Positions 1 to 64,000 of a stretch of 64,000 nt of DNA are shown here, in pieces. The DNA comes from Neolewinella xylanilytica (GTDB lineage: Bacteria > Bacteroidota > Bacteroidia > Chitinophagales > Saprospiraceae): positions 186,001 through 250,000 of the forward strand of contig NZ_PTJC01000006.1 of assembly GCF_002934605.1 (NCBI RefSeq), given 5' to 3'. The notes below the pieces were generated by a model. The model ran no database searches and was not told where the DNA came from. It saw only the letters and a program-made list of their open reading frames with translations. Numbering within the stretch: position 1 is the stretch's first letter; each line of letters opens with the position of its first letter. Both the position numbers and the translations under genes were made by a program.

Positions 1-58
1 CCGGTTTACCGGCTTCGTCGTATTTCCAAGTATCTACGTCCTGTTGGTCGAGTGGCAT
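1..58 (-). CDS. N-terminus of a gene running off the left edge
   Basis: An ATG at 58 opens a minus-strand frame reading MPLDQQDVDTWKYDEAGKP with no stop before the window edge. It lies 26 nt after the stop of the dehydrogenase gene on the same strand. A TACCTTCG box sits exactly 4 nt before the ATG, the arrangement seen at many other starts in this window, which is the main reason for calling it. The product cannot be identified from 19 residues. Confidence 0.45.
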   Translation of the reverse strand, partial: MPLDQQDVDTWKYDEAGKP

Positions 59-62
59 GGCG

Positions 63-70
63 CGAAGGTA
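63..70 (-). promoter_or_regulatory. -7 box 4 nt before the ATG at 58
   Basis: On the minus strand the sequence is TACCTTCG, one mismatch from the Bacteroidota -7 consensus TAnnTTTG. It is separated from the ATG by CGCC only, so the transcript would be leaderless or nearly so. Confidence 0.4.
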
Positions 71-84
71 CTATCCAGCAAGGT

Positions 85-945
85 TTAGAGAAGATAATCC
101 CGCACGGCCTCTTCACTGTAGTCCCATAGCCGACCAGCCAGCTGTTCGTTGCAGGCGGTGGGAGAGGGTTTGACGAGGCACTGAGAAGGGTTGAAATACC
201 GGCCGCTCACCTCCCGGACTTCCGGACTGGAGGCCAGGTACACGCTCGTATCGGCGCCCCGCTTCGGAGTCCGGGCGAAGGGTTTGTAGAGCGACCAGAT
301 GGTCTTGGTCAGTAGTTTTCCGTGCTTATTCGCCAGGGAAGTGCCGACTACGCCCGGGTGAAGGCAGTTGGTGGTGAGCTCCGTGCCGTGGCGGCGATCG
401 AGCTCTTTCGTAAAGAGGACATTGGCCAGTTTGCTCTGGGCGTAAGCCTTTCCGCCGTCGTAGGCCTGGGCCCCTCTCTCGCCGCGCAGATTGCCGAAAT
501 CGATGCCGGCCTTTGCGTGCAGGGCACTGGAAACGTTGATGACCCGCGTGCAGAGGTTACTACACTGCATGGCGGGAAGCAAGTTGAGGGTAAGCAGGAA
601 ATGCCCGAGATGGTTGACGCCGAACTGCAGTTCGTAGCCATCCTGGGTAAGGGTCAACTTGTCACTGTAGACGCCCGCGTTGTTGATCAGCACGTCCAAG
701 CGGGGATGTTCGGCCAGAAACAATTCGGAAGCGGCCCGGACGCTGGACAGGTCGGCCAGGTCGAGAGGAATGGTGTCGATAAGCTCGTTGCCCGTCTGCC
801 GTACCAATTCGTCGGCGGTACGCTGGGCTTTCGTCTCATCGCGGCAGGCCAGCACCAGGTGATACCCTTTTTCGGCAAGCCGTTCGGCGGTAGCCCGGCC
901 GATGCCGTCGTTGGCGCCTGTGATGAGTACGGTTTTGTCTTGCAT
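85..945 (-). CDS. Short-chain dehydrogenase/reductase, retinol-dehydrogenase-like
   Basis: NAD(P)-dependent oxidoreductase of the SDR superfamily, cytoplasmic, substrate unknown. Visible signatures are the cofactor-binding TGANDGIG (residues 9-16), NNAG (88-91), a catalytic Ser in INVSS (about 139-140) and the active-site YAQSK (Tyr168, Lys172). At 286 aa the length and the C-terminal half resemble retinol dehydrogenase / WW-oxidoreductase-like bacterial SDRs. ATG start at 945. There is no clear operon partner; the ABC genes to the right are divergent. The class is secure and the substrate is not. Confidence 0.9.
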   Translation of the reverse strand: MQDKTVLITGANDGIGRATAERLAEKGYHLVLACRDETKAQRTADELVRQTGNELIDTIPLDLADLSSVRAASELFLAEHPRLDVLINNAGVYSDKLTLTQDGYELQFGVNHLGHFLLTLNLLPAMQCSNLCTRVINVSSALHAKAGIDFGNLRGERGAQAYDGGKAYAQSKLANVLFTKELDRRHGTELTTNCLHPGVVGTSLANKHGKLLTKTIWSLYKPFARTPKRGADTSVYLASSPEVREVSGRYFNPSQCLVKPSPTACNEQLAGRLWDYSEEAVRDYLL

Positions 946-1097
946 AGCTTACTGGGGTAGTAACGCTTGGGAGGGTGGGGGGGTTTTTGGGCGCTCGCTT
1001 TGCTCGCTATAGAGGCTTCACGTAAGCGCTCCTCGCGTTCGCGGTATAGGACTTCGTCGGGAGAGGCTTCGCGGTTCGTGGGGTGGCTTAGGTTGCT

Positions 1098-1105
1098 TAC
1101 TTTTG
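1098..1105 (+). promoter_or_regulatory. -7 box 4 nt before the GTG of the ABC ATPase
   Basis: TACTTTTG is a perfect TAnnTTTG match, followed by GGGC and then the GTG start at 1110. The spacing leaves no room for a leader. It also supports the GTG start. Confidence 0.55.
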
Positions 1106-1109
1106 GGGC

Positions 1110-1763
1110 GTGCTAACTACCCATGATCTGTCGTATCGGTACGGGGCCGGAGCTCCGGAGTTTGCGTTTCCCGATCTCTCGGTGGAAGCGGGGGAGGGGG
1201 CGCTGCTGTTGGGGCCTAGCGGGTCGGGCAAGTCGACCTGGCTACATCTTTTAGCGGGCATACTGTCGCCGCTGACCGGGCGGGTCGAGCTCGATGGGAC
1301 GGTTTACGGAAGTTTGCGGAGCGGCGACCTGGACCGGTTCCGGGGAAGGAATATTGGATTGGTCTTGCAGCGGGCCTATTTCGTAGAAGCCCTGAACGTG
1401 GCGGAGAACCTGGCCCTGGCACGCAAAATGGCCGGACTGCCGCCAGACCGGGCTTTCCTATTATCTGTTCTCGAGAGCCTGGGGATCGGCCGGTATGCTC
1501 AGCGTAAGCCCCGGGAATTGAGCGTGGGAGAGCAGCAACGGGTGACGATCGCCCGCGCCTTAGTGAACCGGCCCAAGCTGATCCTGGCCGATGAACCTAC
1601 CAGTGCGCTGGACGACCCGAATGCCCACCGGGTAAGCCAGCTATTGCGGGAGCGGGCCGCCGAACTCGGGGCCGCCCTGGTGGTGGTCACCCACGACGGC
1701 CGACTACGCACCGACTTCTCCCGGATCGTAGCGATTGAGCCCCTCACCACGCAAAATATCTAG
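1110..1763 (+). CDS. ABC transporter ATP-binding protein, LolD/MacB type
   Basis: ATPase that would power the FtsX-type permease encoded directly downstream. Walker A is GPSGSGKST (35-43), the signature LSVGEQQ is at about 137-143 and Walker B LILADEP at about 157-163. The 217 aa length is normal for the LolD/FtsE/MacB-ATPase group. The start is GTG, supported by the promoter 4 nt upstream. The permease gene begins 2 nt after the stop, so the two are certainly co-transcribed. The exported substrate is unknown. Confidence 0.93.
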   Translation: MLTTHDLSYRYGAGAPEFAFPDLSVEAGEGALLLGPSGSGKSTWLHLLAGILSPLTGRVELDGTVYGSLRSGDLDRFRGRNIGLVLQRAYFVEALNVAENLALARKMAGLPPDRAFLLSVLESLGIGRYAQRKPRELSVGEQQRVTIARALVNRPKLILADEPTSALDDPNAHRVSQLLRERAAELGAALVVVTHDGRLRTDFSRIVAIEPLTTQNI

Positions 1764-1765
1764 CC

Positions 1766-3028
1766 TTGTCTCTATTCGGCTTAGCACTCCGCAACCTTAT
1801 CTACCGCCCCTGGACCACGGCGCTAAGCCTGATCCTGGCGGCCCTGGGTGCCGGGCTGATCAGTTTGATCCTGCTCCTGAGCTGGCAACTGGAACAGCAG
1901 TTCGACCGGAACCTGGCGGGAATCGACCTGGTTGTCGGGGCGAAGGGGAGCCCGTTGCAGCTCATGATGTCGAGCATGTACCACATTAGTTCGCCGACGG
2001 GCAACGTGCCGCTGGCCGGGGTCAAGCCCTTTCTAAATCCGGAGCATCCCTACATCGAGCTGGCGGTGCCCCTTTCCCTCGGCGATAGCTACCGGGGAAG
2101 ACGGATCGTCGGTACGCGTCCGCAGTTTCTGGAGCTTTACGGTGCCGGGGTGGCGACGGGGGAGCTTTGGTCCGCGCCCCTGGACGTGGTAGCCGGGGCG
2201 ACGGCAGCGCGGGAGCTGGGCCTCCGGGTAGGGGATACCTTCCAAAGTAGCCACGGCCTGGTCGAGGACGACGACCTGACCCACCGGGACGCGGCGCCCT
2301 TTACCGTTACGGGCATCCTGGCTCCCACCGGAACCGTAGCCGACCTCGTGCTGCTCACCCCGACCGAAAGCCTGTGGGCGGTTCACGATACGCACGAGCA
2401 CGCGGAGGAGGGTGAGGGAGCCGATCACGACCACGGGGAAGAAAGCGAGTACGACGTAACCGCACCATTGACGGCCTACGACGACGAATCGATCACCTCC
2501 GTGATGCTTAAGTTCAAGGGGACGAGCGTAGTCGGGTTGAATATGCAGCGAAGCATCAACGAGAATACGGAGATGCAGGCCGTTACCCCGAGCATTCAGT
2601 TGACCGAGTTGTACTCGACAGTGGGGCAGGGGGAGGAAGTACTCCGGCAGCTGGGTTACGTAGTGGTGGTGGTGAGCATACTGAGCATCTTCATCGGACT
2701 TTATAGTTCGCTGGATCGTCGGCGGGGCGAACTGGCCCTGCTTCGGACCCTGGGTGCCGGGCCGGGTAAACTGTTCGGGCTGCTGCTGCTGGAAGGAACG
2801 ATCACCGCCGTGGTCGGAGCCATGCTGGGGCTGCTGGCCAGTCACCTCGGGCTACTCCTGGTAGCGAGATACTTTTCCCGGGCTTACCGATATGATTTTC
2901 AGTCCTTCATCTTCCTACCCGGGGAGGTTTACCTGCTGATCGGTGCGGTCGTGGTAGGAGCCCTCGCCGCGACCATCCCCGCCCTGCGTGCCGCCCGCAC
3001 CGACGTACACCGTACCCTTAGCGGGTGA
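1766..3028 (+). CDS. ABC transporter permease, FtsX/MacB family, with His/Asp/Glu-rich loop
   Basis: Inner-membrane subunit partnered with the upstream ATPase. The 420 aa protein has one N-terminal membrane segment (about 18-40), a large extracytoplasmic domain (MacB-type) and three C-terminal segments in the FtsX region (about 292-410). The periplasmic domain contains an unusual run at 207-230 with six His and many Asp/Glu residues, which suggests metal binding but does not prove it. The start is TTG at 1766, 2 nt after the ATPase stop; no in-frame ATG lies near. No periplasmic adaptor or outer-membrane channel gene is next to it. It ends 3 nt from the convergent GMC gene. Confidence 0.88.
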   Translation: MSLFGLALRNLIYRPWTTALSLILAALGAGLISLILLLSWQLEQQFDRNLAGIDLVVGAKGSPLQLMMSSMYHISSPTGNVPLAGVKPFLNPEHPYIELAVPLSLGDSYRGRRIVGTRPQFLELYGAGVATGELWSAPLDVVAGATAARELGLRVGDTFQSSHGLVEDDDLTHRDAAPFTVTGILAPTGTVADLVLLTPTESLWAVHDTHEHAEEGEGADHDHGEESEYDVTAPLTAYDDESITSVMLKFKGTSVVGLNMQRSINENTEMQAVTPSIQLTELYSTVGQGEEVLRQLGYVVVVVSILSIFIGLYSSLDRRRGELALLRTLGAGPGKLFGLLLLEGTITAVVGAMLGLLASHLGLLLVARYFSRAYRYDFQSFIFLPGEVYLLIGAVVVGALAATIPALRAARTDVHRTLSG

Positions 3029-3031
3029 GCG

Positions 3032-4744
3032 TTAGATCGTACCGTTCTTCTTCAGTTCCTTGTCCAGGTAGTCCACCGCTCGGGCCGTCATGGCCATATA
3101 CGTTATCGACGGATTTTGGGTGCCGGAGCTGGTCATGAAGCTACCGTCGGTTAGGAAGACGTTGGGGACGGCGTGGACCTGATTCCACTGATTCAGTACA
3201 CTGCTGCGTGGATCGCGGCCCATGCGGGCGGTTCCCATCTCGTGAATACACGCACCCACCGCGGTCGGGCTATTGTAGGTCGTTATATCCTTATAGCCGG
3301 CGGCCTCCATCATTTCGGCGAGGGCGTTCACGCCGTCTTCGCGCAACTTGCGTTCGTTTTCCTTGAGTCCGGCGTCGAAGACGAGGGTGGGAATGCCGTA
3401 CTGGTCGGTTTTGTCCTCGCTGAGGAATACGCGGTTATCGTGGTAGGGCAGCAATTCGCCGAAACAGGTCGCCTGAAAGCGCCAGGGCCCCGGGGTGCTG
3501 ATCGCCTTCTTGAATTCCGGTCCGAGTGGAGCGTTCATGTCCGTGACGCGATCGATGCCCCCCTGGTAGCCGTAGCCGCGCAGGAAGTCCTGGCGGGTTG
3601 CCTCGTTGATGTTCCGGAATCGGGGGATGTAAAAGCCACGATTGGGCTTCCTGCCTTTGTAATACTGATCCTCCATTCCCTCGAAAACGCCCGATCCGCC
3701 CATACCGTAATGGTGGTCCATGAGGTTGTGGCCGAGCTCGCCGCTATCGTTGCCGAGGCCGTCCGGGAAGCGCTCGGATTTGCTGTTGAGCAGAATCGCG
3801 GTGGAGCCGATGGTGCTGGCGTTGCAGAACACTACCTGACTGAAATACTCCCGCGTTTCCTTGGTTTCGGCGTCGATCACGTTCACCCCCGTGACGCGCT
3901 GGGTAGCATCGTCGAAGATTAGCGAATGGACGATGCTGTGGGCCACGATGGTCAGATTGCCGGTTTCCTGGGCAACGGGGATCGTGGAAGACAGGCTGCT
4001 GAAATAGCCGCCGTAGGGGCAGCCGCGCCAGCAGCGATTCCGGGCCTGGCACTGCCCGCGGGTACCGTGGTGCAGTTCGGGGATATACTGGGTGAGGTTG
4101 GCAGTACGGGCCGAGATCACGTTCCGCTCGGGGAAGGTCCGCTCTACCGCCTGCTTGAACTGATCCTCCGCGCAGTTCAGCTGGAAGGGCGGAAGGAACT
4201 CTCCGTCCGGGAGGTGGGAAAGACCGTCCTTGTTCCCCTGGATACCAACGAATTTTTCCACGTAGGAATACCAGGGTTCGATGTCGGCGTAACGGATCGG
4301 CCAGTCGACGGCTACTCCATCTTTAAGGTTGGCCTCGAAGTCCAGGTCGCTCCACCGGTAACACTGCCTGCCCCACATGATGGACCGTCCACCGAGGTGG
4401 TGGCCCCGGATCCAGTCGAAGCGCTGGATTTCGTCGTAGTCGTACTCGTCGTCCTTGACGATCCAGGGTTTATTATCCTCGTTGACCCACCAGTTCAGTC
4501 GGTTCTGCTTGTAGTAATGGGCGACAATTTCCTCGCGGGAGACTTTATTCTGAATCCCCAGGTCCCAGGTATCCAGGTTGGCGGTGGGGTAGTCGCCGTG
4601 CTCTACCATGCGTCCGCGCTCGAGCATCAGTACCCGGTAGCCCTTTTTGCAGAGTTCCATGGCGGCGTAACCCCCGCTGATGCCGGAACCGATAACAATA
4701 GCATCGTAAGTGACCTCGTCGCGGCCCTGGGAGTTAAATTTCAT
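3032..4744 (-). CDS. GMC-family FAD dehydrogenase (gluconate 2-dehydrogenase / FAD-glucose dehydrogenase large-subunit type)
   Basis: Flavin-dependent alcohol or sugar oxidoreductase of 570 aa. FAD is bound by the N-terminal Rossmann motif GSGISGG (19-25), and the GMC C-terminal domain (IHEMGTARMG, then NPSITYMAMT) is complete. Cys232, Cys238 and Cys242 have the C-x5-C-x3-C spacing which, as I recall, ligates a 3Fe-4S cluster in bacterial FAD-glucose dehydrogenase. There is no signal peptide; export may ride on the Tat signal of the small subunit encoded upstream. It is paralogous to the GMC gene at 5473-7194, including an almost identical N-terminus (MKFNSQG). Last gene of the cassette; substrate unknown. 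Confidence 0.9.
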   Translation of the reverse strand: MKFNSQGRDEVTYDAIVIGSGISGGYAAMELCKKGYRVLMLERGRMVEHGDYPTANLDTWDLGIQNKVSREEIVAHYYKQNRLNWWVNEDNKPWIVKDDEYDYDEIQRFDWIRGHHLGGRSIMWGRQCYRWSDLDFEANLKDGVAVDWPIRYADIEPWYSYVEKFVGIQGNKDGLSHLPDGEFLPPFQLNCAEDQFKQAVERTFPERNVISARTANLTQYIPELHHGTRGQCQARNRCWRGCPYGGYFSSLSSTIPVAQETGNLTIVAHSIVHSLIFDDATQRVTGVNVIDAETKETREYFSQVVFCNASTIGSTAILLNSKSERFPDGLGNDSGELGHNLMDHHYGMGGSGVFEGMEDQYYKGRKPNRGFYIPRFRNINEATRQDFLRGYGYQGGIDRVTDMNAPLGPEFKKAISTPGPWRFQATCFGELLPYHDNRVFLSEDKTDQYGIPTLVFDAGLKENERKLREDGVNALAEMMEAAGYKDITTYNSPTAVGACIHEMGTARMGRDPRSSVLNQWNQVHAVPNVFLTDGSFMTSSGTQNPSITYMAMTARAVDYLDKELKKNGTI

Positions 4745-4775
4745 AGATCGAGACTAAGCAGTACACATGAAAAGA

Positions 4776-4821
4776 GGTAGCCCCACCTTCGGAACGAGAG
4801 CGTACGCGTGGTCGGGCTACC
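4776..4821 (-). terminator. Hairpin between the subunit-3 gene and the downstream GMC gene
   Basis: GGTAGCCCCACC (4776-4787) pairs with GGTCGGGCTACC (4810-4821) with one mismatch around a 22-nt loop. On the minus strand the stem is followed by TCTTTTC, so it could act as an attenuating terminator between 4854 and 4744 or as an mRNA-stability hairpin. Confidence 0.45.
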
Positions 4822-4853
4822 CCTTGCTTGAATAAGATTGCCAATACGGGGGG

Positions 4854-5468
4854 CTAAATAGCCCAGGCCTTACCCCCGGTCAGTTCCTGTAGGTCGCCGC
4901 AGGGGATGTACTCCCCCGGTACGGGCAGATAGACAAGTACCTCCGTTCCGATCGGTTCGCTGTTGAACCAGGCCCCGACGATCTGCGACTTGAGGTCGAA
5001 GTAGGTATCCCGGGCGGAGCCATCGACTTCCGGCATTGTATCCCAGTCGGTATCCGGATTTTTGTAGTGGAGGTCCTGGTCCTGTAGGTAGACCAGTGAT
5101 TTTTCCGAATCCATGCCATTGAAGGGACCGGCTTCATCGGCATCCATGCGTTCGCGGAGTGCCGTGAGGCCGTCACGGAACTTCGAGCGCGATTCCTCCG
5201 CGTACACCTGGCCCACCATTTTGTCGATCACCTCGGGTACACCCACGTCGAGGGCGCCCGGAGTATCGGTGGTTGGAATCATGGTGTCGGCCAGTTTCGA
5301 GATGAACTCATACTCTTCTTGCGTGAAAAAGGAAGGTTCGTAGACGGCCTCTCCGGCGGCCACCGCCTCGTCGCGCTTACAGCCGGCTAAGAGGGCGGAG
5401 GCAACGGGACCGCTGACGGCCATCCCGGTGATGTAAGCGGTATACCGCAGTAATTCTCTTCTTTTCAT
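4854..5468 (-). CDS. Gluconate 2-dehydrogenase subunit 3 family protein, Tat/lipoprotein signal
   Basis: Small subunit (204 aa) of the GMC dehydrogenase complex, expected to chaperone or export the flavoprotein. The N-terminus carries a twin arginine (MKRRELLRY), a hydrophobic stretch and a lipobox LLAGC (Cys at about 30), implying Tat export and lipid anchoring. The mature part (FFTQEEYEFISKLADTMIP) is typical of the family. It starts 4 nt after the stop of the upstream GMC gene, and a second GMC gene follows 109 nt downstream, so one subunit 3 may serve two large subunits. Confidence 0.85.
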   Translation of the reverse strand: MKRRELLRYTAYITGMAVSGPVASALLAGCKRDEAVAAGEAVYEPSFFTQEEYEFISKLADTMIPTTDTPGALDVGVPEVIDKMVGQVYAEESRSKFRDGLTALRERMDADEAGPFNGMDSEKSLVYLQDQDLHYKNPDTDWDTMPEVDGSARDTYFDLKSQIVGAWFNSEPIGTEVLVYLPVPGEYIPCGDLQELTGGKAWAI

Positions 5469-5472
5469 CTTC

Positions 5473-7194
5473 TTAGATGTTCATCTTTTTAAGTTCGTTG
5501 ACGGCATGATCGGCGGCCCGGGCCGTAAAGGCCATGTACGTCAGCGAGGGGTTGACGCAGGCGGCGGAGGTCATGAAGGCGCCGTCGGTCATGTAGACGT
5601 TGGGCGCGGCCCAGAGCCGGTTGTATTTATCGACCACGCTGTTACTGGGGCTACTGCCCATACGGGCCATACCCATCTCGTGGATGCCCAGGCCGGGGTA
5701 AGAGTGGGCGTTGTAGGTGCTGACGTCCTTCATTCCGGCCGCTTCGAGCATCTCCGCGGCATCGTTCATCATATCGTCGACCATGGCGTATTCGTTCTCC
5801 CCCCACTTCGCGTTGAAGTTAAGGGTGGGCAAGCCGTCTTTATCAAGCTTGTCTCGGTCGAGCGTCATCCGGTTATTCGTGTCCGGCAAGGTTTCGGCAA
5901 AGGCGGTCAGGCCCATGTTCCACTTTCCGGGACGGATCAGCGCGTCTTTGAGCTCCGGGCCCACCTTTACGTTCATCTCCCGGACCAAGTGGCCCCAGCC
6001 GCCGCGTCCGGCACCACCCTGGTAGCCGAAGCCGCGTAAGTAGTCTTTTTTGCTGTTCCGATCGCCCAGGTTCTGGTAGCGGGGAATGTAGACGCCGTTC
6101 GGTTTGCGGCCCTTTTCGATTTTATCGCCGAAATCATCCGTAACCCCGTTGGCCCCGACGCGGAAATGGTGGTCCATCACGTTACCACCGAGTTCGCCGC
6201 TGGTGTCCATGGTCACGCCTTCCTCATGCTCCGTATTCATGACGATGTAAGAGCTGGGAATGGCCGAAGCGCAGAGGAATACTACCTTGGAATAGGCTTC
6301 GTGGTCCTCACCGGTTTCGGTATCGCGGAAGCGGACACCTTTGGCACGCTTGTTTTCCTTGTCGTAGATCAGGCTATAGACCGAGCTGTTAGGGCGCAGG
6401 GTCATGAGACCGGTTTCCTGTGCTACGGGAATGGTCGATGACACACTGCTGAAGTAACCACCGTAAGGACAACCCCGTATACAGCGGTTGCGGAATTGAC
6501 AGGCGCCGCGGGTGCCCAGGTGAACGCTCGGGTCGTAGGCGGTCAGGTGAGCTACCCGGCCGGCGGTGACCACGCGGCCACCCATGTTCTCGGCAACTCC
6601 CTTTCGCACCTGGTCTTCCACGCAGTTGAGGGGCATCATGGGGAGGAAGTTTCCGTCGGGAAGCTGGGATAGACCGAGTTTTTCCCCGCTAATGCCAGCG
6701 AAGGTTTCCACGTAGGTGTACCAGGGGTCGATATCGGCGTAGCCGACGGGCCAGGGGGTGGCGATTCCGTCGCGGGCATTGGCCTGGAAGTCGAGATCGC
6801 TCCAGCGGTAACTGTGCCGTCCCCACATGATTGAGCGGCCGCCTACGTGATAACCGCGCATCCAGTCGAAGCGCTCCGTCTCCGAATAGGGGTGCTCGCT
6901 GTCTTTTACGAACCAGTGTTTGCTTTGCTGGGATACGGTGTATCCGGTGCGGTTTTGTTTTGGGTAGTGCTCCTGGATTTCCTCCGCGGCAACGCGGCCC
7001 AGGTTCTCAAAGTCCCAAGTATCCAGGTTGGCCGTAGGGTAGTCGCCGTGCTGTACCATCCTGCCCTTTTCCAGGACCAGCGTCTTGAGGCCTTTCTTCG
7101 TCAGCTCCATCGCGGCCCAACCTCCGCTGATGCCGGTTCCGACGACAATGGCGTCGTAGGTGACTTCCTCGTCACCTTGCGAATTGAATTTCAT
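5473..7194 (-). CDS. GMC-family FAD dehydrogenase, paralogue of the 3032-4744 gene
   Basis: 573 aa flavoprotein with GTGISGG (19-25) for FAD and the Cys232/Cys238/Cys242 triad at exactly the positions of its paralogue, consistent with a 3Fe-4S cluster. The C-terminal GMC domain is complete (GIHEMGMARMG, then NPSLTYMAFT). First gene of the three-gene cassette; a likely -7 box TACTTTAC lies at about 7231-7238 on the minus strand. Probably a periplasmic sugar or polyol dehydrogenase whose electrons go to a cytochrome encoded elsewhere. No cytochrome c gene is adjacent. Confidence 0.9.
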   Translation of the reverse strand: MKFNSQGDEEVTYDAIVVGTGISGGWAAMELTKKGLKTLVLEKGRMVQHGDYPTANLDTWDFENLGRVAAEEIQEHYPKQNRTGYTVSQQSKHWFVKDSEHPYSETERFDWMRGYHVGGRSIMWGRHSYRWSDLDFQANARDGIATPWPVGYADIDPWYTYVETFAGISGEKLGLSQLPDGNFLPMMPLNCVEDQVRKGVAENMGGRVVTAGRVAHLTAYDPSVHLGTRGACQFRNRCIRGCPYGGYFSSVSSTIPVAQETGLMTLRPNSSVYSLIYDKENKRAKGVRFRDTETGEDHEAYSKVVFLCASAIPSSYIVMNTEHEEGVTMDTSGELGGNVMDHHFRVGANGVTDDFGDKIEKGRKPNGVYIPRYQNLGDRNSKKDYLRGFGYQGGAGRGGWGHLVREMNVKVGPELKDALIRPGKWNMGLTAFAETLPDTNNRMTLDRDKLDKDGLPTLNFNAKWGENEYAMVDDMMNDAAEMLEAAGMKDVSTYNAHSYPGLGIHEMGMARMGSSPSNSVVDKYNRLWAAPNVYMTDGAFMTSAACVNPSLTYMAFTARAADHAVNELKKMNI

Positions 7195-7361
7195 ATGATC
7201 GATTTGTTCGTTCCCCGATTAAGGGGGAGGTAAAGTAACAATAATGTTGCGGCATAGATGTGTTCCACGCACTCTTTTCCGGGTCAACCTACAGACCTAC
7301 CGATAAATTATAGGGTTGGGGCGCGCCCCACGTAGGAGAAAGGCTACCGGAGTGAATAGCC

Positions 7362-8717
7362 TTAAGCGGGATTTACCCACGAGAACAACACTTGCCACCA
7401 TTTCTTCCGGGGCGCTTCGGGAAATGCCGCTTCGGGCAATTCGGCAAGGAGGTCGACTGACCGCGATCTGACCGACCGGATGGGCGGAGCGACGAGGGTA
7501 GCCAGCGGCTCGGTGAATTTAGGGATCCGCGTATCGTAGGGTTGGTAGGTTTTCACCTCGTAATAGGTGAATAGCTCCCCGACGGTTAAGGAATCCGCCT
7601 GTCCCCGGTCGCTCCACACTACCAGCCGGTCCACGGGAAGGCCGTGGCGCTGGGCCAACTGGAGGGCGGTGCTATCGCCATCCCACACGGGAATCTCCCG
7701 CCGGACGTAGTGGCGGTCGCCATCCAGTTCGCCATCGCCCGCAAGCGGGTGGGTCCAGGGTAGGTAGATCGCGTGTTCCGGAGTGCTCGCGGGATGGGTC
7801 TCGAGATAGGTGCGCATCGCCGGCATGACCCGGGAGGGCAACTGCAGGGAATGCCCGCCGCGGAGCCCGGGCAAGTACCCCCGCAGGTACTGGGGATTCA
7901 TTTCGATGACGACCTCGGGGCGTAAGCCGGTCACCTGCGCCACCCGGTAGAGGCTTAGCTTACGGTCGACGATGATCCGTTCCGTCACCTGCTCGTCCAG
8001 GGGCAGCTTGGTGGCATCCAGTCCATAGTCGTTGTGGTAGGTCATCAGGAATACCGCGGCGATAAAGTTGGGAACGTAGTGCCGGGTTTCACGGGGGAGA
8101 TAGCGCCGGAGCGTCCAGTAATTCCGGCTTCCCGAGCGGCGGATGGCCCGGTTGACGTTTCCGGGGCCGGAGTTGTAGGCGGCCAGTGCCAGGGCCCAGT
8201 CGTCGTACCGTTCGTATTGCATCCGGAGGTATTCGAGCCCGGCCGCGCATCCCAGCCAGGGGTCGAGGCGCTCGTCCAACTCCCCGTTGACGATGAGTCC
8301 GAGTTCCCGGGCCGTACCCGGCATCAACTGCCAGAGCCCGCCGGCCCCTACCGGACTGACGGCCCACGACCGCAGGGCACTTTCCACCACGCTCAGGTGC
8401 TTTAACTCCAGGGGTAGGCCGGCCGCTTGCAGCTGTTCCTCGAAGATCGGGTAAAAGCGTGCCGAACGCCCCAGTACGCGGCCGCTGGAAATGGGCCAGT
8501 TGCGGATGTAGTTGACGACGCGTTGAAATACCGCGTCGTCTACCTGGTATTCGAGCAGCGAGCCATCAAATTCCTTTAGCCGTCGTTCGACTTCCTCCCG
8601 GCTCAGTTCCATGATCTGGCGGGCATAGCGCTCGGCTTCGGCCTGCGAAAGGGGGGCTTCCGCCGCCAGGGGCAGGCTGAGTAGGCTGGAAAGGAAGAGG
8701 AGGTAAACGAATTTCAA
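7362..8717 (-). CDS. MltD-like membrane-bound lytic transglycosylase with LysM-like region
   Basis: Periplasmic murein lytic transglycosylase cleaving the MurNAc-GlcNAc bond. It has a signal peptide (1-19) and an SLT domain with catalytic Glu112 in LSVVESALRSWAVS, then GGLWQLMPGTA and AYNSGPGNV (181-188). A LysM-like segment starts near 266 (LSLYRVAQVTGLRPEVVIEMNP). The protein has 451 aa. The start codon is TTG at 8717; no in-frame ATG occurs before the SLT domain, and this TTG opens directly onto the signal peptide. Monocistronic. Confidence 0.9.
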   Translation of the reverse strand: MKFVYLLFLSSLLSLPLAAEAPLSQAEAERYARQIMELSREEVERRLKEFDGSLLEYQVDDAVFQRVVNYIRNWPISSGRVLGRSARFYPIFEEQLQAAGLPLELKHLSVVESALRSWAVSPVGAGGLWQLMPGTARELGLIVNGELDERLDPWLGCAAGLEYLRMQYERYDDWALALAAYNSGPGNVNRAIRRSGSRNYWTLRRYLPRETRHYVPNFIAAVFLMTYHNDYGLDATKLPLDEQVTERIIVDRKLSLYRVAQVTGLRPEVVIEMNPQYLRGYLPGLRGGHSLQLPSRVMPAMRTYLETHPASTPEHAIYLPWTHPLAGDGELDGDRHYVRREIPVWDGDSTALQLAQRHGLPVDRLVVWSDRGQADSLTVGELFTYYEVKTYQPYDTRIPKFTEPLATLVAPPIRSVRSRSVDLLAELPEAAFPEAPRKKWWQVLFSWVNPA

Positions 8718-8867
8718 AAGCAGGAGGTCAAATAAGTTGTGGGGTAGGAGGACAAGATAGCAAGAATACCAAAACAGACCACCCGGAACGGTTGGGCCGC
8801 CGAACGGGCTACGTACTGAACAACTTTATGGGGTCTTTTAGTACGGGGCGTGCTTTCATTGGCGGGT

Positions 8868-9950
8868 TCAGGCGGTGAAAAAAAGCCATTCAATGGCCAG
8901 GGGGAACTCACTGCCCCACCGGGCTTCATTGTGCTGCCCGAAAGGGTCCACCGCAAGCCGGACGTCCAGCCGGGTAGCGCCGGGTTGCTTCAGGATCTGT
9001 TGCTGAAACCGTTCCATGTTCGGTACCATGGTACTGCTCTCGGCGGCACCCCCGTAGAGATAGATTCTGCCCCCGTACTGATGGGTGAGGTTCATTAGCC
9101 GGAAGGGGATTTCCGGCGTGACCCAAAGGCTGGGGCTGAAAATCATCAGCTTCTGATACACCGCCGGGTACATGATCCCGGCGTAAATACTGATCAACCC
9201 GCCGAGGGAACTGCCGCCGATTCCGGTATGCTGGGGTTCCGGGCGGGTACGGAAGTGGCGGTCGACATAGGGTTTCAGGGTTTCGGCCAGGAAGCGGACG
9301 TACATGCGACCGTCGCCCCGTCCGAGCCGGGTCTGGAAGGAGGGGGTAAATTCACTTACCCGCTCCGATTCGGCGTGGTCGATGGCAATGACGATCAGGT
9401 CTCCCATGCCGCTTTCGGCGAGGTTGGCCAATCGCTTGTCTACCCCCCAGCTACCGTAGGGAGCGTAGTCGTCGAACAGGTTCTGACCGTCCTGCAAGTA
9501 CAGGACGGGATAGTGTTTGCCGGAGGTGGCATAATCGTGTGGTAGCAGGGCGGCTACCCGGCGCGTTCGGATCAGCTCCGGTATTTCGAAGGCTTCATGA
9601 ATCACCTCGATCTTCGGCAAATAGTGGGGGTTGAAGCGCAAGCCCGGGCTCGCCCACCGCTCCACGTGATCCGGCAGCACCCACGGTACGCTGACGTAGC
9701 GGCTGTGGTTTTCCGTACTGGCACCGTCCGCTCCCAGCTCTACGGCCTCCCACCCCCCCCGGGTGTATTTGTATTCCAGGTACGCTACCTCCTCGCCGAA
9801 AACGAAGGTATACGTATACGCACCCGGCTCGTTGCCGGGCAGCATGCGGTAGTTTTCGTCGCGGGCGTTCCAGTTATTGAAAGTTCCGGCGACGTAGACG
9901 GGGCGCGGGTCGTCGGTGGTGGTGATCAGGCGGAGGGTACGCTCGGGCAT
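8868..9950 (-). CDS. Esterase D / enterochelin-esterase-like alpha/beta hydrolase with N-terminal CBM48-like domain
   Basis: 360 aa. Residues 1-90 look like a CBM48/E-set carbohydrate-binding fold (VYVAGTFNNWNARDENYRM). The rest is an esterase D-type hydrolase with nucleophile Ser248 in GGSSLGG, an upstream YLQDGQNLFD oxyanion region and a C-terminal catalytic His in QHNEARW. No signal peptide is visible, so it is cytoplasmic or non-classically exported. A perfect -7 box lies about 20 nt upstream of the ATG. The substrate could be an acylated sugar or an iron-siderophore ester; context does not decide. Confidence 0.85.
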   Translation of the reverse strand: MPERTLRLITTTDDPRPVYVAGTFNNWNARDENYRMLPGNEPGAYTYTFVFGEEVAYLEYKYTRGGWEAVELGADGASTENHSRYVSVPWVLPDHVERWASPGLRFNPHYLPKIEVIHEAFEIPELIRTRRVAALLPHDYATSGKHYPVLYLQDGQNLFDDYAPYGSWGVDKRLANLAESGMGDLIVIAIDHAESERVSEFTPSFQTRLGRGDGRMYVRFLAETLKPYVDRHFRTRPEPQHTGIGGSSLGGLISIYAGIMYPAVYQKLMIFSPSLWVTPEIPFRLMNLTHQYGGRIYLYGGAAESSTMVPNMERFQQQILKQPGATRLDVRLAVDPFGQHNEARWGSEFPLAIEWLFFTA

Positions 9951-9969
9951 GCTGATTGGTCTGGCGGGG

Positions 9970-9977
9970 CAAAGGTA
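9970..9977 (-). promoter_or_regulatory. -7 box of the esterase gene
   Basis: Minus-strand TACCTTTG, a perfect TAnnTTTG match, lies 19 nt before the ATG at 9950, giving a short leader. Confidence 0.5.
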
Positions 9978-10026
9978 CGGTGCCGGTTCGCCGGGCTACT
10001 CCGGTAATGCGGGCTATCCGCGATGG

Positions 10027-10242
10027 TCAACCCATACCCACCGCCGTAACCTGGTCCGCGTAGTAACCCTGCCGCCCCTCCCGCAAGCTGAAGCGGACGC
10101 GATCGCCTTTTCCCGGCGGGCGGCCCACCACGTTGCGTTTACGGAAATGAAATTCCTCCCGCGTCCCTTCCAGGCGGAGATACCCGTACCCTTTTTCCGG
10201 GAGGTAAAAGAGCACTACGCCCAGGGAGAATTCAGGCAGCAT
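10027..10242 (-). CDS. Cold-shock-domain-like protein
   Basis: 71 aa OB-fold protein that fits the CspA/CSD pattern: GVVLFYLPEKGYGYL near residues 8-22 (RNP1-like), EEFHFRKRNV (RNP2-like), then GDRVRFSLREGRQGYYADQV. Cold-shock proteins bind single-stranded RNA or DNA. Compared with CspA the RNP motifs are divergent (Tyr for Phe, Leu for Ile), so it is a distant member. Its upstream region carries an 8-bp inverted repeat overlapping the promoter. Small, but with clear family features. Confidence 0.75.
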   Translation of the reverse strand: MLPEFSLGVVLFYLPEKGYGYLRLEGTREEFHFRKRNVVGRPPGKGDRVRFSLREGRQGYYADQVTAVGMG

Positions 10243-10260
10243 ACTTCGGGGTGGGGGGGT

Positions 10261-10299
10261 GGACGGTTGGGATGAGCCGCGAAAGATAGGTAACCGTCC
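10261..10299. promoter_or_regulatory. Inverted repeat overlapping the promoter of the cold-shock-like gene
   Basis: GGACGGTT (10261-10268) and AACCGTCC (10292-10299) are perfect inverted arms 23 nt apart. They bracket a minus-strand TATCTTTC (about 10285-10292) that resembles a -7 box. It could be an operator or a structured leader. Confidence 0.35.
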
Positions 10300-10397
10300 C
10301 GGTGAAGCGCGCGCTGGCGGGACGGAACCACGAATCCGCGGCGGCCGGCGTCTAGGAGTTGGTCTACCCGGCGACTAAGCCCGTACTGGAAACCTTT

Positions 10398-10428
10398 GCA
10401 CCCGCGCTCCGTCGCCCAGGGAAGCCTA
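10398..10428. repeat. Intergenic repeat copy A (second copy at 42457-42499)
   Basis: GCACCCGCGCTCCGTCGCCCA followed by GGGAAGCCT recurs near 42457 with one base change and a short insertion between the two blocks. It lies just upstream of porZ. No function known. Confidence 0.45.
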
Positions 10429-10446
10429 TCCGCTACCGGCGAACGT

Positions 10447-10454
10447 TATCTTTG
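10447..10454 (+). promoter_or_regulatory. -7 box 5 nt before the porZ ATG
   Basis: TATCTTTG is a perfect TAnnTTTG match, followed by TCTCC and then ATG at 10460. This spacing predicts a leaderless transcript. Confidence 0.55.
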
Positions 10455-10459
10455 TCTCC

Positions 10460-12829
10460 ATGCTCAAACAGCTCCTCTTCTTCCTCTTTCTCCCCCTCAC
10501 CGGCATACTGGGCCAGGTCGACAGCATCGGGCAGTGGCGTAGCCTGCAGTCTTTCTCGCAGGGCCAGTACGTGACCCAGAGCGAGGAATCGATCATTTAC
10601 ACCACCGGAGCGGCGATATTTTATCTCGATAAGGAAGATTTGAGCTTTACTCCGCTTACCCGCACCGATGGTCTGGCCGGTGGACGCATCAACATCGTGG
10701 AGTACCACCAGCCAACGGAAACGCTGGTCATCATTTACGAAAACAGCACCATCGACCTGCTGCATGAGGGGCGGTTTTCTACCCTGCCCCAGATCGATAA
10801 CTTCAATTTCAGCGGCGACAAACGCATCTACGACGTTTCCTTCTCGGACGACGGCAACACGATGTACCTGGCGGCGGGCTACGGCATTTCCTCCCTCTCC
10901 CTCGACGAGGAGATTTTCAACTTTACCACTTTTACCGGCGTGCAGGTCTCCGCGGCGACCGAGTACGGGGATCACCTCTACGCGGCCACCCCGGAGGGTC
11001 TCTACCGGGTACCCCGCACCGGTACCAACATCAACGACTTCGGTAGCTGGGAACTTCTCAGCACGGGCTTCGGATTGCCCGGCGATTACACCGCATCGAC
11101 CGTCGAGGTATGGCGGGATGGTTTATACTTCGGCGTCGATAATGACGTGTACCGGCTAGACGGAGATACGACCACCCTACACTTCCGGGCACCCGTGGCG
11201 CAGCACCGGTTGGCCCAACTCAGCGGCGGGCCGAACTTCTTGCTAGCCGGTTTCCGCTGTACCGCCACCAACTGCGCCGATCGCGCGGTATATCCCCTTA
11301 CCGAGGTGGCCGCCGACGTCTCCAGGCTCGGAGACTGTGCCTTTCAATTCAACAATGCCATCGAGGACGAGCGGGGGCGAATCTGGTTCGGAGACGACGC
11401 CGAAATTATCAGCTACCTCGACGGCCTGGGCGGGAATTGTAACCGGCTCCGGTATCCCGGCCCGCCGGAAGACACGAACTACCGGATTCTGCACGACGGG
11501 ACCTCCCTGTGGGTAGCACCCGGCCGACTCGACGAAAACACATCGCCCAGCTTCGACTTTGACGGCGTTTTTCGCTACGTGAACGGTAGCTGGGAAGTAT
11601 ACCGGCGGAACGAGATCGCCGCCTTCCGGGGTGCGGACGGGCAGGTCGGGGGAGACGACGATTTCGCTACCGTGATCGACGTGGACTACGACCCCGTGAA
11701 CCGGATCCACTACTTCAGCTCGTTCTTCGAAGGCGTGATTGCCCGGGACGAAGCGGGCACCTTCACCTTATTCGACGAAACCAATAGTACCATCGAGTTG
11801 GCTCCGGATGCCGGTGCCGGGCGTATCCGGGCGGCCGGTGCCGCGACCGACGCCGCCGGGTTCACGTATGTCGCCGTAAGCCGGGCCGAGAACAACGGTA
11901 TCGTAAGCGTGCGGAGCCCGGAAGGGGACTGGGCGGCCTTGGGGCAGGACTGCGGGCTGAATATCGCCATCGATATCGCCGTAGATGCAAACGGTTACGT
12001 ATGGGTCGTGCACCGTGGTGGCGCCAACGGGGGGCTGACGGTGATCGACACGAACGGGACGCCCCTGGACCCCAGCGACGATCCACCGTGCCGGACCATC
12101 ACTATGGCAAACAGCGTGCTGCCTACCAACCAGACCCGCAGCATTGCCATCGACCAGGATGGATCGATCTGGGTGGGGACCGCCGAGGGAGTCGTGGTGT
12201 TCAACTGCAATGCGTCTCCCTCGGACCCGGATGGTTGCACGGGAGTGCTACCGCAGACCGAAGCCGACGGCTTCGGAGCGTACCTGCTGGCCAACGAAGA
12301 GGTCCGCACGATCGCCGTCGACGGTGCCAACCGGAAGTGGCTGGGCACCAACAGCGGTGCTTTCTTGCTTTCGGAGACCGGCAACGAAGAATTGCTGCAA
12401 TTCAACCGCGGCAACAGCCCGCTGCTCGATAATACCGTGCGCAGCATTACGATCGATCCGGAATCGGGGACCGTCTACTTCGGAACGGAACTGGGCGTGA
12501 TCAGTTACCTGGGCGATGCCACGCAGGCAACCGCGCTCTTTAACGAAGACCTTATCGTCTTTCCCAACCCCGTCGAGCCCGGCTATTTCGGCCCGATCGC
12601 CATTGACGGATTGGCCGTGAACGCCCGAGTAAAGATCACCGATCTAAGCGGGAAACTGGTGACCGACGGGCTAAGTAACGGCGGCCGCTATATCTGGGAC
12701 GGCAACGACTACAACGGACGGCGCGTGACGACCGGGGTGTACCTGCTATTCGCTTCCAGCGGAAGTTCTACCAACTTCGAGCAGCAGGATTCGGGGAGCG
12801 CCGTGGCCAAGATCGTATTCATCCGGTAA
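10460..12829 (+). CDS. porZ: T9SS component PorZ-like: two beta-propellers plus C-terminal sorting-type domain
   Basis: 789 aa exported protein, signal peptide 1-18. It opens with the PorZ hallmark (IGQWRSLQSFSQGQYVTQSE, then an ILYT/FYLDKED propeller blade). Two-component-regulator-type propeller blades follow (DGSIWVGTAEGVVVF, NRKWLGTNSGAFLLS), and it ends with a T9SS-type C-terminal domain (VFPNPVEPGYFGPIAI ... RRVTTGVYLLF). In Porphyromonas, PorZ works with the PorU sortase at the cell surface to process cargo and attach A-LPS. It stands alone here, away from other por genes, which is usual. Confidence 0.82.
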   Translation: MLKQLLFFLFLPLTGILGQVDSIGQWRSLQSFSQGQYVTQSEESIIYTTGAAIFYLDKEDLSFTPLTRTDGLAGGRINIVEYHQPTETLVIIYENSTIDLLHEGRFSTLPQIDNFNFSGDKRIYDVSFSDDGNTMYLAAGYGISSLSLDEEIFNFTTFTGVQVSAATEYGDHLYAATPEGLYRVPRTGTNINDFGSWELLSTGFGLPGDYTASTVEVWRDGLYFGVDNDVYRLDGDTTTLHFRAPVAQHRLAQLSGGPNFLLAGFRCTATNCADRAVYPLTEVAADVSRLGDCAFQFNNAIEDERGRIWFGDDAEIISYLDGLGGNCNRLRYPGPPEDTNYRILHDGTSLWVAPGRLDENTSPSFDFDGVFRYVNGSWEVYRRNEIAAFRGADGQVGGDDDFATVIDVDYDPVNRIHYFSSFFEGVIARDEAGTFTLFDETNSTIELAPDAGAGRIRAAGAATDAAGFTYVAVSRAENNGIVSVRSPEGDWAALGQDCGLNIAIDIAVDANGYVWVVHRGGANGGLTVIDTNGTPLDPSDDPPCRTITMANSVLPTNQTRSIAIDQDGSIWVGTAEGVVVFNCNASPSDPDGCTGVLPQTEADGFGAYLLANEEVRTIAVDGANRKWLGTNSGAFLLSETGNEELLQFNRGNSPLLDNTVRSITIDPESGTVYFGTELGVISYLGDATQATALFNEDLIVFPNPVEPGYFGPIAIDGLAVNARVKITDLSGKLVTDGLSNGGRYIWDGNDYNGRRVTTGVYLLFASSGSSTNFEQQDSGSAVAKIVFIR

Positions 12830-12861
12830 GGATCGCAGCGGGGAAAGTGGCGGGGCCACGC

Positions 12862-12869
12862 TATCTTCG
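12862..12869 (+). promoter_or_regulatory. -7 box 5 nt before the ATG at 12875
   Basis: TATCTTCG (one mismatch from TAnnTTTG) is followed by CTCCA and then ATG. The box starts 33 nt after the porZ stop. Confidence 0.45.
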
Positions 12870-12874
12870 CTCCA

Positions 12875-13366
12875 ATGGCCCTCCAATTTCACTTTCACGC
12901 CGACCACCCCGAACCCGGCACCACTCGCTGGCTGCATCTCAGCTTTTACCTGGGCGCTATCCTGCTTGTCGTAGCCGGGGTATACGAGCTGTACCGGTAC
13001 GCTACGTACTGGACGGCGGGAGACGATCGCAGTCACCTGTGGCAACTCGGGCTGGGGATTCTTTACCTGATGGTGGCGGCCGCCGTTGCTTTTGCTACTT
13101 ACCGGCACGGTGGACAAGAGACGCCCCCCGATCGCTACGTAACCATCGAGGGGGGCGTGATGACCTACGCGCTCGACCAGCTCAACGGCCGGCAGCAAAT
13201 CAGGCTGGCCGATATCCGGTCCATTCAGCGGCCATCGGTCCGCGACCTGATCCTGGAGCTAAGCGACGGGCAGCGAACGGTCTTGCCGATCTACCTGATC
13301 GATGACGAAGCCAAGCAGGAGGAGTTGGAAAAGATACTGGCGGGGGCGGCGGAGCGCAGGAATTAG
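12875..13366 (+). CDS. Small membrane protein, two TM segments plus PH-like domain, unknown function
   Basis: 163 aa. Two hydrophobic helices (about 21-43 and 57-76) are followed by a soluble part (RYVTIEGGVMTYALDQLNGRQQIRLADIRSIQRPS, then a run of beta-strand-like segments) that resembles the PH-like fold of bacterial membrane proteins. A conserved function is not known to me. It has its own promoter-like box 5 nt upstream. The stop TAG overlaps the rlmN stop TAA on the other strand by 2 nt (TTAG). Confidence 0.75.
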   Translation: MALQFHFHADHPEPGTTRWLHLSFYLGAILLVVAGVYELYRYATYWTAGDDRSHLWQLGLGILYLMVAAAVAFATYRHGGQETPPDRYVTIEGGVMTYALDQLNGRQQIRLADIRSIQRPSVRDLILELSDGQRTVLPIYLIDDEAKQEELEKILAGAAERRN

Positions 13367-14424
13367 TCCTTATTCGCGAGCTGACCGCAGGCGGCGTCGA
13401 TATCCTTCCCCCGGCTGCGGCGTACGGTGACCATTACGCCCCGGTCGCGTAGGTAGCGGGCGAAGTCGTCGATGCGGTGCTCGGTAGACTTCCGGAAGGG
13501 GGCGTTGGAAATGGGGTTGTACTCGATAATGTTGACCATGCTGGGCACCCGCTGGCAAATCTGGTAGAGCCGTTCGGCATCGTCGAGGCCGTCGTTGAAG
13601 TCCTGGAACGTGATGTATTCGAAACCGATCCGTTTTTTGGCCTTCTCGTAGAAATACTCCAGGCTCTCGATCAGGGCTTCGAGGTTATTAGACTCGTTGA
13701 TCGGCATGATTTCGTTGCGCTTGGTATCGTCAGCGGCGTGGAGACTGAGGGCTAGATTGACTTTGGTGTCCTCATCGGCGAGTTTGCGAATCATTTTGGC
13801 GATGCCGGCGGTGGAGACGGTGAGGCGACGGGGGGCCATGTTCAGGCCGGTGTGGCTGGTGATGCGATCGATACTGCCGATCACTTCCCGGAAGGCCAGC
13901 AAGGGTTCGCCCATACCCATGTATACGATGTTGGTGAGCGGTTTGCCATAGGCTTCGAGGCACTGCTCGTTGACGAGGTACACCTGGTCGTAAATCTCGG
14001 CGGCGGTGAGGTTCCGGAGCCGCTGCATCCGGCCGGTGGCGCAGAAGGTGCAAGAGAGGCTACAACCGACCTGGCTAGAAACGCAGACGGTGAAGCGGTC
14101 GTCGTCGGCCACCGGGATGAGCACCGACTCGATGAGGTGGCCGTCGTGGAGGCGGAAGCGACTTTTGATGGTGCCGTCACTGCTGCGCTGGGCTTTGTCC
14201 AGGGTGATGACCGGCAAGCTATACCGTTCCTTGAGCTTCTCGCGTAGGGGAAGGGAGAGGTTGGTCATCTCGTCAAAACTGCGGGCGCCTTTCTGCCACA
14301 GCCATTCGTAGATCTGCTTGGCACGGAACTTTTTCTCCCCCGACAGGATGAGCTGGGAGGTTAATTCCTCCTGGCTGAGGGAACGTACGTCGGGAAGGGT
14401 GGCGGTAAGTGGGCTGGCGGACAT
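13363..14424 (-). CDS. rlmN: RlmN, dual-specificity 23S rRNA A2503 / tRNA A37 C2-methyltransferase
   Basis: Radical-SAM enzyme that methylates A2503 of 23S rRNA and A37 of some tRNAs. The cluster motif C-x3-C-x2-C is visible in QVGCSLSCTFCATG, followed by the SAM-binding VYMGMGEPLLAF and the ALSLHAADD stretch. Near the C-terminus RSRGKDIDAACGQL holds the conserved methyl-carrying Cys. I place the start at the ATG at 14424 (353 aa); the longer frame begins at a TTG three codons upstream. The stop overlaps that of the convergent membrane-protein gene. Confidence 0.96.
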   Translation of the reverse strand: MSASPLTATLPDVRSLSQEELTSQLILSGEKKFRAKQIYEWLWQKGARSFDEMTNLSLPLREKLKERYSLPVITLDKAQRSSDGTIKSRFRLHDGHLIESVLIPVADDDRFTVCVSSQVGCSLSCTFCATGRMQRLRNLTAAEIYDQVYLVNEQCLEAYGKPLTNIVYMGMGEPLLAFREVIGSIDRITSHTGLNMAPRRLTVSTAGIAKMIRKLADEDTKVNLALSLHAADDTKRNEIMPINESNNLEALIESLEYFYEKAKKRIGFEYITFQDFNDGLDDAERLYQICQRVPSMVNIIEYNPISNAPFRKSTEHRIDDFARYLRDRGVMVTVRRSRGKDIDAACGQLANKD

Positions 14425-14531
14425 AGGAGGCAAACGCCCACGGGCCGGTCACGGTTGAGGGCCAACCCTATCTGCCAAGTCTTGTTACATTACGCCGGAC
14501 TGAAGCCCGGCGAACCGCCTTATCAGACACT

Positions 14532-15398
14532 ATGCCATTACCGCCAAACCATCTGGACCTTTACGAGCAGGCCCTCCGGTACGACCGGGTGGGGGATCCC
14601 TATACGGCCGTAAAGCTGCTCAAGAAAGTGACGCGGATCGTGCCGGAGTGGGCGGACGCCTTCCGGGGGCTCGCCGTCATCTATTCCCGGCGCCGGGAGT
14701 GGAAACCCGCCCTCCACTACTGGAGTAAAACGGTGGCCCTGGACGCCGATGACCGGGAGGCGTGGTGGCAACTGGGCCTGGCCGCCGTGCCGCTGAAGCG
14801 CATGCGCACCGCCCAGACGGTCTGGGCGAAGTTCGGATTCGATAAGCTCAGCTACCGCGACCCCCAGGGGTTGCAACTGAAACACGCCGACGGCTACGAG
14901 ATTCTCTGGATGCAGCCCCTGGATGCCGCCCGCGGCCGGGTGGTGAGTATCCCGCATCCGGGAAGCGGCATGCGTTATCGGGACCTGATGCTCTACGATC
15001 GCCGCGGCCAGAAAGGGTACAACGTGATCGCCCGGCGGCGGGTGCCGATCTTTCAATCGGTAGATCGCCTGAAGCATTCGCCCTACCAGACCTTCAGCTG
15101 CCTGCTGCACACCAGCGAGGCGGAGCAAATCGAACAGCTGGAGCAGCTATGCTACGATGCGGGGCTGGGATTCGAGGTGTGGAGCAATGCCACCCGGGCC
15201 GTCCAGTACAATCCGGCCCGAGCCACCGAGGAAGAGCGTCGCGCTTTTCCGGAATACTACAGCGACCTGCTCCCACGGCCCGAAACGGGTACCAGTCTGG
15301 TGGCGATCGCCGCCATTCACCCGGCGGAGGTGGATCGGGTACTCAACGACTGGCAGATTATTTCGCTGCAGCAATATTCCGATCTACGGGCTTACTGA
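14532..15398 (+). CDS. TPR-repeat protein with uncharacterised C-terminal domain
   Basis: 288 aa, no signal peptide. Residues 5-105 contain about three tetratricopeptide units (EQALRYDRVGDPYTAVKLLKK, WADAFRGLAVIYSRRREWKPAL, REAWWQLGLAAVPLKRMRTAQ). The remaining 180 residues form an unrecognised domain. TPRs mediate protein contacts; the partner is unknown. The last 41 nt overlap the 3' end of the convergent MerR gene. The start region has no clear promoter. Confidence 0.75.
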   Translation: MPLPPNHLDLYEQALRYDRVGDPYTAVKLLKKVTRIVPEWADAFRGLAVIYSRRREWKPALHYWSKTVALDADDREAWWQLGLAAVPLKRMRTAQTVWAKFGFDKLSYRDPQGLQLKHADGYEILWMQPLDAARGRVVSIPHPGSGMRYRDLMLYDRRGQKGYNVIARRRVPIFQSVDRLKHSPYQTFSCLLHTSEAEQIEQLEQLCYDAGLGFEVWSNATRAVQYNPARATEEERRAFPEYYSDLLPRPETGTSLVAIAAIHPAEVDRVLNDWQIISLQQYSDLRAY

Positions 15399-16314
15399 GT
15401 GCGTCTACGAAAGCCAGCACCTCGCGGAGCCCACCTACGGCGATCACCCGGTCCATATCACTGAGATCGTGCAGGGTAGCCTGGTAACCCGATAGGACAA
15501 ACCGGGAATCCGGGCAATACCGGAGCACTTCCCGAATGAGGCTTTCCACCGGCCTGGCCACGTAGGTGCTGGAAAGGATGGTAAACAGGTAATCCGTCGG
15601 ATGGGTCTTGCAGGCATCACCCAGATCGGCCGGTGAGAGGTTGCCGCCCAGGTACAGTACCGGAACGCCCCGTCGCCTGAGCAAGTACTGAATAAAGAGC
15701 ATGCTCAGTTCCTGGCGTTCGTCTTCGGGCAGGAACAAGGTGAAGGAAGGTAGGGAATCGGACGTTCCGGGGGGTAGGCGATCGGTGGCCGCCAGCAGCT
15801 TTTGGCGGATCTGGCACCCTACGAACGACTCGTGGACGGCCGTGACCGAACCGGTGAAGTACAATACCCCAAGCTTGTCGAGGAAGGGATACACTACTTC
15901 CATCATGGTCTCCTCAAACCCCCGCTGATCGATGTTCGTGTCCAGGATGAGCCCGAATTTTTCGGCGTTCATTTCCAGGGTCGAGTGGGAGAGGGCATCC
16001 AACTGGGTATCCGGACTGATGTTTAGGGAAGACAGCGCGGCCACCTGGGCGGCGCGCTCTTCCGGGCTCATGGCCGCTATCCGGCTAATGCGGTGACCGT
16101 TGCGGTTGAGGACGGCCACGTTGTACAGCTCCCGGAGGTCCTCCTCCAGGTAGTAGCGCACGTTGTGCTCGCTTCGGCGTGCCACGATTAGGTCGTACCG
16201 CTGCTCCCAGGCACGCAGGGTGTGCGCGCGGATGCCCGTAAGTTTCTCTACGTCAGTGATGGAGTATACCGCCAAGGGGGAAGAATCTGAGTAATAAATG
16301 CAACTTGTTACCAA
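15358..16314 (-). CDS. MerR-family regulator with B12-binding-type domain that lacks the cobalamin His
   Basis: 318 aa CarH/LitR-like architecture: N-terminal MerR winged helix (YSITDVEKLTGIRAHTLRAWEQRYD), a helical linker, then a Rossmann domain. In CarH-type proteins the ligand motif is (G)ERHELG; here it reads DERQELS, so the axial His is Gln201 and the Gly is Ser. In the W-x9-EH motif of the helical bundle, Trp is Tyr and His is Ser (LYFTGSVTAVHES). Adenosylcobalamin light sensing is therefore unlikely. The start is uncertain: TTG at 16314, or TTG at 16275, which would give LAVYSITDVEK. The 3' end overlaps the TPR gene by 41 nt. Confidence 0.85.
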   Translation of the reverse strand: MVTSCIYYSDSSPLAVYSITDVEKLTGIRAHTLRAWEQRYDLIVARRSEHNVRYYLEEDLRELYNVAVLNRNGHRISRIAAMSPEERAAQVAALSSLNISPDTQLDALSHSTLEMNAEKFGLILDTNIDQRGFEETMMEVVYPFLDKLGVLYFTGSVTAVHESFVGCQIRQKLLAATDRLPPGTSDSLPSFTLFLPEDERQELSMLFIQYLLRRRGVPVLYLGGNLSPADLGDACKTHPTDYLFTILSSTYVARPVESLIREVLRYCPDSRFVLSGYQATLHDLSDMDRVIAVGGLREVLAFVDALSKPVDRNIAAAK

Positions 16315-16445
16315 GGTCTGCGCCTAACGCCACGCCGAAATAATGGTTCAGTTGTCCGGCCTGCACAAGCTTCGCCGGCTATGTGCTATTTTTCCGCCCG
16401 GATGCGGGACCGCGATGCGTGTGGCCCAGACCTAATACCAGCTCT

Positions 16446-19286
16446 ATGCGATTACCTCTACTGTCCTTACTCCTAGTACTTGTCATGCCGGTGAGCGCGC
16501 AGGATTGCTTTTACCAACTGCGGCTGACCGACAGCGAGGGCGACGGATGGAACGCGGGAGCCCTAACGGTACGGGTAGGGGGTACCTCCTTTACCTACAC
16601 CCTGGACGCCACGAACGACGACGGGGCCAGCCGCGATTTCTTCGTTCCGGTGAACGACGGCGATGCGGTGGTCATTGGGTTCGAGGCCGGCGCCTTTCCC
16701 GAAGAGGTGGGCTTTTCGGTGCTGGACAACAACGACAGCCTCATCTACGAAGTCACGGCACCGGCAACGGATGCGGAACTGACCACCTTCACCGCCGCCT
16801 GCCGCTCCTGCGCTCCGCCGCCCCGCTCCTCCATCGAGCTGTATCGCATCCGCTTCAACAGCGTGGACATCCGCTTCCGCTCCACCCCCGGCGATCCCAC
16901 CTACCGCATCGAATACGGCGAGGGGGAATTCGACCCGACGACGGACACCGGTACCGAAATCCTCACCCAGGACACCATGCTGCGCGTCAGCGGACTGGAA
17001 CCCCTTACGACCTACCGTTTCTTTGTCACCACGATCTGTAACAACCCGGCCGATACTACGGTACGCCGGGGACCCTTTCGCATCGATACGCCCATCCGCC
17101 GCGACGTGGGCATTACGGAGCTGCGCCGCCCGGTCAGTAAGTGCCAGCCAGCCGCCACTGATTCCGTGACGGTTGGCATCACCAACTTCGGCGGCGAACC
17201 CCAACAGTTTATCCGGCTCGACTTCACGGTGAACGGCGAACCCAGCGGCGTGCAAATGCCCTTCGACGGTATTTATACCGGGGTGGTAAGCCCGGATAGT
17301 ACCGAGTATTTCACCTTTGACGCCCGGGCGGATCTGCGGCAGGCGGGCTTTTACGAGTTCCAGGTCTTCACCATGCTGGAGGAGGACGAAAACGTAGGCA
17401 ACGATACGCTCACGGCGTCCGTGGTCAGTCTGCCCGTCATCAGCCAGTTCCCCTATCTCGAGAGCTTTGAAACCGGTGACGGCTTCTGGTTTACCGAGCA
17501 GGGGGGGCGTGGACCCGTTAGTTGGGAGCGGGGCGAGCCCCGGGGGCAACGCATCGACCGGGCGGGATCCGGCGATTTTGCTTACGTAACCAACGCTGGC
17601 GGGCCGTATAACGACGACGAACGCAGCTACCTGCTTTCTCCCTGCTTCAACTTCTTGGACCTGGAAGAAGACCCGTATCTCTCTTTCCTCCTGTCCGTGG
17701 ACACCGAGGAGGAATTTGACGGGCTCCATCTGGAAGCGAGCACTGACGGTGGTGACACCTGGGAACTCGTCGAACGTAACCCCTCGGGCGTGAATTGGTA
17801 CAATAACGGCCTACAGCAGGTGTGGGACGGCAACGGGGGCTTTGGTGAGGGCTACTCCCTGGTCGGTCAGCAACTGCGGGGTTACGCCGGTGAAGACCAG
17901 GTGCGGTTACGGTTCGTGTTTACCAGCGACGGCGACGTACGCCGGGAAGGCGTGGCAATCGATAACATCCGGATCACCGACCGCCCGCAGGTGGATTACG
18001 CCGTGACCCGGGTGAGCCTGATCAACGAAGCCAACTGCTTTAACGAATTCGATACCGTCCAGATCCGGCTCGCTCGCCTGGGAGAGCAATCGGTTGATAG
18101 CGTCCTGGTCTACTACTCCCTCAACGGCGACCCCGCAGTGGTGGAGCGGGCCCCCGCCCCCCAGACCTACGGCGAGCAGCAGACCTACAATTTTGACGTC
18201 CGCCTGCAGTTCGGCAGTGCCTCCCGCGACCGCAACCGGCTGGTCGCCTGGGTGGAGGCCGAGGGCGACAGTGCTACCTATAACGATACCGTACTGTACC
18301 GATTCATGCTGGCTCAGCCGCTTCCTTTTTTGGCCGATTTCGAGGACCGTCGGGTGCCCCGCTCGTGGGAGATTCCCTCGGACATCGTGATTGCCGCGCG
18401 TCCCGGCAGCCCCTCCGTGGCGTTGACCGATAACCTGAGCGCCGACGACACCGAGATGGCCTTCACCACGGCGAATTACGGGCCGGTTGCCCAGGGCGAC
18501 GAGTTCGTCTTCACCCTCCGCCAGCGCGACGCCGACGGTAACCCCGTCAGCGGCGGTATCGAAAACCTGACCGTGAATATGATCGTCGACTGCGGGAGTC
18601 AAACTATTCCGATCGTTTCGGTAGCAAATCCCGGCGATTCTACCTTCGTGGTATCCATGGACACGGTTTTCCTCGTCTTAAATGAGGTGTCGGATCCCAA
18701 TATCTACTTCGAATTTCTGGTAGAATGGGGAAGCGGCGACTTTTACGCCATGATCGACGACATCGCCGTGCGGCGCTGCCCCGACGACCTCGACCTGCGC
18801 TACACCACCGCCCCGCCCTCGGGCATCTTCGCCGACGACGGGACGGCCTACGTGCTGGCCGGGGCCGGCCTGCCGCCCTATACCTACAGTTGGAGCAACG
18901 GCGACACGACCCAGTCCGCCGACAGCCTCAGCGTAGCCGAATACGCCGTCACGGTTACCGACGCGCTCGGCTGTTCCGAAACACTGGACGTAGAGGTCGA
19001 CCTGACGGCGGTAGCAACGAGTGATCCCGACGACCTACTGTCCGGTCTGGAGGCCTTCCCGAATCCTACCGCCGGGCGGGTAGACCTGCGGCTGGAGCTC
19101 CCCGGCCCGCTTGACCTCGGGCTGGAAGTATACGATGGCGCCGGGCGCAGGATCGAACGCCGTTCCCTGGGAAAAAGCAATAGCCTCGCCACCTTCATCG
19201 AACTGACGGACCGGACACCGGGGCTGTACCTGATTCGGGTACACGCCGGCGAGGCTACCCGTACGGTGCGGGTGATCAAGCGATAA
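16446..19286 (+). CDS. Large secreted T9SS cargo protein with FN3, jelly-roll and SprB-type repeats
   Basis: 946 aa. An upstream in-frame ATG exists at 16383, but the ATG at 16446 opens directly onto a signal peptide (MRLPLLSLLLVLVMPVSAQ), so I start there. Features in order are an N-terminal beta domain with DSEGDGWN, an FN3-like unit (YRIEYGEGEF ... LEPLTTYRFFVTTIC), jelly-roll/MAM-like regions (FPYLESFETGDGFW ... SYLLSPCFNF), a SprB-type repeat (LPPYTYSWSNGDTT) and a T9SS sorting domain (LEAFPNPTAGRVDL ... GLYLIRVHAG). Probably an adhesin or other surface protein; no catalytic motif was recognised. Ends 12 nt from the convergent mltG. Confidence 0.85.
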   Translation: MRLPLLSLLLVLVMPVSAQDCFYQLRLTDSEGDGWNAGALTVRVGGTSFTYTLDATNDDGASRDFFVPVNDGDAVVIGFEAGAFPEEVGFSVLDNNDSLIYEVTAPATDAELTTFTAACRSCAPPPRSSIELYRIRFNSVDIRFRSTPGDPTYRIEYGEGEFDPTTDTGTEILTQDTMLRVSGLEPLTTYRFFVTTICNNPADTTVRRGPFRIDTPIRRDVGITELRRPVSKCQPAATDSVTVGITNFGGEPQQFIRLDFTVNGEPSGVQMPFDGIYTGVVSPDSTEYFTFDARADLRQAGFYEFQVFTMLEEDENVGNDTLTASVVSLPVISQFPYLESFETGDGFWFTEQGGRGPVSWERGEPRGQRIDRAGSGDFAYVTNAGGPYNDDERSYLLSPCFNFLDLEEDPYLSFLLSVDTEEEFDGLHLEASTDGGDTWELVERNPSGVNWYNNGLQQVWDGNGGFGEGYSLVGQQLRGYAGEDQVRLRFVFTSDGDVRREGVAIDNIRITDRPQVDYAVTRVSLINEANCFNEFDTVQIRLARLGEQSVDSVLVYYSLNGDPAVVERAPAPQTYGEQQTYNFDVRLQFGSASRDRNRLVAWVEAEGDSATYNDTVLYRFMLAQPLPFLADFEDRRVPRSWEIPSDIVIAARPGSPSVALTDNLSADDTEMAFTTANYGPVAQGDEFVFTLRQRDADGNPVSGGIENLTVNMIVDCGSQTIPIVSVANPGDSTFVVSMDTVFLVLNEVSDPNIYFEFLVEWGSGDFYAMIDDIAVRRCPDDLDLRYTTAPPSGIFADDGTAYVLAGAGLPPYTYSWSNGDTTQSADSLSVAEYAVTVTDALGCSETLDVEVDLTAVATSDPDDLLSGLEAFPNPTAGRVDLRLELPGPLDLGLEVYDGAGRRIERRSLGKSNSLATFIELTDRTPGLYLIRVHAGEATRTVRVIKR

Positions 19287-19298
19287 CCGACCGAGGGC

Positions 19299-20321
19299 CT
19301 AACGAATTCCTCGTTCGCGGAGATTGGCGACGTAAATAGCGATGTTACGGGAATGCCCGGCCAAGGTAGTCGCAAAATTGTGCAGGCCGCTACCGTCTCC
19401 CCGCGCACAGAAGTAGAGGTAATTGTGATCCTCCGGGTTGAGTACGGCGTCGATGCTGCCTACGCTGGACATCGTGATCGGCCCGGGCGGCAGTCCGGCG
19501 TACCGGTAGGTATTGTACGGACTGTCGAACTGGATATGGCGGTTGAGTACCCGTCCCACGTCGAATTCCCGGGTGGCGAAGACCGCCGTCGGGTCCGCCT
19601 GTAACGGCATGCCAATTTCGAGGCGGTTGAGGTAGACGCCGGCGATGCGCGGACGCTCGGAGGCTTGGAGGCTTTCCTTTTCCACGATGCTGGCCAGGGT
19701 ATAAACCTGTGCGGGAGACAGGCCGAGGGCTTCGGCTTGCTGTAGCCGGTTATTGCTGTTCCAGAAACGGTCGTGTTCCTTCACCATGCGCGCCACGAAC
19801 TCGCGCGGCGTCGCGTTCCAGTACATTTCGTAGGTGTTGGGAATGAAGAGCGTTTGCAGGGTCTCCCTGGAGTAGCCGACGCTGTCGATGAAGGCCGTGT
19901 CTTCAAAGAGGCGCAGGAAGGCGAGGCTATCTGGTTCCAGGAAGCGGGCCACCTTGGCGGCGACGTTCATCGGCTCGCGTTCGGTAGTGAGGACGACATC
20001 GACCGTGGCCTGGGTTCCGCTGCGAAGTTTTCGGATCAATCCGATACTGCTCAGGCCGGGGCTCAGGGTAAAGCGGCCGGCCCGCATGGGCTCGCGTTGA
20101 AAACCCATCCGCGTGGCGAGGGGATCGAAGAAGGTGCGGTTGGGGCGGATCCCGTTGGCGGCCAGGGTATCCATCACCCGTTCGTAGGAGCTGCCGGTAG
20201 GGATTTCCACGGTCACCGGTTCCGCGTCCTCGGGCACGGCGGGAACGACCATGAGCTGGTAGTAAGCGTAGCCAGCCAACAACAAGCCGACCAGCACCAG
20301 GATGGCAATTATTCTCTTCAT
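19299..20321 (-). CDS. mltG: MltG, endolytic murein transglycosylase
   Basis: 340 aa inner-membrane YceG-like enzyme that cuts nascent glycan strands and so sets their length. A single N-terminal membrane anchor (4-22) is followed by a LysM-like segment and the catalytic domain with Glu214 in LASIVEKES and the downstream YLNRLEIGMPLQADPT. The ATG lies 1 nt after the panB stop, so translation is probably coupled to panB. The pairing with panB looks like operon convenience, not shared function. Confidence 0.95.
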   Translation of the reverse strand: MKRIIAILVLVGLLLAGYAYYQLMVVPAVPEDAEPVTVEIPTGSSYERVMDTLAANGIRPNRTFFDPLATRMGFQREPMRAGRFTLSPGLSSIGLIRKLRSGTQATVDVVLTTEREPMNVAAKVARFLEPDSLAFLRLFEDTAFIDSVGYSRETLQTLFIPNTYEMYWNATPREFVARMVKEHDRFWNSNNRLQQAEALGLSPAQVYTLASIVEKESLQASERPRIAGVYLNRLEIGMPLQADPTAVFATREFDVGRVLNRHIQFDSPYNTYRYAGLPPGPITMSSVGSIDAVLNPEDHNYLYFCARGDGSGLHNFATTLAGHSRNIAIYVANLRERGIR

Positions 20322-20322
20322 G

Positions 20323-21144
20323 TCAATATTGCTCCTCCTCGTTGGGGAAATCCTGACTTTTAACGTCCGCTACATAGGCCGCGGTTGCTTCCCGGATCAC
20401 GGTAAAGAGGTCGGCGTACCGACGCAGGAAGCGGGGGTGAAAGTCCTTCGTGATCCCTAACATATCCTGGGTCACTAACACCTGCCCGTCGCAATCGTTG
20501 CCGCCACCGATGCCAACGGTCGGGATGTTGACGGTCTCGCTGACGCGTTTGGCCAACTTGGCGGGGATTTTTTCGAGTACCAGACCGAAGCAGCCGAGCT
20601 CGGCCAGCATCTCGGCGTCGCTGACCAGTCGCTGGGCCTCCGCCTCTTCCCGGGCTCTCACGGTGTAGGTTCCGAATTTATAGATCGACTGGGGGGTGAG
20701 GCCCAGGTGACCCATGACGGGGATACCCGCCTTGAGGATGCGCCGGATACTCTCCGACACTTCCTGGCCGCCTTCCAGTTTGACGGCGTGGGCCCCGCTT
20801 TCTTTCATTATCCGGATGCTGGATTTGAGGGCCATTTTGCTGTCGCCCTGATAGGTGCCGAAGGGGAGGTCGACGACCACCAGCGCCCGCTGAACGCCCC
20901 GCACCACGCTGGAGGCATGGTAGATCATCTGGTCCAGGGTAATCGGCAGGGTCGTTTCGTGACCGGCCATTACGTTGCTGGCGGAATCGCCTACCAGCAG
21001 GACGTCCGCGCCCCCCGCGTCCAGGATGCGGGCCATCGAAAAATCGTAGGCCGTCAGCATGGCGATCTTTTCCCCGGCTTCCTTCATGGCCTGTAGGGTA
21101 TGGGTGGTCACCCGTTTGACATCACTAACCTTATGTACGCTCAT
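20323..21144 (-). CDS. panB: PanB, ketopantoate hydroxymethyltransferase
   Basis: Adds the hydroxymethyl group of methylene-THF to 2-oxoisovalerate, the first committed step of pantothenate synthesis. 273 aa with the family motifs [39 protein letters not shown] (metal-binding Asp), KLEGG and [11 protein letters not shown]. The longer frame starts at 21168, but the ATG at 21144 ([14 protein letters not shown]) matches family N-termini and has a perfect -7 box 5 nt upstream. Followed 1 nt later by mltG. Confidence 0.96.
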
Positions 21145-21149
21145 GGCGG

Positions 21150-21157
21150 CAAAGGTA
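21150..21157 (-). promoter_or_regulatory. -7 box 5 nt before the panB ATG
   Basis: Minus-strand TACCTTTG, a perfect TAnnTTTG match, then CCGCC, then ATG at 21144. It supports the shorter PanB and a leaderless message. Confidence 0.55.
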
Positions 21158-21178
21158 CACCGCGGCAACGACCGTTGG

Positions 21179-24100
21179 TTAACGTACTACCAAACGCCGG
21201 CCGCCACGGTTTCCACTGGTATCTATCAAGACCAAGAGATAAAGGCCGGGCGGCAAATGATCCACCGGGATGGTAAGCTCCCGGAGGGGGCCTTCCCGTT
21301 CCCGTCTAACCGCCCGCCGTCCGTCGGCCGTGTAGATTTCCAGCGCGTCCACCGGTATGTCGTCCGTCCAGGAAACCGTCACCCGGTCGGAAGCCGGGTT
21401 GGGGACCGCCGACCAGGCCGACACGGGGATGCGGACTTCGCGGGACGACGTACAGTCGTCACCCAGGAAGACCGACCGGAAGGTGCCGGCCGACCCTTCG
21501 CAAACGCTGGCGACCTGGACTTCGTAGGAGGTACAAAGGTTGAGTTCATCGACCCGCAGCCCGAGACCCTCAACTTTATGCTCCGTAAACGTTTCTTCGG
21601 TCCGCTCGCGGTACTTGACCAGGTAGGTATCGCCGGGTGCCGCCGACGCCCACCAGCTCAGGTCGGTGGCATTGGCACCGACGTCGAAGGTCGCCGTCAC
21701 GGCGTCGGGGGGCGGGCAGCCCCGGGCGGGGGTGATGTCGAGGCAGTAATCCTCTACTTCGCCACTGTATTGTTGGTTGTTGCCACCGGGGCACCCATTC
21801 ACCCGCACGGTGGTAAACTGCATGATGATGCGCATCCGGGTCAGGCCGTAGGAGGCCGTGACCGGCACGGTGATCTTTCCCCTGGCTACGCCGCCCCGGG
21901 AAGCGGTCTGTTGCATGACCAGTTCGTCGGGGGCGAATTGAGCGTCCTGGTTCCAGTCGATGTACACGTGAAAATCCTGGGTAAAACCACTGCCGCGGTA
22001 GTCTGGCTTCAGTTCGATCGGGTACACGCCGCCGGCGACCATGCTCCCCGTGGTGAGGTCTCCGAAGTTGAAGTACGCGCCGTTTTCCCTCCCCGATTCG
22101 TTGTCCAGGATGGGCGGGATACTGACGCGGCTGATCCATTCCTGCTCGTTGCCGAAACCGGTTACGGGGCAGTAGTCGCTGTCCAGGCAAACGCCGCAGC
22201 CGAGGGTCTTAACCTGCCGCCGGCCCTGGAAGTCCGTGCTTCTATCCAAGCAATTCGTGCGCAGTTCGAATTGGTAATTGCGGCAGTTGCGCAGGCCGCT
22301 GATTTCGACGTTTTGTTCCGTTGTGCTGACCTCCTGCCAGGGATCGTCGCCCGTTCGGTAGCGGAGCGTATAGCTGACGGCACTGAGTAACGGCTCCCAG
22401 CTCGCGCGTATCTGGCCGCCCGGCTGGGGCAGGACGGTGAAGCCATCGGGCAGGCGGCAACAACCCGGCGATTCGATCGTAATGATGTCGGTCCGGGAAG
22501 GGGCATCGCCACAGAACGCGAGCAATTGAAACTGGTAATTCTGGCAGGCTAGCAAGCCTGGTAGCCGGAACGGAGACTCTACGTCGGAGAGGGTGTCCCA
22601 CGCCACGGAATTCACCCTGCGGTAGCGTAAATCGACCTGCCCGATGGAAGCGATGCGCTTCCAGGTAAAGATCAGGTCGGTGGACGCATCGCCCGGCGGA
22701 CTGGCCGTAAACGAGGTGGGCGGTAAGCAGTCCGTGCACGCTTCTTGCACCAGCTGCACCGCCGCCCCGACGTCGAGCGCGCCCCCGGTACGGGTTACGT
22801 CGGTCAGGGTGGGCAGCGGCCGCGTGGAAGCGAAAACGGCATCCCGGATGCGCCGGGCGGCCTCGGGCGGGTCGCTCCCGGTCAGTTCGCCGAAGGTGAC
22901 GCACGGGCTGGCGTACAGGAGGCCGATGGTTCCCGTCACCGCGGGAGTGGCGTAGGAAGTGCCGTAGACCGCCCCGTACTGGTTATTGGGGAGGGTGGTG
23001 ACCACGCCTTCGCCAAATGCCGCCAAGTCAACGGAAAGAAGCCCGCCGGCGGCGTCCTTGACCTTTCCGTCGCGGGTGTCGAGGTTGGTCACCGTGATCA
23101 GGAATTCGGAATCGCACAAACTGGGTAGGTCACCGACTTCATCCACGTTGACGTCACTGTTCGGGACGGCCGCCACGCTGAGGATCCCGTACGCCCCCAG
23201 GGTATCGTACAGGGCGCACCAGATCGGACTTTGGGAGGGGAATGCGCGGTTACGCCCCCAGCTGGCGTTCGTGGCAACCACGTAGGCGCCCTCGCGGCCC
23301 CCGGTAGCGTCGTAGCGTCGCCTGGCCTCCAGGGCGTAGCCGTAGGCCTGTAGCACCTCGGATTCTAGCGGATCGAAATCATTAGTGATGTGCATCACCT
23401 TGATCCGCCAGTTGATGCCGGTGACGCCGAGGCCGTTGTTGCCGATGGCGGCCATTTGTCCCATCACCGGGGTGCCGTGGTCTCCTTTCCCGGCCATTAC
23501 ATCGTTGTTGTCGAGGGCGGTGTTCCAGCCGTAGCGGTCGTCTACGTATCCGTTTCGGTCGTCGTCGCGGTGGTTGTCCGGAATTTCATCGTGGTTGATC
23601 CACACATTACCGCGTAGATCATTGTGCTCCAGGTCGATACCGTTATCGATGGAAGCGATCACGATGGTGTCGCCGGAAGCCGTCACGCCCCCCGTGGTGA
23701 TGTCCCAGGCGGATTCGATGTGGTAATCCGCTCCGGGCTGGCCACCGATCTGGCCCGTATTCCAGAACTGCCACTGTTGGCCATACCGGGGATCGTTCGG
23801 GCGCCGCCGGGAGGTCAGGCGGTGATTGAGTTGGACGTGAGCCACCCGTGGGTCGGCCGCGTATTGACGCCGCAATTCCGTTTCCGAATGCCGCGCCCAG
23901 TTGAAGCTCAGTAACCAGGTGCTACTCCCCACTTCCAAACGCTTCCACCCGGTTAGTTCGGAGTGGCCGACGACCCACGCTTTCCCGTCCACTCCGGGTT
24001 GGAACTGTACGATCAGTTCCCCCTGGGCGTAATCCAGCATTTGCGCACTCAGGGTCGCTGACCAAATCAAACACAACAGTATGCAAAGGGGTGGGCGCAT
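21179..24100 (-). CDS. Subtilisin-like (S8) serine protease, T9SS cargo with GEVED and FN3-like domains
   Basis: 973 aa secreted protease. Signal peptide 1-19, then a fervidolysin-type prosegment (about 20-100). The S8 catalytic triad is Asp152 ([11 protein letters not shown]), His208 (GDHGTPVMG) and Ser382 ([10 protein letters not shown]), with oxyanion Asn279 in VVATNASWG. After the protease come two FN3-like units, a GEVED domain ([20 protein letters not shown] ... CLDI), a third FN3-like unit and a T9SS sorting domain ([15 protein letters not shown] ... GLYLLVLI). The Asp motif is DNG instead of the more usual DTG/DSG. All catalytic residues are present, so activity is expected. Confidence 0.92.
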
Positions 24101-24292
24101 GTACCGGTATCAATGCCGAGCGAAAGCCAAAATAGGGATTCGGGCCATTACTTACCGCCGTTTTCCCTACGCCGACTATAACATAGGACGTACGGAGGCG
24201 GGTCCGCGTTGGTTTGTCGGCTGCGTGCCAGACGGATGCTTATTACCGTAATCGAATAGGCCCGCCGGCTGACGGTACCATTTCCACGATTG

Positions 24293-24796
24293 CTACGCAA
24301 ACACTTTGCGCCAGCCGAAACGCACCAAAATGAGCAGCAGGAGAAAAACTACCAGAAGGTACTGAATCTTAAATCCGCTGAAAACCACGATACGGGTCCG
24401 GTCGATGATCCACAGTATGACCAACGTGGCAAAGATCATGACCACCAGCCCCCCGAGTCTTCCGAAGCCCGGTAGTCCCGGCATGTACACCTGCCGGCGA
24501 ATGATGTAGGCCGTACCAAAGAAGCTAGCGATGGGCACGCCCTGTAGCACGAGATCGGCGTCCAGGATGCTTCCGCGTTCGAATAACCACTTGTAGGCCA
24601 TCAGTCCCGTGGCCAGGATAGCCGGTACGGCGACCAGGTACAGCAGCGCGCTGTACAGGTAGTTCCACGGGGGCAAGTGGCTTTCCTCCCGTTCCATGAA
24701 GCCGGCGAGCAAGGCGGCAAACGGGATCAGTGTGAAGTAGAAAATTACCGCGTCGGGGTGGTCGGCGGCGTAGCGGAGCAGATCGTTCAGGGTCAT
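24293..24796 (-). CDS. Conserved membrane protein, about four TM segments, unknown function
   Basis: 167 aa integral membrane protein with hydrophobic segments near 17-35, 46-67, 112-128 and 142-158. I recognise no domain. It starts 6 nt after the stop of the M1 peptidase gene and is the last gene of the cdd / M1 / membrane-protein operon. The 192 bp between it and the protease gene hold no clear feature. Confidence 0.75.
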   Translation of the reverse strand: MTLNDLLRYAADHPDAVIFYFTLIPFAALLAGFMEREESHLPPWNYLYSALLYLVAVPAILATGLMAYKWLFERGSILDADLVLQGVPIASFFGTAYIIRRQVYMPGLPGFGRLGGLVVMIFATLVILWIIDRTRIVVFSGFKIQYLLVVFLLLLILVRFGWRKVFA

Positions 24797-24802
24797 GACC
24801 GG

Positions 24803-27586
24803 CTAAGGTAGTTCATCGATCCAGCGCCAGGGTAGGAGGCCGGTGAGATTCAGGCGGAAAGCGAGGCGATCCAGCAAGTTCCCACGCTGCTCCAGCAGGT
24901 TGTGGGTCTCCGCATCGGCAACCAGTGGCAAGTACAGGTGAAAGCGATCACCGAGTAGGTTTAGCGAGAGCCCGCCGACCCACTTCACTTGGTTGGTTGG
25001 ATCGCTGTTCACCGTGGACCGGAAGCCGTAGGTGCCGGCGTCGAAGTATATTCCGATGGGTACGGGCAGGGGTAGGTCACCGTCCAGGTTGAGCACGGCC
25101 AGGTAATCGTTACTCCGGCCGTAAGGGAAAGCCGCCGCGATCGGCGCCCGGAATCCGCCCTGCCGCCGTTCCAGCTGTTGCTGGTACCAGCCGCTCTGAC
25201 TCCGCCCCAGGTAGAGGTCGTCGTAGCCGTAGTCGCTGGCGGCATTGTCCACCAAGGAAAAACTAACCGTAGGGTCGGTGGTCCGTTCCCGCAGGTCATG
25301 GGCCAGAAAGTAACCGGCGAATAAGCGCCCGCTAAGGAATTTTCCGGGGCGGTACTGGTAGCCGGTAGCGTACTCCCCGTCCAGCCGGAAGTAATCGGCG
25401 GAGATAAAGGCATCCGGATCGCCCCGTCGGTATTCCAGCTGCAACCCGTAGCGCGCGGGGTTGATCTCCCGTTCTACAGCGGATCGATACCCCACCCGCA
25501 GCAGGTTGTAGCGCACCGACCGGGCATCCTCCAGCAGGTCACCGGCACCGCTGAAGGCGGGGCGCCGCTGGTCGATGTGCACCAGCTGGGAGTACAACCG
25601 ACTACTGCGCTCGGTAATCACCGGGTGGTCGAAGTAAAAGTCAGTGCGGAGCGCCCAGCGATCGTAATCGTAGATCCCATCCACCGCCGGAGGGTCGAAA
25701 TCGTTGAATCGCTGTACCCCGCCACTGATCTCCACGCGCCGGAGCCAGTCCGCCGGGCGGACGATCCGGTACCGGGCCCCGGCGAAGCCAACCACTTCCT
25801 TACTGGCGAATCCGTACATCGGAGCGAGTAGGAATTCTACTTTCCGGGGTTCCAGGGTGCGGTTATGCAGCGCCAGCCCCAGCAGCGCGCCATCGTTTTC
25901 GTTAAAACCTAGCAGGGGGCTCACGAAGAGCTGCGGACGTGTACGTTCCCCGTCGGTGAGGAGGGATAGTTTGGGCAGGGTAAAGCCGGTTCGCCCTTCC
26001 GGTCGCCAGTTTAGCCGGTTAAACGCCCCTTCGTCCACGGTCGTCATCGCATCGCGTACGTAGCCGGCCTCGCCCAACGGCTCCAGCGCGGCGTAGAAAT
26101 CTTCCGGCTCCGGGTGGCGGAACCGCCACTGTTCGTAGTACGCCCGGAAGGCTTCGTCGAGCCGTTCGCGGCCTACCCGTTGTTCCACTTCGTTGAGTAC
26201 CAGGTTCGGCTTGCTGTACGCCCCCATCCAGTAGTTGTATTCCCCCAGGCTGTCGCTCCGGGTATCCGGAGCCTCGTCGCGTCCCAGGCGGGCCAGGTAG
26301 CGGTAGGCGACCTCGTCGACCGCGAGTTCGCGTCCGGGCAGGAGCTGGATACGCCCGTCATGCTGCGGATAAAACTCCTGCGTATAGCGCCCCTCGTAGT
26401 AACTGTTAAGCCCCTCGTCCATCCACGGGTGGTCGCGTTCGTTGCTGCCGAGTACGCCGTAGAACCAGTTGTGGCCGATCTCGTGGGCCAGCACCTCGTC
26501 TAGGGCGTAGGCGCTGCCGCTCAGCCCGATTACCGTGATCATCGGGTATTCCATGCCGGCGCCTGCGCTGAGGGCCGATTGCACCCCGGTCACCTGCGGA
26601 TAGGGGTAGGGGCCAACGTGGTCGGAGTAAAAACGGACGGCCCGCTTCAGGTAATCCGTCGAGCTTTTCCAGTAGGCCGATTCCGTGCGCGTAAAGAAGG
26701 ACCAGACGTCAACGGCATCCTGGGCGCCGGCGCGCGGGTGCAGGGTATCGTGGAGAACCTGAAACCTTTTATCCGCGAACCAGGCAAAGTCGTGGACACG
26801 CTTGGCGGTATACGTCAACGTTTTGGTTTCCGACGCGGAGGGCGGGTAAGCCTCCTGGACGTAGCCGTAGGCAATGACTTGTTCGTAATTGGCGAGGGCG
26901 TCGCGGGTAGTGTCGGCCAGTTCCAGCAACCAGTCCCGTTCCGCGGCTTCCTGCAGCACACCGGTCGCCGCCACCCGGTAGTTGGCGGGCAGGGTGATGC
27001 GCACCGTAAAGTCCCCGAATTCGCTGTAAAATTCCCCCTGGTCGAGATACGGCATCCCGTGCCATCCCCTACGGTCGTAAACGGCAGGTTTCGGGTACCA
27101 CTGGGTGATCTGGTACGACTGCCCCACGTGCCCCAGCCGACTGAAGCTCTCCGGAATCTTTACCCGGAAGGGGGTGGCGATCGTGGCGGTACGGCCGGTG
27201 GCTAAGGGCTCATTGAGGTGCAGTACCCCGATGTCCGGTTCCCGGGTAAAGGCAAAGCGGGCGGACTGGCCGTCGACCAGAAATGAGAGGCTGTCCATCG
27301 TTCCCCGTGCTTCGGGATCGGCAAAGTGAAATTCCGTTTCCCCGTTGCGCAGTTGCTGGCGGGCAAAGGCGGTGTGCGCTCCGCTGAACGCCCGGGGCCA
27401 GAGGTGGAAGACAATCGAATCGAGCGCTTCGGGAGCGTTGTTAGTGTACGCGATGCGGATATCGCCGTGCAATTCATCCCGCCGGTCATCGAGCCGGACG
27501 TCGATCGTATAGCGCACGTCCTGTTGAAAGTAGGCGGTTTGCCCGAGCAGGGGCGCCGCGAGCAGGAGGAGAAGGAGTAGGCGCAT
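24803..27586 (-). CDS. M1-family metallopeptidase with long C-terminal extension
   Basis: 927 aa, signal peptide 1-15. The N-terminal beta domain and catalytic domain are those of gluzincin aminopeptidases: GAGMEYPMI (the GAMEN equivalent) and the zinc motif HEIGHNW at about 369-375, with the third ligand Glu 18 residues on in WMDEGLNSYYEG. The C-terminal half (from about 540) is rich in beta-strand-like, alternating hydrophobic segments (RKVEFLLAPMYGFASKEVVGFAGARYRI) and may be a beta-barrel or propeller; this is common in Bacteroidota M1 paralogues. Likely a peptidase of the periplasm or outer membrane. Starts 16 nt after the cdd stop. Confidence 0.9.
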   Translation of the reverse strand: MRLLLLLLLAAPLLGQTAYFQQDVRYTIDVRLDDRRDELHGDIRIAYTNNAPEALDSIVFHLWPRAFSGAHTAFARQQLRNGETEFHFADPEARGTMDSLSFLVDGQSARFAFTREPDIGVLHLNEPLATGRTATIATPFRVKIPESFSRLGHVGQSYQITQWYPKPAVYDRRGWHGMPYLDQGEFYSEFGDFTVRITLPANYRVAATGVLQEAAERDWLLELADTTRDALANYEQVIAYGYVQEAYPPSASETKTLTYTAKRVHDFAWFADKRFQVLHDTLHPRAGAQDAVDVWSFFTRTESAYWKSSTDYLKRAVRFYSDHVGPYPYPQVTGVQSALSAGAGMEYPMITVIGLSGSAYALDEVLAHEIGHNWFYGVLGSNERDHPWMDEGLNSYYEGRYTQEFYPQHDGRIQLLPGRELAVDEVAYRYLARLGRDEAPDTRSDSLGEYNYWMGAYSKPNLVLNEVEQRVGRERLDEAFRAYYEQWRFRHPEPEDFYAALEPLGEAGYVRDAMTTVDEGAFNRLNWRPEGRTGFTLPKLSLLTDGERTRPQLFVSPLLGFNENDGALLGLALHNRTLEPRKVEFLLAPMYGFASKEVVGFAGARYRIVRPADWLRRVEISGGVQRFNDFDPPAVDGIYDYDRWALRTDFYFDHPVITERSSRLYSQLVHIDQRRPAFSGAGDLLEDARSVRYNLLRVGYRSAVEREINPARYGLQLEYRRGDPDAFISADYFRLDGEYATGYQYRPGKFLSGRLFAGYFLAHDLRERTTDPTVSFSLVDNAASDYGYDDLYLGRSQSGWYQQQLERRQGGFRAPIAAAFPYGRSNDYLAVLNLDGDLPLPVPIGIYFDAGTYGFRSTVNSDPTNQVKWVGGLSLNLLGDRFHLYLPLVADAETHNLLEQRGNLLDRLAFRLNLTGLLPWRWIDELP

Positions 27587-27602
27587 AATAGAGTAGGAAG
27601 GG

Positions 27603-28085
27603 CTACAGTAATTCGCCGCTGAAGCCGAAGGGGAGCAGGTCGCCGGCCCGATCGAATACGTAGATTGGCCCGGTCTCTCCCCGCAGGATCAGCCGCAGGC
27701 TATGTCCGAAACGTCCTTCGTGCTCGCTCAGTATTTGGCGGCACGATCCACACGGACTGGCCGGAGTATTAAGCGTTTGGGTCGGGGCCTTGACGGTGAT
27801 GGCCATGGTGACTACGGGCATGCCCGGTCGGAGCGCGGCGGCCGCGGCCATGGCGTTCGGCTCGGCGCAGATGCACATGGGGTAGGCGGCGTTTTCCGTG
27901 TTGGCTGCGGCGACGATGGTGCCGTCTTCCAGGCGGGCGGCCGCGGCTACTTTAAATTTCGAGTAGGGAGAATAACTGTTGGGTAGGGCGGCGGTGGCGG
28001 CTTCCAGCAGTTCTCGGTCGGCGGCATCCAACTGATCGGGGCGGTCGACTTCGGAAAATCCTATGGTCAGCGTTTTAGACTTCAT
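27603..28085 (-). CDS. cdd: Cytidine deaminase
   Basis: Deaminates cytidine and deoxycytidine to uridine in pyrimidine salvage. 160 aa from the ATG at 28085; a longer frame to 28139 adds 18 unlikely residues. Zinc ligands are Cys73 in CICAEPNA (with catalytic Glu75) and Cys112/Cys115 in PCGSCRQ; YSPYSKFKVAAAA is the substrate loop. First gene of the operon with the M1 peptidase. A -7-like box lies 4 nt before the ATG. Confidence 0.95.
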   Translation of the reverse strand: MKSKTLTIGFSEVDRPDQLDAADRELLEAATAALPNSYSPYSKFKVAAAARLEDGTIVAAANTENAAYPMCICAEPNAMAAAAALRPGMPVVTMAITVKAPTQTLNTPASPCGSCRQILSEHEGRFGHSLRLILRGETGPIYVFDRAGDLLPFGFSGELL

Positions 28086-28089
28086 CGGG

Positions 28090-28097
28090 TTAAGGTA
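28090..28097 (-). promoter_or_regulatory. -7-like box 4 nt before the cdd ATG
   Basis: Minus-strand TACCTTAA (two mismatches to TAnnTTTG) followed by CCCG and ATG. Weaker than others, but at the same spacing. Confidence 0.35.
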
Positions 28098-28116
28098 AAT
28101 CTTGTACGGGTGGGAC

Positions 28117-28168
28117 CTGACACATCGGATGTCTGTCATTTTGACAGTGCTGACACATCGGATGTCTG
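28117..28168. repeat. Paired 19-nt direct repeats flanking a palindrome, upstream of cdd
   Basis: CTGACACATCGGATGTCTG occurs at 28117-28135 and again at 28150-28168, exactly 33 nt apart. Each contains the palindrome ACATCGGATGT. Between them is the hairpin TGTCATTTTGACA (28134-28146). The block sits between the transporter stop and the cdd promoter, so it could be an operator array or an mRNA-processing or terminating structure. Confidence 0.55.
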
Positions 28169-28180
28169 GGGCATTTTCGG

Positions 28181-30556
28181 CTACCGAATCTCTACCGCCT
28201 CCGCCGCATTAACGAATAAAACGTTACCGATTTCATCGTAGCCGGCAAACAGCTCTTTCTTCATTCGCTTGAGCGCCTCGTCCCGAAAGCCCATGATCAC
28301 CAAATCCGCCTCTCCGGAGCGGCTGGCAATAACGCCGCGAACATCGGTGTCGTCCAGGCGGCAGAGTACCTCGATGTTGTTGCGACTAATCGGTAGTTTG
28401 CCCGTCTCGATCAGGTCGTACATCCGTTGTTGTTCCTCGGCCAGTTTCGATTCCTCGAATACGGCAAAGAGCTTGATCTCCGCGTCTTTCCAGTCGGAAT
28501 GGCCCGTCATCACGTAGGCCAGCAGGATCATCAGGTTGGCACTCTCCAGGTGGGCACGGGTGATCCAGACGTGAATGGTTCGCTTCAGCCCGAATCCCCG
28601 TTCCGAAAGTCCCAGTATGCCGATGTTGAAGTCGACCGACTTGATCAATTTGAAATTGTCGATGATGTTATCGAGCCCTTCGCCCCCGCGTTTGGAGTAT
28701 TCCAGGAGCAGGAGGTTGTTTTCGGTGCCGGCGATACCGGGAAACTGGATGATCTGGGCGATAGCGGAGGTGTAAGATGGCGAAACGATCGTATCCACGT
28801 AGATGCGGCTGTCCGTGGCTTCCGCCATCCGGATGATGCGCTCCTTGGTGTGGCTGGCCGCCTTCGAGGTGTCGTGGCTCAGGTATCCGTTAATGTAGTG
28901 CAGGTAGGTGCCGAAGCCGTATTTCTGGGAGAGCCATCGCAACAGGTCAAAGGCCCCCAGACGGGTGAAGGTGGCGTCGCTCACCGCGATCACGCTCGGG
29001 CGCCAGCTCTTCTTTTCCTCTTTTTCGGCCTTCTGCAGAAAGATCTGTATTCGCCGGCTGATCTGGAAAATCACCCCCTGAAAGATGAGCGCCAGGCTCC
29101 GCTTATCCGGATTACTGTAGGAAATGTAGAGGTACAGCAGGCCGATCAGTACCACCGCCGCGGCGGCGTAGGTGGAATTCATGATAAAGATCAACCCGAA
29201 ACAGGCAATCGCCCCGAACAGACTAACGTACCACTTTGATCGGAAAGTCGGCCGGTAACTCGGGTCGGCGGCGAAGTGGTTGAGAAAGCTGATCAGGCAG
29301 AGCGAGCCGTAGGTCACCATAAAGAACATGGAGATAATCTCCGCGACGCTGTCCAGGGCCCCGAGCAGGATAAAGAACGCGGCCAGCACCACGGTGATCA
29401 GGCTGGCGTTGTAAGGCTCATGGTTAGCACCCCGACCCCGGGCCAGGAAGGCGTTGATCCCGGTAGCGGGAAAGAGCTTGTCCGCGGCGATCGCCTGTAG
29501 GGTCCGCGGCGCCACCAGGATCGACCCGAGGGCCGAAGAGATGGTAGCCGCCGCCAGTCCCAGCGGTACGATCCACCAGCCCTGCCAGGCGATGTCGGCC
29601 ATGATGAGGTTCGTCGTGTCGGCGAGCGCTTCCGGGGGGGCGGAGGCAGCCAGCTTCCAGGCCATAAACAGGTAAACGACCATGCCCCCCAGGGTAGCCG
29701 CCAGCGTGCCCCGCGGGATCGATTTACCGGGATCACGCAAATCGCCCGATAGCCCGACCCCGGCCGTCATACCGGTAAAGGCGGGAAAGATGATCGCGAA
29801 GACCGTAAAGAAGCTCAGCGGCGGCATCGCCGGTTCCGGGTCCGCGGGCGGGGAAGCCGGGCGGGCTACCGTCGATCCGCCGGGGTAGTATACGGTGTCC
29901 GGTTGGCCTTCGCCCTCCGCCCGGGTGACCAGATCGTTCAGGGCCTCGGCCGTTACTTCCCGGTCGGCCGTGTAGCTGTTGAAGAATTCCACGGAGTGCT
30001 CCCGCCCGTAGTCCGTCGTTCCTACGAAAAAAGCCAGGAGGGCCAGGCCGAGGGTCGCCACTACCAGATAAAGAATTTTCACGCCCAGATCGGCTCCCTT
30101 CGTCAGAATAAGTAGGGTAAGCAACAACAGTGCGGGAATGCCGATGGTCTGTGGAAACTCGAGCAGGTAATCCACCCACGGAAACAGCACGTACGTTTCC
30201 CGCATCCATACGATAAGCGGTCGGAATGCCTCGGTAAAGGCCATGATGTAGAAGGCCACCGAGATTGCCTGGGATAAATACAGGGCAATCCCAATGGTGC
30301 CGCCGATCACCAAACCGAAGCTGCGGGAAATGATGTAGTATTCCCCGCCACCCTCCACCTTCTGGTTCGTGGCGATCTCGGCTATAGCCATCGCCGTAGG
30401 AATCGTAACGGCATGGCCGATCAGAATGATGGCAATCGTCCCCGCCAGTCCAACCATACCTACGGCGAAGCCGAAGCGGAGGAACATGATGGCCCCTAGT
30501 ATGGTAGAAATGGCGGTGAAGAAGACCGGCGCGGTACCGAATTTCTGCTTTTCCAT
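28181..30556 (-). CDS. APC-superfamily transporter, cation-chloride-cotransporter-like, with cytoplasmic C-terminal domain
   Basis: 791 aa. Roughly twelve membrane segments in residues 10-500 begin with PVFFTAISTILGAIMFLRFGFAVG, close to the NKCC-like/amino-acid permease group. Residues 510-791 form a soluble region with USP-like character (SVIAVSDATFTRLGAFDLL ... DLVIMGFRDEALKRMKKELF). An extracytoplasmic insert at about 185-245 (FFNSYTADREVT ... ASPPADPEPA) is Pro/Ala-rich. The substrate may be K+/Cl- or an amino acid. Starts 4 nt after the DUF2723 stop. Confidence 0.85.
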   Translation of the reverse strand: MEKQKFGTAPVFFTAISTILGAIMFLRFGFAVGMVGLAGTIAIILIGHAVTIPTAMAIAEIATNQKVEGGGEYYIISRSFGLVIGGTIGIALYLSQAISVAFYIMAFTEAFRPLIVWMRETYVLFPWVDYLLEFPQTIGIPALLLLTLLILTKGADLGVKILYLVVATLGLALLAFFVGTTDYGREHSVEFFNSYTADREVTAEALNDLVTRAEGEGQPDTVYYPGGSTVARPASPPADPEPAMPPLSFFTVFAIIFPAFTGMTAGVGLSGDLRDPGKSIPRGTLAATLGGMVVYLFMAWKLAASAPPEALADTTNLIMADIAWQGWWIVPLGLAAATISSALGSILVAPRTLQAIAADKLFPATGINAFLARGRGANHEPYNASLITVVLAAFFILLGALDSVAEIISMFFMVTYGSLCLISFLNHFAADPSYRPTFRSKWYVSLFGAIACFGLIFIMNSTYAAAAVVLIGLLYLYISYSNPDKRSLALIFQGVIFQISRRIQIFLQKAEKEEKKSWRPSVIAVSDATFTRLGAFDLLRWLSQKYGFGTYLHYINGYLSHDTSKAASHTKERIIRMAEATDSRIYVDTIVSPSYTSAIAQIIQFPGIAGTENNLLLLEYSKRGGEGLDNIIDNFKLIKSVDFNIGILGLSERGFGLKRTIHVWITRAHLESANLMILLAYVMTGHSDWKDAEIKLFAVFEESKLAEEQQRMYDLIETGKLPISRNNIEVLCRLDDTDVRGVIASRSGEADLVIMGFRDEALKRMKKELFAGYDEIGNVLFVNAAEAVEIR

Positions 30557-30560
30557 AGGA

Positions 30561-33500
30561 TCAGCCCGGGCTCGGCGGCTCCACCAGGAAGGAGTAATCC
30601 GCGAGGATGTCCTGCACTTGTTGGCGTAGCTGCTCGTTGCCGGATCCCTGGAGCTGGGTCAGCAGCTGTTGGGCGATGTACTGTCCGCGACGCTCCTCAA
30701 AGGCGTAGCTCTGGGCTACGATCTGGGGGTCCAGGCTTTGGAAGTAGTCCAAACGATCGGCGGTGTTCTCGGCAAGTTGGATCACCACGTCGCTTACCCG
30801 GTCCACGTTCCCGGTCTGGAAGTAGGGGGCCAGCATCGTAAAGGCCTCGAAGAAGAACGGGAAGTTCATATTCGGGAAGGCCTGAAAATACCGGTCGCCA
30901 ATTTCCAGCGCCCGTTCGGTGTCGCCGCGGTCGATCAGTTCGTTCATCGTCCGTAGCATGATCTGCTGCATCGACTGAATGGCCGGTCCGTAGCTCGTGT
31001 TCACGTGGGTCTCCACTACGTCGAAGTTGCCCCACTGCCACTCGTTCATGATCAGGTCGTAGTTCTTGTCGACGTCGACGGATCCCGCGCCGATATTCGG
31101 TGGGTACATGCTATTGGTAGGGGTGGCCGTACGGGTGGCCGTGATCTGTAGGGCGAGTCCTTCCAGTTGCATATAATCCTGCAACCCCAGGAACTTCGAA
31201 GGCTGGCAGGTCACCGCGAAGTAGATCGGCCGCTTGTAGAAGTTGGAGTTGATGATGTCCATGATGGCGATCACGTCCTTCTGAATCGCACCACCGGGCA
31301 CCTGCAACGGAATGTTCTGCACCACCGGCTGACCGGCGGGGGTAAGCCAGGGAGCCTGGGCCAGGCGGCCCGGATCCACCCGGATGCTCACGTTACAGGT
31401 GCTGTAGGTCGTTTCTATGATGCGGCCACCCTGGGTAGCCAGGTTTTTATCCGTGGCGATCTCGTCCATGAACTCGTCGAGGCTCACCTGCGGACCGGAG
31501 GTACACGGAGCCTCGGGTTGCTGGGGATTGTAGTACTGTACCTGATTGCGCAGCCGGCCCCGCAGTTTATCCTCGCTCAGTTGCAAATCGATCACCGGGC
31601 TGTCGTTCATCTGGTAGCGCAGCAGGTCGATGTACCAATCCACGGCGATGAGGCTCAGGTTGACCACGCGTACGTCCGTGCGGATACCCTCCACCTCCTG
31701 GGCGTACCACAGGGGGTAGGTGTCGTTGTCGCCGTAGGTGAAGATGATGGCGTTTTCATCCACCGATTCCAGGAAGTTGTGGGCGTAATCCCGGGCGGCG
31801 GTGTGCTCCGAGCGGTCGTGATCGTCCCAGTTCTGGGTGACCATGAGGATCGGGGCCACGAGCACCAGGGCCGAGCAACCGATCGCTGCTCCTGCGCCCC
31901 GCGCCCTGAACCTTGCCTTGACGAATTCGTAGATCGCCGGCACGGCCATGCCCATCCACATACAGAAGGTGAAGAAGGAGCCGACGAGTACGTAGTCGCG
32001 CTCCCGGGGCTCATTGGGTGGCTGGTTGGTGTAGATGATGATGCCCAGGCCGGTGATGACGAACAGGGCCAGCAGGGTCAGGAACTCTTCGCCCCGTTTG
32101 CTGCTGTGCCACAGCAGGCCCAGCAGGCCGAAAATGAAGGGCAGCAGGAAGTAGGTATTCCGGGCCGGATCGTTCCGGAAGTCTTCGGGCAGTTCGTCCA
32201 GGTTGCCGAGCCGCATTTCGTCGAGGAACTGGATGCCGGTGATCCAGTTGCCGCGACTATCGTCCCAGCTGAAGTACCCTTGCTCGCCGTTCTGGCGGCC
32301 GGAGAAGTTCCACATAAAGTACCGCCAGTACATCCAGCCGATCTGGTAGTTGAAGAGGAACTTCAGGTTATCGATGGCGTTCGGGCGCCCGTAGGGAAGG
32401 GGCTGGCTCGGGTCGAGGCCCATCCACCGCTTGTATAGGTCGGGCCGCCCCTGGCTACCGTCGGCCATGCGGGGGAAGAACATCTGCTTGCCCGGCTCGT
32501 AGCGGGGGGTGATCTTGTAATTGGTGTACGCGTATTCGTCGCCCACGAGGCCGTAGCGATCGTCCAGGTCGGTGGCGATCATGTCGGCGTCGAATTGGGG
32601 GCCGTAGAGCAAGCTGCGTTCCCCGTACTGCTCCCGGTTCAGGTAGGGTAGCAGGCTGGTGACGTTGTCCGGGTTATTCATGTTGACCGGTGTCTTGGCT
32701 TCGGCGCGGATCACCACTACGGCGATTACGCTGTAGGCGATCAGGATGGTCGCGATGCCCATGGCCGCGAGCTGCACGCCCTGGTCCTGGTGCTTGTGGG
32801 CGTAGCGGAAGGCGAGGTAAAGGCCGCCGCCGTAGGCCAGCAGCGTAGGCAACAGGCCGATGTGCACCGGCAGTCCGCTGTTGACCATGCCGATCTCGAA
32901 CCACTGCCACACGGTGGGTACGCCGATGATGACCAGGGTCTGGATGATACCGATCATGAGCACGCCCGAAATGCCCGCGGCGATGAACTCCGCCCACTGC
33001 GGCAGTTTACGGCCGCCCAAAAAGTAGGTGGCCCCGGCAATGGCGCAGATGGCCAGGATCTTGCCGGTCAGGGAGATCGAGGTGAGTAGCAGGCTGGCGG
33101 CGAACAGGTAGCCGACGATCTTGCCCACCCGCGTCAGGAACAATTGCCCCCGCTCGCGCAGGTAAAACAACAGGGTGATGAACGGCAGTACCAGGATGCT
33201 GAGCAAGTGAACGCCGCTGGACAGCCCGATACAGAAGATGCTGAAGATGAGCCAGCGGTAAGCCAGGTAGTCCAGCTCCCGCGGGGTGGTGTAGTAGCGG
33301 ATAGCCGCCCACACCGTCATACAGGTGAAGAAGAACGACATGGCGTAGACCTCGCCCTCCACCGCGGAAAACCAGACGGAGGTGGTAAAGGCCGCGGCCA
33401 GTCCGGCGACGAGTCCGCCGCCGGCGACGGCGATGACCTGTCCGCCGCCCACTTCGGCCCGGGCATCCCGTCCGGTCAGGCTAAGCAGGCTCAACCGGAT

Positions 33501-33803
33501 AGTCGACCAGGCCAGGAAGGTGGCCCCGAAGGCGGTGCAGATCGCCGACATCCCGTTGACGAAAGCGGCGATCAGGGCCGGATCGTCACTCAAAAGATTA
33601 CCCGCCGATGCGAACAGCCGGCCGATAAGCAGAAAGAGCGGCGCCCCGGGCGGGTGAACCACTTCCAGTTTATAGGCACCCAGGATGAACTCGCCCACGT
33701 CCCAAAGGCTACCGGTGCGCTCCACGCTGAGGAGCAGAACAACGGCGGTGATGGCGAAAACGATCCAGCCGGTGAGCTTATGTAAGCGATGTAATTTACC
33801 CAT
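30561..33803 (-). CDS. DUF2723 multi-spanning membrane protein (glycosyltransferase-like)
   Basis: 1080 aa from the ATG at 33803 (MGKLHRLHKLTGWIVF); the frame extends upstream to 33887, but those residues look untranslated. The N-terminal half has ten or more membrane helices with the DUF2723 signature RTGSLWDVGEFILGAYKLEV and HPPGAPLF, resembling PMT/GT-C glycosyltransferases, in which early acidic residues of the first loop act in catalysis. The C-terminal half has a soluble region (TYGDNDTYPLWYAQEVEG) and helical repeats. Probably transfers sugar from a lipid carrier to a protein or lipid; acceptor unknown. Upstream gene of the transporter pair. Confidence 0.85.
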   Translation of the reverse strand: MGKLHRLHKLTGWIVFAITAVVLLLSVERTGSLWDVGEFILGAYKLEVVHPPGAPLFLLIGRLFASAGNLLSDDPALIAAFVNGMSAICTAFGATFLAWSTIRLSLLSLTGRDARAEVGGGQVIAVAGGGLVAGLAAAFTTSVWFSAVEGEVYAMSFFFTCMTVWAAIRYYTTPRELDYLAYRWLIFSIFCIGLSSGVHLLSILVLPFITLLFYLRERGQLFLTRVGKIVGYLFAASLLLTSISLTGKILAICAIAGATYFLGGRKLPQWAEFIAAGISGVLMIGIIQTLVIIGVPTVWQWFEIGMVNSGLPVHIGLLPTLLAYGGGLYLAFRYAHKHQDQGVQLAAMGIATILIAYSVIAVVVIRAEAKTPVNMNNPDNVTSLLPYLNREQYGERSLLYGPQFDADMIATDLDDRYGLVGDEYAYTNYKITPRYEPGKQMFFPRMADGSQGRPDLYKRWMGLDPSQPLPYGRPNAIDNLKFLFNYQIGWMYWRYFMWNFSGRQNGEQGYFSWDDSRGNWITGIQFLDEMRLGNLDELPEDFRNDPARNTYFLLPFIFGLLGLLWHSSKRGEEFLTLLALFVITGLGIIIYTNQPPNEPRERDYVLVGSFFTFCMWMGMAVPAIYEFVKARFRARGAGAAIGCSALVLVAPILMVTQNWDDHDRSEHTAARDYAHNFLESVDENAIIFTYGDNDTYPLWYAQEVEGIRTDVRVVNLSLIAVDWYIDLLRYQMNDSPVIDLQLSEDKLRGRLRNQVQYYNPQQPEAPCTSGPQVSLDEFMDEIATDKNLATQGGRIIETTYSTCNVSIRVDPGRLAQAPWLTPAGQPVVQNIPLQVPGGAIQKDVIAIMDIINSNFYKRPIYFAVTCQPSKFLGLQDYMQLEGLALQITATRTATPTNSMYPPNIGAGSVDVDKNYDLIMNEWQWGNFDVVETHVNTSYGPAIQSMQQIMLRTMNELIDRGDTERALEIGDRYFQAFPNMNFPFFFEAFTMLAPYFQTGNVDRVSDVVIQLAENTADRLDYFQSLDPQIVAQSYAFEERRGQYIAQQLLTQLQGSGNEQLRQQVQDILADYSFLVEPPSPG

Positions 33804-33829
33804 ATACGGAATGCTTGTCAGGCTTGGGG

Positions 33830-33837
33830 TAAATGTA
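33830..33837 (-). promoter_or_regulatory. -7-like box upstream of the DUF2723 gene
   Basis: Minus-strand TACATTTA, 26 nt before the ATG at 33803. A second, perfect box TAGCTTTG lies at 33885-33892. Either could drive the gene. Confidence 0.4.
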
Positions 33838-34113
33838 CGAAACTTGTCGTACTTGTCCGGGGCCAAGCCGTTGGCGAAACGCTGCAAAGCTAAACATTAT
33901 TCGACCGCCCGGAATGCAGAGTGGCCGAAACGTCGGGGAGGGGATTTGAAAACGCGGTGGGCGGGACAAGATTTTGGCTGCTTTCCGCACCTGCCGCAAC
34001 AGGGTGTACGGTGCCCCGGCACAAGATGGCCCCGCATTGGTAGACTGACGGCTTCTGCGCGGATAGCCGGTCGGGGCGGGGCATCACGCCCATGGCAGCT
34101 CGTTTGGTAAATG

Positions 34114-34150
34114 CCACCGCCACATCCCGTGGTGTAGGAAGTGGCGGTGG
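34114..34150 (-). terminator. Perfect 10-bp hairpin downstream of odhB
   Basis: CCACCGCCAC (34114-34123) pairs perfectly with GTGGCGGTGG (34141-34150) over a 17-nt loop, about 35 nt after the odhB stop on the minus strand. The tail there is CATTTACC, so the T tract is poor. The rest of the 33804-34185 gap shows only the promoter boxes of the DUF2723 gene. Confidence 0.5.
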
Positions 34151-34185
34151 AAGCGGGTTGGGGCGGGTAACCGGAAAGGCGGTGA

Positions 34186-35493
34186 TTACAGCCCCAACAG
34201 CAGTAGCGTAGGATCTTCCAGCAACTCCTTTACCTTCACCAGGAAGGTGACCGAGGAGCTTCCGTCGATCACGCGGTGGTCGTAGCTCAGGGCGATGTAC
34301 ATCATGGGCCGCACCACAACCTGGCCGTTCACCGCGATGGGCCGTTCGATGATGTTATGCATGCCGAGGATAGCCGACTGCGGCTTGTTGATGATTGGGG
34401 TGCTCAACATGCTGCCGAAGACGCCGCCGTTGGTGATGGTGAAGGTGCCGCCGGACATTTCCTCGATGCTCAGCTTGTTGTCCCGGGCTTTCGTAGCCAG
34501 TTCCTTAAGCTTGTGCTCGATTTCCGCGAAGTGCAGCGACTCGATATTATGGATCGGGGGCACGACCAGGCCAGTGGGCGTCGATACGGCGAAACTGATG
34601 TCGACGAAGTCGTGGTAGGTGAGTGATTTCTCGTCGTCGGCGATGTGGGCGTTCACATCGGGCATCTCCATGAGCACCTGGGCGCAAGCCTTGGCGAAGA
34701 TGGACATGAAGCCGAGCTTGACGCCGTACTTGTCCACGAACTTGTCCTGTACTTTTTTCCGCAGGTCCATCACCGCGCTGAGGTCGACCTCGTTGAAGGT
34801 GGTCAGCATGGCGGTTTCGTTCTTAGCGCTGACCAGTCGGGTGGCGATGGTGCGCCGCATCCGGCTCATCTTTTCCGTGCGGGTACTCCGGCTGAAGGCT
34901 TCTTTTCCGGCCGAAGAGGCGGCGGTCTTACCGCTCGGGCCGGTCGTTTTAGCGGCGGCGGGCGGCGGCGCGGCAGGAGCGGGCTTTTCCCGGGAAGGGG
35001 ATGCGGGCGGGTTTTTAGCGGCCTGCTGCGCGTCTTCCTTTGTGATGCGTCCGTCGCGGCCGGTGCCGTTCACGGTCTTGGGGTCTACGTCGGCCTCACG
35101 CAGAATCTTGCCGGCGGCGGGACTGGGGGTGCCCGTCGCGTAGGTCTGCTCGCCGCCAGCCTTGGCGGGTTGGGCGGCAGCTTCGGGTTTGGCGGCACCT
35201 TCGGCGGCCGGGGCTTTGGGTTCTTTGGGAGCGTCACCGGAGGCGCCTTCCTTTACGCTGGTATCGATTTTCGCTACTAGGGCACCGATTTCCAGATCGT
35301 CGCCTTCCCCCGCTACGTAAATTAGTTTTCCGGCGGCTTCGGCGGGAAACTCCAGGGTAGCTTTATCGGATTCGAATTCGCAGATCGGCTCGTCGAGCTC
35401 CACGTACTCGCCATCACCCTTCAGCCATTCGGAGAGGGTGACTTCGGTAACGGATTCCCCGATAACCGGGACTTTCATTTCGACGATGCTCAT
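34186..35493 (-). CDS. odhB: Dihydrolipoamide succinyltransferase, E2 of 2-oxoglutarate dehydrogenase
   Basis: 435 aa. The N-terminal lipoyl domain has the lipoylated Lys in [12 protein letters not shown] (about residue 44). An Ala/Pro-rich linker, an E3-binding domain ([16 protein letters not shown] ... DGRITKEDA), a second linker and the acyltransferase domain ending in the active-site [12 protein letters not shown] follow. The single lipoyl domain and the [12 protein letters not shown] start fit the succinyl type better than the acetyl type. No E1 or E3 gene is adjacent; the fused E1 at 46170 is of a different class. A -7 box lies about 50 nt upstream. Confidence 0.93.
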
Positions 35494-35545
35494 TACAGGG
35501 AAAGATTTCGTGGATTAACGCGGATGGGTAGCTACGGTTGGGCGC

Positions 35546-35553
35546 CAAAGGTA
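35546..35553 (-). promoter_or_regulatory. -7 box of odhB
   Basis: Minus-strand TACCTTTG, a perfect TAnnTTTG match, 52 nt before the ATG at 35493, giving a leader of roughly 45 nt. Confidence 0.5.
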
Positions 35554-35714
35554 AAGTTTCCCCGCAATACCCTCTGCGGTAGAAAAAGACTGCGATAAGA
35601 AAGTGCATCCCTGCTATGCTTGCCGTTCCGTACCGTTCGGGGTTGGAGGGGATTTCCTATTACCCCGCCGGCGTATTGTTTGCCACCGGCCTAACCGCAA
35701 GCCCGCAGATAACT

Positions 35715-35722
35715 TACTTTTG
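35715..35722 (+). promoter_or_regulatory. -7 box 5 nt before the ATG at 35728
   Basis: TACTTTTG (perfect) then AGCCG then ATG. Another leaderless arrangement. Confidence 0.55.
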
Positions 35723-35727
35723 AGCCG

Positions 35728-36429
35728 ATGGCACCTCCCCGATCGATACCCCGCTACCGCCACTGGCTCAGTTACCTTTGGGAACAATCGTTGGAGGTCA
35801 CTTCTTCCGAGTTCAACGAGTACCTGGAGGTCTGCCTGGTGCACGGTCGGCTGCAACTCGTTGCCGAGGAAGCGATCTACAGCTTCGGTGACTACTACCT
35901 CAACTTTCGCAAGTTATTTGAGGTGTTCGATTACGAGCAATTACCGGAGCACGCTTCGGTACTGGTGCTCGGCTTAGGCCTGGGAAGCATCCCCGAGCTA
36001 CTGGAAAAGTACGTGGGCGTGGAGTATACCTACGTGGCCGTGGAAATCGATCCGGTGATTATTGAACTGGCCAGCCACTATAGTCTGCCGGAACTGGCTA
36101 GCCCGCTGGAGGTCGTGCAGGCCGATGCCTTCGCCTTTTTGCAGTTGGACGACCGGCGCTATGACCTCATCTGTGTGGACGTCTTTCAGGATGCACTCGT
36201 TCCCGAGCATCTGGACGGTTTTGACTTCGTCGAGCTGCTCCGCTCCCGGTTACACCCGGGCGGCGCCCTTGTCTACAACCGGCTGGCGTCGAGTATCCCC
36301 GACCGGAATGCCGCACGCAGCTATTTCGAGGAAACCTTTGCTCCCGCGTTCACCGCCCCCCATCTTTACGACACCGGCGGCAACTACCTGCTGGTGAACG
36401 ACCGGCGATTCCTTAATTTGCCAGCATGA
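35728..36429 (+). CDS. Spermidine-synthase-like SAM methyltransferase-fold protein
   Basis: 233 aa class I Rossmann protein resembling spermidine synthase: VLVLGLGLGSIPELL (glycine-rich loop, about 74-88), VAVEIDPVIIELA (acidic residue binding the nucleoside), VVQADAFAFL and YDLICVDVFQD. The polyamine-specific residues cannot be judged by eye, so an aminopropyltransferase or an unrelated methyltransferase are both possible. The next gene overlaps the stop by 4 nt (ATGA), so the two are translationally coupled. Confidence 0.8.
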   Translation: MAPPRSIPRYRHWLSYLWEQSLEVTSSEFNEYLEVCLVHGRLQLVAEEAIYSFGDYYLNFRKLFEVFDYEQLPEHASVLVLGLGLGSIPELLEKYVGVEYTYVAVEIDPVIIELASHYSLPELASPLEVVQADAFAFLQLDDRRYDLICVDVFQDALVPEHLDGFDFVELLRSRLHPGGALVYNRLASSIPDRNAARSYFEETFAPAFTAPHLYDTGGNYLLVNDRRFLNLPA

Positions 36430-36785
36430 AGCGGATCTGCCCCGAATGCAAAGAAGAATACACCGGTCGCTCCGATAAGCGGTTTTGCTCCGCGATGTGT
36501 AGGTCGACCTTCCACAACCGTGCCCGCGCCGAGGAGCAAGTGTTCCAACGCACAATCAACAATATTCTCCGCCACAACCGCAACATCCTCGCCGAACTCA
36601 ATCCGGATGGGAAGGCCAGCGTACGCCGCGACCGCCTCATCGATCGGGGGTTTAAATTTCGCTACTTCACCAACGAATACGCCAGCAACACCGGCAACCT
36701 GTACCACTTTTGCTACGACTACGGCTATAAGGTGGAAGAGGGGGATTGGGTGTTGATCATTAAGCGGCAGGAGTATGTGGAGTAG
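36426..36785 (+). CDS. Small protein with N-terminal zinc-ribbon-like motif
   Basis: 119 aa. The N-terminus RICPECKEEYTGRSDKRFCSAMCRSTFHN has four Cys in a C-x2-C / C-x3-C treble-clef-like arrangement. The rest is basic and ends with DYGYKVEEGDWVLIIKR. Similar short proteins occur in other Bacteroidota, without known function to me. The start overlaps the upstream stop (ATGA). The stop TAG at 36783-36785 is also the first triplet of the downstream hairpin-repeat block. Confidence 0.8.
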   Translation: MKRICPECKEEYTGRSDKRFCSAMCRSTFHNRARAEEQVFQRTINNILRHNRNILAELNPDGKASVRRDRLIDRGFKFRYFTNEYASNTGNLYHFCYDYGYKVEEGDWVLIIKRQEYVE

Positions 36786-36898
36786 TCGCTGGCTTCGCCA
36801 GCTCTTTAGTCTTTTAGGGGGAGTCTTTTAGTCGGCTGGCTTCGCCATCCGGGGTAGTCTTTTAGTTGGCTGGCTTCGCCATCCGGGTAGTGGGGCAG
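36783..36898. repeat. Hairpin-repeat block, three GGCTTCGCC cores
   Basis: Cores at 36791, 36838 and 36872 sit in TAGTC/CTTTTAG-rich linkers. The first forms a perfect hairpin GCTGGC-TTC-GCCAGC. The block fills the space between two convergent genes, so it may serve as a bidirectional terminator. Same family as 41901-42290, 42500-42568 and 45756-46003. Confidence 0.65.
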
Positions 36899-36905
36899 GG
36901 GGGCT

Positions 36906-37403
36906 TTAGCCGAATAGTTCCTTAATGGCCTTTTCCCGCGCTTCGAAGATGCCGAGGACCTGACGGTGCACGAATACTTTGTCGGCGATGGTGCCCAGGA
37001 TGCCGAGGGGGGCTTGGTAGTGCAGCACGTCCAGCATTTCGGTGGTGTTTTGGTCGCGCATGCGAAAGTGGTGCTGGTGGTGCCAAAGCGCGAAGGGGCC
37101 TACCCGCTGGTCGTCGATGAAATGGTGATGGGGCTTCACTTTCGTGATCTCGGTGATCCAGTCGGTAGTGAAGCCGGGAAAAGGTCGGATGCGGTACTGG
37201 ACGATCATGCCCTCGTACATTTCCACCCCCCGGACCGGAGAACGGAGCTCGAAGTGGACGTCGGAGGGCGTCAGCTTTTCCAGGTTTTCCGGGCGGCTGA
37301 AGAAATCCCAGGTTTCCGTGAGGGAACGGGGAACGACGGTGGAGAATTCAAGACGGCGTGGGGTCAATGTGGAGGGTGTTGTGGAAGTGAGGGGTATAAG
37401 CAC
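36906..37403 (-). CDS. SRPBCC-family (START-like) ligand-binding protein
   Basis: 165 aa with the SRPBCC/CoxG-like pattern RLEFSTVVPRSLTETWDFFSRPENLEKLTPSDVHFEL near 18-57 and HHFIDDQRVGPFALWHHQHHFR in the middle. Such proteins bind hydrophobic ligands or act as cyclase/dehydrase-like enzymes; no specific function can be given. The frame begins at a GTG (37403). A downstream start is possible because residues 1-15 are Thr/Pro-rich and look non-native. A perfect -7 box TACTTTTG lies about 50 nt upstream. Confidence 0.8.
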   Translation of the reverse strand: MLIPLTSTTPSTLTPRRLEFSTVVPRSLTETWDFFSRPENLEKLTPSDVHFELRSPVRGVEMYEGMIVQYRIRPFPGFTTDWITEITKVKPHHHFIDDQRVGPFALWHHQHHFRMRDQNTTEMLDVLHYQAPLGILGTIADKVFVHRQVLGIFEAREKAIKELFG

Positions 37404-37543
37404 CGAATAGCGAAAATTCGCTTTTGGTTCCGAACCCTATTCGGCCAGCCAAAAGTAAAACGAGGGCGGATGGTTGGGAGCCGTATAATGTTTGTTAAGA
37501 TTAAATTTCGAACAAAGAAATACGCACTCTATGTGTTATTAGG

Positions 37544-37551
37544 TATATTTG
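37544..37551 (+). promoter_or_regulatory. -7 box of the DksA-like gene
   Basis: TATATTTG is a perfect TAnnTTTG match 62 nt before the ATG at 37614, within an AT-rich stretch. It implies a leader of about 55 nt. Confidence 0.5.
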
Positions 37552-37613
37552 TGCGCCCATTCTGACATTTGTATGGAGTAGGCAGTACGCTTTACCTTTC
37601 AATAAGTAACACT

Positions 37614-37982
37614 ATGCAAGCAAGACCACAGACCCGCTATAGTGACGAACAATTAGCGGAGTTCAAGGCTATCATCGATGCAAGGCTAGCCGAGGCACGC
37701 AAGCAATTGCAGTTCTATCAGGACCAACTGGCCGAACACACGAACAGCGAAGAGGGGAAGGTGCGCGGCCTGGACGACGGCACCGGTACCATGACCAACG
37801 AGGAAACCCATCGCTTGGCTAACCGCCAGCAACAGTTGATCCAGCACCTGGAGAACGCGCTGCTGCGCATTCAGAATAAAGTCTACGGAATCTGCCGCGT
37901 TACCGGCGAGCTCATCAGCCCGGAGCGCCTGCGCATCGTGCCGCATACCACGCTAAGCATTCATGCCAAACAGAACCGTTAG
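37614..37982 (+). CDS. TraR/DksA-family protein lacking the zinc-finger cysteines
   Basis: 122 aa from the ATG at 37614; an upstream in-frame GTG/TTG stretch (from 37569) is not convincing. A long helical hairpin (EFKAIIDARLAEARKQLQFYQDQL ... RLANRQQQLIQHLENALLRI) is followed by YGICRVTGELISPERLRIVPHTTLSI. In DksA the equivalent stretch carries four Cys; here only one remains, so zinc binding is lost. The variant is usual in Bacteroidota. Likely an RNA-polymerase secondary-channel factor. Confidence 0.88.
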   Translation: MQARPQTRYSDEQLAEFKAIIDARLAEARKQLQFYQDQLAEHTNSEEGKVRGLDDGTGTMTNEETHRLANRQQQLIQHLENALLRIQNKVYGICRVTGELISPERLRIVPHTTLSIHAKQNR

Positions 37983-38078
37983 TCTATAGATACAAAGTCG
38001 ATTACGTAAATTGGCAACCTGTCCGTTCCCACGGAGAGGTTGTCTTTTTTTTGGCCAGTCCCTTTCCCTTCTTTCGTT

Positions 38079-38687
38079 ATGTCCCGTAAGGCACTCGTGA
38101 TCGGTATTCTCCTTACGGTATTGGTGCTCGACCAGGCGCTCAAGATCTGGGTCAAGACGCACCTGTACTACGGCGAGCAATTTGAACTCCTGGGTATGGA
38201 CCGTGCCCTCATTCACTTCGTGGAAAATAACGGAATGGCCTTCGGGCTCAGCCTGGGCGGGCGGATCGGCAAGTTGCTCCTTACCGGATTTCGTATCGTA
38301 GCCGTGACACTGCTAGGCTACTACCTCTACCGGCTCCTCCGCGAACGGGCCTCCCGCTGGCTGCTGGCGGCGTTCGCCTGTATCGAAGCGGGGGCGATCG
38401 GCAATATCGTCGACAGTGTATTCTACGGAGTACTCTTTTCGGATTCCGGTCCCCACGGCGGCGTAGCCACCCTGCTGCCCGCGGGCGGGGGATACGAAAG
38501 CCTGTTTTACGGTCGGGTAGTGGACATGTTTTATTTCCCATTGTTCTACGGCGTTTACCCCGACTGGGTACCCTGGCTCGGCGGCGCGCCATTCCTGTTC
38601 TTTCGGCCCATCTTTAACCTGGCCGACGTTTCCATTTCGCTGGGGGTAATGCTGTTGTTGACCTACTACTATCTGCGCAAACCGTAA
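38079..38687 (+). CDS. lspA: Lipoprotein signal peptidase (signal peptidase II)
   Basis: 202 aa inner-membrane aspartyl protease that removes prolipoprotein signal peptides. Four membrane helices are visible, with the conserved FVENNGMAFGL loop, the first catalytic Asp in GAIGNIVDSVFYG and the second in FNLADVSISLG. An insert between the Asp motifs (SDSGPHGGVATLLPAGGGYE) lengthens the protein relative to the roughly 165 aa E. coli enzyme; similar insertions occur in Bacteroidota. Start at the ATG at 38079, not the in-frame start at 38040. Confidence 0.95.
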   Translation: MSRKALVIGILLTVLVLDQALKIWVKTHLYYGEQFELLGMDRALIHFVENNGMAFGLSLGGRIGKLLLTGFRIVAVTLLGYYLYRLLRERASRWLLAAFACIEAGAIGNIVDSVFYGVLFSDSGPHGGVATLLPAGGGYESLFYGRVVDMFYFPLFYGVYPDWVPWLGGAPFLFFRPIFNLADVSISLGVMLLLTYYYLRKP

Positions 38688-38716
38688 GCCGGCTGGCTCA
38701 ACTTTATGGGGGTGGT

Positions 38717-39223
38717 TTGGATTCTCTTTCTTTGCGGTGCGTAATTGCCGCCAACCGTCCACTAAAGCCGACCCGCTTGCTCCGCCTGTCCTCCAATGCC
38801 ACGCTTTTCCTGAAGTTATTCATTCCCGTCTTCTGGACTACGGTGCTCGTCGGCCTAACCGCCGTTACGTGGCTGGCGCCGGAGCACTACTTTGGTGGCG
38901 TTCCGCTGCAATCCCTGCGGTACGCTATGCTGCTGGTACTGGTGGCGGGAGTGGGCACTTTTCTATTAGCGCTGTGGCCCCTTAAGCGGGTAGAAACCGA
39001 CGGAGCGTACCTATACGTAAGCAATTACTTCAAAACCGCCCGCTACAATCTGCTCGACGACGTGGCCGTGGTCCGGGAAAGCCGGTTCCTTTTCCTGAAA
39101 CTTTGTACGGTGGAACTGAAGGCGAAGGGTACCTTCGGGAAGAACCTGCGTTTCGTGGCTTCCCGGAAGTCTTTCGACGATTTCCGTAGCGAATTCGCCG
39201 GCGTGGTGCACTTTGCCGGCTAA
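38717..39223 (+). CDS. Small membrane protein, two TM segments plus PH-like region, unknown function
   Basis: 168 aa by the longest frame, which begins at a TTG; the true start is unclear. Two hydrophobic helices (about 33-53 and 68-88) precede a soluble beta-rich part (RVETDGAYLYVSNYFKTARYNLLDDVAVV). The layout recalls the 12875-13366 protein but the sequences differ. Located 29 nt after lspA and 4 nt from the convergent outer-membrane gene. Confidence 0.65.
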   Translation: MDSLSLRCVIAANRPLKPTRLLRLSSNATLFLKLFIPVFWTTVLVGLTAVTWLAPEHYFGGVPLQSLRYAMLLVLVAGVGTFLLALWPLKRVETDGAYLYVSNYFKTARYNLLDDVAVVRESRFLFLKLCTVELKAKGTFGKNLRFVASRKSFDDFRSEFAGVVHFAG

Positions 39224-39227
39224 GGCG

Positions 39228-40469
39228 CTACAATCGGGTATTGATGACGTTGTTATACAGGGATCCGAAGGTATAGCTGAATCCAAAGCTGACATTCGCG
39301 CTGTAGTTGGTCGCCAGCTGCACCTGGCCGAGTAGCAGGTCGGTGTCACTGATCTCCCCGGCGGGCAGGCTGATCTGGTCGTTGATGATGTCGTAGCTGC
39401 CGCTTACACTGATCGAAAGCCCCTTGATGAGCCGGACGTTGGCGCGGGCGTCGATGGCGAGCCGGTTTTTAGATAAGTCGTTGAGAAAGTTTCCGGCCGA
39501 TACCCCCGCAAAAACCGATCCCCAACGCTGGCGGATGCTCAGGTTCATGTCCAGGCTTTGGCGGGCCAGGCTTTCCTCGGTCTTCAGGAAGACCGTCTGT
39601 TGGGTATACTGGTTGTAGATCCAGCCCAGGCGATAGGCGATGGTAAATTCCTTGAAGGGCACTTCGTTGTAGTCAAAAATGTTGTACTCGATAGCGGGCA
39701 TGATGCTGATGCCGAGGTCGATGTTGCTGTAGGTGGAGGAATTGATGCCGGGGAAAAAGCCGATCGACCAGTGGTTGCTGATGCTTTTCACCACGCGGCC
39801 GTCGAACCACTGGTCCCGGCGGATGGAAGTGACCTCCGTTCCATCGGTTTGGGTCACCCGCTCAATGCGGTAAAAGAAATTCGGACTAAACCGAAGGCGC
39901 CAATCGGGGGTGGTACGGTCGGCGTCAAAACCAAGCTGAAACTGGCTTTTGCTCCGCTGGCTTTCCGTATTCGCACTGAAGCTGGCCTGTGCCTCGAAGA
40001 TCCAGTTGTTCCAATTGTCCTGTGGGGCTTCCGAATTATCGTCGACTTCTTCCTCGGAAACTTCCGGTACTTCCGCCATCAGATCGACGAGATCGGCGTA
40101 ATCGGTACCCGCCAGAAAACCGGCCAAACCAAGTTCAATGCGCTTGTTAAGGTATTCATCCCGTTCCAGGCCGGTCATGACGGCGGTGGTCGACACCTTG
40201 AAGTTTAGGCTGTTTCCCGCCAGTTCCTGTTGTCCTTTAAACTGTAGATCGTACACCCGTCCACCGTTGGAAAGGTAGTTGGTCACAATGAACAGATTGA
40301 CCTGGGCATTGACGGGGTCGATGGTGTGGTTGACGTAATTCAATTCCTGCTTGAGCAGGGTCCTGTTGCAATCGCATTCGGTAAACAGGTTCAGTCTTTT
40401 CTGCCCATAGCTCATCGAGGTAAATAGAAGAGCGTACGCCAAAATGGCGTAAATGGGAACAGATCGCAT
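39228..40469 (-). CDS. Predicted outer-membrane beta-barrel protein, unknown family
   Basis: 413 aa from the ATG at 40469 (MRSVPIYAILAYALLFTSMSYGQ signal peptide); the longer frame adds an unlikely N-terminus. After an N-terminal domain (LNLFTECDCNRTLLKQELNYVNHTI, with a CDC motif) comes an acidic linker (EVPEVSEEEVDDNSEAPQ). About 240 residues of alternating strands then end in Phe/Tyr-rich segments (VSFGFSYTFGSLYNNVINTRL). The N-terminus resembles hypothetical Bacteroidota proteins; function unknown. A TTG ... TATTTTTG promoter lies just upstream. Confidence 0.8.
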   Translation of the reverse strand: MRSVPIYAILAYALLFTSMSYGQKRLNLFTECDCNRTLLKQELNYVNHTIDPVNAQVNLFIVTNYLSNGGRVYDLQFKGQQELAGNSLNFKVSTTAVMTGLERDEYLNKRIELGLAGFLAGTDYADLVDLMAEVPEVSEEEVDDNSEAPQDNWNNWIFEAQASFSANTESQRSKSQFQLGFDADRTTPDWRLRFSPNFFYRIERVTQTDGTEVTSIRRDQWFDGRVVKSISNHWSIGFFPGINSSTYSNIDLGISIMPAIEYNIFDYNEVPFKEFTIAYRLGWIYNQYTQQTVFLKTEESLARQSLDMNLSIRQRWGSVFAGVSAGNFLNDLSKNRLAIDARANVRLIKGLSISVSGSYDIINDQISLPAGEISDTDLLLGQVQLATNYSANVSFGFSYTFGSLYNNVINTRL

Positions 40470-40488
40470 TGGCAGGGTGGTTAAATCG

Positions 40489-40496
40489 CAAAAATA
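40489..40496 (-). promoter_or_regulatory. -7 box of the 39228-40469 gene
   Basis: Minus-strand TATTTTTG (perfect), 19 nt before the ATG. A TTG about 21 nt upstream of it may be the -33 element. Confidence 0.5.
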
Positions 40497-40556
40497 TACA
40501 ATAAGCGAACGCCAGGTCAACCCCATGATTACCCCATTTTATTTGCCCCTGGGCAG

Positions 40557-41915
40557 TTACTCCGTATTGCGCGCCTCCGCCAGTGCTTGTTTATATACGC
40601 TAAGGGCGCGCTCTCTTCCGAATTTGTAAGGTACGATCGGCTCGGCGGGATAAGCATCCGTTCCGTATTCGGCTACCCAGCGTTTCACGTAGCGGTAGTC
40701 TTTATCGAATTTACGTTGCTGGCTGTCGAAGTTGAAAATCCGGAAGTAAGGTTGGGCATCAACCCCGCCACCCGCCGCCCACTGCCAGCCACCGTTATTG
40801 CTGGCAAGCTCGTAACACAGTAACTTGTCGGCAAAATATTTTTCTCCCAGGCGCCAATCGATGAGGAGGTGTTTGGTGAGGTAGCTCGCAACGATCATCC
40901 GGATGCGATTGTGCATGAACCCGGTCGCATTCAGCTGCCGCATCCCGGCGTCAACGATGGGCACGCCGGTCCGCCCCTCGCACCAGCGTTCGAAATGCTC
41001 TTCGTCGTTGAGCCACGGGATGTGGTCGTACGCCTTGCGGTAGTTTCCCGTCGCGACGTGGGGGAAGGCCTGCAGGATGTTGGAGTAGAAATCCCGCCAG
41101 ATCAATTCCCCGAGCAGGGTGTCATTCGTCGATTGGGCGAGGCGGGCGCGGTTGCGGACGCTGACGGTACCGTGGCGGAGGTGGTGCCCCCATCGGGTAG
41201 TGCCCTCCACGGCGGGGTAATCCCGCTGCTTATCGTACTGGCTCAGCAAGCTTGTTTTTTCGGCTGGCGGGGGTAGGTCGATTTCCGTGCGCTCGAAGCC
41301 CATGGCTTCCAGGGAGGGAATAGGGTACGGCGCGCTTTCTTGCAGCAAATACGTGGTGTAGCGTTCGGTAGGGTAGGGCTTGAGGTAATAGCTCAGCGGT
41401 TTGCCGGCGTGGTCGACCATTCGGCTCTCCAACCTTTGCCGCCAAGTGCGCATATAGGGGGTGAAGACCGTGTACGGACCACCGGCTTTCTTCTGCACCT
41501 CCTCGCTTTCGAAGATGACGTGATCCTTAAAGGTACGGAAGGAAATATCGCGCAGGGACAGCAGATCGGCCACCGCCCGGTCGCGTTCCAGGGCGTAGGG
41601 TTCGTAATCGCGGTTGGTATATACCGCCCTGGGGCGTAATTCGTCCCGCAACTGAGCCCATATTTCAAGGGGAAAACCATAGTACACCCGCAGGTCACTA
41701 CCGTAGGCCCGGTACGCTTGCGCCAAATCGCCGAGGCTATCGTGGATGAAGGTGACCCGGGCATCCTGCTGGCTGGGTAACTTGTCCAGAATGTTGCGGT
41801 CGAAGATGAAGATCGGTAGGACGGGGCCGCCAGCTTTGAGGGCGTGGTAGAGTCCGGCGTTGTCGCTGATTCTTAAGTCTCTTCGGTGCCAGAAAATGGT
41901 CGCTGGCTTCGCCAT
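40557..41915 (-). CDS. phrB: Deoxyribodipyrimidine photolyase
   Basis: 452 aa class I CPD photolyase/cryptochrome: N-terminal antenna domain (TIFWHRRDLRISDNAGLYHAL) and FAD-binding helical domain (GRTGVPIVDAGMRQLNATGFMHNRIRM, then NNGGWQWAAGGGVDAQPYFRIFN). The Trp and Asn residues of the active site are present, favouring photolyase over cryptochrome. The first five codons (Met-Ala-Lys-Pro-Ala) coincide with a hairpin-repeat core, so the repeat seems to have supplied the start codon. No clean promoter is visible because the repeat array fills the upstream region. Confidence 0.94.
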   Translation of the reverse strand: MAKPATIFWHRRDLRISDNAGLYHALKAGGPVLPIFIFDRNILDKLPSQQDARVTFIHDSLGDLAQAYRAYGSDLRVYYGFPLEIWAQLRDELRPRAVYTNRDYEPYALERDRAVADLLSLRDISFRTFKDHVIFESEEVQKKAGGPYTVFTPYMRTWRQRLESRMVDHAGKPLSYYLKPYPTERYTTYLLQESAPYPIPSLEAMGFERTEIDLPPPAEKTSLLSQYDKQRDYPAVEGTTRWGHHLRHGTVSVRNRARLAQSTNDTLLGELIWRDFYSNILQAFPHVATGNYRKAYDHIPWLNDEEHFERWCEGRTGVPIVDAGMRQLNATGFMHNRIRMIVASYLTKHLLIDWRLGEKYFADKLLCYELASNNGGWQWAAGGGVDAQPYFRIFNFDSQQRKFDKDYRYVKRWVAEYGTDAYPAEPIVPYKFGRERALSVYKQALAEARNTE

Positions 41916-42290
41916 GGGGAGTGGGGTAGTCTTTTAGTTCGTTAGTGGTGCAGTGGACGAGGCCTGGGATTTGGGGTTGTTGCCTGGGATTTGGTCGCTG
42001 ACCTGTATAGTCGCTAGCTGCGCTATCTCATTAGTCGTCGGCTTCGCCGTCGGGTAGTCTTTTAGTTCGTTAGTGGTGCGGTGGACGAGGCCTGGGATTT
42101 GGTAGTCGCTAGCTGCGCTATCTCATTAGTCGTCGGCTTCGCCGTCGGGTAGTCTTTTAGTTCGTTAGTGGTGCGGTGAGCGGGGCCTGGGATTTGGTAG
42201 TCGCTAGCTGCGCTATCTCATTAGTCGTCGGCTTCGCGGTTGGGTAGTCTTAGTTCGTTAGTGGTGCGGTGAGCGGGGCCTGGGATTTGG
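41901..42290. repeat. 95-bp tandem repeat array (about 3.5 units) abutting phrB
   Basis: Unit starts (GTAGTCTTTTAG) lie at 41926, 42054, 42149 and 42244; the last three are 95 nt apart, and the first unit has an extra 33 nt. Each complete unit contains CGTCGGCTTCGCCGTCGG and TCGCTAGCTGCGCTATC hairpins. The edge next to phrB carries the core GCTGGCTTCGCCAT, which overlaps codons 1-5 of phrB. The 41916-42565 gap has no gene that I can support. Confidence 0.8.
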
Positions 42291-42456
42291 GGGTGATACC
42301 TTGGCTTGAAGCGCTGACCTTGATTTCCATAGCTAGGGTATCTGGCTCGTCGGATGGATAGCGCGAGTGCATAAAGGGAAAAAAGTAATCGGGCGAAATC
42401 CAAATCACCGTTGAGGTTACTTTTGAGGATTGGCTCACACCGCGTTCGAAGTTCTA

Positions 42457-42499
42457 GCACCTGCGCTCCGTCGCCCAAAAGCATTAGAGCGGGAAGCCT
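42457..42499. repeat. Intergenic repeat copy B (see 10398-10428)
   Basis: GCACCTGCGCTCCGTCGCCCA followed, after AAAGCATTAGAGC, by GGGAAGCCT. It matches copy A at 10398 apart from one base and the extra spacer, and lies within the long repeat-rich gap. Confidence 0.45.
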
Positions 42500-42568
42500 C
42501 TAACAGACTAACGAACTAACAGACTACCCCGCATGGCGAAGCCAGCCGACTAACAGACTACCCGACTA
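42500..42568. repeat. Hairpin-repeat block flush with the stop codon of the 42566 gene
   Basis: GACTAAC/GACTACC linkers surround one GGCGAAGCC core (42534-42542), the reverse of the other arrays. Read on the minus strand, the block begins with the TAG stop of the gene at 42566. Confidence 0.6.
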
Positions 42569-42901
42569 AACCTCATCCGGATCCTCATACTCCACCCGGA
42601 ATTTCTCGATCATGTCCTCGCTGAGGCTGTCCGCATAAACGCCGTAGGCATCGACCAGAAGGCCTTTGGTGCCGTCAGCGGCTTCGATTCCGTAGAGGAC
42701 GCTGTTGTCGCCGGCGCTGCTCATACCTTCGAAGCGGTAGGTGTGGGTGATGGTGAAGTCGGAAGGGTTGTAGTTCTTCCCGTTCTGCTTACACTCCAGG
42801 TATTCCTCTTTCTGATTAAAATCTTTATTGTAACCCTTTTTCTTGAGGTCTTCAATGGCGAAAGAGAGACTGTCGTAGGGGTTTTCTTGTAGGATCGGCA
42901 C
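42566..42901 (-). CDS. Small conserved Bacteroidota protein, unknown function
   Basis: 111 aa acidic protein (NPYDSLSFAIEDLKKKGYNKDFN ... HTYRFEGMSSAGDNSVLYGIEAADGTKGLLVDAYGVYADSLS). Homologues I recall are often labelled phosphoribosylpyrophosphate synthetase, but nothing in this sequence (no PRPP loop, far too short) supports that. GTG start at 42901. The stop TAG is the first triplet of the adjacent hairpin repeat. Confidence 0.8.
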   Translation of the reverse strand: MPILQENPYDSLSFAIEDLKKKGYNKDFNQKEEYLECKQNGKNYNPSDFTITHTYRFEGMSSAGDNSVLYGIEAADGTKGLLVDAYGVYADSLSEDMIEKFRVEYEDPDEV

Positions 42902-42958
42902 GTGTGTATGGTAATGGTACGCAAGTATAAGTCGCTTGCTACCCCGGCGGTTCGCAGC

Positions 42959-43609
42959 TTAGAGGGCGTAAAACAGGCCGAGGTGGCCGCCGAAGGCGCG
43001 GCGAATGCTCGTGGAAGCATCGCTGGCTCCCGGTTTGATGATGTTGCTGAACCCCTGGAGGTAGCGCCCGTCAATCTGTATCGTCACCGGACCGAACTCC
43101 AGGTTGAACCCAAGCCCGGCGCGGAGGCCGTAGTTAATCCGAAAATCGAGTTCCCGGCCGTAGTAGGTATTGGTGGGGTAGTTGGACGGATCGAAGCTAG
43201 CCGGAAGGGTTTCGGTTTCGCCGATCGGTATCGACACGTACGGGCCCGCCTGTAGCATTGGCTGGATCCAGCCCTGGCCCACGCTGAACTGGGTAAGGAT
43301 TTGCAGGTCGACGTATTCGGTTTCCCGGCGGTATACCCCGTCATCCGTCAGGTCTTCCAGCCAGCCCGCGCTTTCGTAGCTGATCTCCGCCTGAAAGCCC
43401 ACCAATTGTTTGTCGAAGTACCGCAGCGCAATGCCGTATGAGCGCCCTTCGATGGTGTTCACGTCGCGGTTTGGCGTGAAATCAATTTCGCTGTAGTGTT
43501 GTCCGCCCACCACCCCAAATTGCAGGCGCCGAAAGTTGACGGTATCCGCCTGCCCCGCGAGGGGAGCGGCGGTCAGCAATAGGAAGAGGTAAAGCGGGAA
43601 ACGAAGCAT
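42959..43609 (-). CDS. PorT-like outer-membrane beta-barrel protein
   Basis: 216 aa from the ATG at 43609, which opens the signal peptide MLRFPLYLFLLLTAAPLAGQ; the longer frame to 43657 is not needed. Strand-rich sequence (LQFGVVGGQHYSEIDF, YGIALRYFDKQLVGFQAEISYE, GLRAGLGFNLEFGPVTIQIDGRY) ends in LGLFYAL, as expected of eight-stranded OmpX/PorT-type barrels. Not necessarily PorT itself. A perfect -7 box lies 28 nt upstream. Confidence 0.8.
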   Translation of the reverse strand: MLRFPLYLFLLLTAAPLAGQADTVNFRRLQFGVVGGQHYSEIDFTPNRDVNTIEGRSYGIALRYFDKQLVGFQAEISYESAGWLEDLTDDGVYRRETEYVDLQILTQFSVGQGWIQPMLQAGPYVSIPIGETETLPASFDPSNYPTNTYYGRELDFRINYGLRAGLGFNLEFGPVTIQIDGRYLQGFSNIIKPGASDASTSIRRAFGGHLGLFYAL

Positions 43610-43636
43610 AAACGTGTGGGCGCCGGGGCGCGGGTG

Positions 43637-43644
43637 CAAAAGTA
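43637..43644 (-). promoter_or_regulatory. -7 box of the 42959-43609 gene
   Basis: Minus-strand TACTTTTG, perfect TAnnTTTG, 27 nt before the ATG. Confidence 0.5.
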
Positions 43645-43726
43645 GGCAGGAAATCATAAGCCAGTCTACCGGACCATCGATCGATCGGACAGTCGACGAA
43701 ATCCGGCAAGGAAGCGTTATACCACT

Positions 43727-44518
43727 ATGGTAATACGCGTGGTGCTGATGCTCTGGCTCGGAATGCTGGTTCGGACCCTGCCGGGGCAGATAGCCGATTT
43801 TTTCCTCGACCCCGCCGGCAAGGCCTATTATCTCCTGGAAGACGCCCGCCTGGTAACACCCAACCCCCTGGGAGAAAATACGTACAGCTTTTACGATAGC
43901 AGCCTCGGCACCCCAGACTATATCGACGTTACCAACCCCTTCCAGATCCTGGTCTACTACCGGGAATACGGCACCGTAGTGGTCCTCGACCGTACCCTCA
44001 GCGAGCTAGATCGCATCGACCTCTTCGCCAACCCGAGTATCCGCCAACCGGGCGTCATCGCCCGAAGCTACGACAACGGCATGTGGGTCTTCGACAACTG
44101 GAACTATCAACTCCTGCGCCTCAACGGGGATGGGGAAGTAGCGCAGCAAACCAACAACTTGCGGTTACAACTCGGCATCACCGCACCCGCCGATGCGCTC
44201 TTCGTCGACCGTAACGCCATCGTGTTGTACTTCGCCCCCGAGCAACGCATGGCGGTCTTTACCAACTACGGCAAGTTCCGGTTCTGGGTGCCGGTACCCG
44301 AAGGATTGACTCTCTCCTGGCGCGCGCCCCGACTGTTAGCCATCGGCGAGCGGGATCACTGGATCTGGACCCCCGACGAGCGGGAATTGCTCTCCCTGGG
44401 CCCGCTGCCGGCCGATCTTCCGCTACAGCCCCGGGTACTGGTAGGGGCGGAGGGCTATTTCACGGCGGTGCCGGGTCAACTGGAAATACGGGGGACGGTG
44501 TTTTCAAACAAAAATTAA
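43727..44518 (+). CDS. Secreted protein, propeller-like, unknown function
   Basis: 263 aa with a signal peptide (1-20). Repeating short beta segments (QILVYYREYGTVVVLDRTLSELDRIDLF, GMWVFDNWNYQLLRLNGDGEVAQQTNNL, HWIWTPDERELLSLG) look like NHL/six-bladed propeller blades. Many Bacteroidota genomes carry similar proteins; I know no function. It precedes the glucosaminidase-like gene by 68 nt, but that gene has its own promoter. Confidence 0.75.
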   Translation: MVIRVVLMLWLGMLVRTLPGQIADFFLDPAGKAYYLLEDARLVTPNPLGENTYSFYDSSLGTPDYIDVTNPFQILVYYREYGTVVVLDRTLSELDRIDLFANPSIRQPGVIARSYDNGMWVFDNWNYQLLRLNGDGEVAQQTNNLRLQLGITAPADALFVDRNAIVLYFAPEQRMAVFTNYGKFRFWVPVPEGLTLSWRAPRLLAIGERDHWIWTPDERELLSLGPLPADLPLQPRVLVGAEGYFTAVPGQLEIRGTVFSNKN

Positions 44519-44526
44519 TAAAACAA

Positions 44527-44558
44527 TTTGTTTGATTAATCGGGATTCCCTAACTTTG
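44527..44558 (+). promoter_or_regulatory. Promoter of the glucosaminidase-like gene
   Basis: TTTG (44527-44530), 20 nt spacer and TAACTTTG (44551-44558) match the Bacteroidota -33/-7 pattern. The ATG is 29 nt downstream, so a short leader exists here. Confidence 0.6.
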
Positions 44559-44586
44559 CTACCGACGTTCGAAAAAAGGTTGCAAA

Positions 44587-45324
44587 ATGAAACATTCCCT
44601 CACTCGCCTGACGGCCTTCGTCGGCAGGCACTGGCTGCGGCTTGGCCTGATCGGCTGCGCCCTCTTCCTGCTCTCCCAGAAGCAGGTCAACTTCAACGTA
44701 AAACTCGGGCATCCGGACGGTAGCGAACCAGTTCCGGCCCTGAGTCCGGAGTCACCGACGGTGCCGGCACCAACCGATGCCCCCGTCACCTACTATACCG
44801 ACGAGGGTGGGGCGGCGGTCCGGTCGGGGGGCTTCTTCTCCCGCTTCAACTTCTTCGGAGGCGACGAGCCGGACCTGTTCGACCGACTCACCGGAGTGCC
44901 GGATGCGGAAGTGGAAGCCTTTTTGACCCGCTTTGCCCATGTCGCCCAGGCCGAACAGGAAAAATTCGGTATCCCGGCGAGCGTTATCCTGGCTACGGGG
45001 CTGCTGTATAGCCGGGGGGGGCAGTCGGCTCCGGTGCGGGAACTAAACAACTATTTTTACCTTTCCTGTGGGGCGGACTGGCAGGGCGCGACGGGCCAGT
45101 CGGAAGGACAATGCCTGCGACGCTACGAGAGTGCCTGGACGAGCTTCCGCGACTTCAGCCTGACGCTCACCGGGGGCGAGTTTTCCCAGCTAGCGCAGTT
45201 TGGTCCGCGCGATTACCGCCGCTGGTCGGCCGGTATGCAAGAGCTCGGTTTGCTTGGCAACGACCGGCTCGCTTCCGAAATTCAGCGGACGATCGATCGC
45301 TACCAGTTGTTCCGATTCGATTAG
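44587..45324 (+). CDS. Glucosaminidase (GH73)-domain protein with Tyr in place of the catalytic Glu
   Basis: 245 aa. An N-terminal membrane anchor (about 17-30) and a low-complexity linker precede a GH73/LYZ2-like domain (112-245). Family members read GLLES at the catalytic position; here the line is PASVILATGLLYSRGG, so Glu is replaced by Tyr141. The rest of the fold is preserved (NNYFYLSCGADW, YESAWTSFRDFSLTL). It probably binds peptidoglycan without cutting it, unless another acid substitutes. Convergent with the DUF5606 gene, 11 nt apart. Confidence 0.82.
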   Translation: MKHSLTRLTAFVGRHWLRLGLIGCALFLLSQKQVNFNVKLGHPDGSEPVPALSPESPTVPAPTDAPVTYYTDEGGAAVRSGGFFSRFNFFGGDEPDLFDRLTGVPDAEVEAFLTRFAHVAQAEQEKFGIPASVILATGLLYSRGGQSAPVRELNNYFYLSCGADWQGATGQSEGQCLRRYESAWTSFRDFSLTLTGGEFSQLAQFGPRDYRRWSAGMQELGLLGNDRLASEIQRTIDRYQLFRFD

Positions 45325-45335
45325 TCGGGAGGTGA

Positions 45336-45743
45336 CTACTCTTCCTCTTCTCCCAGCTTTTCAAACAGTTGGTTGGCAAGCAGGTAATGGTACCACTTGA
45401 GCAGACGCTTAACGTCACTGCTGTGGACCCGCTCCTTATCATAGGTCGGCAATACGTCCTCGAAATAATCGAAGAGCCGCTCGCTCGTTTCGTTGGCGGC
45501 CGGGGCGGGGTTATCCTCCTGCTGTTCCAGCATCCGGTCGAATACCTTGCGTAGGGGCTCGGCGTCCCCGTCATCGGTATAAACGGCCATGCTTTCGAGG
45601 GGGGCGAATTGGTGCTTACGGGCCGGGGCGAAGCGACGCTTGCCGGATTCCATTTCTTCCACGATTACTCCTCCCTTGCGCTCTTTGACGACGGTGTAGA
45701 GTCCGGGTAATCCGGTGACGGCGATGATCTCTGCAAATTTCAT
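45336..45743 (-). CDS. DUF5606 family protein
   Basis: 135 aa cytoplasmic protein found across Bacteroidota. The N-terminal FAEIIAVTGLPGLYTVVKERKGGVIVEEMESGKRRFAPARK looks like a small beta-barrel, followed by a helical part (LKWYHYLLANQLFEKL). Function unknown. A -7-like box is 4 nt before the ATG, and beyond it the 33-bp repeat array starts at once. Confidence 0.88.
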   Translation of the reverse strand: MKFAEIIAVTGLPGLYTVVKERKGGVIVEEMESGKRRFAPARKHQFAPLESMAVYTDDGDAEPLRKVFDRMLEQQEDNPAPAANETSERLFDYFEDVLPTYDKERVHSSDVKRLLKWYHYLLANQLFEKLGEEEE

Positions 45744-45747
45744 GGGG

Positions 45748-45755
45748 CGAAGGTA
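45748..45755 (-). promoter_or_regulatory. -7 box 4 nt before the DUF5606 ATG
   Basis: Minus-strand TACCTTCG, then CCCC, then ATG at 45743. Identical to the box at 63-70. Confidence 0.45.
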
Positions 45756-46003
45756 GTTAGTATTTTAGTCGACTGGCTTCGCCATTTGGTTAGTCGGGTA
45801 GTCGAACGGCTTCGCCATTCGGTTAGTCTGTTAGTCAGCTGGCTTCGCCATCTGGTTAGTCAGGTAGTCGTCTGGCTTCGCCATTCGGTTAGTCTGTTAG
45901 TCAGCTGGCTTCGCCATCTGGTTAGTCGGGTAGTCGAACGGCTTCCGCCATTTGGTTAGTTCTTTAGTCAGTTGGCTTCGCCTTCTGGTTGGCCAGGTAG
46001 TCA
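45756..46003. repeat. 33-bp tandem repeat array, seven GGCTTCGCC units
   Basis: Cores start at 45775, 45808, 45841, 45874, 45907, 45940 and 45974; spacing is 33 nt, with one 34-nt step caused by an extra C. Units alternate between two types (CGGGTAGTC or CAGGTAGTC versus CTGTTAGTC linkers), so a 66-bp dimer seems to have been duplicated. Each core can form the hairpin TGGC-TTC-GCCA. The rest of the 45744-46169 gap is AT-rich and holds no gene. Confidence 0.85.
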
Positions 46004-46132
46004 ATGCCCGCATTCGACATACTTTTCAGCGAATTCCTTGGCGGGGAGCAAGGTAGGGTGGCCTTTGCATGGCATTCTACAGGCTGTAGTTAAATTTCTA
46101 ACAGGCTACAACTTATTGATAAACAGTTGTTT

Positions 46133-46172
46133 ACAGACTAAAAGACTAAAAAACTAAAAGACTAACGAACTA
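46133..46172. repeat. GACTAAAA-type linker repeats ending at the E1 stop codon
   Basis: AGACTAAAAGACTAAAA units run up to CTA at 46170-46172, which is the TAG stop of the E1 gene. Read on the minus strand, the stop continues TTCGTTAGTCTTTTAG, the linker sequence of the hairpin-repeat family. Confidence 0.55.
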
Positions 46173-48161
46173 ATACCCCAACAACGCCAAAACAGCCTCC
46201 TCCAGCCGTCCCTTAGGCAGGTATTGTTGTTCCAGCGCAGCTGCGAAAGGTACGGGGGTGTCCAGGCTCGCGAGGCGACGGACCGGCGCATCGAGTAATT
46301 CGAAGCAGTGTTCCCCGATCCAGGCGGCGAGCTCTCCTCCGAATCCACCGGTCAGGGACGCTTCGTGGAGGACCAGTACGCGGCTCGTCTTGGCCACGCT
46401 TTGGCGGATCGCCGCGTAGTCGAGGGGAGCTAGGGTGCGGAGGTCGATAATTTCTATATCGTGGTTCAGGGATGCTACCGTTTCCATGGCCCAGTGTACC
46501 CCGGCACCGTAAGTAAGGATGGTAAGGGCTTCGCCTTCCTTTACAATTCGGGCTTTTCCTAGCTCTCCGGGGGTGAAGCCCTGGGGCACCGGGCCGCTAA
46601 GGGACCGATATAGGCCTTTATGCTCGAAATATAGAACGGGGTTGGGATCGGCGAGGGCCGCCAGCAGGAGCGACTTCGCATCCTCCGGGGTGCTGGGGTA
46701 GACGATCTTCAGGCCGGCGACGCTGGTGAACCAGCTTTCCATGGTCTGGCTATGAAATGGTCCGGCACCGACGCCACCGCCGACGGGGAGCCGGATCACC
46801 ACATCGGCGTTTTGCCCCCAGCGGTAATGCAGCTTGGCCAGGTTGTTGACGATCTGGTTGAAGCCGCAACTGACGAAGTCGCCGAACTGCATCTCCACCA
46901 TGGCCTTGCCGCCGGCGATGCCGTACCCCAACGCCGCACCGACGACACCGCTTTCGCAGAGGGGGGTATTCCGCACCCGGTCGATACCGAATTCCTCGAC
47001 GAAGCCTTCCGTTATTTTAAAAACACCACCGTACTCGGCAATATCCTGTCCCATAAGCACTAGATCGGGATAGGCGCGCATAGCTTCCCGCAGTCCGTCG
47101 CTGATGGCATCTATGAACCGCAATTCCCGTATTTCTCCCGGCAAGGTTTGCAAGCCCGGCACCGCTGCGTACAGGTCACTCAACTCCATATCCGGATCCG
47201 CGGCGACGTCGGGCAGGTCGGCCGCCCGGGCCAGAGCGGCTTCGATCTCGCTTTTGATGGATGCGGTAAGCGTGGCCTCGAACTCGGCGGTAAGGACGCC
47301 AGTCTCGTGGAGGTAAGCTGCAAAGCGCACTACGGGATCGCGGTCCTGCCAAGCCTCGATGAGTTCGGTCGGGACGTACTTCACGCCGCTGGCCTCCTCG
47401 TGGCCGCGTACCCGAAACGTCCGGCATTCGATGAGTACCGGTTCCGGATGCGCTCGCAATTCGGCGGCCAGCTGACGCACCGTATCGAATACTTCAACGA
47501 CATTATTACCGTCGATGGAGAGGCTCCGCATCCCGTAACCGACCCCGCGGTCTGCCAGGCTGTCGCAGGCATACTGCTCGCTCACGGGGGTTGACAGGCC
47601 GTACCCATTATTCTCGATCACGAAAATCACCGGGAGCTTCCACACCGCGGCGATATTCAGCGCCTCGTGGAAATCACCCTCGCTCGTGCCTCCATCGCCG
47701 GTGAAGGCCAAACTAACCTTTGGTTCCCCCTGCATTTTGTGCCAGAGTGCCACGCCCGCGGCCAGGGCCAGTTGGGGACCGAGGTGACTGATCATGCCAA
47801 CGATGTGGTATTCGCGGGAGCCGAAGTGGAAGCTTCTGTCCCGCCCCTTGGTGAATCCACCGGGCTTGCCTTGCCACTGGGCGAAGAGCCGGTCCAGGGG
47901 TACCTCCCGACTGGTGAACACGCCCAGGTTCCGGTGCATCGTGAAGACGAATTCGTCGGGCTGGAGGGCCAGCGTACACCCCACACTGATGGCTTCTTGA
48001 CCGATACCAGAGAACCACTTGGAGATCACCCCGCCGCGTAACTGCTTGAGCATTTTCTCCTCGATAAGGCGGGGCCGGAGCAGTTGCTCGTAGAGCCGGA
48101 GCAAGGTTGCCTCGTCGAGAGAATGGCCGGAAAAGGACAGCGGAGCAGTGGTGGCGGTCAT
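46170..48161 (-). CDS. 2-oxoacid dehydrogenase E1, fused alpha and beta subunits (branched-chain type)
   Basis: 663 aa ThDP enzyme. Residues 1 to about 310 are E1-alpha (GIGQEAISVGCTLAL; ThDP/Mg motif in TGDGGTSEGDFHEALNIAA ... ENNGYGLSTP). Residues from about 335 on are E1-beta (RFIDAISDGLREAM ... VLMGQDIAEYGG, GGGVGAGPFHSQTMESW, then the C-terminal transketolase domain). Such fusions are common in Bacteroidota and usually act as branched-chain 2-oxoacid or pyruvate-type E1. No E2/E3 gene is adjacent. A -7-like box lies 4 nt upstream. Confidence 0.92.
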   Translation of the reverse strand: MTATTAPLSFSGHSLDEATLLRLYEQLLRPRLIEEKMLKQLRGGVISKWFSGIGQEAISVGCTLALQPDEFVFTMHRNLGVFTSREVPLDRLFAQWQGKPGGFTKGRDRSFHFGSREYHIVGMISHLGPQLALAAGVALWHKMQGEPKVSLAFTGDGGTSEGDFHEALNIAAVWKLPVIFVIENNGYGLSTPVSEQYACDSLADRGVGYGMRSLSIDGNNVVEVFDTVRQLAAELRAHPEPVLIECRTFRVRGHEEASGVKYVPTELIEAWQDRDPVVRFAAYLHETGVLTAEFEATLTASIKSEIEAALARAADLPDVAADPDMELSDLYAAVPGLQTLPGEIRELRFIDAISDGLREAMRAYPDLVLMGQDIAEYGGVFKITEGFVEEFGIDRVRNTPLCESGVVGAALGYGIAGGKAMVEMQFGDFVSCGFNQIVNNLAKLHYRWGQNADVVIRLPVGGGVGAGPFHSQTMESWFTSVAGLKIVYPSTPEDAKSLLLAALADPNPVLYFEHKGLYRSLSGPVPQGFTPGELGKARIVKEGEALTILTYGAGVHWAMETVASLNHDIEIIDLRTLAPLDYAAIRQSVAKTSRVLVLHEASLTGGFGGELAAWIGEHCFELLDAPVRRLASLDTPVPFAAALEQQYLPKGRLEEAVLALLGY

Positions 48162-48165
48162 GGCA

Positions 48166-48173
48166 GCAAGGTA
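48166..48173 (-). promoter_or_regulatory. -7-like box 4 nt before the E1 ATG
   Basis: Minus-strand TACCTTGC followed by TGCC and ATG at 48161. Imperfect, but at the recurring spacing. Confidence 0.35.
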
Positions 48174-48241
48174 AGGGGGACGCCCATGATTTTGAATCGG
48201 TTCAAGCCAAATATCTTCTCCCCGTCACCCTTTGGCTTCGG

Positions 48242-48589
48242 TCATGGCCGCGATAGGGGCAGTTGGTAGCCGTTGAAAGTAGCTGCCGACTTCACCTGGG
48301 CCTGGTACACTAGCACCGGGAACGCTCCCGCCGCGTAAGCGATGAAGCCGATGTGCCACAGCGCCCCGATCGCCACCAGCCCAATGCCGCCGGCAACCAC
48401 CGTAATCGCGCGATTTGGGGTAGCGTGTACCTCGTTTACGTGTATCGATCTCGGTTTATGGCAGTGCTTACAGCTGGCAGTAAAGCGCTCCCCGACTGCT
48501 CGCTCCAAGTCCACCCGGTCGACGGCGTCCGTAGGCACCGACGAATTTTCGTGGCAGGAAGGGCAGGTAACGTACTTGGTCGTAAACAC
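48242..48589 (-). CDS. Zinc-ribbon membrane protein, unknown function
   Basis: 115 aa if started at the GTG at 48589; the longer frame to 48811 runs over the next gene and is not credible. The sequence opens VFTTKYVTCPSCHENSSVP with a second pair in ASCKHCHKPRSI, a C-x2-C ... C-x2-C ribbon. Two membrane helices follow (about 60-95). Its function is unknown to me. The frame, the Cys pattern and the membrane helices support a real gene. Confidence 0.65.
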   Translation of the reverse strand: MFTTKYVTCPSCHENSSVPTDAVDRVDLERAVGERFTASCKHCHKPRSIHVNEVHATPNRAITVVAGGIGLVAIGALWHIGFIAYAAGAFPVLVYQAQVKSAATFNGYQLPLSRP

Positions 48590-48712
48590 GGAACAAATCT
48601 GGTTGGTAAGTACGCTAAACGCGGTAAGGAGGTCTGTAAGTAGCTCCGGCCCCCACCTTAAGTCGAACAACCAGCTTGATTCCACCGTACCACCCCCAGA
48701 CAAACGACTACT

Positions 48713-49123
48713 ATGACCAACGTGGAAGCACAAAAACAATTCGGCGAAGCCGTTAACACCGGTAATCTGGACCTCATCCGCGAGGTGGTGGCACCGGACG
48801 TCAAAGATCATGACCCCGCTCCCGACCAGGGCCCCGGGCCCCAGGGCTTTATCGATTTCTTCACCATGATGCGCACCGCGTTTCCCGATCTAACGCTTGA
48901 AGTCGAGCATATGGTCACCGACAACGACAACGTCGGGTTCGCCTATACCGTGTCCGGCACCCACAAGGGCGAATTCATGGGGCTTGCACCGACCGGGAAG
49001 CGATTCAAGGCGCGCGGTCTGCAGATCGGGCGCTTCGAAAACGGGAAGTTGATAGAACGCTGGGGGAGCTCCGACGAACTGGGGATATTAAAACAGCTGG
49101 GAGCGGATAAGATTCCCGGTTGA
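48713..49123 (+). CDS. SnoaL-like ester cyclase / NTF2-fold protein
   Basis: 136 aa, cytoplasmic. Family features: KQFGEAVNTGNLDLIREVVAPDVKDHDP, then FFTMMRTAFPDLTLEVEHMVTDNDNVGFAYTVSGTHKGEFMGLAPTGKRFKARGLQIGRFENGKLIERWG. SnoaL proteins act as polyketide cyclases or as general small-molecule-binding domains; the Bacteroidota members are not assigned. The start is ATG at 48713; no strong promoter is visible. Confidence 0.9.
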   Translation: MTNVEAQKQFGEAVNTGNLDLIREVVAPDVKDHDPAPDQGPGPQGFIDFFTMMRTAFPDLTLEVEHMVTDNDNVGFAYTVSGTHKGEFMGLAPTGKRFKARGLQIGRFENGKLIERWGSSDELGILKQLGADKIPG

Positions 49124-49257
49124 TCTTGACGCAGCAGGCGAGATAGGAGTGAAACGCCAGGAATAAGACCTTGGCCCGAATAGATTTAAGCCGAGATAGG
49201 TAAATTGCCGCGTAAACCCGGCGCATTTGCCGGTTTCATCGACTGTAATCCGCTTCT

Positions 49258-50130
49258 ATGCCGCACCGTGTTTTGTTTATACTGATCGCGATCGGACTGG
49301 TCGCGCCGCTCCCCGCGCAGCAAACTCCCCGGGAAACACTATCCAGCCTCTTCGACGCAATGCGCCGGGCCGATACCACTGGTCTCGCCACCCTGTTTCA
49401 CCCCGCCGCCGATCTCCATTCCGTCAGTACGGACGCTTCCGGCACCACCGTCGTACAGGCCGGCGACCTTAACAAATGGATGGCGGGGATCGCGGGAGCC
49501 CGGGCCGGCACCTTGGACGAACAGCTTCACTACACCAGCATCCGGACCGACGGCCGCTTGGCCACGGCGTGGACGCCCTACACTTTCGTGCTCGACGGGC
49601 AAATAAGCCATTGCGGTACCAACGCCTTCCAGTTCGTGCAGGACGGTCCGGACGGGAACTGGCGAATTCTCAACATCGTCGATACCCGCCGCCGGGAAGA
49701 ATGCGAACGGGTCGACACCGTAGCCACCGTAGCCCGTATCGAAGCTTTAGCCACCGCCTGGCACGCCGCCGCCGCTGCGGCCGACAGCGCGGCCTTTTTC
49801 GGCGCCATGGCGGAGGAGGGCATTTACATCGGTACCGATCCGGGGGAGCACTGGACCAAGGCCGAATTTCTCTCCTTCGCCGCTCCCTACTTTGCCGCCG
49901 GCAAGGCGTGGAGCTTCGTGGCTACCGAACGGCACGTCTATTACGATGAAAACGAAAATATAGCTTACTGGGACGAGCTGCTCGATACCTGGATGGGCCC
50001 GTGCCGGGGCACGGCGGTAGTGAAACGCAATGCCGCAAATATTTGGGAGATCGTGCACTATACCCTCAGCGTGGCGGTACCCAATGACGCCATCCAGACT
50101 TACATCGACTTAGTGGATGATGGCCGGTAA
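49258..50130 (+). CDS. Secreted protein with two NTF2-like (SnoaL/DUF4440) domains
   Basis: 290 aa, signal peptide 1-20. Residues 22-140 are one NTF2-like unit (PRETLSSLFDAMRRADTTGLATLFHPAADLHSVS ... GNWRILNIVDTRR) and 155-285 a second (ALATAWHAAAAAADSAAFFGAMAEEGIYIGTDPGEHWTKAEFLSFAAPYFAAG ... IWEIVHYTLSVAVPNDA). The tandem layout suggests internal duplication. Function unknown. Confidence 0.82.
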   Translation: MPHRVLFILIAIGLVAPLPAQQTPRETLSSLFDAMRRADTTGLATLFHPAADLHSVSTDASGTTVVQAGDLNKWMAGIAGARAGTLDEQLHYTSIRTDGRLATAWTPYTFVLDGQISHCGTNAFQFVQDGPDGNWRILNIVDTRRREECERVDTVATVARIEALATAWHAAAAAADSAAFFGAMAEEGIYIGTDPGEHWTKAEFLSFAAPYFAAGKAWSFVATERHVYYDENENIAYWDELLDTWMGPCRGTAVVKRNAANIWEIVHYTLSVAVPNDAIQTYIDLVDDGR

Positions 50131-50169
50131 ACGCGAAGCGTGGGGGAGCAAACCCGTTCTTTACCAATA

Positions 50170-50180
50170 GTCAGCCTGAC
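50170..50180. promoter_or_regulatory. Palindrome GTCAGCCTGAC, possible AraR operator
   Basis: A perfect 11-bp palindrome centred on C lies 10 nt upstream of the -7 box of araR, where a repressor would overlap the -33 region. Assignment to AraR is inference. Confidence 0.35.
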
Positions 50181-50190
50181 ATTTATTACC

Positions 50191-50198
50191 TACTTTTG
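50191..50198 (+). promoter_or_regulatory. -7 box 4 nt before the araR ATG
   Basis: TACTTTTG (perfect), then CCCT, then ATG at 50203. It would drive the whole araRBDA operon. Confidence 0.55.
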
Positions 50199-50202
50199 CC
50201 CT

Positions 50203-50895
50203 ATGAAGGCCTACGATCAGCAGGATCGCCTATTGGTAGCAGTCGACTGCATCATTTTCGGGTTCGAAGCTGGAAAATTAAACCTATTGCTCATCCGCCG
50301 CGACTTTACTCCCCGCCGTGGAGAGTGGTCGCTGATGGGCGGGTTCTTGCGGGCGGACGAAAGCCTGGATGAAGCCGCAGCCCGGGTACTTACCGAACTT
50401 ACCGGCCTGCAGGACGTCTATCTGGAACAGTTCCGGGCCTTCGGCGAGGTGGATCGGGACGAGGCGGAACGCACCGTTTCGGTGGGCTACTACGCCCTGG
50501 TAGAACAGGAAAAAGTGGACCGGCAGCTAAGTCCGGACTACGCCGCCCACTGGGTGCCGGTCGACGAGATTCCGTCCCTCGTATTCGACCACCGGGCCAT
50601 GGTGGACGCCGCCCTGCGCCGCCTGCGCCACCGCGCCACCCACGAACCCGTCGGTTTCGAGCTATTACCCGACAAATTCACGATTTCCCAACTCCAGTCG
50701 CTGTACGAAGGAATCTTCGGGACGATCATCGACGCGGGGAATTTTCGCCGCCGGCTCCGCAAAATGGATTACCTCGAGCGACTGGCTGAAAAGGACACCT
50801 CGGGATCGCGCAAGGGCGCCTGGTACTATCATTTCGTTTCCGAACGCTACGCCGCCGCCAAATCGGAGGGGGTTGACTTCCTCCTTAAACCATAA
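50203..50895 (+). CDS. araR: AraR-type Nudix-related transcriptional regulator of L-arabinose use
   Basis: 230 aa: N-terminal Nudix fold (1-140) and a C-terminal winged helix (FTISQLQSLYEGIFGTIIDAGNFRRRLRKMDYLERL). The Nudix box reads GGFLRADESLDEAAARVLTELTGL-like, with the catalytic RE-x2-EE replaced by R61-V-L-T-E65-L, so hydrolysis should be lost and the fold retained for effector binding, as in the NrtR/AraR regulators. It is the first gene of the ara operon, 4 nt before araB, and probably senses L-arabinose. Start at the ATG at 50203, not the longer frame at 50140. Confidence 0.88.
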   Translation: MKAYDQQDRLLVAVDCIIFGFEAGKLNLLLIRRDFTPRRGEWSLMGGFLRADESLDEAAARVLTELTGLQDVYLEQFRAFGEVDRDEAERTVSVGYYALVEQEKVDRQLSPDYAAHWVPVDEIPSLVFDHRAMVDAALRRLRHRATHEPVGFELLPDKFTISQLQSLYEGIFGTIIDAGNFRRRLRKMDYLERLAEKDTSGSRKGAWYYHFVSERYAAAKSEGVDFLLKP

Positions 50896-50899
50896 GATT

Positions 50900-52651
50900 A
50901 TGCAAGCCACCCAAGATTACACCATTGGTATCGATTTCGGATCCGACTCCGTTCGGGCTTTGATCGTGGACGTCGCCACCGGCGAGGAAGTCGCTACCGG
51001 CGTAGCCTACTACCCCCGCTGGGCCAAGCAGCAATACTGCGATGCGGCGGCCAACCGCTTCCGGCAGCACCCCCTCGACTATACCGAAAGCATGACCCAG
51101 GCGGTACGGAATGCCATTGCCGAAGCGCCGGAGAGCGTTGCCGAACGGGTGATCGGCCTGGCGGTCGACACCACCGGGTCGACCCCCGTGGCCGTCGACG
51201 AATCGGGTACCCCGCTGGCACTGCTGCCCGCCTTCGCCGAAAACCCCAATGCCATGTTCGTGCTCTGGAAAGACCACACCGCCATCGGGGAAGCCGCCGA
51301 GATCAATAAAGCCTGCCGCGCGGCGGATACCGACTACACGAAGTACGAAGGCGGCATCTATTCCTCCGAATGGTTCTGGGCAAAGGCCCTGCACGTGATG
51401 CGCGAGGACAAAGCGGTAGCCGAAGCTACCTATTCCTGGGTAGAGCACTGCGACTGGATTCCTTTCCTCCTGAGTGGCGGCAGCAAGGTGATGGACATGA
51501 AGCGGAGCCGCTGCGCCGCCGGCCACAAAGCCCTCTGGCACCCGGAGTGGGGCGGACTGCCACCGGAATCCTTTCTCACCGGGCTGGATCCGGTCCTTTC
51601 CGGCCTGCGGGACCGGCTGTTCGATGAAACCTATACCTCCGACGAAATCGCCGGTCAACTGAGCCCGGAGTGGGCCGACAAGCTGGGGCTACCCGCCGGC
51701 GTCCCCATCTCGGTCGGTGCCTTCGATGCCCACATGGGTGCCGTGGGCGGGGAGATCGAGCCCTTCCATCTCTCGAAGGTCATGGGCACTTCCACCTGTG
51801 ACATGCTCGTCGTACCGGAAGGCCACGCGGGCGCCGAGACGCAGGTGAAGGGCATTTGCGGACAGGTTGACGGCTCCGTCATACCCGGCATGATGGGCAT
51901 GGAGGCCGGGCAGAGCGCCTTCGGTGACGTCTACGCCTGGTTCGCCCGCCTGGTCGCCTGGCCGCTCGAGAACGTACTGGCCAAGAATACCTCACTGGAC
52001 GATGCTACCCGCCGAAGCCTGATCGAAGAAACGCGGTCGGCCATCATTCCCGAACTGAGCCGTGCCGCCGAAGCCCTGCCCATCAGCGACGACATCCTCG
52101 CCCTCGACTGGTTCAACGGACGCCGGACGCCGGACGCGGATCAGTCCCTGCAGGGTGCCATCATGGGCCTGAACCTCGGCTCCGACGCTCCCCGCGTATT
52201 CCGCGCTTTGGTGGAGTCCACCTGCTACGGTGCCCGTCGCATCGTCGATCGCTTCATCGACGAGGGCATCCCCGTGGAGGGGCTGATCGGACTCGGTGGC
52301 GTGGCCAAGAAATCGCCCTTCATCATGCAAACGATGGCGGACGTGATGAACCGGCCGATCCGCATTGCTAAATCCGAGCAAACTTGCGCCCTCGGCGCCG
52401 CCATGTTTGCCGCCGTCAGTGCCGGCAAGTACGACAACGTTTCCAAAGCCATGGAAAAAATGGGCGGCGGCTTCGATGCCGAATACCAGCCCGACGCCGA
52501 CCGGGCCGCCGTATACGAAGGGCTCTACCAACGCTACATCAGCCTGGGTGCGGCCATTGAAAAAGAAACCCACGAGGACCGCGACGACGCCGCCTCTCCG
52601 AAGCCGGATACGCGCTCGGTAGCCGAGCCCGCGGTAAGCGACAACGCCTAA
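50900..52651 (+). CDS. araB: Ribulokinase
   Basis: Phosphorylates L-ribulose to L-ribulose 5-phosphate. 583 aa FGGY kinase: YTIGIDFGSDSVRALIVD near the N-terminus, AVDTTGSTPVAV, YSSEWFWAKALHV, the substrate-contacting KVMDMKRSRCAAGHKALWHPEWGG region, and the ATPase ending VMGTSTCDMLV ... IGLGGVAKKSPFIMQTMADV. The start is the ATG at 50900, 4 nt after araR; the longer frame at 50873 overlaps araR. A charged tail (EDRDDAASPKPDTRSVAEP) follows the catalytic domain. Confidence 0.97.
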   Translation: MQATQDYTIGIDFGSDSVRALIVDVATGEEVATGVAYYPRWAKQQYCDAAANRFRQHPLDYTESMTQAVRNAIAEAPESVAERVIGLAVDTTGSTPVAVDESGTPLALLPAFAENPNAMFVLWKDHTAIGEAAEINKACRAADTDYTKYEGGIYSSEWFWAKALHVMREDKAVAEATYSWVEHCDWIPFLLSGGSKVMDMKRSRCAAGHKALWHPEWGGLPPESFLTGLDPVLSGLRDRLFDETYTSDEIAGQLSPEWADKLGLPAGVPISVGAFDAHMGAVGGEIEPFHLSKVMGTSTCDMLVVPEGHAGAETQVKGICGQVDGSVIPGMMGMEAGQSAFGDVYAWFARLVAWPLENVLAKNTSLDDATRRSLIEETRSAIIPELSRAAEALPISDDILALDWFNGRRTPDADQSLQGAIMGLNLGSDAPRVFRALVESTCYGARRIVDRFIDEGIPVEGLIGLGGVAKKSPFIMQTMADVMNRPIRIAKSEQTCALGAAMFAAVSAGKYDNVSKAMEKMGGGFDAEYQPDADRAAVYEGLYQRYISLGAAIEKETHEDRDDAASPKPDTRSVAEPAVSDNA

Positions 52652-52703
52652 AGGAAACGGTACCTCCGTTGCTCCCGCGCCCCGGCGCAAAAAAAATGAA
52701 TGT

Positions 52704-53402
52704 ATGAGTCAGTATAAAAACATAAAGCAGGCGGCTTACGACGCGAACATGCGCCTGCCCGAGCTGGGCCTGGTGCTCTTCACTTTTGGTAACGCGAGTG
52801 CGGTAGACCGGGAGCGCGGCGTCTTCGCCATCAAGCCCAGCGGCGTGCCCTACGCGGAGCTGAAGCCGGAGGACATGGTCGTCCTCGATTTTGACAACAA
52901 CGTATTGGAGGGAGACAAGCGCCCCAGCAGTGATACGAAAACCCACGCCCTGCTGTACAAGGAATGGACGGGGATCGGCGGTATCGTGCATACCCACTCC
53001 ACCTACGCGACCGCCTGGGCCCAGGCGCAGGCGGCCATTCCGATCATGGGCACCACCCACGCCGATCACCTCACCGTCGACATCCCCTGTGCCCCACCGA
53101 TGGCCGACGACAAGATCGCCGGCAACTACGAGCACGAGACCGGCTGGCAGATCATCGACCACTTCAAGGAATTGAAGCTGGACCCCTCCGAGGTGGAGAT
53201 GGTGCTGGTCGGCAATCACGCCCCCTTTACCTGGGGCAAGAACGTGGAGAAGGCCGTCTACAACGCCGCCGTGTGCGAAGAAGTGGCCAAAATGGCCTAC
53301 CTGGCCCGCCAGATTAAACCCAAGGCTCCGCGACTGAAGGACAGCCTCATCAAGAAGCACTGGGAGCGGAAGCACGGCACCGGCGCTTACTACGGACAAT
53401 AA
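52704..53402 (+). CDS. araD: L-ribulose-5-phosphate 4-epimerase
   Basis: Class II aldolase-fold zinc epimerase producing D-xylulose 5-phosphate for the pentose phosphate pathway. 232 aa; motifs are the N-terminal GNASAVDRERGVFAIKPSGVPY, the zinc site IVHTHSTYATAWAQAQ and VGNHAPFTWGKNVEKAV. ATG start, 52 nt after araB. Confidence 0.96.
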   Translation: MSQYKNIKQAAYDANMRLPELGLVLFTFGNASAVDRERGVFAIKPSGVPYAELKPEDMVVLDFDNNVLEGDKRPSSDTKTHALLYKEWTGIGGIVHTHSTYATAWAQAQAAIPIMGTTHADHLTVDIPCAPPMADDKIAGNYEHETGWQIIDHFKELKLDPSEVEMVLVGNHAPFTWGKNVEKAVYNAAVCEEVAKMAYLARQIKPKAPRLKDSLIKKHWERKHGTGAYYGQ

Positions 53403-53471
53403 GGACCGGGTAGCAGGTAGCTGCCACCGGGGCACCAACAAATAACAATTTACCGAAAATCTATTCCTCCC

Positions 53472-54911
53472 TTGAGTAATCCATTAACCATTACGGGCAA
53501 GACCCTCTATTTCCTCACCGGCTCTCAGCACCTGTACGGCGAAGAAACCCTGCGGCAGGTCGCCGAAGACAGCCGGCAGGTCGCCGACGCCCTGAATGGT
53601 ATTGCGGGGCTGCCCGTCCGCGTAGAGTGGAAGCCGGTCCTGACTACGCCAGACGAGATTTATCGCCAGCTGCGGCTCGTGGAAACCGACGACGACTGCA
53701 TCGGCATCATCTGCTGGATGCACACCTTCTCGCCCGCCAAGATGTGGATCAAGGGATTGCAGGTGCTTCACAAACCCATGTGCCACCTGCATACCCAGTT
53801 CCTGCGCGATATCCCGTACGCCAACATCGACATGGATTACATGAACCTCCACCAGAGCGCCCACGGCGGGCGGGAGTTCGGCCATATCTGCACCCGCCTG
53901 GGCATCCCCCGCCGGGTCATCGTCGGACACTGGGCGGCGACGCAGGTGCAACAACAGTTCCGGGAGTGGTGTGGCGTGGCACTGGCCCGCGATGCCGACC
54001 GCAACATGAAAGTGGCCCGCTTCGGCGATAATATGCGCCAGGTAGCCGTCACCGAAGGCGACAAGGTGGCCGCCCAGATTACCCTGGGGTACAGCGTCAA
54101 TGGCTACGGCATGGGCGACCTGGTGGAGCGGCTGGACGACGTGAAGGAAACGCAGATCGACGACCTCCTGGAGGAGTACCGTTCACTCTACACCCTGGCG
54201 GATAATCTCCTGCCCGACGGCGACCGCTACCCGAACCTGCGCTATAGTGCCCGCCTGGAGATCGGGATGCGCGCCTTTCTGGAAGACGGTGGCTTTACCG
54301 CTTTCACGGATACCTTCGAGAACCTGACCGGTATGCGGCAGTTGCCCGGCCTGGCCGTACAGCGGCTGATGGCCGACGGCTACGGCTTCGGTGGCGAAGG
54401 CGACTGGAAGACCGCCGCCCTCGTACGCACCATGAAAGTGATGGCTACCGGCCTGGAAGGCGGCAACAGCTTCATGGAAGATTATACCTACCACTTCGAG
54501 CCCGGCAACGAGTCCGTACTGGGCAGCCACATGCTGGAGATCTGTCCGAGCATCGCCGGCGACAAGCCGCGCATCGAATGCCACCCCCTCGGTATCGGCG
54601 GTAAGGCGGATCCCTGCCGCCTGGTCTTCAACGCAGGGGCCGGCGAGGCCCTGAACGCCAGCCTGGTGGATATGGGCGACCGCTTCCGGCTGCTCATCAA
54701 CCCGGTAACGGCGATCAAGCCCAAGGCCGATCTGCCGCTGCTGCCCGTAGCCCGCGTGCTCTGGCAGGTCAAGCCCGATATGGCGACCGGCGTCGAGGCC
54801 TGGATCAAGGCCGGTGGGGCTCACCATACCTGCTACAGCCAGAACCTGAGCGTGCGCCAGTTGGTGGATTACGCGGAGGTTAGTGGCGTGGAGGCATTGG
54901 TGATCGGGTAG
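53472..54911 (+). CDS. araA: L-arabinose isomerase, C-terminally short
   Basis: Converts L-arabinose to L-ribulose. 479 aa compared with about 500 for characterised enzymes. Recognisable blocks are [98 protein letters not shown] and the catalytic-His segment AGGAHHT. The usual C-terminal end (family Arg-Trp-Asn-Glu near the terminus) is absent; the protein stops after GVEALVIG, just before a hairpin repeat. The start is TTG at 53472; no ATG is near. Activity is likely but not certain. Confidence 0.95.
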
Positions 54912-54919
54912 GGGCGGTA

Positions 54920-55117
54920 TTCGAGCTCCGGCTCGTGCCCCACCTAAAGTACTTACGGTAACCTGCGCGAGCCGGAGCTTAGAACCGATTGGTTCCCGAG
55001 CTCCGGCTCGCGCTTTTACGGTTGGTTGCATTCGGTGAATTTGGGGAAAACGTAGTGGGGCTTACGTATCGGTCTGCCCCTTGCTTTGCTCGGGTAGGGC
55101 CGCGAGCCGGAGCTCAC
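54920..55117. repeat. Alternating inverted GAGCTCCGGCTCG elements downstream of araA
   Basis: The element appears on the plus strand at 54922 and 54998, and inverted (CGCGAGCCGGAGCT) at 54966 and 55101, so copies alternate in orientation. The second and third form the terminator hairpin. The rest of the 54912-55317 gap contains no gene I can support. Confidence 0.65.
54965..55017 (+). terminator. Strong intrinsic terminator of the ara operon
   Basis: GCGCGAGCCGGAGCT pairs with AGCTCCGGCTCGCGC for 15 bp. After an internal mismatch a further GAACC/GGTTC stem closes on a GATT loop. The stem is followed by TTTT (55014-55017). It lies 53 nt after araA. Confidence 0.8.
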
Positions 55118-55317
55118 GAACCGGGCAACTTGGCGCCTCCTCCCGGCAAATTACGGGGCCCGACATTCCCTTAAGGGATATGCCAGCCTTCCGGAAAACG
55201 TTTACGGGGCGTACGCCAGTCCTGCATCGGCAATTGGCTGCTCCGGTATACCCGGTGCTTTTTCGTGCCGGGGGGAAGCCTCGTGCTCACCGTCTTCCGG
55301 CACCCCAACTACACCGC

Positions 55318-57174
55318 ATGAAGAAAATTTACCTACCCCTAGTATTCCTTTCCTCCTTCCTCACCGCCCAGCAAGGGTTCCTCCTTCCCGTAGCCGCGGC
55401 CGACTTCGAGCGGGATCTGTGCGTCAGCCCCACCGGCGACCGCATTCTGGCCGGTAGGGTAGCGCTGGATACGGTGATCGGCCTCGACCTCGATCCGGGC
55501 CGGGGGGAGACCCGTTTCCCGGGTACGCTCACCAGGGCGGATTCGGGTTCGGCGGCCTACCTGGCGTCCTATGCGCCAAACGGTGACCTAAACTTTGCCC
55601 TCCTACTGGCCGATACCTCCCGCGGCGCGAACGATGTCCGCGCCTTTTTCGTGGATACCGACTACGACGGTAACATTTACTTGCAGGGTAATTTCTCCGG
55701 GAGCGTAGACTTCGCCCCTGGGGAAGCGGAATACATCGTAGCTACTCCCCAAGACCGCCCCCGGATGACCTACCTCGCCTCCTACACCGAGACGGGGGAG
55801 TTCCGGTTTGTGATTACCCTGCCGGATTACCAGCCGTCCATCTACCCGAGCGGTCGCGTCCGGCAATTCGGGGTAGACGGCGGCGGCAACAGCTATTCCC
55901 TGATCGGTTTCTCCGATGCTTTCGACTACGATCCGGGCGAAGCGGATTTCATTCTGGACGGCAAGCGCCCCGTCATCGCCTCCTACGACCGGACGGGCGC
56001 CTTCCGCTTCGCCTTCGAAACCATCCATGCCCCTTACGTGCTTGGTGTCGCCAAGATGGGCGATTTCTACCTCGGCGGGGAGTACCGGTCGGAAGACTTC
56101 GCCCGGGACCTCGATCCCCAGCCGGATTCGGAATATTTCTTGCCCGAATCGGATGCACCCCTGGCTCACGTCGTCCTGTCCTTTACCAATGAGGCAAAGC
56201 TCAACTTCGTCCACCCGATGGTCGGCCGCCAAATTTTTCCCTATCTCCTTGACGGCGATAAGGATGGTAACCTTTATATGGCCGGACCCATGCATCCCGG
56301 GGAAGCGGACTTCGACTTCAGCGCGGAAACCTTTCTGCTCAAAGTAGATGCCACCTACGCGGACCACGATTACTTCCTGGCTAAGTACGCCAGCGACGGT
56401 GCGCTGGTGCGAGCCCTCCTCCTGGAAGAAAAAGCCGACACCTTCGCTTTGGAGGAATTCGTGGATTATTCCCTGAGCGACGACGGTGATATCTACCTCA
56501 GCGGGCGGATGTACGGCGAAAACCTAGACCTGGACCCCTCGGAGAACGAAGCCCTGGTCAGCGGCCAGGGAGCCTACGGGGAACGCGCCCTGATTGCCGG
56601 CTACGATTCGGACCTCAATTATCGCTTCGGGTACACCCTCGGCGATACGACGGAGGACAACATCTCAGATGCGGGCATCTGGTTCAAAATTGCCCCGTCC
56701 AATGTATGTGGCGACTATGTCCTCATGGCCGACGTCCCCTTGCCGCAAACGATCGATTTCGATCCGCGGCAAGGCTCCGCTTACGTGCCTATGGCCGTGG
56801 CGCCCGGTCGGGATACGGTGGGGCTGGCCCTGATCACCTATTCGCACGACTTAGTTGCCGGCGAATCGGACTGTTTACTTTCCGGCCTGCGGGGTGAAAA
56901 TGATCCGGCAGTATCGGCCTTGCGCACGTTTCCGAATCCTTCGCAGTCGGGTAATTTCGAAGTCGACCTTTCCTTCGCGGAGGGGAAGGCTGCCGAATAC
57001 CTGGTCGCCGACCTGTCGGGCCGAATCATTCAGCGCGGCCGGGTATCGGAATCTGCCGTGCCGTTTCGCCTCGACCTGAGCAACCAGCCCACCGGCGTGT
57101 ACATCGCCAAATTCCGGACGGAAGGACGCACCGCCGTCGCCAAGCTCGTCGTGGGGGGTAAGCCGGGCGCGTAG
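55318..57174 (+). CDS. Secreted T9SS cargo, propeller-like beta protein
   Basis: 618 aa from the ATG at 55318 (signal peptide MKKIYLPLVFLSSFLTAQQ); the longer frame to 55081 crosses the repeat region and is rejected. Repeating units of the type YDGNIYLQGNFSGSVDFAPGEAE, GNSYSLIGFSDAFDYDPGEADF and DGDIYLSGRMYGENLDLDPSENEA suggest a propeller with Asp-rich blades (possible Ca2+ sites). It ends in a T9SS sorting domain (LRTFPNPSQSGNFEVDLSF ... PTGVYIAKFRTEGRTAVAKLVV). Role unknown. Convergent with the bicupin gene, 6 nt apart. Confidence 0.85.
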   Translation: MKKIYLPLVFLSSFLTAQQGFLLPVAAADFERDLCVSPTGDRILAGRVALDTVIGLDLDPGRGETRFPGTLTRADSGSAAYLASYAPNGDLNFALLLADTSRGANDVRAFFVDTDYDGNIYLQGNFSGSVDFAPGEAEYIVATPQDRPRMTYLASYTETGEFRFVITLPDYQPSIYPSGRVRQFGVDGGGNSYSLIGFSDAFDYDPGEADFILDGKRPVIASYDRTGAFRFAFETIHAPYVLGVAKMGDFYLGGEYRSEDFARDLDPQPDSEYFLPESDAPLAHVVLSFTNEAKLNFVHPMVGRQIFPYLLDGDKDGNLYMAGPMHPGEADFDFSAETFLLKVDATYADHDYFLAKYASDGALVRALLLEEKADTFALEEFVDYSLSDDGDIYLSGRMYGENLDLDPSENEALVSGQGAYGERALIAGYDSDLNYRFGYTLGDTTEDNISDAGIWFKIAPSNVCGDYVLMADVPLPQTIDFDPRQGSAYVPMAVAPGRDTVGLALITYSHDLVAGESDCLLSGLRGENDPAVSALRTFPNPSQSGNFEVDLSFAEGKAAEYLVADLSGRIIQRGRVSESAVPFRLDLSNQPTGVYIAKFRTEGRTAVAKLVVGGKPGA

Positions 57175-57180
57175 TTTTTA

Positions 57181-58311
57181 TCAGTGCCCTGACTGGCTAT
57201 CCCACTGAAAGGCGAGGTAGGTACCGCTGCTTTCCCCCGTGTTGCGGATCGCGTGCGGCACCTGGGACGGCAGGTAGTACACATCCCCCGCCTGACCGGT
57301 ATACCGATGGTCACCGATCTCCATTTCCGTGGTTCCTTCGATCATGATGACGATCTCGGCGGCTGCGTGGACGTGGGGCTCGTGGCTTTTGATGCCGGGA
57401 TTCAATTGCGTCTTGTGCATCTCGTAGTAGGGGCAGGTGGGGGTGGAGCGTTCGAAGTATTTCCACTGTCCGCCGCGGTCGTGGGGCTGAAAGGTCAAGG
57501 TTTTGTACGGTACGACGAAGGATGCTCCCGAGCCCACCGGGCCGGAATTGGGGTAGTGCATGCGGTAAGCGACGAGGGCTGCTTCACCGGTCGAGCGCAC
57601 CATAGCCGAGTCGCCGGCCGCAAGCAGGAGCACACTTTCCGGGGTAAGCGACCAGCTGCTGTCTCCTACTTCGACGGTACCGTTTCCTTCGCGCAGGATG
57701 AATATTTGTTCCCGATCGGCGCTGTTCACCAGGGTAGGGGCTGCTTCGATGGCCAGATCCCACCGTTCCATGACGAGGTCCGGGAAGTGCGCCGTCGGAC
57801 CGGCATATAAAACGGCATCCTCCGTATTCTCCGGGAAGGGATACGATCCCCCGTCCACGTGTTCGGGCAGGTGCTGCTCGCCGGCCAGGAGCGCGGCGAG
57901 CATAGCGGCGGTCGTTTTGGCGGTCGGTACTGGCTCCCACCTTGCCGTGGCTGCCACGGGAACGCCCATGCGGTTTATCTCCGCCAGGATGCGGTTCCGG
58001 TCCGAAGTATCCGGGTCGGAGCGTAACACGGCAGCAGTAGCGCGGATGGCACCCTGCGCGATCAGGTTGTCCAGGATCCAGGGTAGGTAGACCCCGCCAA
58101 TCGAATCCAGTAACCGTTCGGGGGTGGTCAGGATTACAATCGAATGAAGGGTATCCCGGCCCGCTGGCAGGTAGACGGCCCGGGCGCCCGCGACGTCCCG
58201 TAGCACCTTTCCGTGCGGAAGATTTTCGTAATACCGGCCGTTCGGACTGGCTTGCTGGGCCACCACGGGTAGGGTCAGCAAGAAGAAAATAGGGAGTAGG
58301 TACCGGTACAT
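57181..58311 (-). CDS. Exported bicupin protein with unassigned N-terminal domain
   Basis: 376 aa from the ATG at 58311; the longer frame to 58383 is unlikely because the signal peptide MYRYLLPIFFLLTLPVVAQ starts here. Residues 180-300 and 300-376 look like two cupin domains. The second has the metal-ligand pattern SHEPHVHAAAEIVIMIEGTTEMEIGDHRYTGQAGDVYYLPSQVPHAIRN, as in ureidoglycine-aminohydrolase-like bicupins. The N-terminal 150 residues (LDNLIAQGAIRATAAVLRSDPDTSDRNRILAEINRMG) fit no family I recognise. No purine genes are near, so I do not assign an enzyme. Confidence 0.75.
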   Translation of the reverse strand: MYRYLLPIFFLLTLPVVAQQASPNGRYYENLPHGKVLRDVAGARAVYLPAGRDTLHSIVILTTPERLLDSIGGVYLPWILDNLIAQGAIRATAAVLRSDPDTSDRNRILAEINRMGVPVAATARWEPVPTAKTTAAMLAALLAGEQHLPEHVDGGSYPFPENTEDAVLYAGPTAHFPDLVMERWDLAIEAAPTLVNSADREQIFILREGNGTVEVGDSSWSLTPESVLLLAAGDSAMVRSTGEAALVAYRMHYPNSGPVGSGASFVVPYKTLTFQPHDRGGQWKYFERSTPTCPYYEMHKTQLNPGIKSHEPHVHAAAEIVIMIEGTTEMEIGDHRYTGQAGDVYYLPSQVPHAIRNTGESSGTYLAFQWDSQSGH

Positions 58312-58442
58312 ATGCGTAGCTTGATCGTCATTTGCCGCCTTTTGTCGGCGCCGCCAGTAAGATACCACAGCGGCCCCGCGCACCGGCCACTACCTTGCGC
58401 GTCAGCGCCCCGCTATCCGCGTCAATTCACTAATTTCTACCC

Positions 58443-59891
58443 ATGCCATCGCACATTCCGTCTATCTCCGGCTATAGAACGTTGTCCTTCATCCTCTTCT
58501 CTTTGCTTATGGCAACCCTTACGGCTCAATCGTCCACCGGTATATTTGATCGTTCCGTCGACCTCGGAACGGGTTCGGGAGCGAGTGGGACCACCCAGTA
58601 CGATGCCGTGACGCAAACATACCGACTCGCGGCACCGACGGATGATGGTGCCCGGCGCTATCTGTGGACGACGCTGCAGGGCGATTTTATCCTCCGGGCC
58701 GAGATAACGTTTCCGGAGGAGACCGCGTCCCGCTCAGCCGGTTGGACCCTACGGGATCACTTGGGGCTCCAGGCTCCTGAGGTGGAAGGAATGGTTAGCG
58801 CCACCGAGGCCGTAGCCGATGAGCCCCATGTCGTGGAACTGGCCCGGACCGGGGATAGCCTTTCCTTCCGCACCGCCCGCTTCGGCGAACCTCTCCAACT
58901 GCAGTGGACGCGGCAAGATACCCTGCGGAACGAGCTGTTCGCGGGACTAACGGTAAAGGGGGGCGCCGGCGCGCAGGTGCAATACCGTAACGTCCGGATC
59001 ACCCATCCCGCTCCCGAAACGCTGGTCCCCTACCGGGATTACCTCGGCAGCCGCCTGGAACTCATGGACGTGGAGACCGGCCTGCGTACCGTAGTCCTCA
59101 ACAGCGACCACTCCCTCCAGGCGCCCAACTGGACGGCGGACGGTAAGTATCTCCTCTACAATTCCAATGGCTTCCTCTACCGGTACCGCTTGTCGGACGG
59201 TTACGTCGATATGCTCAATACCGGCTTCGCCACCCGCAATAACAACGACCACGTCCTCAGCTTCGACGGCAGCCAACTCGGCATCAGCCATCACGTAGCG
59301 GAGGAGGACGGCGCGAGCACCATCTTCGTCCTGCCGGTCGAAGGCAGCGACGCCCCCCGTCGGATCACGCTGCCGAACGTCGGTCATTCCTATCTCCACG
59401 GCTTCTCCCCGGACGCGAAGCAGGTAGTCTTTACCGGCGGCCGCAACGACAAATACGACATCTACCTAGCCGACGTCGATACCGGCGAGGAAACCGCCGT
59501 GACCGACACGCCCGGCCTCGACGACGGTCCCGAATTCAGCGCCGACGGCCGCTACATCTACTTCAACAGCAACCGTAGCGGCATGATGCAGCTCTGGCGG
59601 GTGGAGCCGGACGGTAGTTATCCCACCCGACTGACCGAGGACCACGAGTACAATGACTGGTTCCCCCACCTTTCCCCGGACGGCCGGGACATCATCTTCC
59701 TAAGCTTCGGCACGGACGTGGAATCCTCCCAGCATCCGTTCTATAAGCACGTTACCCTCCGCACCATGCCCGTGGCCGGCGGGGAACCGAAGATACTGGC
59801 CTACATCTACGGCGGCCAGGGCACCATCAACGTACCGAGCTGGTCGCCGGACGGGAAGTACGTGGCCTTCGTCAGTAATACGGGGCGGTAG
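58443..59891 (+). CDS. Exported TolB-like WD40/PD40 beta-propeller protein with DUF1349-like N-terminus
   Basis: 482 aa, signal peptide 1-28. Residues 40-190 (FDRSVDLGTGSGASGTTQYDAVTQTYRLAAPTDDG ... LWTTLQGDFILRAEITF) resemble a laminin-like DUF1349 jelly roll. Then come six or so TolB-type PD40 blades (HSLQAPNWTADGKYLLYNSNG, GLDDGPEFSADGRYIYFNSNRSG, NDWFPHLSPDGRDIIFLSFG, INVPSWSPDGKYVAFVSNTG). No TolB-pal partners are near; it is one of the many PD40 proteins in these genomes. A weak -7-like TAATTTCT lies 4 nt before the ATG. Confidence 0.85.
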   Translation: MPSHIPSISGYRTLSFILFSLLMATLTAQSSTGIFDRSVDLGTGSGASGTTQYDAVTQTYRLAAPTDDGARRYLWTTLQGDFILRAEITFPEETASRSAGWTLRDHLGLQAPEVEGMVSATEAVADEPHVVELARTGDSLSFRTARFGEPLQLQWTRQDTLRNELFAGLTVKGGAGAQVQYRNVRITHPAPETLVPYRDYLGSRLELMDVETGLRTVVLNSDHSLQAPNWTADGKYLLYNSNGFLYRYRLSDGYVDMLNTGFATRNNNDHVLSFDGSQLGISHHVAEEDGASTIFVLPVEGSDAPRRITLPNVGHSYLHGFSPDAKQVVFTGGRNDKYDIYLADVDTGEETAVTDTPGLDDGPEFSADGRYIYFNSNRSGMMQLWRVEPDGSYPTRLTEDHEYNDWFPHLSPDGRDIIFLSFGTDVESSQHPFYKHVTLRTMPVAGGEPKILAYIYGGQGTINVPSWSPDGKYVAFVSNTGR

Positions 59892-60035
59892 TTTCCTTAC
59901 GAGGATAGGTTATTGTTGATCGGGATATAGACGTTCGGTTATAGTTGTTTGTGGGCGGCACCACTGGTTACCATGGTATCGGTGCCCGAAGTATACAACC
60001 GGAAGCAACTTGAAATCAAAGTCGAAAGGGGTCTG

Positions 60036-60782
60036 TCATTCCAGGAGACTAATCCGCACGTTGCGGTAGTACAATTCCGCCCCTTCCGCCTGCAGGGAAA
60101 TAAAACCTTCCGTTAGCGGTGCCCAGTCACTACCGGTACCGGGTCGTAGGGCCTGTGAAAGGGCATTAACCAGGTGGCCGTTGACGTAGAAACTGGCGCT
60201 GTCGCCGCTTACTTCCAGGTCAATGCTATTCCATCCCTCTTGCTCCCAGCTAAAACTGCGGGCGAACTTAGTATATCGCTCGCCGGTACGGACCTCCGGC
60301 TGACCGGAGGGGGAGAAATTGCGGGCATCACCATGGATCGGAGATGTCGCGCGCGCACCGATCAGCCAGGCGTCCCTCGTATCTCCCTCCTGGATCTGGC
60401 ATTCCAGGCCCGAAGGCCAGAATACATCCGTTTCGTAAACGTGGAATAGTACGCCGGCATCGCGCACCGAAGCGTCCCGTGGTGCGAATCGTTTCTCTCC
60501 CCATTTGTACTCCAGGTGCAGCCGGTAGGCACTGTAGCTACTGTCAGTGGTCAGTGCCGCGAAGGGTTGGCGGCTACCCGCCGTGGCCGTGGGGTAAACG
60601 TGCAGCAGGCTATCTTCCCAAACGAAGTACTCCTGCTCGTCCACGTCGACCTCCCCCCGATCGGCCACCAGTATTCGCCAACCAGAGAACGTGGCATCGA
60701 AAAGCAACGGTTCTCCCTGAGCGGAAAGCGCCGTACAGCTGAGTACGAGGTAGGGCAGTAAGGCGTAGCGGTGGATCGACAT
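60036..60782 (-). CDS. DUF1080 (3-keto-disaccharide hydrolase-like) exported protein
   Basis: 248 aa, signal peptide 1-22. Concanavalin-like jelly roll with family blocks EPLLFDATFSGWRIL, YRLHLEYKWGEKRFAPRDASVRDAGVLFHVY, WPSGLECQIQEGDTRDAWLIGARATS and GWNSIDLEVSGDSASFYVNGHLVN, ending EGAELYYRNVRISLLE. Family members hydrolyse 3-keto-sugars or bind glycans. With the GMC dehydrogenases at 3-7 kb it might take part in sugar oxidation, but the distance makes this speculative. A -7-like box is 5 nt upstream. Confidence 0.88.
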   Translation of the reverse strand: MSIHRYALLPYLVLSCTALSAQGEPLLFDATFSGWRILVADRGEVDVDEQEYFVWEDSLLHVYPTATAGSRQPFAALTTDSSYSAYRLHLEYKWGEKRFAPRDASVRDAGVLFHVYETDVFWPSGLECQIQEGDTRDAWLIGARATSPIHGDARNFSPSGQPEVRTGERYTKFARSFSWEQEGWNSIDLEVSGDSASFYVNGHLVNALSQALRPGTGSDWAPLTEGFISLQAEGAELYYRNVRISLLE

Positions 60783-60787
60783 GATGT

Positions 60788-60795
60788 GAAAAGTA
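60788..60795 (-). promoter_or_regulatory. -7 box 5 nt before the ATG at 60782
   Basis: Minus-strand TACTTTTC (one mismatch), then ACATC, then ATG. Confidence 0.4.
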
Positions 60796-60877
60796 CGAAG
60801 TATCCGAATGATAGCTAACTACCTGCGAAGTCGGCTTGGAAAAGGGCGTAGTATCTTTTCGAGATCAATACCTCCCG

Positions 60878-62554
60878 ATGCGCTCCGTTTTATTCCTCCT
60901 CCTTTTCCCCCTGCTAGCCTTTGGACAAGCCGATTCAAGCGCCTTGCAGGTACTGCTTGCCGACTACCAAGCCTACGAACGCTACGATACCACCAACCTT
61001 TGGGGGAGCCGCGCGGCCGGCCAGGTGGAAGAGGAGCTCGAAGCCATGCAGGCCTTCCAGCACCGGCTGGCTGCCATTACCGAAACGGCTGACTCCTTAA
61101 ATATTGACCGCGAGCTGCTCGAATTCGTCCTGGAAGACCGCATCTACCGCCTGCGTTTCGGCACCTACCAGTTTCCGCTCAACGCCGAGGGGGGCTTCCT
61201 CACCGACATCGTTTACCGCTTCGGCAATCGGCGCGTCCGGTCGGAAGGGGAACTGGACCGCTACCTCCGGGAGCTACGGGCCATCCCGGCTCACTTCCGC
61301 GCCCAGCAGGCGGCGATGCAAGATGGGTTGGCGGGCAAACGCACCAATCCCCGACTGGTGGTCGACCGCGTACTGGCCCTCATCGATCGCACCCTCGACC
61401 CGGAAACCGGCCGGTTGCTGTTCCTGCAGCCCGTGGCCGACTACAACCCAGGGGTGGATTCGGTGAATGCTGTCCTGCAGCAGGAGGTGTTGCCCGCCTA
61501 CCAGGAATTACGCAATTACCTCGAGCGGGAATACTTACCCCAGCTTCCCCGGGAACCCGGTATTTCCTCGATCGAAGGGGGCAAGGATTACTACCGCCAC
61601 CTGATCCGCTACTTCACCACGACGGAGGAAATGACGCCGGAGGAAGTATTCGAGACCGGGATGCGGGAAGTGGAACGGATCCGGTCGGAGATGGAAAAAG
61701 TGATGGAATCAACGGGATTCGAAGGATCGTTTGCCGAGTTTCTCCGCTTCCTGCGCACCGACGCCCAATTCTACGCTCAATCGCCGGCCGAGCTGCTGGA
61801 ACGGGCCGCCTGGATCACCAAGCGGATGGAGGGCAAACTACCGGATTACTTCGTGCAATTACCGCGCATGCCGCTGACGGTCAGTCCCGTACCGGCATCG
61901 CTAGCGCCCAATTATACGGGTGGCCGGTACAGCCCCGGCTCTTACCGGTCACGCCGCGCGGGGGCCTTCTGGGTCAACACCTACGACCTGCCGAGCCGGC
62001 CATTTTACACCTTGCCGGCCCTGGCGCTGCACGAGGGGGTACCCGGTCACCACACCCAGATGATGCTGGCCGAGGAGCAGGAAGGGCAATCGAATTTCAG
62101 GAAAGGATTGTACCTCTCGGCCTTCGGGGAGGGGTGGGCGCTCTACTGCGAGTACCTGGGCAAGGAGGCGGGGATGTACGAGACCGCCTACGAGGATTTC
62201 GGCCGGCTGACCTACGAAATGTGGCGGGCGTGCCGGTTGGTGGTAGACCCGGGAATCCATTATATGGGCTGGTCGCGCGAACGGGCCGTGACCTTCATGG
62301 CCGAAAATACGGCCCTCTCGATGCGGGAGGTGAACTCGGAGATCGACCGCTACATCGGTTGGCCGGGGCAGGCGGTCTCTTATAAAATGGGGGAATTAAC
62401 GATCCGTCGGCTGAGGCAGGAGGCGGAAGCGGCGCTGGGCGAAACATTCGACCTGGCGGAATTCCATAACCTCGTGCTGGCCAACGGATCGGTAACTATG
62501 TCGCTGCTCGAACGGATCGTGCGGCGGTACGTCGCGGAACGAACGGAGGATTAG
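60878..62554 (+). CDS. DUF885 family protein (metallopeptidase-like)
   Basis: 558 aa from the ATG at 60878, which opens the signal peptide MRSVLFLLLFPLLAFGQ; the longer frame to 60836 is rejected. Mostly helical, with the DUF885 signature ALHEGVPGHHTQM (HExxxGH, near residue 390), then FGEGWALYCEYLGKEAGMY and the C-terminal IDRYIGWPGQAVSYKMGELTIRRLR. The HE...H motif suggests a zinc peptidase. The stop TAG overlaps the stop TAA of the convergent lipoprotein gene by 2 nt. Confidence 0.9.
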   Translation: MRSVLFLLLFPLLAFGQADSSALQVLLADYQAYERYDTTNLWGSRAAGQVEEELEAMQAFQHRLAAITETADSLNIDRELLEFVLEDRIYRLRFGTYQFPLNAEGGFLTDIVYRFGNRRVRSEGELDRYLRELRAIPAHFRAQQAAMQDGLAGKRTNPRLVVDRVLALIDRTLDPETGRLLFLQPVADYNPGVDSVNAVLQQEVLPAYQELRNYLEREYLPQLPREPGISSIEGGKDYYRHLIRYFTTTEEMTPEEVFETGMREVERIRSEMEKVMESTGFEGSFAEFLRFLRTDAQFYAQSPAELLERAAWITKRMEGKLPDYFVQLPRMPLTVSPVPASLAPNYTGGRYSPGSYRSRRAGAFWVNTYDLPSRPFYTLPALALHEGVPGHHTQMMLAEEQEGQSNFRKGLYLSAFGEGWALYCEYLGKEAGMYETAYEDFGRLTYEMWRACRLVVDPGIHYMGWSRERAVTFMAENTALSMREVNSEIDRYIGWPGQAVSYKMGELTIRRLRQEAEAALGETFDLAEFHNLVLANGSVTMSLLERIVRRYVAERTED

Positions 62555-62793
62555 TCTTCCTCCACCATCATTTCCTCGCCGAGGGCGGAGAATTCGGCTT
62601 CCATTTCCTCGCCGTTGAGCATGAACTCGACTTCGTAGGCGTCGCCGTCCTCTTCCCACTCCACGTCGGTGGCGCCGGGGTAGGCAGCGTTGAAGGCGCT
62701 TTGGACGGTGGTGGGTACCTCTACGGCTTCGGCGGTCTCACCGCAGGCGAAAAGAGCGATGGCAAACAGGGAGGAAAACAGTAATTTCTTCAT
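62551..62793 (-). CDS. Small PepSY-like lipoprotein
   Basis: 80 aa. Signal peptide with lipobox ALFAC (Cys17) and a very acidic mature part of about 63 residues (VPTTVQSAFNAAYPGATDVEWEEDGDAYEVEFMLNGEEMEAEF), typical of PepSY-like / beta-lactamase-inhibitor-like small secreted proteins of Bacteroidota. Function unknown. A 14-bp palindrome lies about 40 nt upstream. Confidence 0.85.
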   Translation of the reverse strand: MKKLLFSSLFAIALFACGETAEAVEVPTTVQSAFNAAYPGATDVEWEEDGDAYEVEFMLNGEEMEAEFSALGEEMMVEED

Positions 62794-62832
62794 TGTGGGT
62801 GTATTGAAGGGAAAGGAGTACCCCCGGGCTGA

Positions 62833-62846
62833 CGCGATTAATCGCG
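62833..62846. promoter_or_regulatory. Palindrome CGCGATTAATCGCG
   Basis: Perfect 14-bp palindrome 40 nt upstream of the lipoprotein ATG, in a 243-bp gap between divergent genes; a possible operator. Confidence 0.3.
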
Positions 62847-62973
62847 GCGGAGCGCGGGAGCAATGTCAATCGAATAACAATAAACTTCCCGGGATGTGGA
62901 CGGCCGCGGCAAATATTCGGCGTGGCTGGGGCTACTACGTGGCTGGAGAGGCCAAATCGCATTAATTTAAGAT

Positions 62974-63003
62974 TTTGGGTGGTGGGGTACACCCTATCTT
63001 TTG
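62974..63003 (+). promoter_or_regulatory. Promoter of the right-edge outer-membrane gene
   Basis: TTTG (62974-62977), 17-nt spacer, TATCTTTTG (62995-63003). The box carries one extra T. The ATG at 63037 follows after a leader of about 30 nt. Confidence 0.45.
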
Positions 63004-63036
63004 CCTGCCATTTTTACACCTAATCCCCCGATTCCC

Positions 63037-64000
63037 ATGCAAAAATTCATCTACTTCCTCCTCTTCGCCCTGTGCTGTAATCAGCTCGGCGCCCAGATTG
63101 CCCGCGGCGACAAGCTACTTTCGCTGTCTTCCGCATTTCCTTCCGCCTTTGCCGACGCGCCGGTGTCTCGACCTCAGGCCGCCTACAACGCCGGACTTCT
63201 TTACGACGGTCAGTCCGGGTCGGTGGGCCTGTTTTTCGGTGGCGATTACGGCTATGCGCTACGCGACCGGCTGGTGTTGGGTATTGGTTCCCTGGGGTTG
63301 ATTGACTTTTCCTCCGATGCCGACAACGTGATCGTATTGCGGCCAAGCGTGCGGTACTACGCCGTCAATGCCCCGAGCCTGATGGTGTTCGGCCAGGTAG
63401 GCAGCTCGCTCACCAGAATCGGTGAGGAAAACACCTACTTCGAGACCCTGGACCTGACCGCCGGCCTGCATTATCCTCTGGGAAGTGGCGCCCTGCTCAC
63501 CCCGAAAGTGGCCTACACCGTCAACGAAGGGCCAAACGTGCTCGCCCTGTCCGTCGGCCTCGAACTGCTGATGAACTCCGACGATGCCACCGACGAAGTG
63601 GTGGCCGGCATCCGCAAAGGGCGAGTAATGATCGGTGCCGAATCCGTCGGATTCACGCTGCGGGACGACGATAGCGCGCTGGGCGTAGAACTGGGTGGCC
63701 ATTACTTCGTCCTCGATCGCCTGGCCCTCGGCGCCCAGATCGGGTACCGCGGCGACTACGCCCGGCTGCGGAGCGGAACGGGCGATGGAACTTCGCTTAC
63801 CTATACCACCTTTAACGCTGCCCTGGCCGCCCGCTACTATTTGACCGCCCCAAGCCGCCGTGTTTGGTTCGCGGAAGCCGGCGCAGGACACCGGCGTTCG
63901 GCGCTGAGATCCGATATTTTAGTCGACGTTCCCGCCACTTCTCAGCAGTATCTTTTCTTCGGTGGGGGGATGCAGCGCTTCGTCCGCGAGAATCTGGCCC
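63037..64000 (+). CDS. Outer-membrane beta-barrel protein, partial (runs off the right edge)
   Basis: The frame opened by the ATG at 63037 stays open for 321 codons to the window end. It starts with a signal peptide (MQKFIYFLLFALCCNQLGAQ). Alternating strands with aromatic ends (VGLFFGGDYGYALRDRLVLGIG, VGLELLMNS, ALGVELGGHYFVLDRLALGAQIGYRG) fit two repeats of an outer-membrane barrel; the second starts near residue 200. Family unassigned. Confidence 0.85.
   Translation, partial: MQKFIYFLLFALCCNQLGAQIARGDKLLSLSSAFPSAFADAPVSRPQAAYNAGLLYDGQSGSVGLFFGGDYGYALRDRLVLGIGSLGLIDFSSDADNVIVLRPSVRYYAVNAPSLMVFGQVGSSLTRIGEENTYFETLDLTAGLHYPLGSGALLTPKVAYTVNEGPNVLALSVGLELLMNSDDATDEVVAGIRKGRVMIGAESVGFTLRDDDSALGVELGGHYFVLDRLALGAQIGYRGDYARLRSGTGDGTSLTYTTFNAALAARYYLTAPSRRVWFAEAGAGHRRSALRSDILVDVPATSQQYLFFGGGMQRFVRENLA

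Follow-up and report, generated by a model that had tools for sequence, protein, structure and literature searches.

A tandem hairpin array upstream of a DUF5606 gene in Neolewinella xylanilytica belongs to a dispersed family of polar intergenic repeats

Structure of the array and its spacer

The window analyzed here, a stretch of 64,000 nucleotides of the N. xylanilytica genome, contains a tandem array between two genes of the minus strand, a fused E1 dehydrogenase gene and a DUF5606/DUF6852 gene. The array fills 247 of the 426 bases of the spacer and lies between the DUF5606 promoter and E1, as the initial annotation had placed it. The features considered below are as follows.

36817-36891, plus strand: related array, period 34, matching the array DNA (as G000:C2:222783-222898)
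42008-42290, plus strand: related array, period 95, three copies, TAGTC orientation (Tandem Repeats Finder)
42506-42568, minus strand: GACTA octamers facing the 42008-42290 array (octamer match)
45336-45743, minus strand: DUF5606/DUF6852 gene, downstream of the array (gene call)
45748-45755, minus strand: TACCTTCG box, probable -7 promoter element of DUF5606 (sequence)
45756-46002, plus strand: array of 33-bp units ordered as 66-bp dimers, its TAGTC on the plus strand and pointing away from the DUF5606 start
45940-45949, plus strand: sixth core, a variant (GGCTTCCGCC) that is one base longer (read from the sequence)
46135-46173, minus strand: facing arm of GACTA octamers beside the E1 3' end, with an exact pair at 46136-46148
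46170-48161, minus strand: fused E1 dehydrogenase gene, upstream of the spacer (gene call)

Tandem Repeats Finder described the array both as 7.2 copies of a 33-base period (45766-46002, 76% matches) and as 3.7 copies of a 66-base period (45756-46002, 87% matches). When the one extra base was skipped, self-identity was 0.766 at a lag of 33, 0.873 at 66, 0.764 at 99 and 0.878 at 132. These maxima at 66 and 132 bp show that the dimer order is a true one with two alternating unit types, and the tandem array of 33-bp units in 66-bp dimers claimed initially is upheld (87% identity at lag 66 versus 77% at lag 33). When the extra base was kept, the highest identity at lags from 20 to 100 was 0.709, versus a maximum of 0.426 in 500 dinucleotide-preserving shuffles, confirming that the array is real and above chance. 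The copy number is that of one strain's assembly and may contain an assembly error; the contig that carries the array is 2.1 Mb long.

Six cores match GGCTTCGCC exactly, starting at 45775, 45808, 45841, 45874, 45907 and 45974. Thus, of the seven cores originally described at a constant 33-nt spacing, six stand, and the core at 45940 is GGCTTCCGCC, whose extra base makes the final spacing 34. A typical unit consists of two TAGTC words 8 bases apart and a small hairpin around GGC-TTC-GCC. The array is intergenic and all six frames of 45756-46003 contain stop codons (1 to 9 per 82 codons in each frame), in agreement with the claim that it is not needed for coding. A CRISPR array was rejected, because the units are contiguous and alike throughout, without unique spacers between identical repeats. 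No RNA match to Rfam and no tRNA were found in the window.

The array ends directly upstream of the TACCTTCG box, which we take, from the Bacteroidota consensus, to be the probable -7 element of the DUF5606 promoter. The motif TACCTT[TC]G was present upstream of DUF5606 at 20 of 20 loci of the genus, that of N. xylanilytica included; for G158 (L251), whose stretch yielded no E1 gene, the 499 bases preceding DUF5606 were used. At the other 19 DUF5606 loci, the array is absent or degenerate, and its copy number is not conserved in the orthologous spacers. The spacer of the closest relative, G160, whose DUF5606 is the most similar to that of N. xylanilytica (93%), holds a shorter, degenerate version with fewer units (two exact cores and four GACTA words, versus six and 13 here). 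By E1, the nearest named relatives were Lewinella sp. and Neolewinella. The E1-DUF5606 spacer of Neolewinella maritima (L055) carries different, larger inverted repeats.

A dispersed intergenic family and its orientation

The array belongs to a dispersed family in which TAGTCNNN octamers are mixed with small GGC-TTC-GCC hairpins. The octamer pair, TAGTCNNNTAGTC, had 243 matches in the N. xylanilytica genome versus 7 for the reversed control, and the octamer pair together with the core had 15 versus 0. A genome-wide search with the array DNA itself, a check suggested with the initial annotation, gave 15 matches in this genome (14 besides itself), four in G160, of which one is the orthologous spacer, and none in the 19 others. 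Neither this family, nor its polarity, nor the facing arm at 46135-46173 had figured in that annotation. Across the 21 genomes of the genus, octamer pairs ranged from 3 to 243. G160, although close to N. xylanilytica by DUF5606, has 8 pairs versus 243, indicating that the family grew or shrank fast. Among 147 genomes sampled from other Saprospiraceae genera, nearly all had no more pairs than control matches. One genome of another genus (G082) was a clear exception, with 57 pairs versus 9 in the control, which may represent a second expansion; TAGTCCGTTAGTC was common among the matches listed for it.

We examined 135 of the 243 pairs of N. xylanilytica (the window, contig C1 with its 93 listed pairs, and five loci on C2, C3 and C5, of which L155 was taken from the octamer list and four were picked for octamer plus core), together with 90 of 94 pairs in G157 and 59 of 59 in G116. 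Octamer clusters lay outside predicted genes in 30 of 32 cases in N. xylanilytica, 57 of 58 in G157 and 42 of 48 in G116. The NNN bases of the octamer were species-typical across many loci and varied within one array: TTT (70), GGG (35) and TGT (15) were frequent among the 135 pairs of N. xylanilytica, GGG accounted for 70 of the 90 pairs in G157, and TGG (13), AAG (11) and AAA (8) were found among the 59 pairs in G116. With TTT as the commonest spacer, G-quadruplex potential is not a feature of the family as a whole, although individual arrays with GGG units may differ.

Several arrays differ in composition. At about 2823-3183 of L150, an 85-bp composite array contains five copies, each with GACTACCCGACTA. 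Arrays with GGCTTCGCC are built elsewhere of other units, namely the 17-bp GGCTTCGCCTTTTAGAC in G163 and a 32-bp unit in G157. Seven-base GGTTGTC repeats, perhaps a second family, occur in spacers of the octamer type (L147, about 2878-3197; L158, about 2832-2900).

The repeats are oriented with respect to the nearest predicted gene. Gene ends were predicted with a custom codon-score gene finder, retrained for each genome (cluster polarity) or each locus (5-mers). Of the 33 intergenic clusters examined in N. xylanilytica, 31 had TAGTC pointing away from the nearest gene (p = 1.3e-7; this and the following p values are binomial and take clusters as independent), including 22 of 24 on the fully listed contig C1 (p = 3.6e-5). 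Outward clusters were likewise in the majority in G157 (48 of 57, p = 1.5e-7) and G116 (30 of 42, p = 0.008). Clusters with at least two pairs were outward in 17 of 20 cases in G157 and 8 of 9 in G116; the single pairs of G116 were outward in 22 of 33 and thus showed weaker polarity. The two inward clusters of N. xylanilytica lie 141 and 75 bases, and 121 and 119 bases, from their two neighbours. Among the 31 outward clusters, 23 were nearest a 3' gene end and 8 a 5' end, and the polarity held in 8 of 8 clusters at 5' ends. Further, wherever two arms lay within 400 bases of each other, TAGTC preceded GACTA (23 of 23: 4 in N. xylanilytica, 4 in G116 and 15 in G157). In L206, L215 and L219 of G157, the facing arms share a similar apex of about 20 bases, and some could be complete palindromic elements.

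Of the 5-mers with 15 or more occurrences in spacers, TAGTC was the most polar in the window (35 outward, 6 inward), a count dominated by the array at 45756-46002. It was also the most polar 5-mer in the loci of N. xylanilytica and G157 and the third most polar in those of G116, all of them chosen for the repeat. From 80 loci fetched by E1, 14 were used for word polarity, 15 for the spacer comparison and nine as an unselected control. Single TAGTC words in the 14 loci of relatives, fetched by E1 and not by repeats, showed no polarity (20 outward versus 22 inward); among these loci, the outward and inward counts were 17 and 7 in L052-L057 and 2 and 8 in L058. Polarity is a property of the arrays and not of the word.

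Alternative readings of the repeats

One alternative, which we regard as unlikely, is that the repeats act as bidirectional transcription barriers or terminators: the outward arms would fold in RNA transcribed out of a gene, making RNA polymerase stop or pause, and arrays would be retained where genes converge. Array spacers were convergent in 14 of 28 cases in N. xylanilytica and 13 of 41 in G157, versus 10 of 95 in the control of nine unselected genus loci (Fisher p = 2e-5 and 0.005, respectively). However, they were not enriched in G116 (5 of 32), and the enrichment may simply reflect that spacers without promoters tolerate repeats, which explains it as well as a function does. Divergent spacers made up 1 of 28, 4 of 41 and 8 of 32 array spacers in N. 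xylanilytica, G157 and G116, respectively, versus 21 of 95 in the control. On both strands, folding of the E1-DUF5606 spacer is stronger than that of shuffled sequences (z -4.4 and -4.9), which favors a barrier and is also what hairpin-bearing repeats would give.

The evidence for terminators across the family was mixed. In N. xylanilytica, a custom scan found terminator-like sites in 17 of 28 array spacers versus 26 of 91 spacers without arrays, although the scan may be picking up the arrays' own T-runs and hairpins. The trend was reversed in G157 (9 of 41 versus 37 of 85), there was no clear difference in G116 (14 of 32 versus 23 of 78), and the region 45300-46500 contained no terminator-like site (a GC hairpin followed by a T-run), versus 1.7 expected. 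Further, the outward polarity extends to the 5' ends of genes (8 of 8 in N. xylanilytica).

It is improbable, in our judgment, that TAGTCNNN units are added directionally, outward from genes, through telomere-like extension of the 3' ends of intergenic breaks with a preferred octamer, followed by rejoining. Such extension would yield the order left gene, TAGTC ... GACTA, right gene regardless of gene direction. It would account for the facing order, for the unequal lengths of arms and for a polarity that holds at 5' as well as 3' gene ends. It could also be applied to the Xanthomonas heptamers considered below. The variation of NNN within one array speaks against it. All 21 genus genomes lack Ku, and rejoining of extended ends would therefore need another route.

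We similarly doubt that the family serves as a fence of stop codons, in which a TAG octamer with a period not divisible by three would close every reading frame over the 24 bases that follow a gene. The TAG of an array is indeed the predicted stop codon at seven intergenic clusters of N. xylanilytica (distance -3). However, 5' ends, where TAG sits on the antisense strand, are equally polar, and a gene running into any such array would stop there regardless.

Mobilization of the family as REP-like elements by a RAYT (Y1) transposase is very improbable. The repeats are dispersed, intergenic and hairpin-bearing, as this would lead one to expect, and Y1_Tnp genes are present in 20 of the 21 genus genomes, with three in N. 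xylanilytica. However, octamer pairs occurred at none of the 20 Y1_Tnp loci fetched from the genus, the three loci of N. xylanilytica contained isolated TAGTC or GACTA words only, and other inverted repeats were present in the flanks of 15 of the 20 (a count made without a control, and in L277 consisting only of an N-run). Y1 transposase genes with similar inverted repeats of their own on one or both sides were seen in L263, L265, L266, L269, L274 and L278, all from other genomes of the genus, for example at positions 876 and 1495 in L269, 695 and 1412 in L278, and 736 and 1658 in L274. These loci look like an ordinary REP/RAYT system within the genus.

Equally remote is the binding of a nucleoid protein or a DUF5606 regulator to a helically phased array, as the near-regular 33-bp spacing directly upstream of the DUF5606 promoter box might suggest and as the initial annotation implied in placing all cores on one DNA face. 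With 10.5 bp per turn, 33 bp makes 3.14 turns, and each unit is displaced by about 51 degrees from the one before. Exact sister cores elsewhere in the genome lie 25, 34, 36, 41, 44, 47, 92 and 95 bp apart, and the array is absent or degenerate at the other DUF5606 loci of the genus.

Local amplification and comparison with known repeats

We consider it probable (about 0.7) that the array arose when one member of a dispersed family of polar, intergenic short tandem repeats of the Neolewinella group was amplified locally. Two octamers and one hairpin would have combined into the 33-bp unit and two unit types into the 66-bp dimer. The dimer may then have been multiplied by slippage during replication or by unequal recombination, and the analysis supports the amplified dimer that the initial annotation had proposed. 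Unit number was seen to differ between species, and no variation or expansion was observed at the strain level. Many loci share a unit type, and copying between loci is therefore needed in addition, for which local slippage is insufficient; no agent that copies units between loci was found. The facing arms could make the spacer foldable and, at most, might mildly separate E1 from DUF5606. The conserved promoter box begins where the array ends, and the array is thus probably tolerated without being required. We see in it a likely length marker and not a regulator.

Heterocystous cyanobacteria possess STRR sequences, which are degenerate short tandem seven-base units between genes. The closest parallel concerns the GGGAATC heptamers of Xanthomonas and the GGGGA(C/T)T heptamers of Nostoc, which are reported to be dispersed, degenerate tandem units, mostly intergenic, near or overlapping stop codons and leading away from the gene, with 70 and 75 facing pairs in two Xanthomonas genomes and with no function found (PMC4692102). 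Like these heptamers, the present family is tandem at many loci (243 matches versus 7), intergenic (30 of 32), outward (31 of 33) and arranged in facing pairs (23 of 23). In contrast to the G-rich, G-quadruplex-capable heptamers, the unit here is an octamer whose commonest spacer is TTT (70 of 135); further, hairpins join the octamers into composites of 33, 34, 85 and 95 bp, and the host belongs to another phylum.

Five Bacteroidetes, along with Beggiatoaceae and Cyanobacteria, are described as carrying TAACTGA heptamers, intergenic direct repeats whose forward strand contains stop codons; in the BOGUAY genome they often lie just upstream of start codons, mostly in one orientation, and the orientation sampled in Microcystis is mixed (PMC4679880). 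The present family resembles them in being intergenic and in occurring in Bacteroidetes, and differs in being an octamer of another sequence. Further, the TAACTGA repeats of BOGUAY lie mainly at 5' ends, whereas 23 of the 31 outward clusters here were nearest a 3' end. No description of the TAGTC family was found in the open-access literature searched. What is new here is an octamer repeat, mostly without G-runs, that is mixed with hairpins into composite tandem arrays.

Outward placement has been noted previously for the G-rich heptamers of Xanthomonas and Nostoc, without an explanation. Its occurrence in a third phylum, with an octamer mostly lacking a G-run, separates the polarity from G-quadruplexes, and its cause becomes testable. 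Because the family differs so strongly between related species, with 8 versus 243 pairs, its bursts can be studied.
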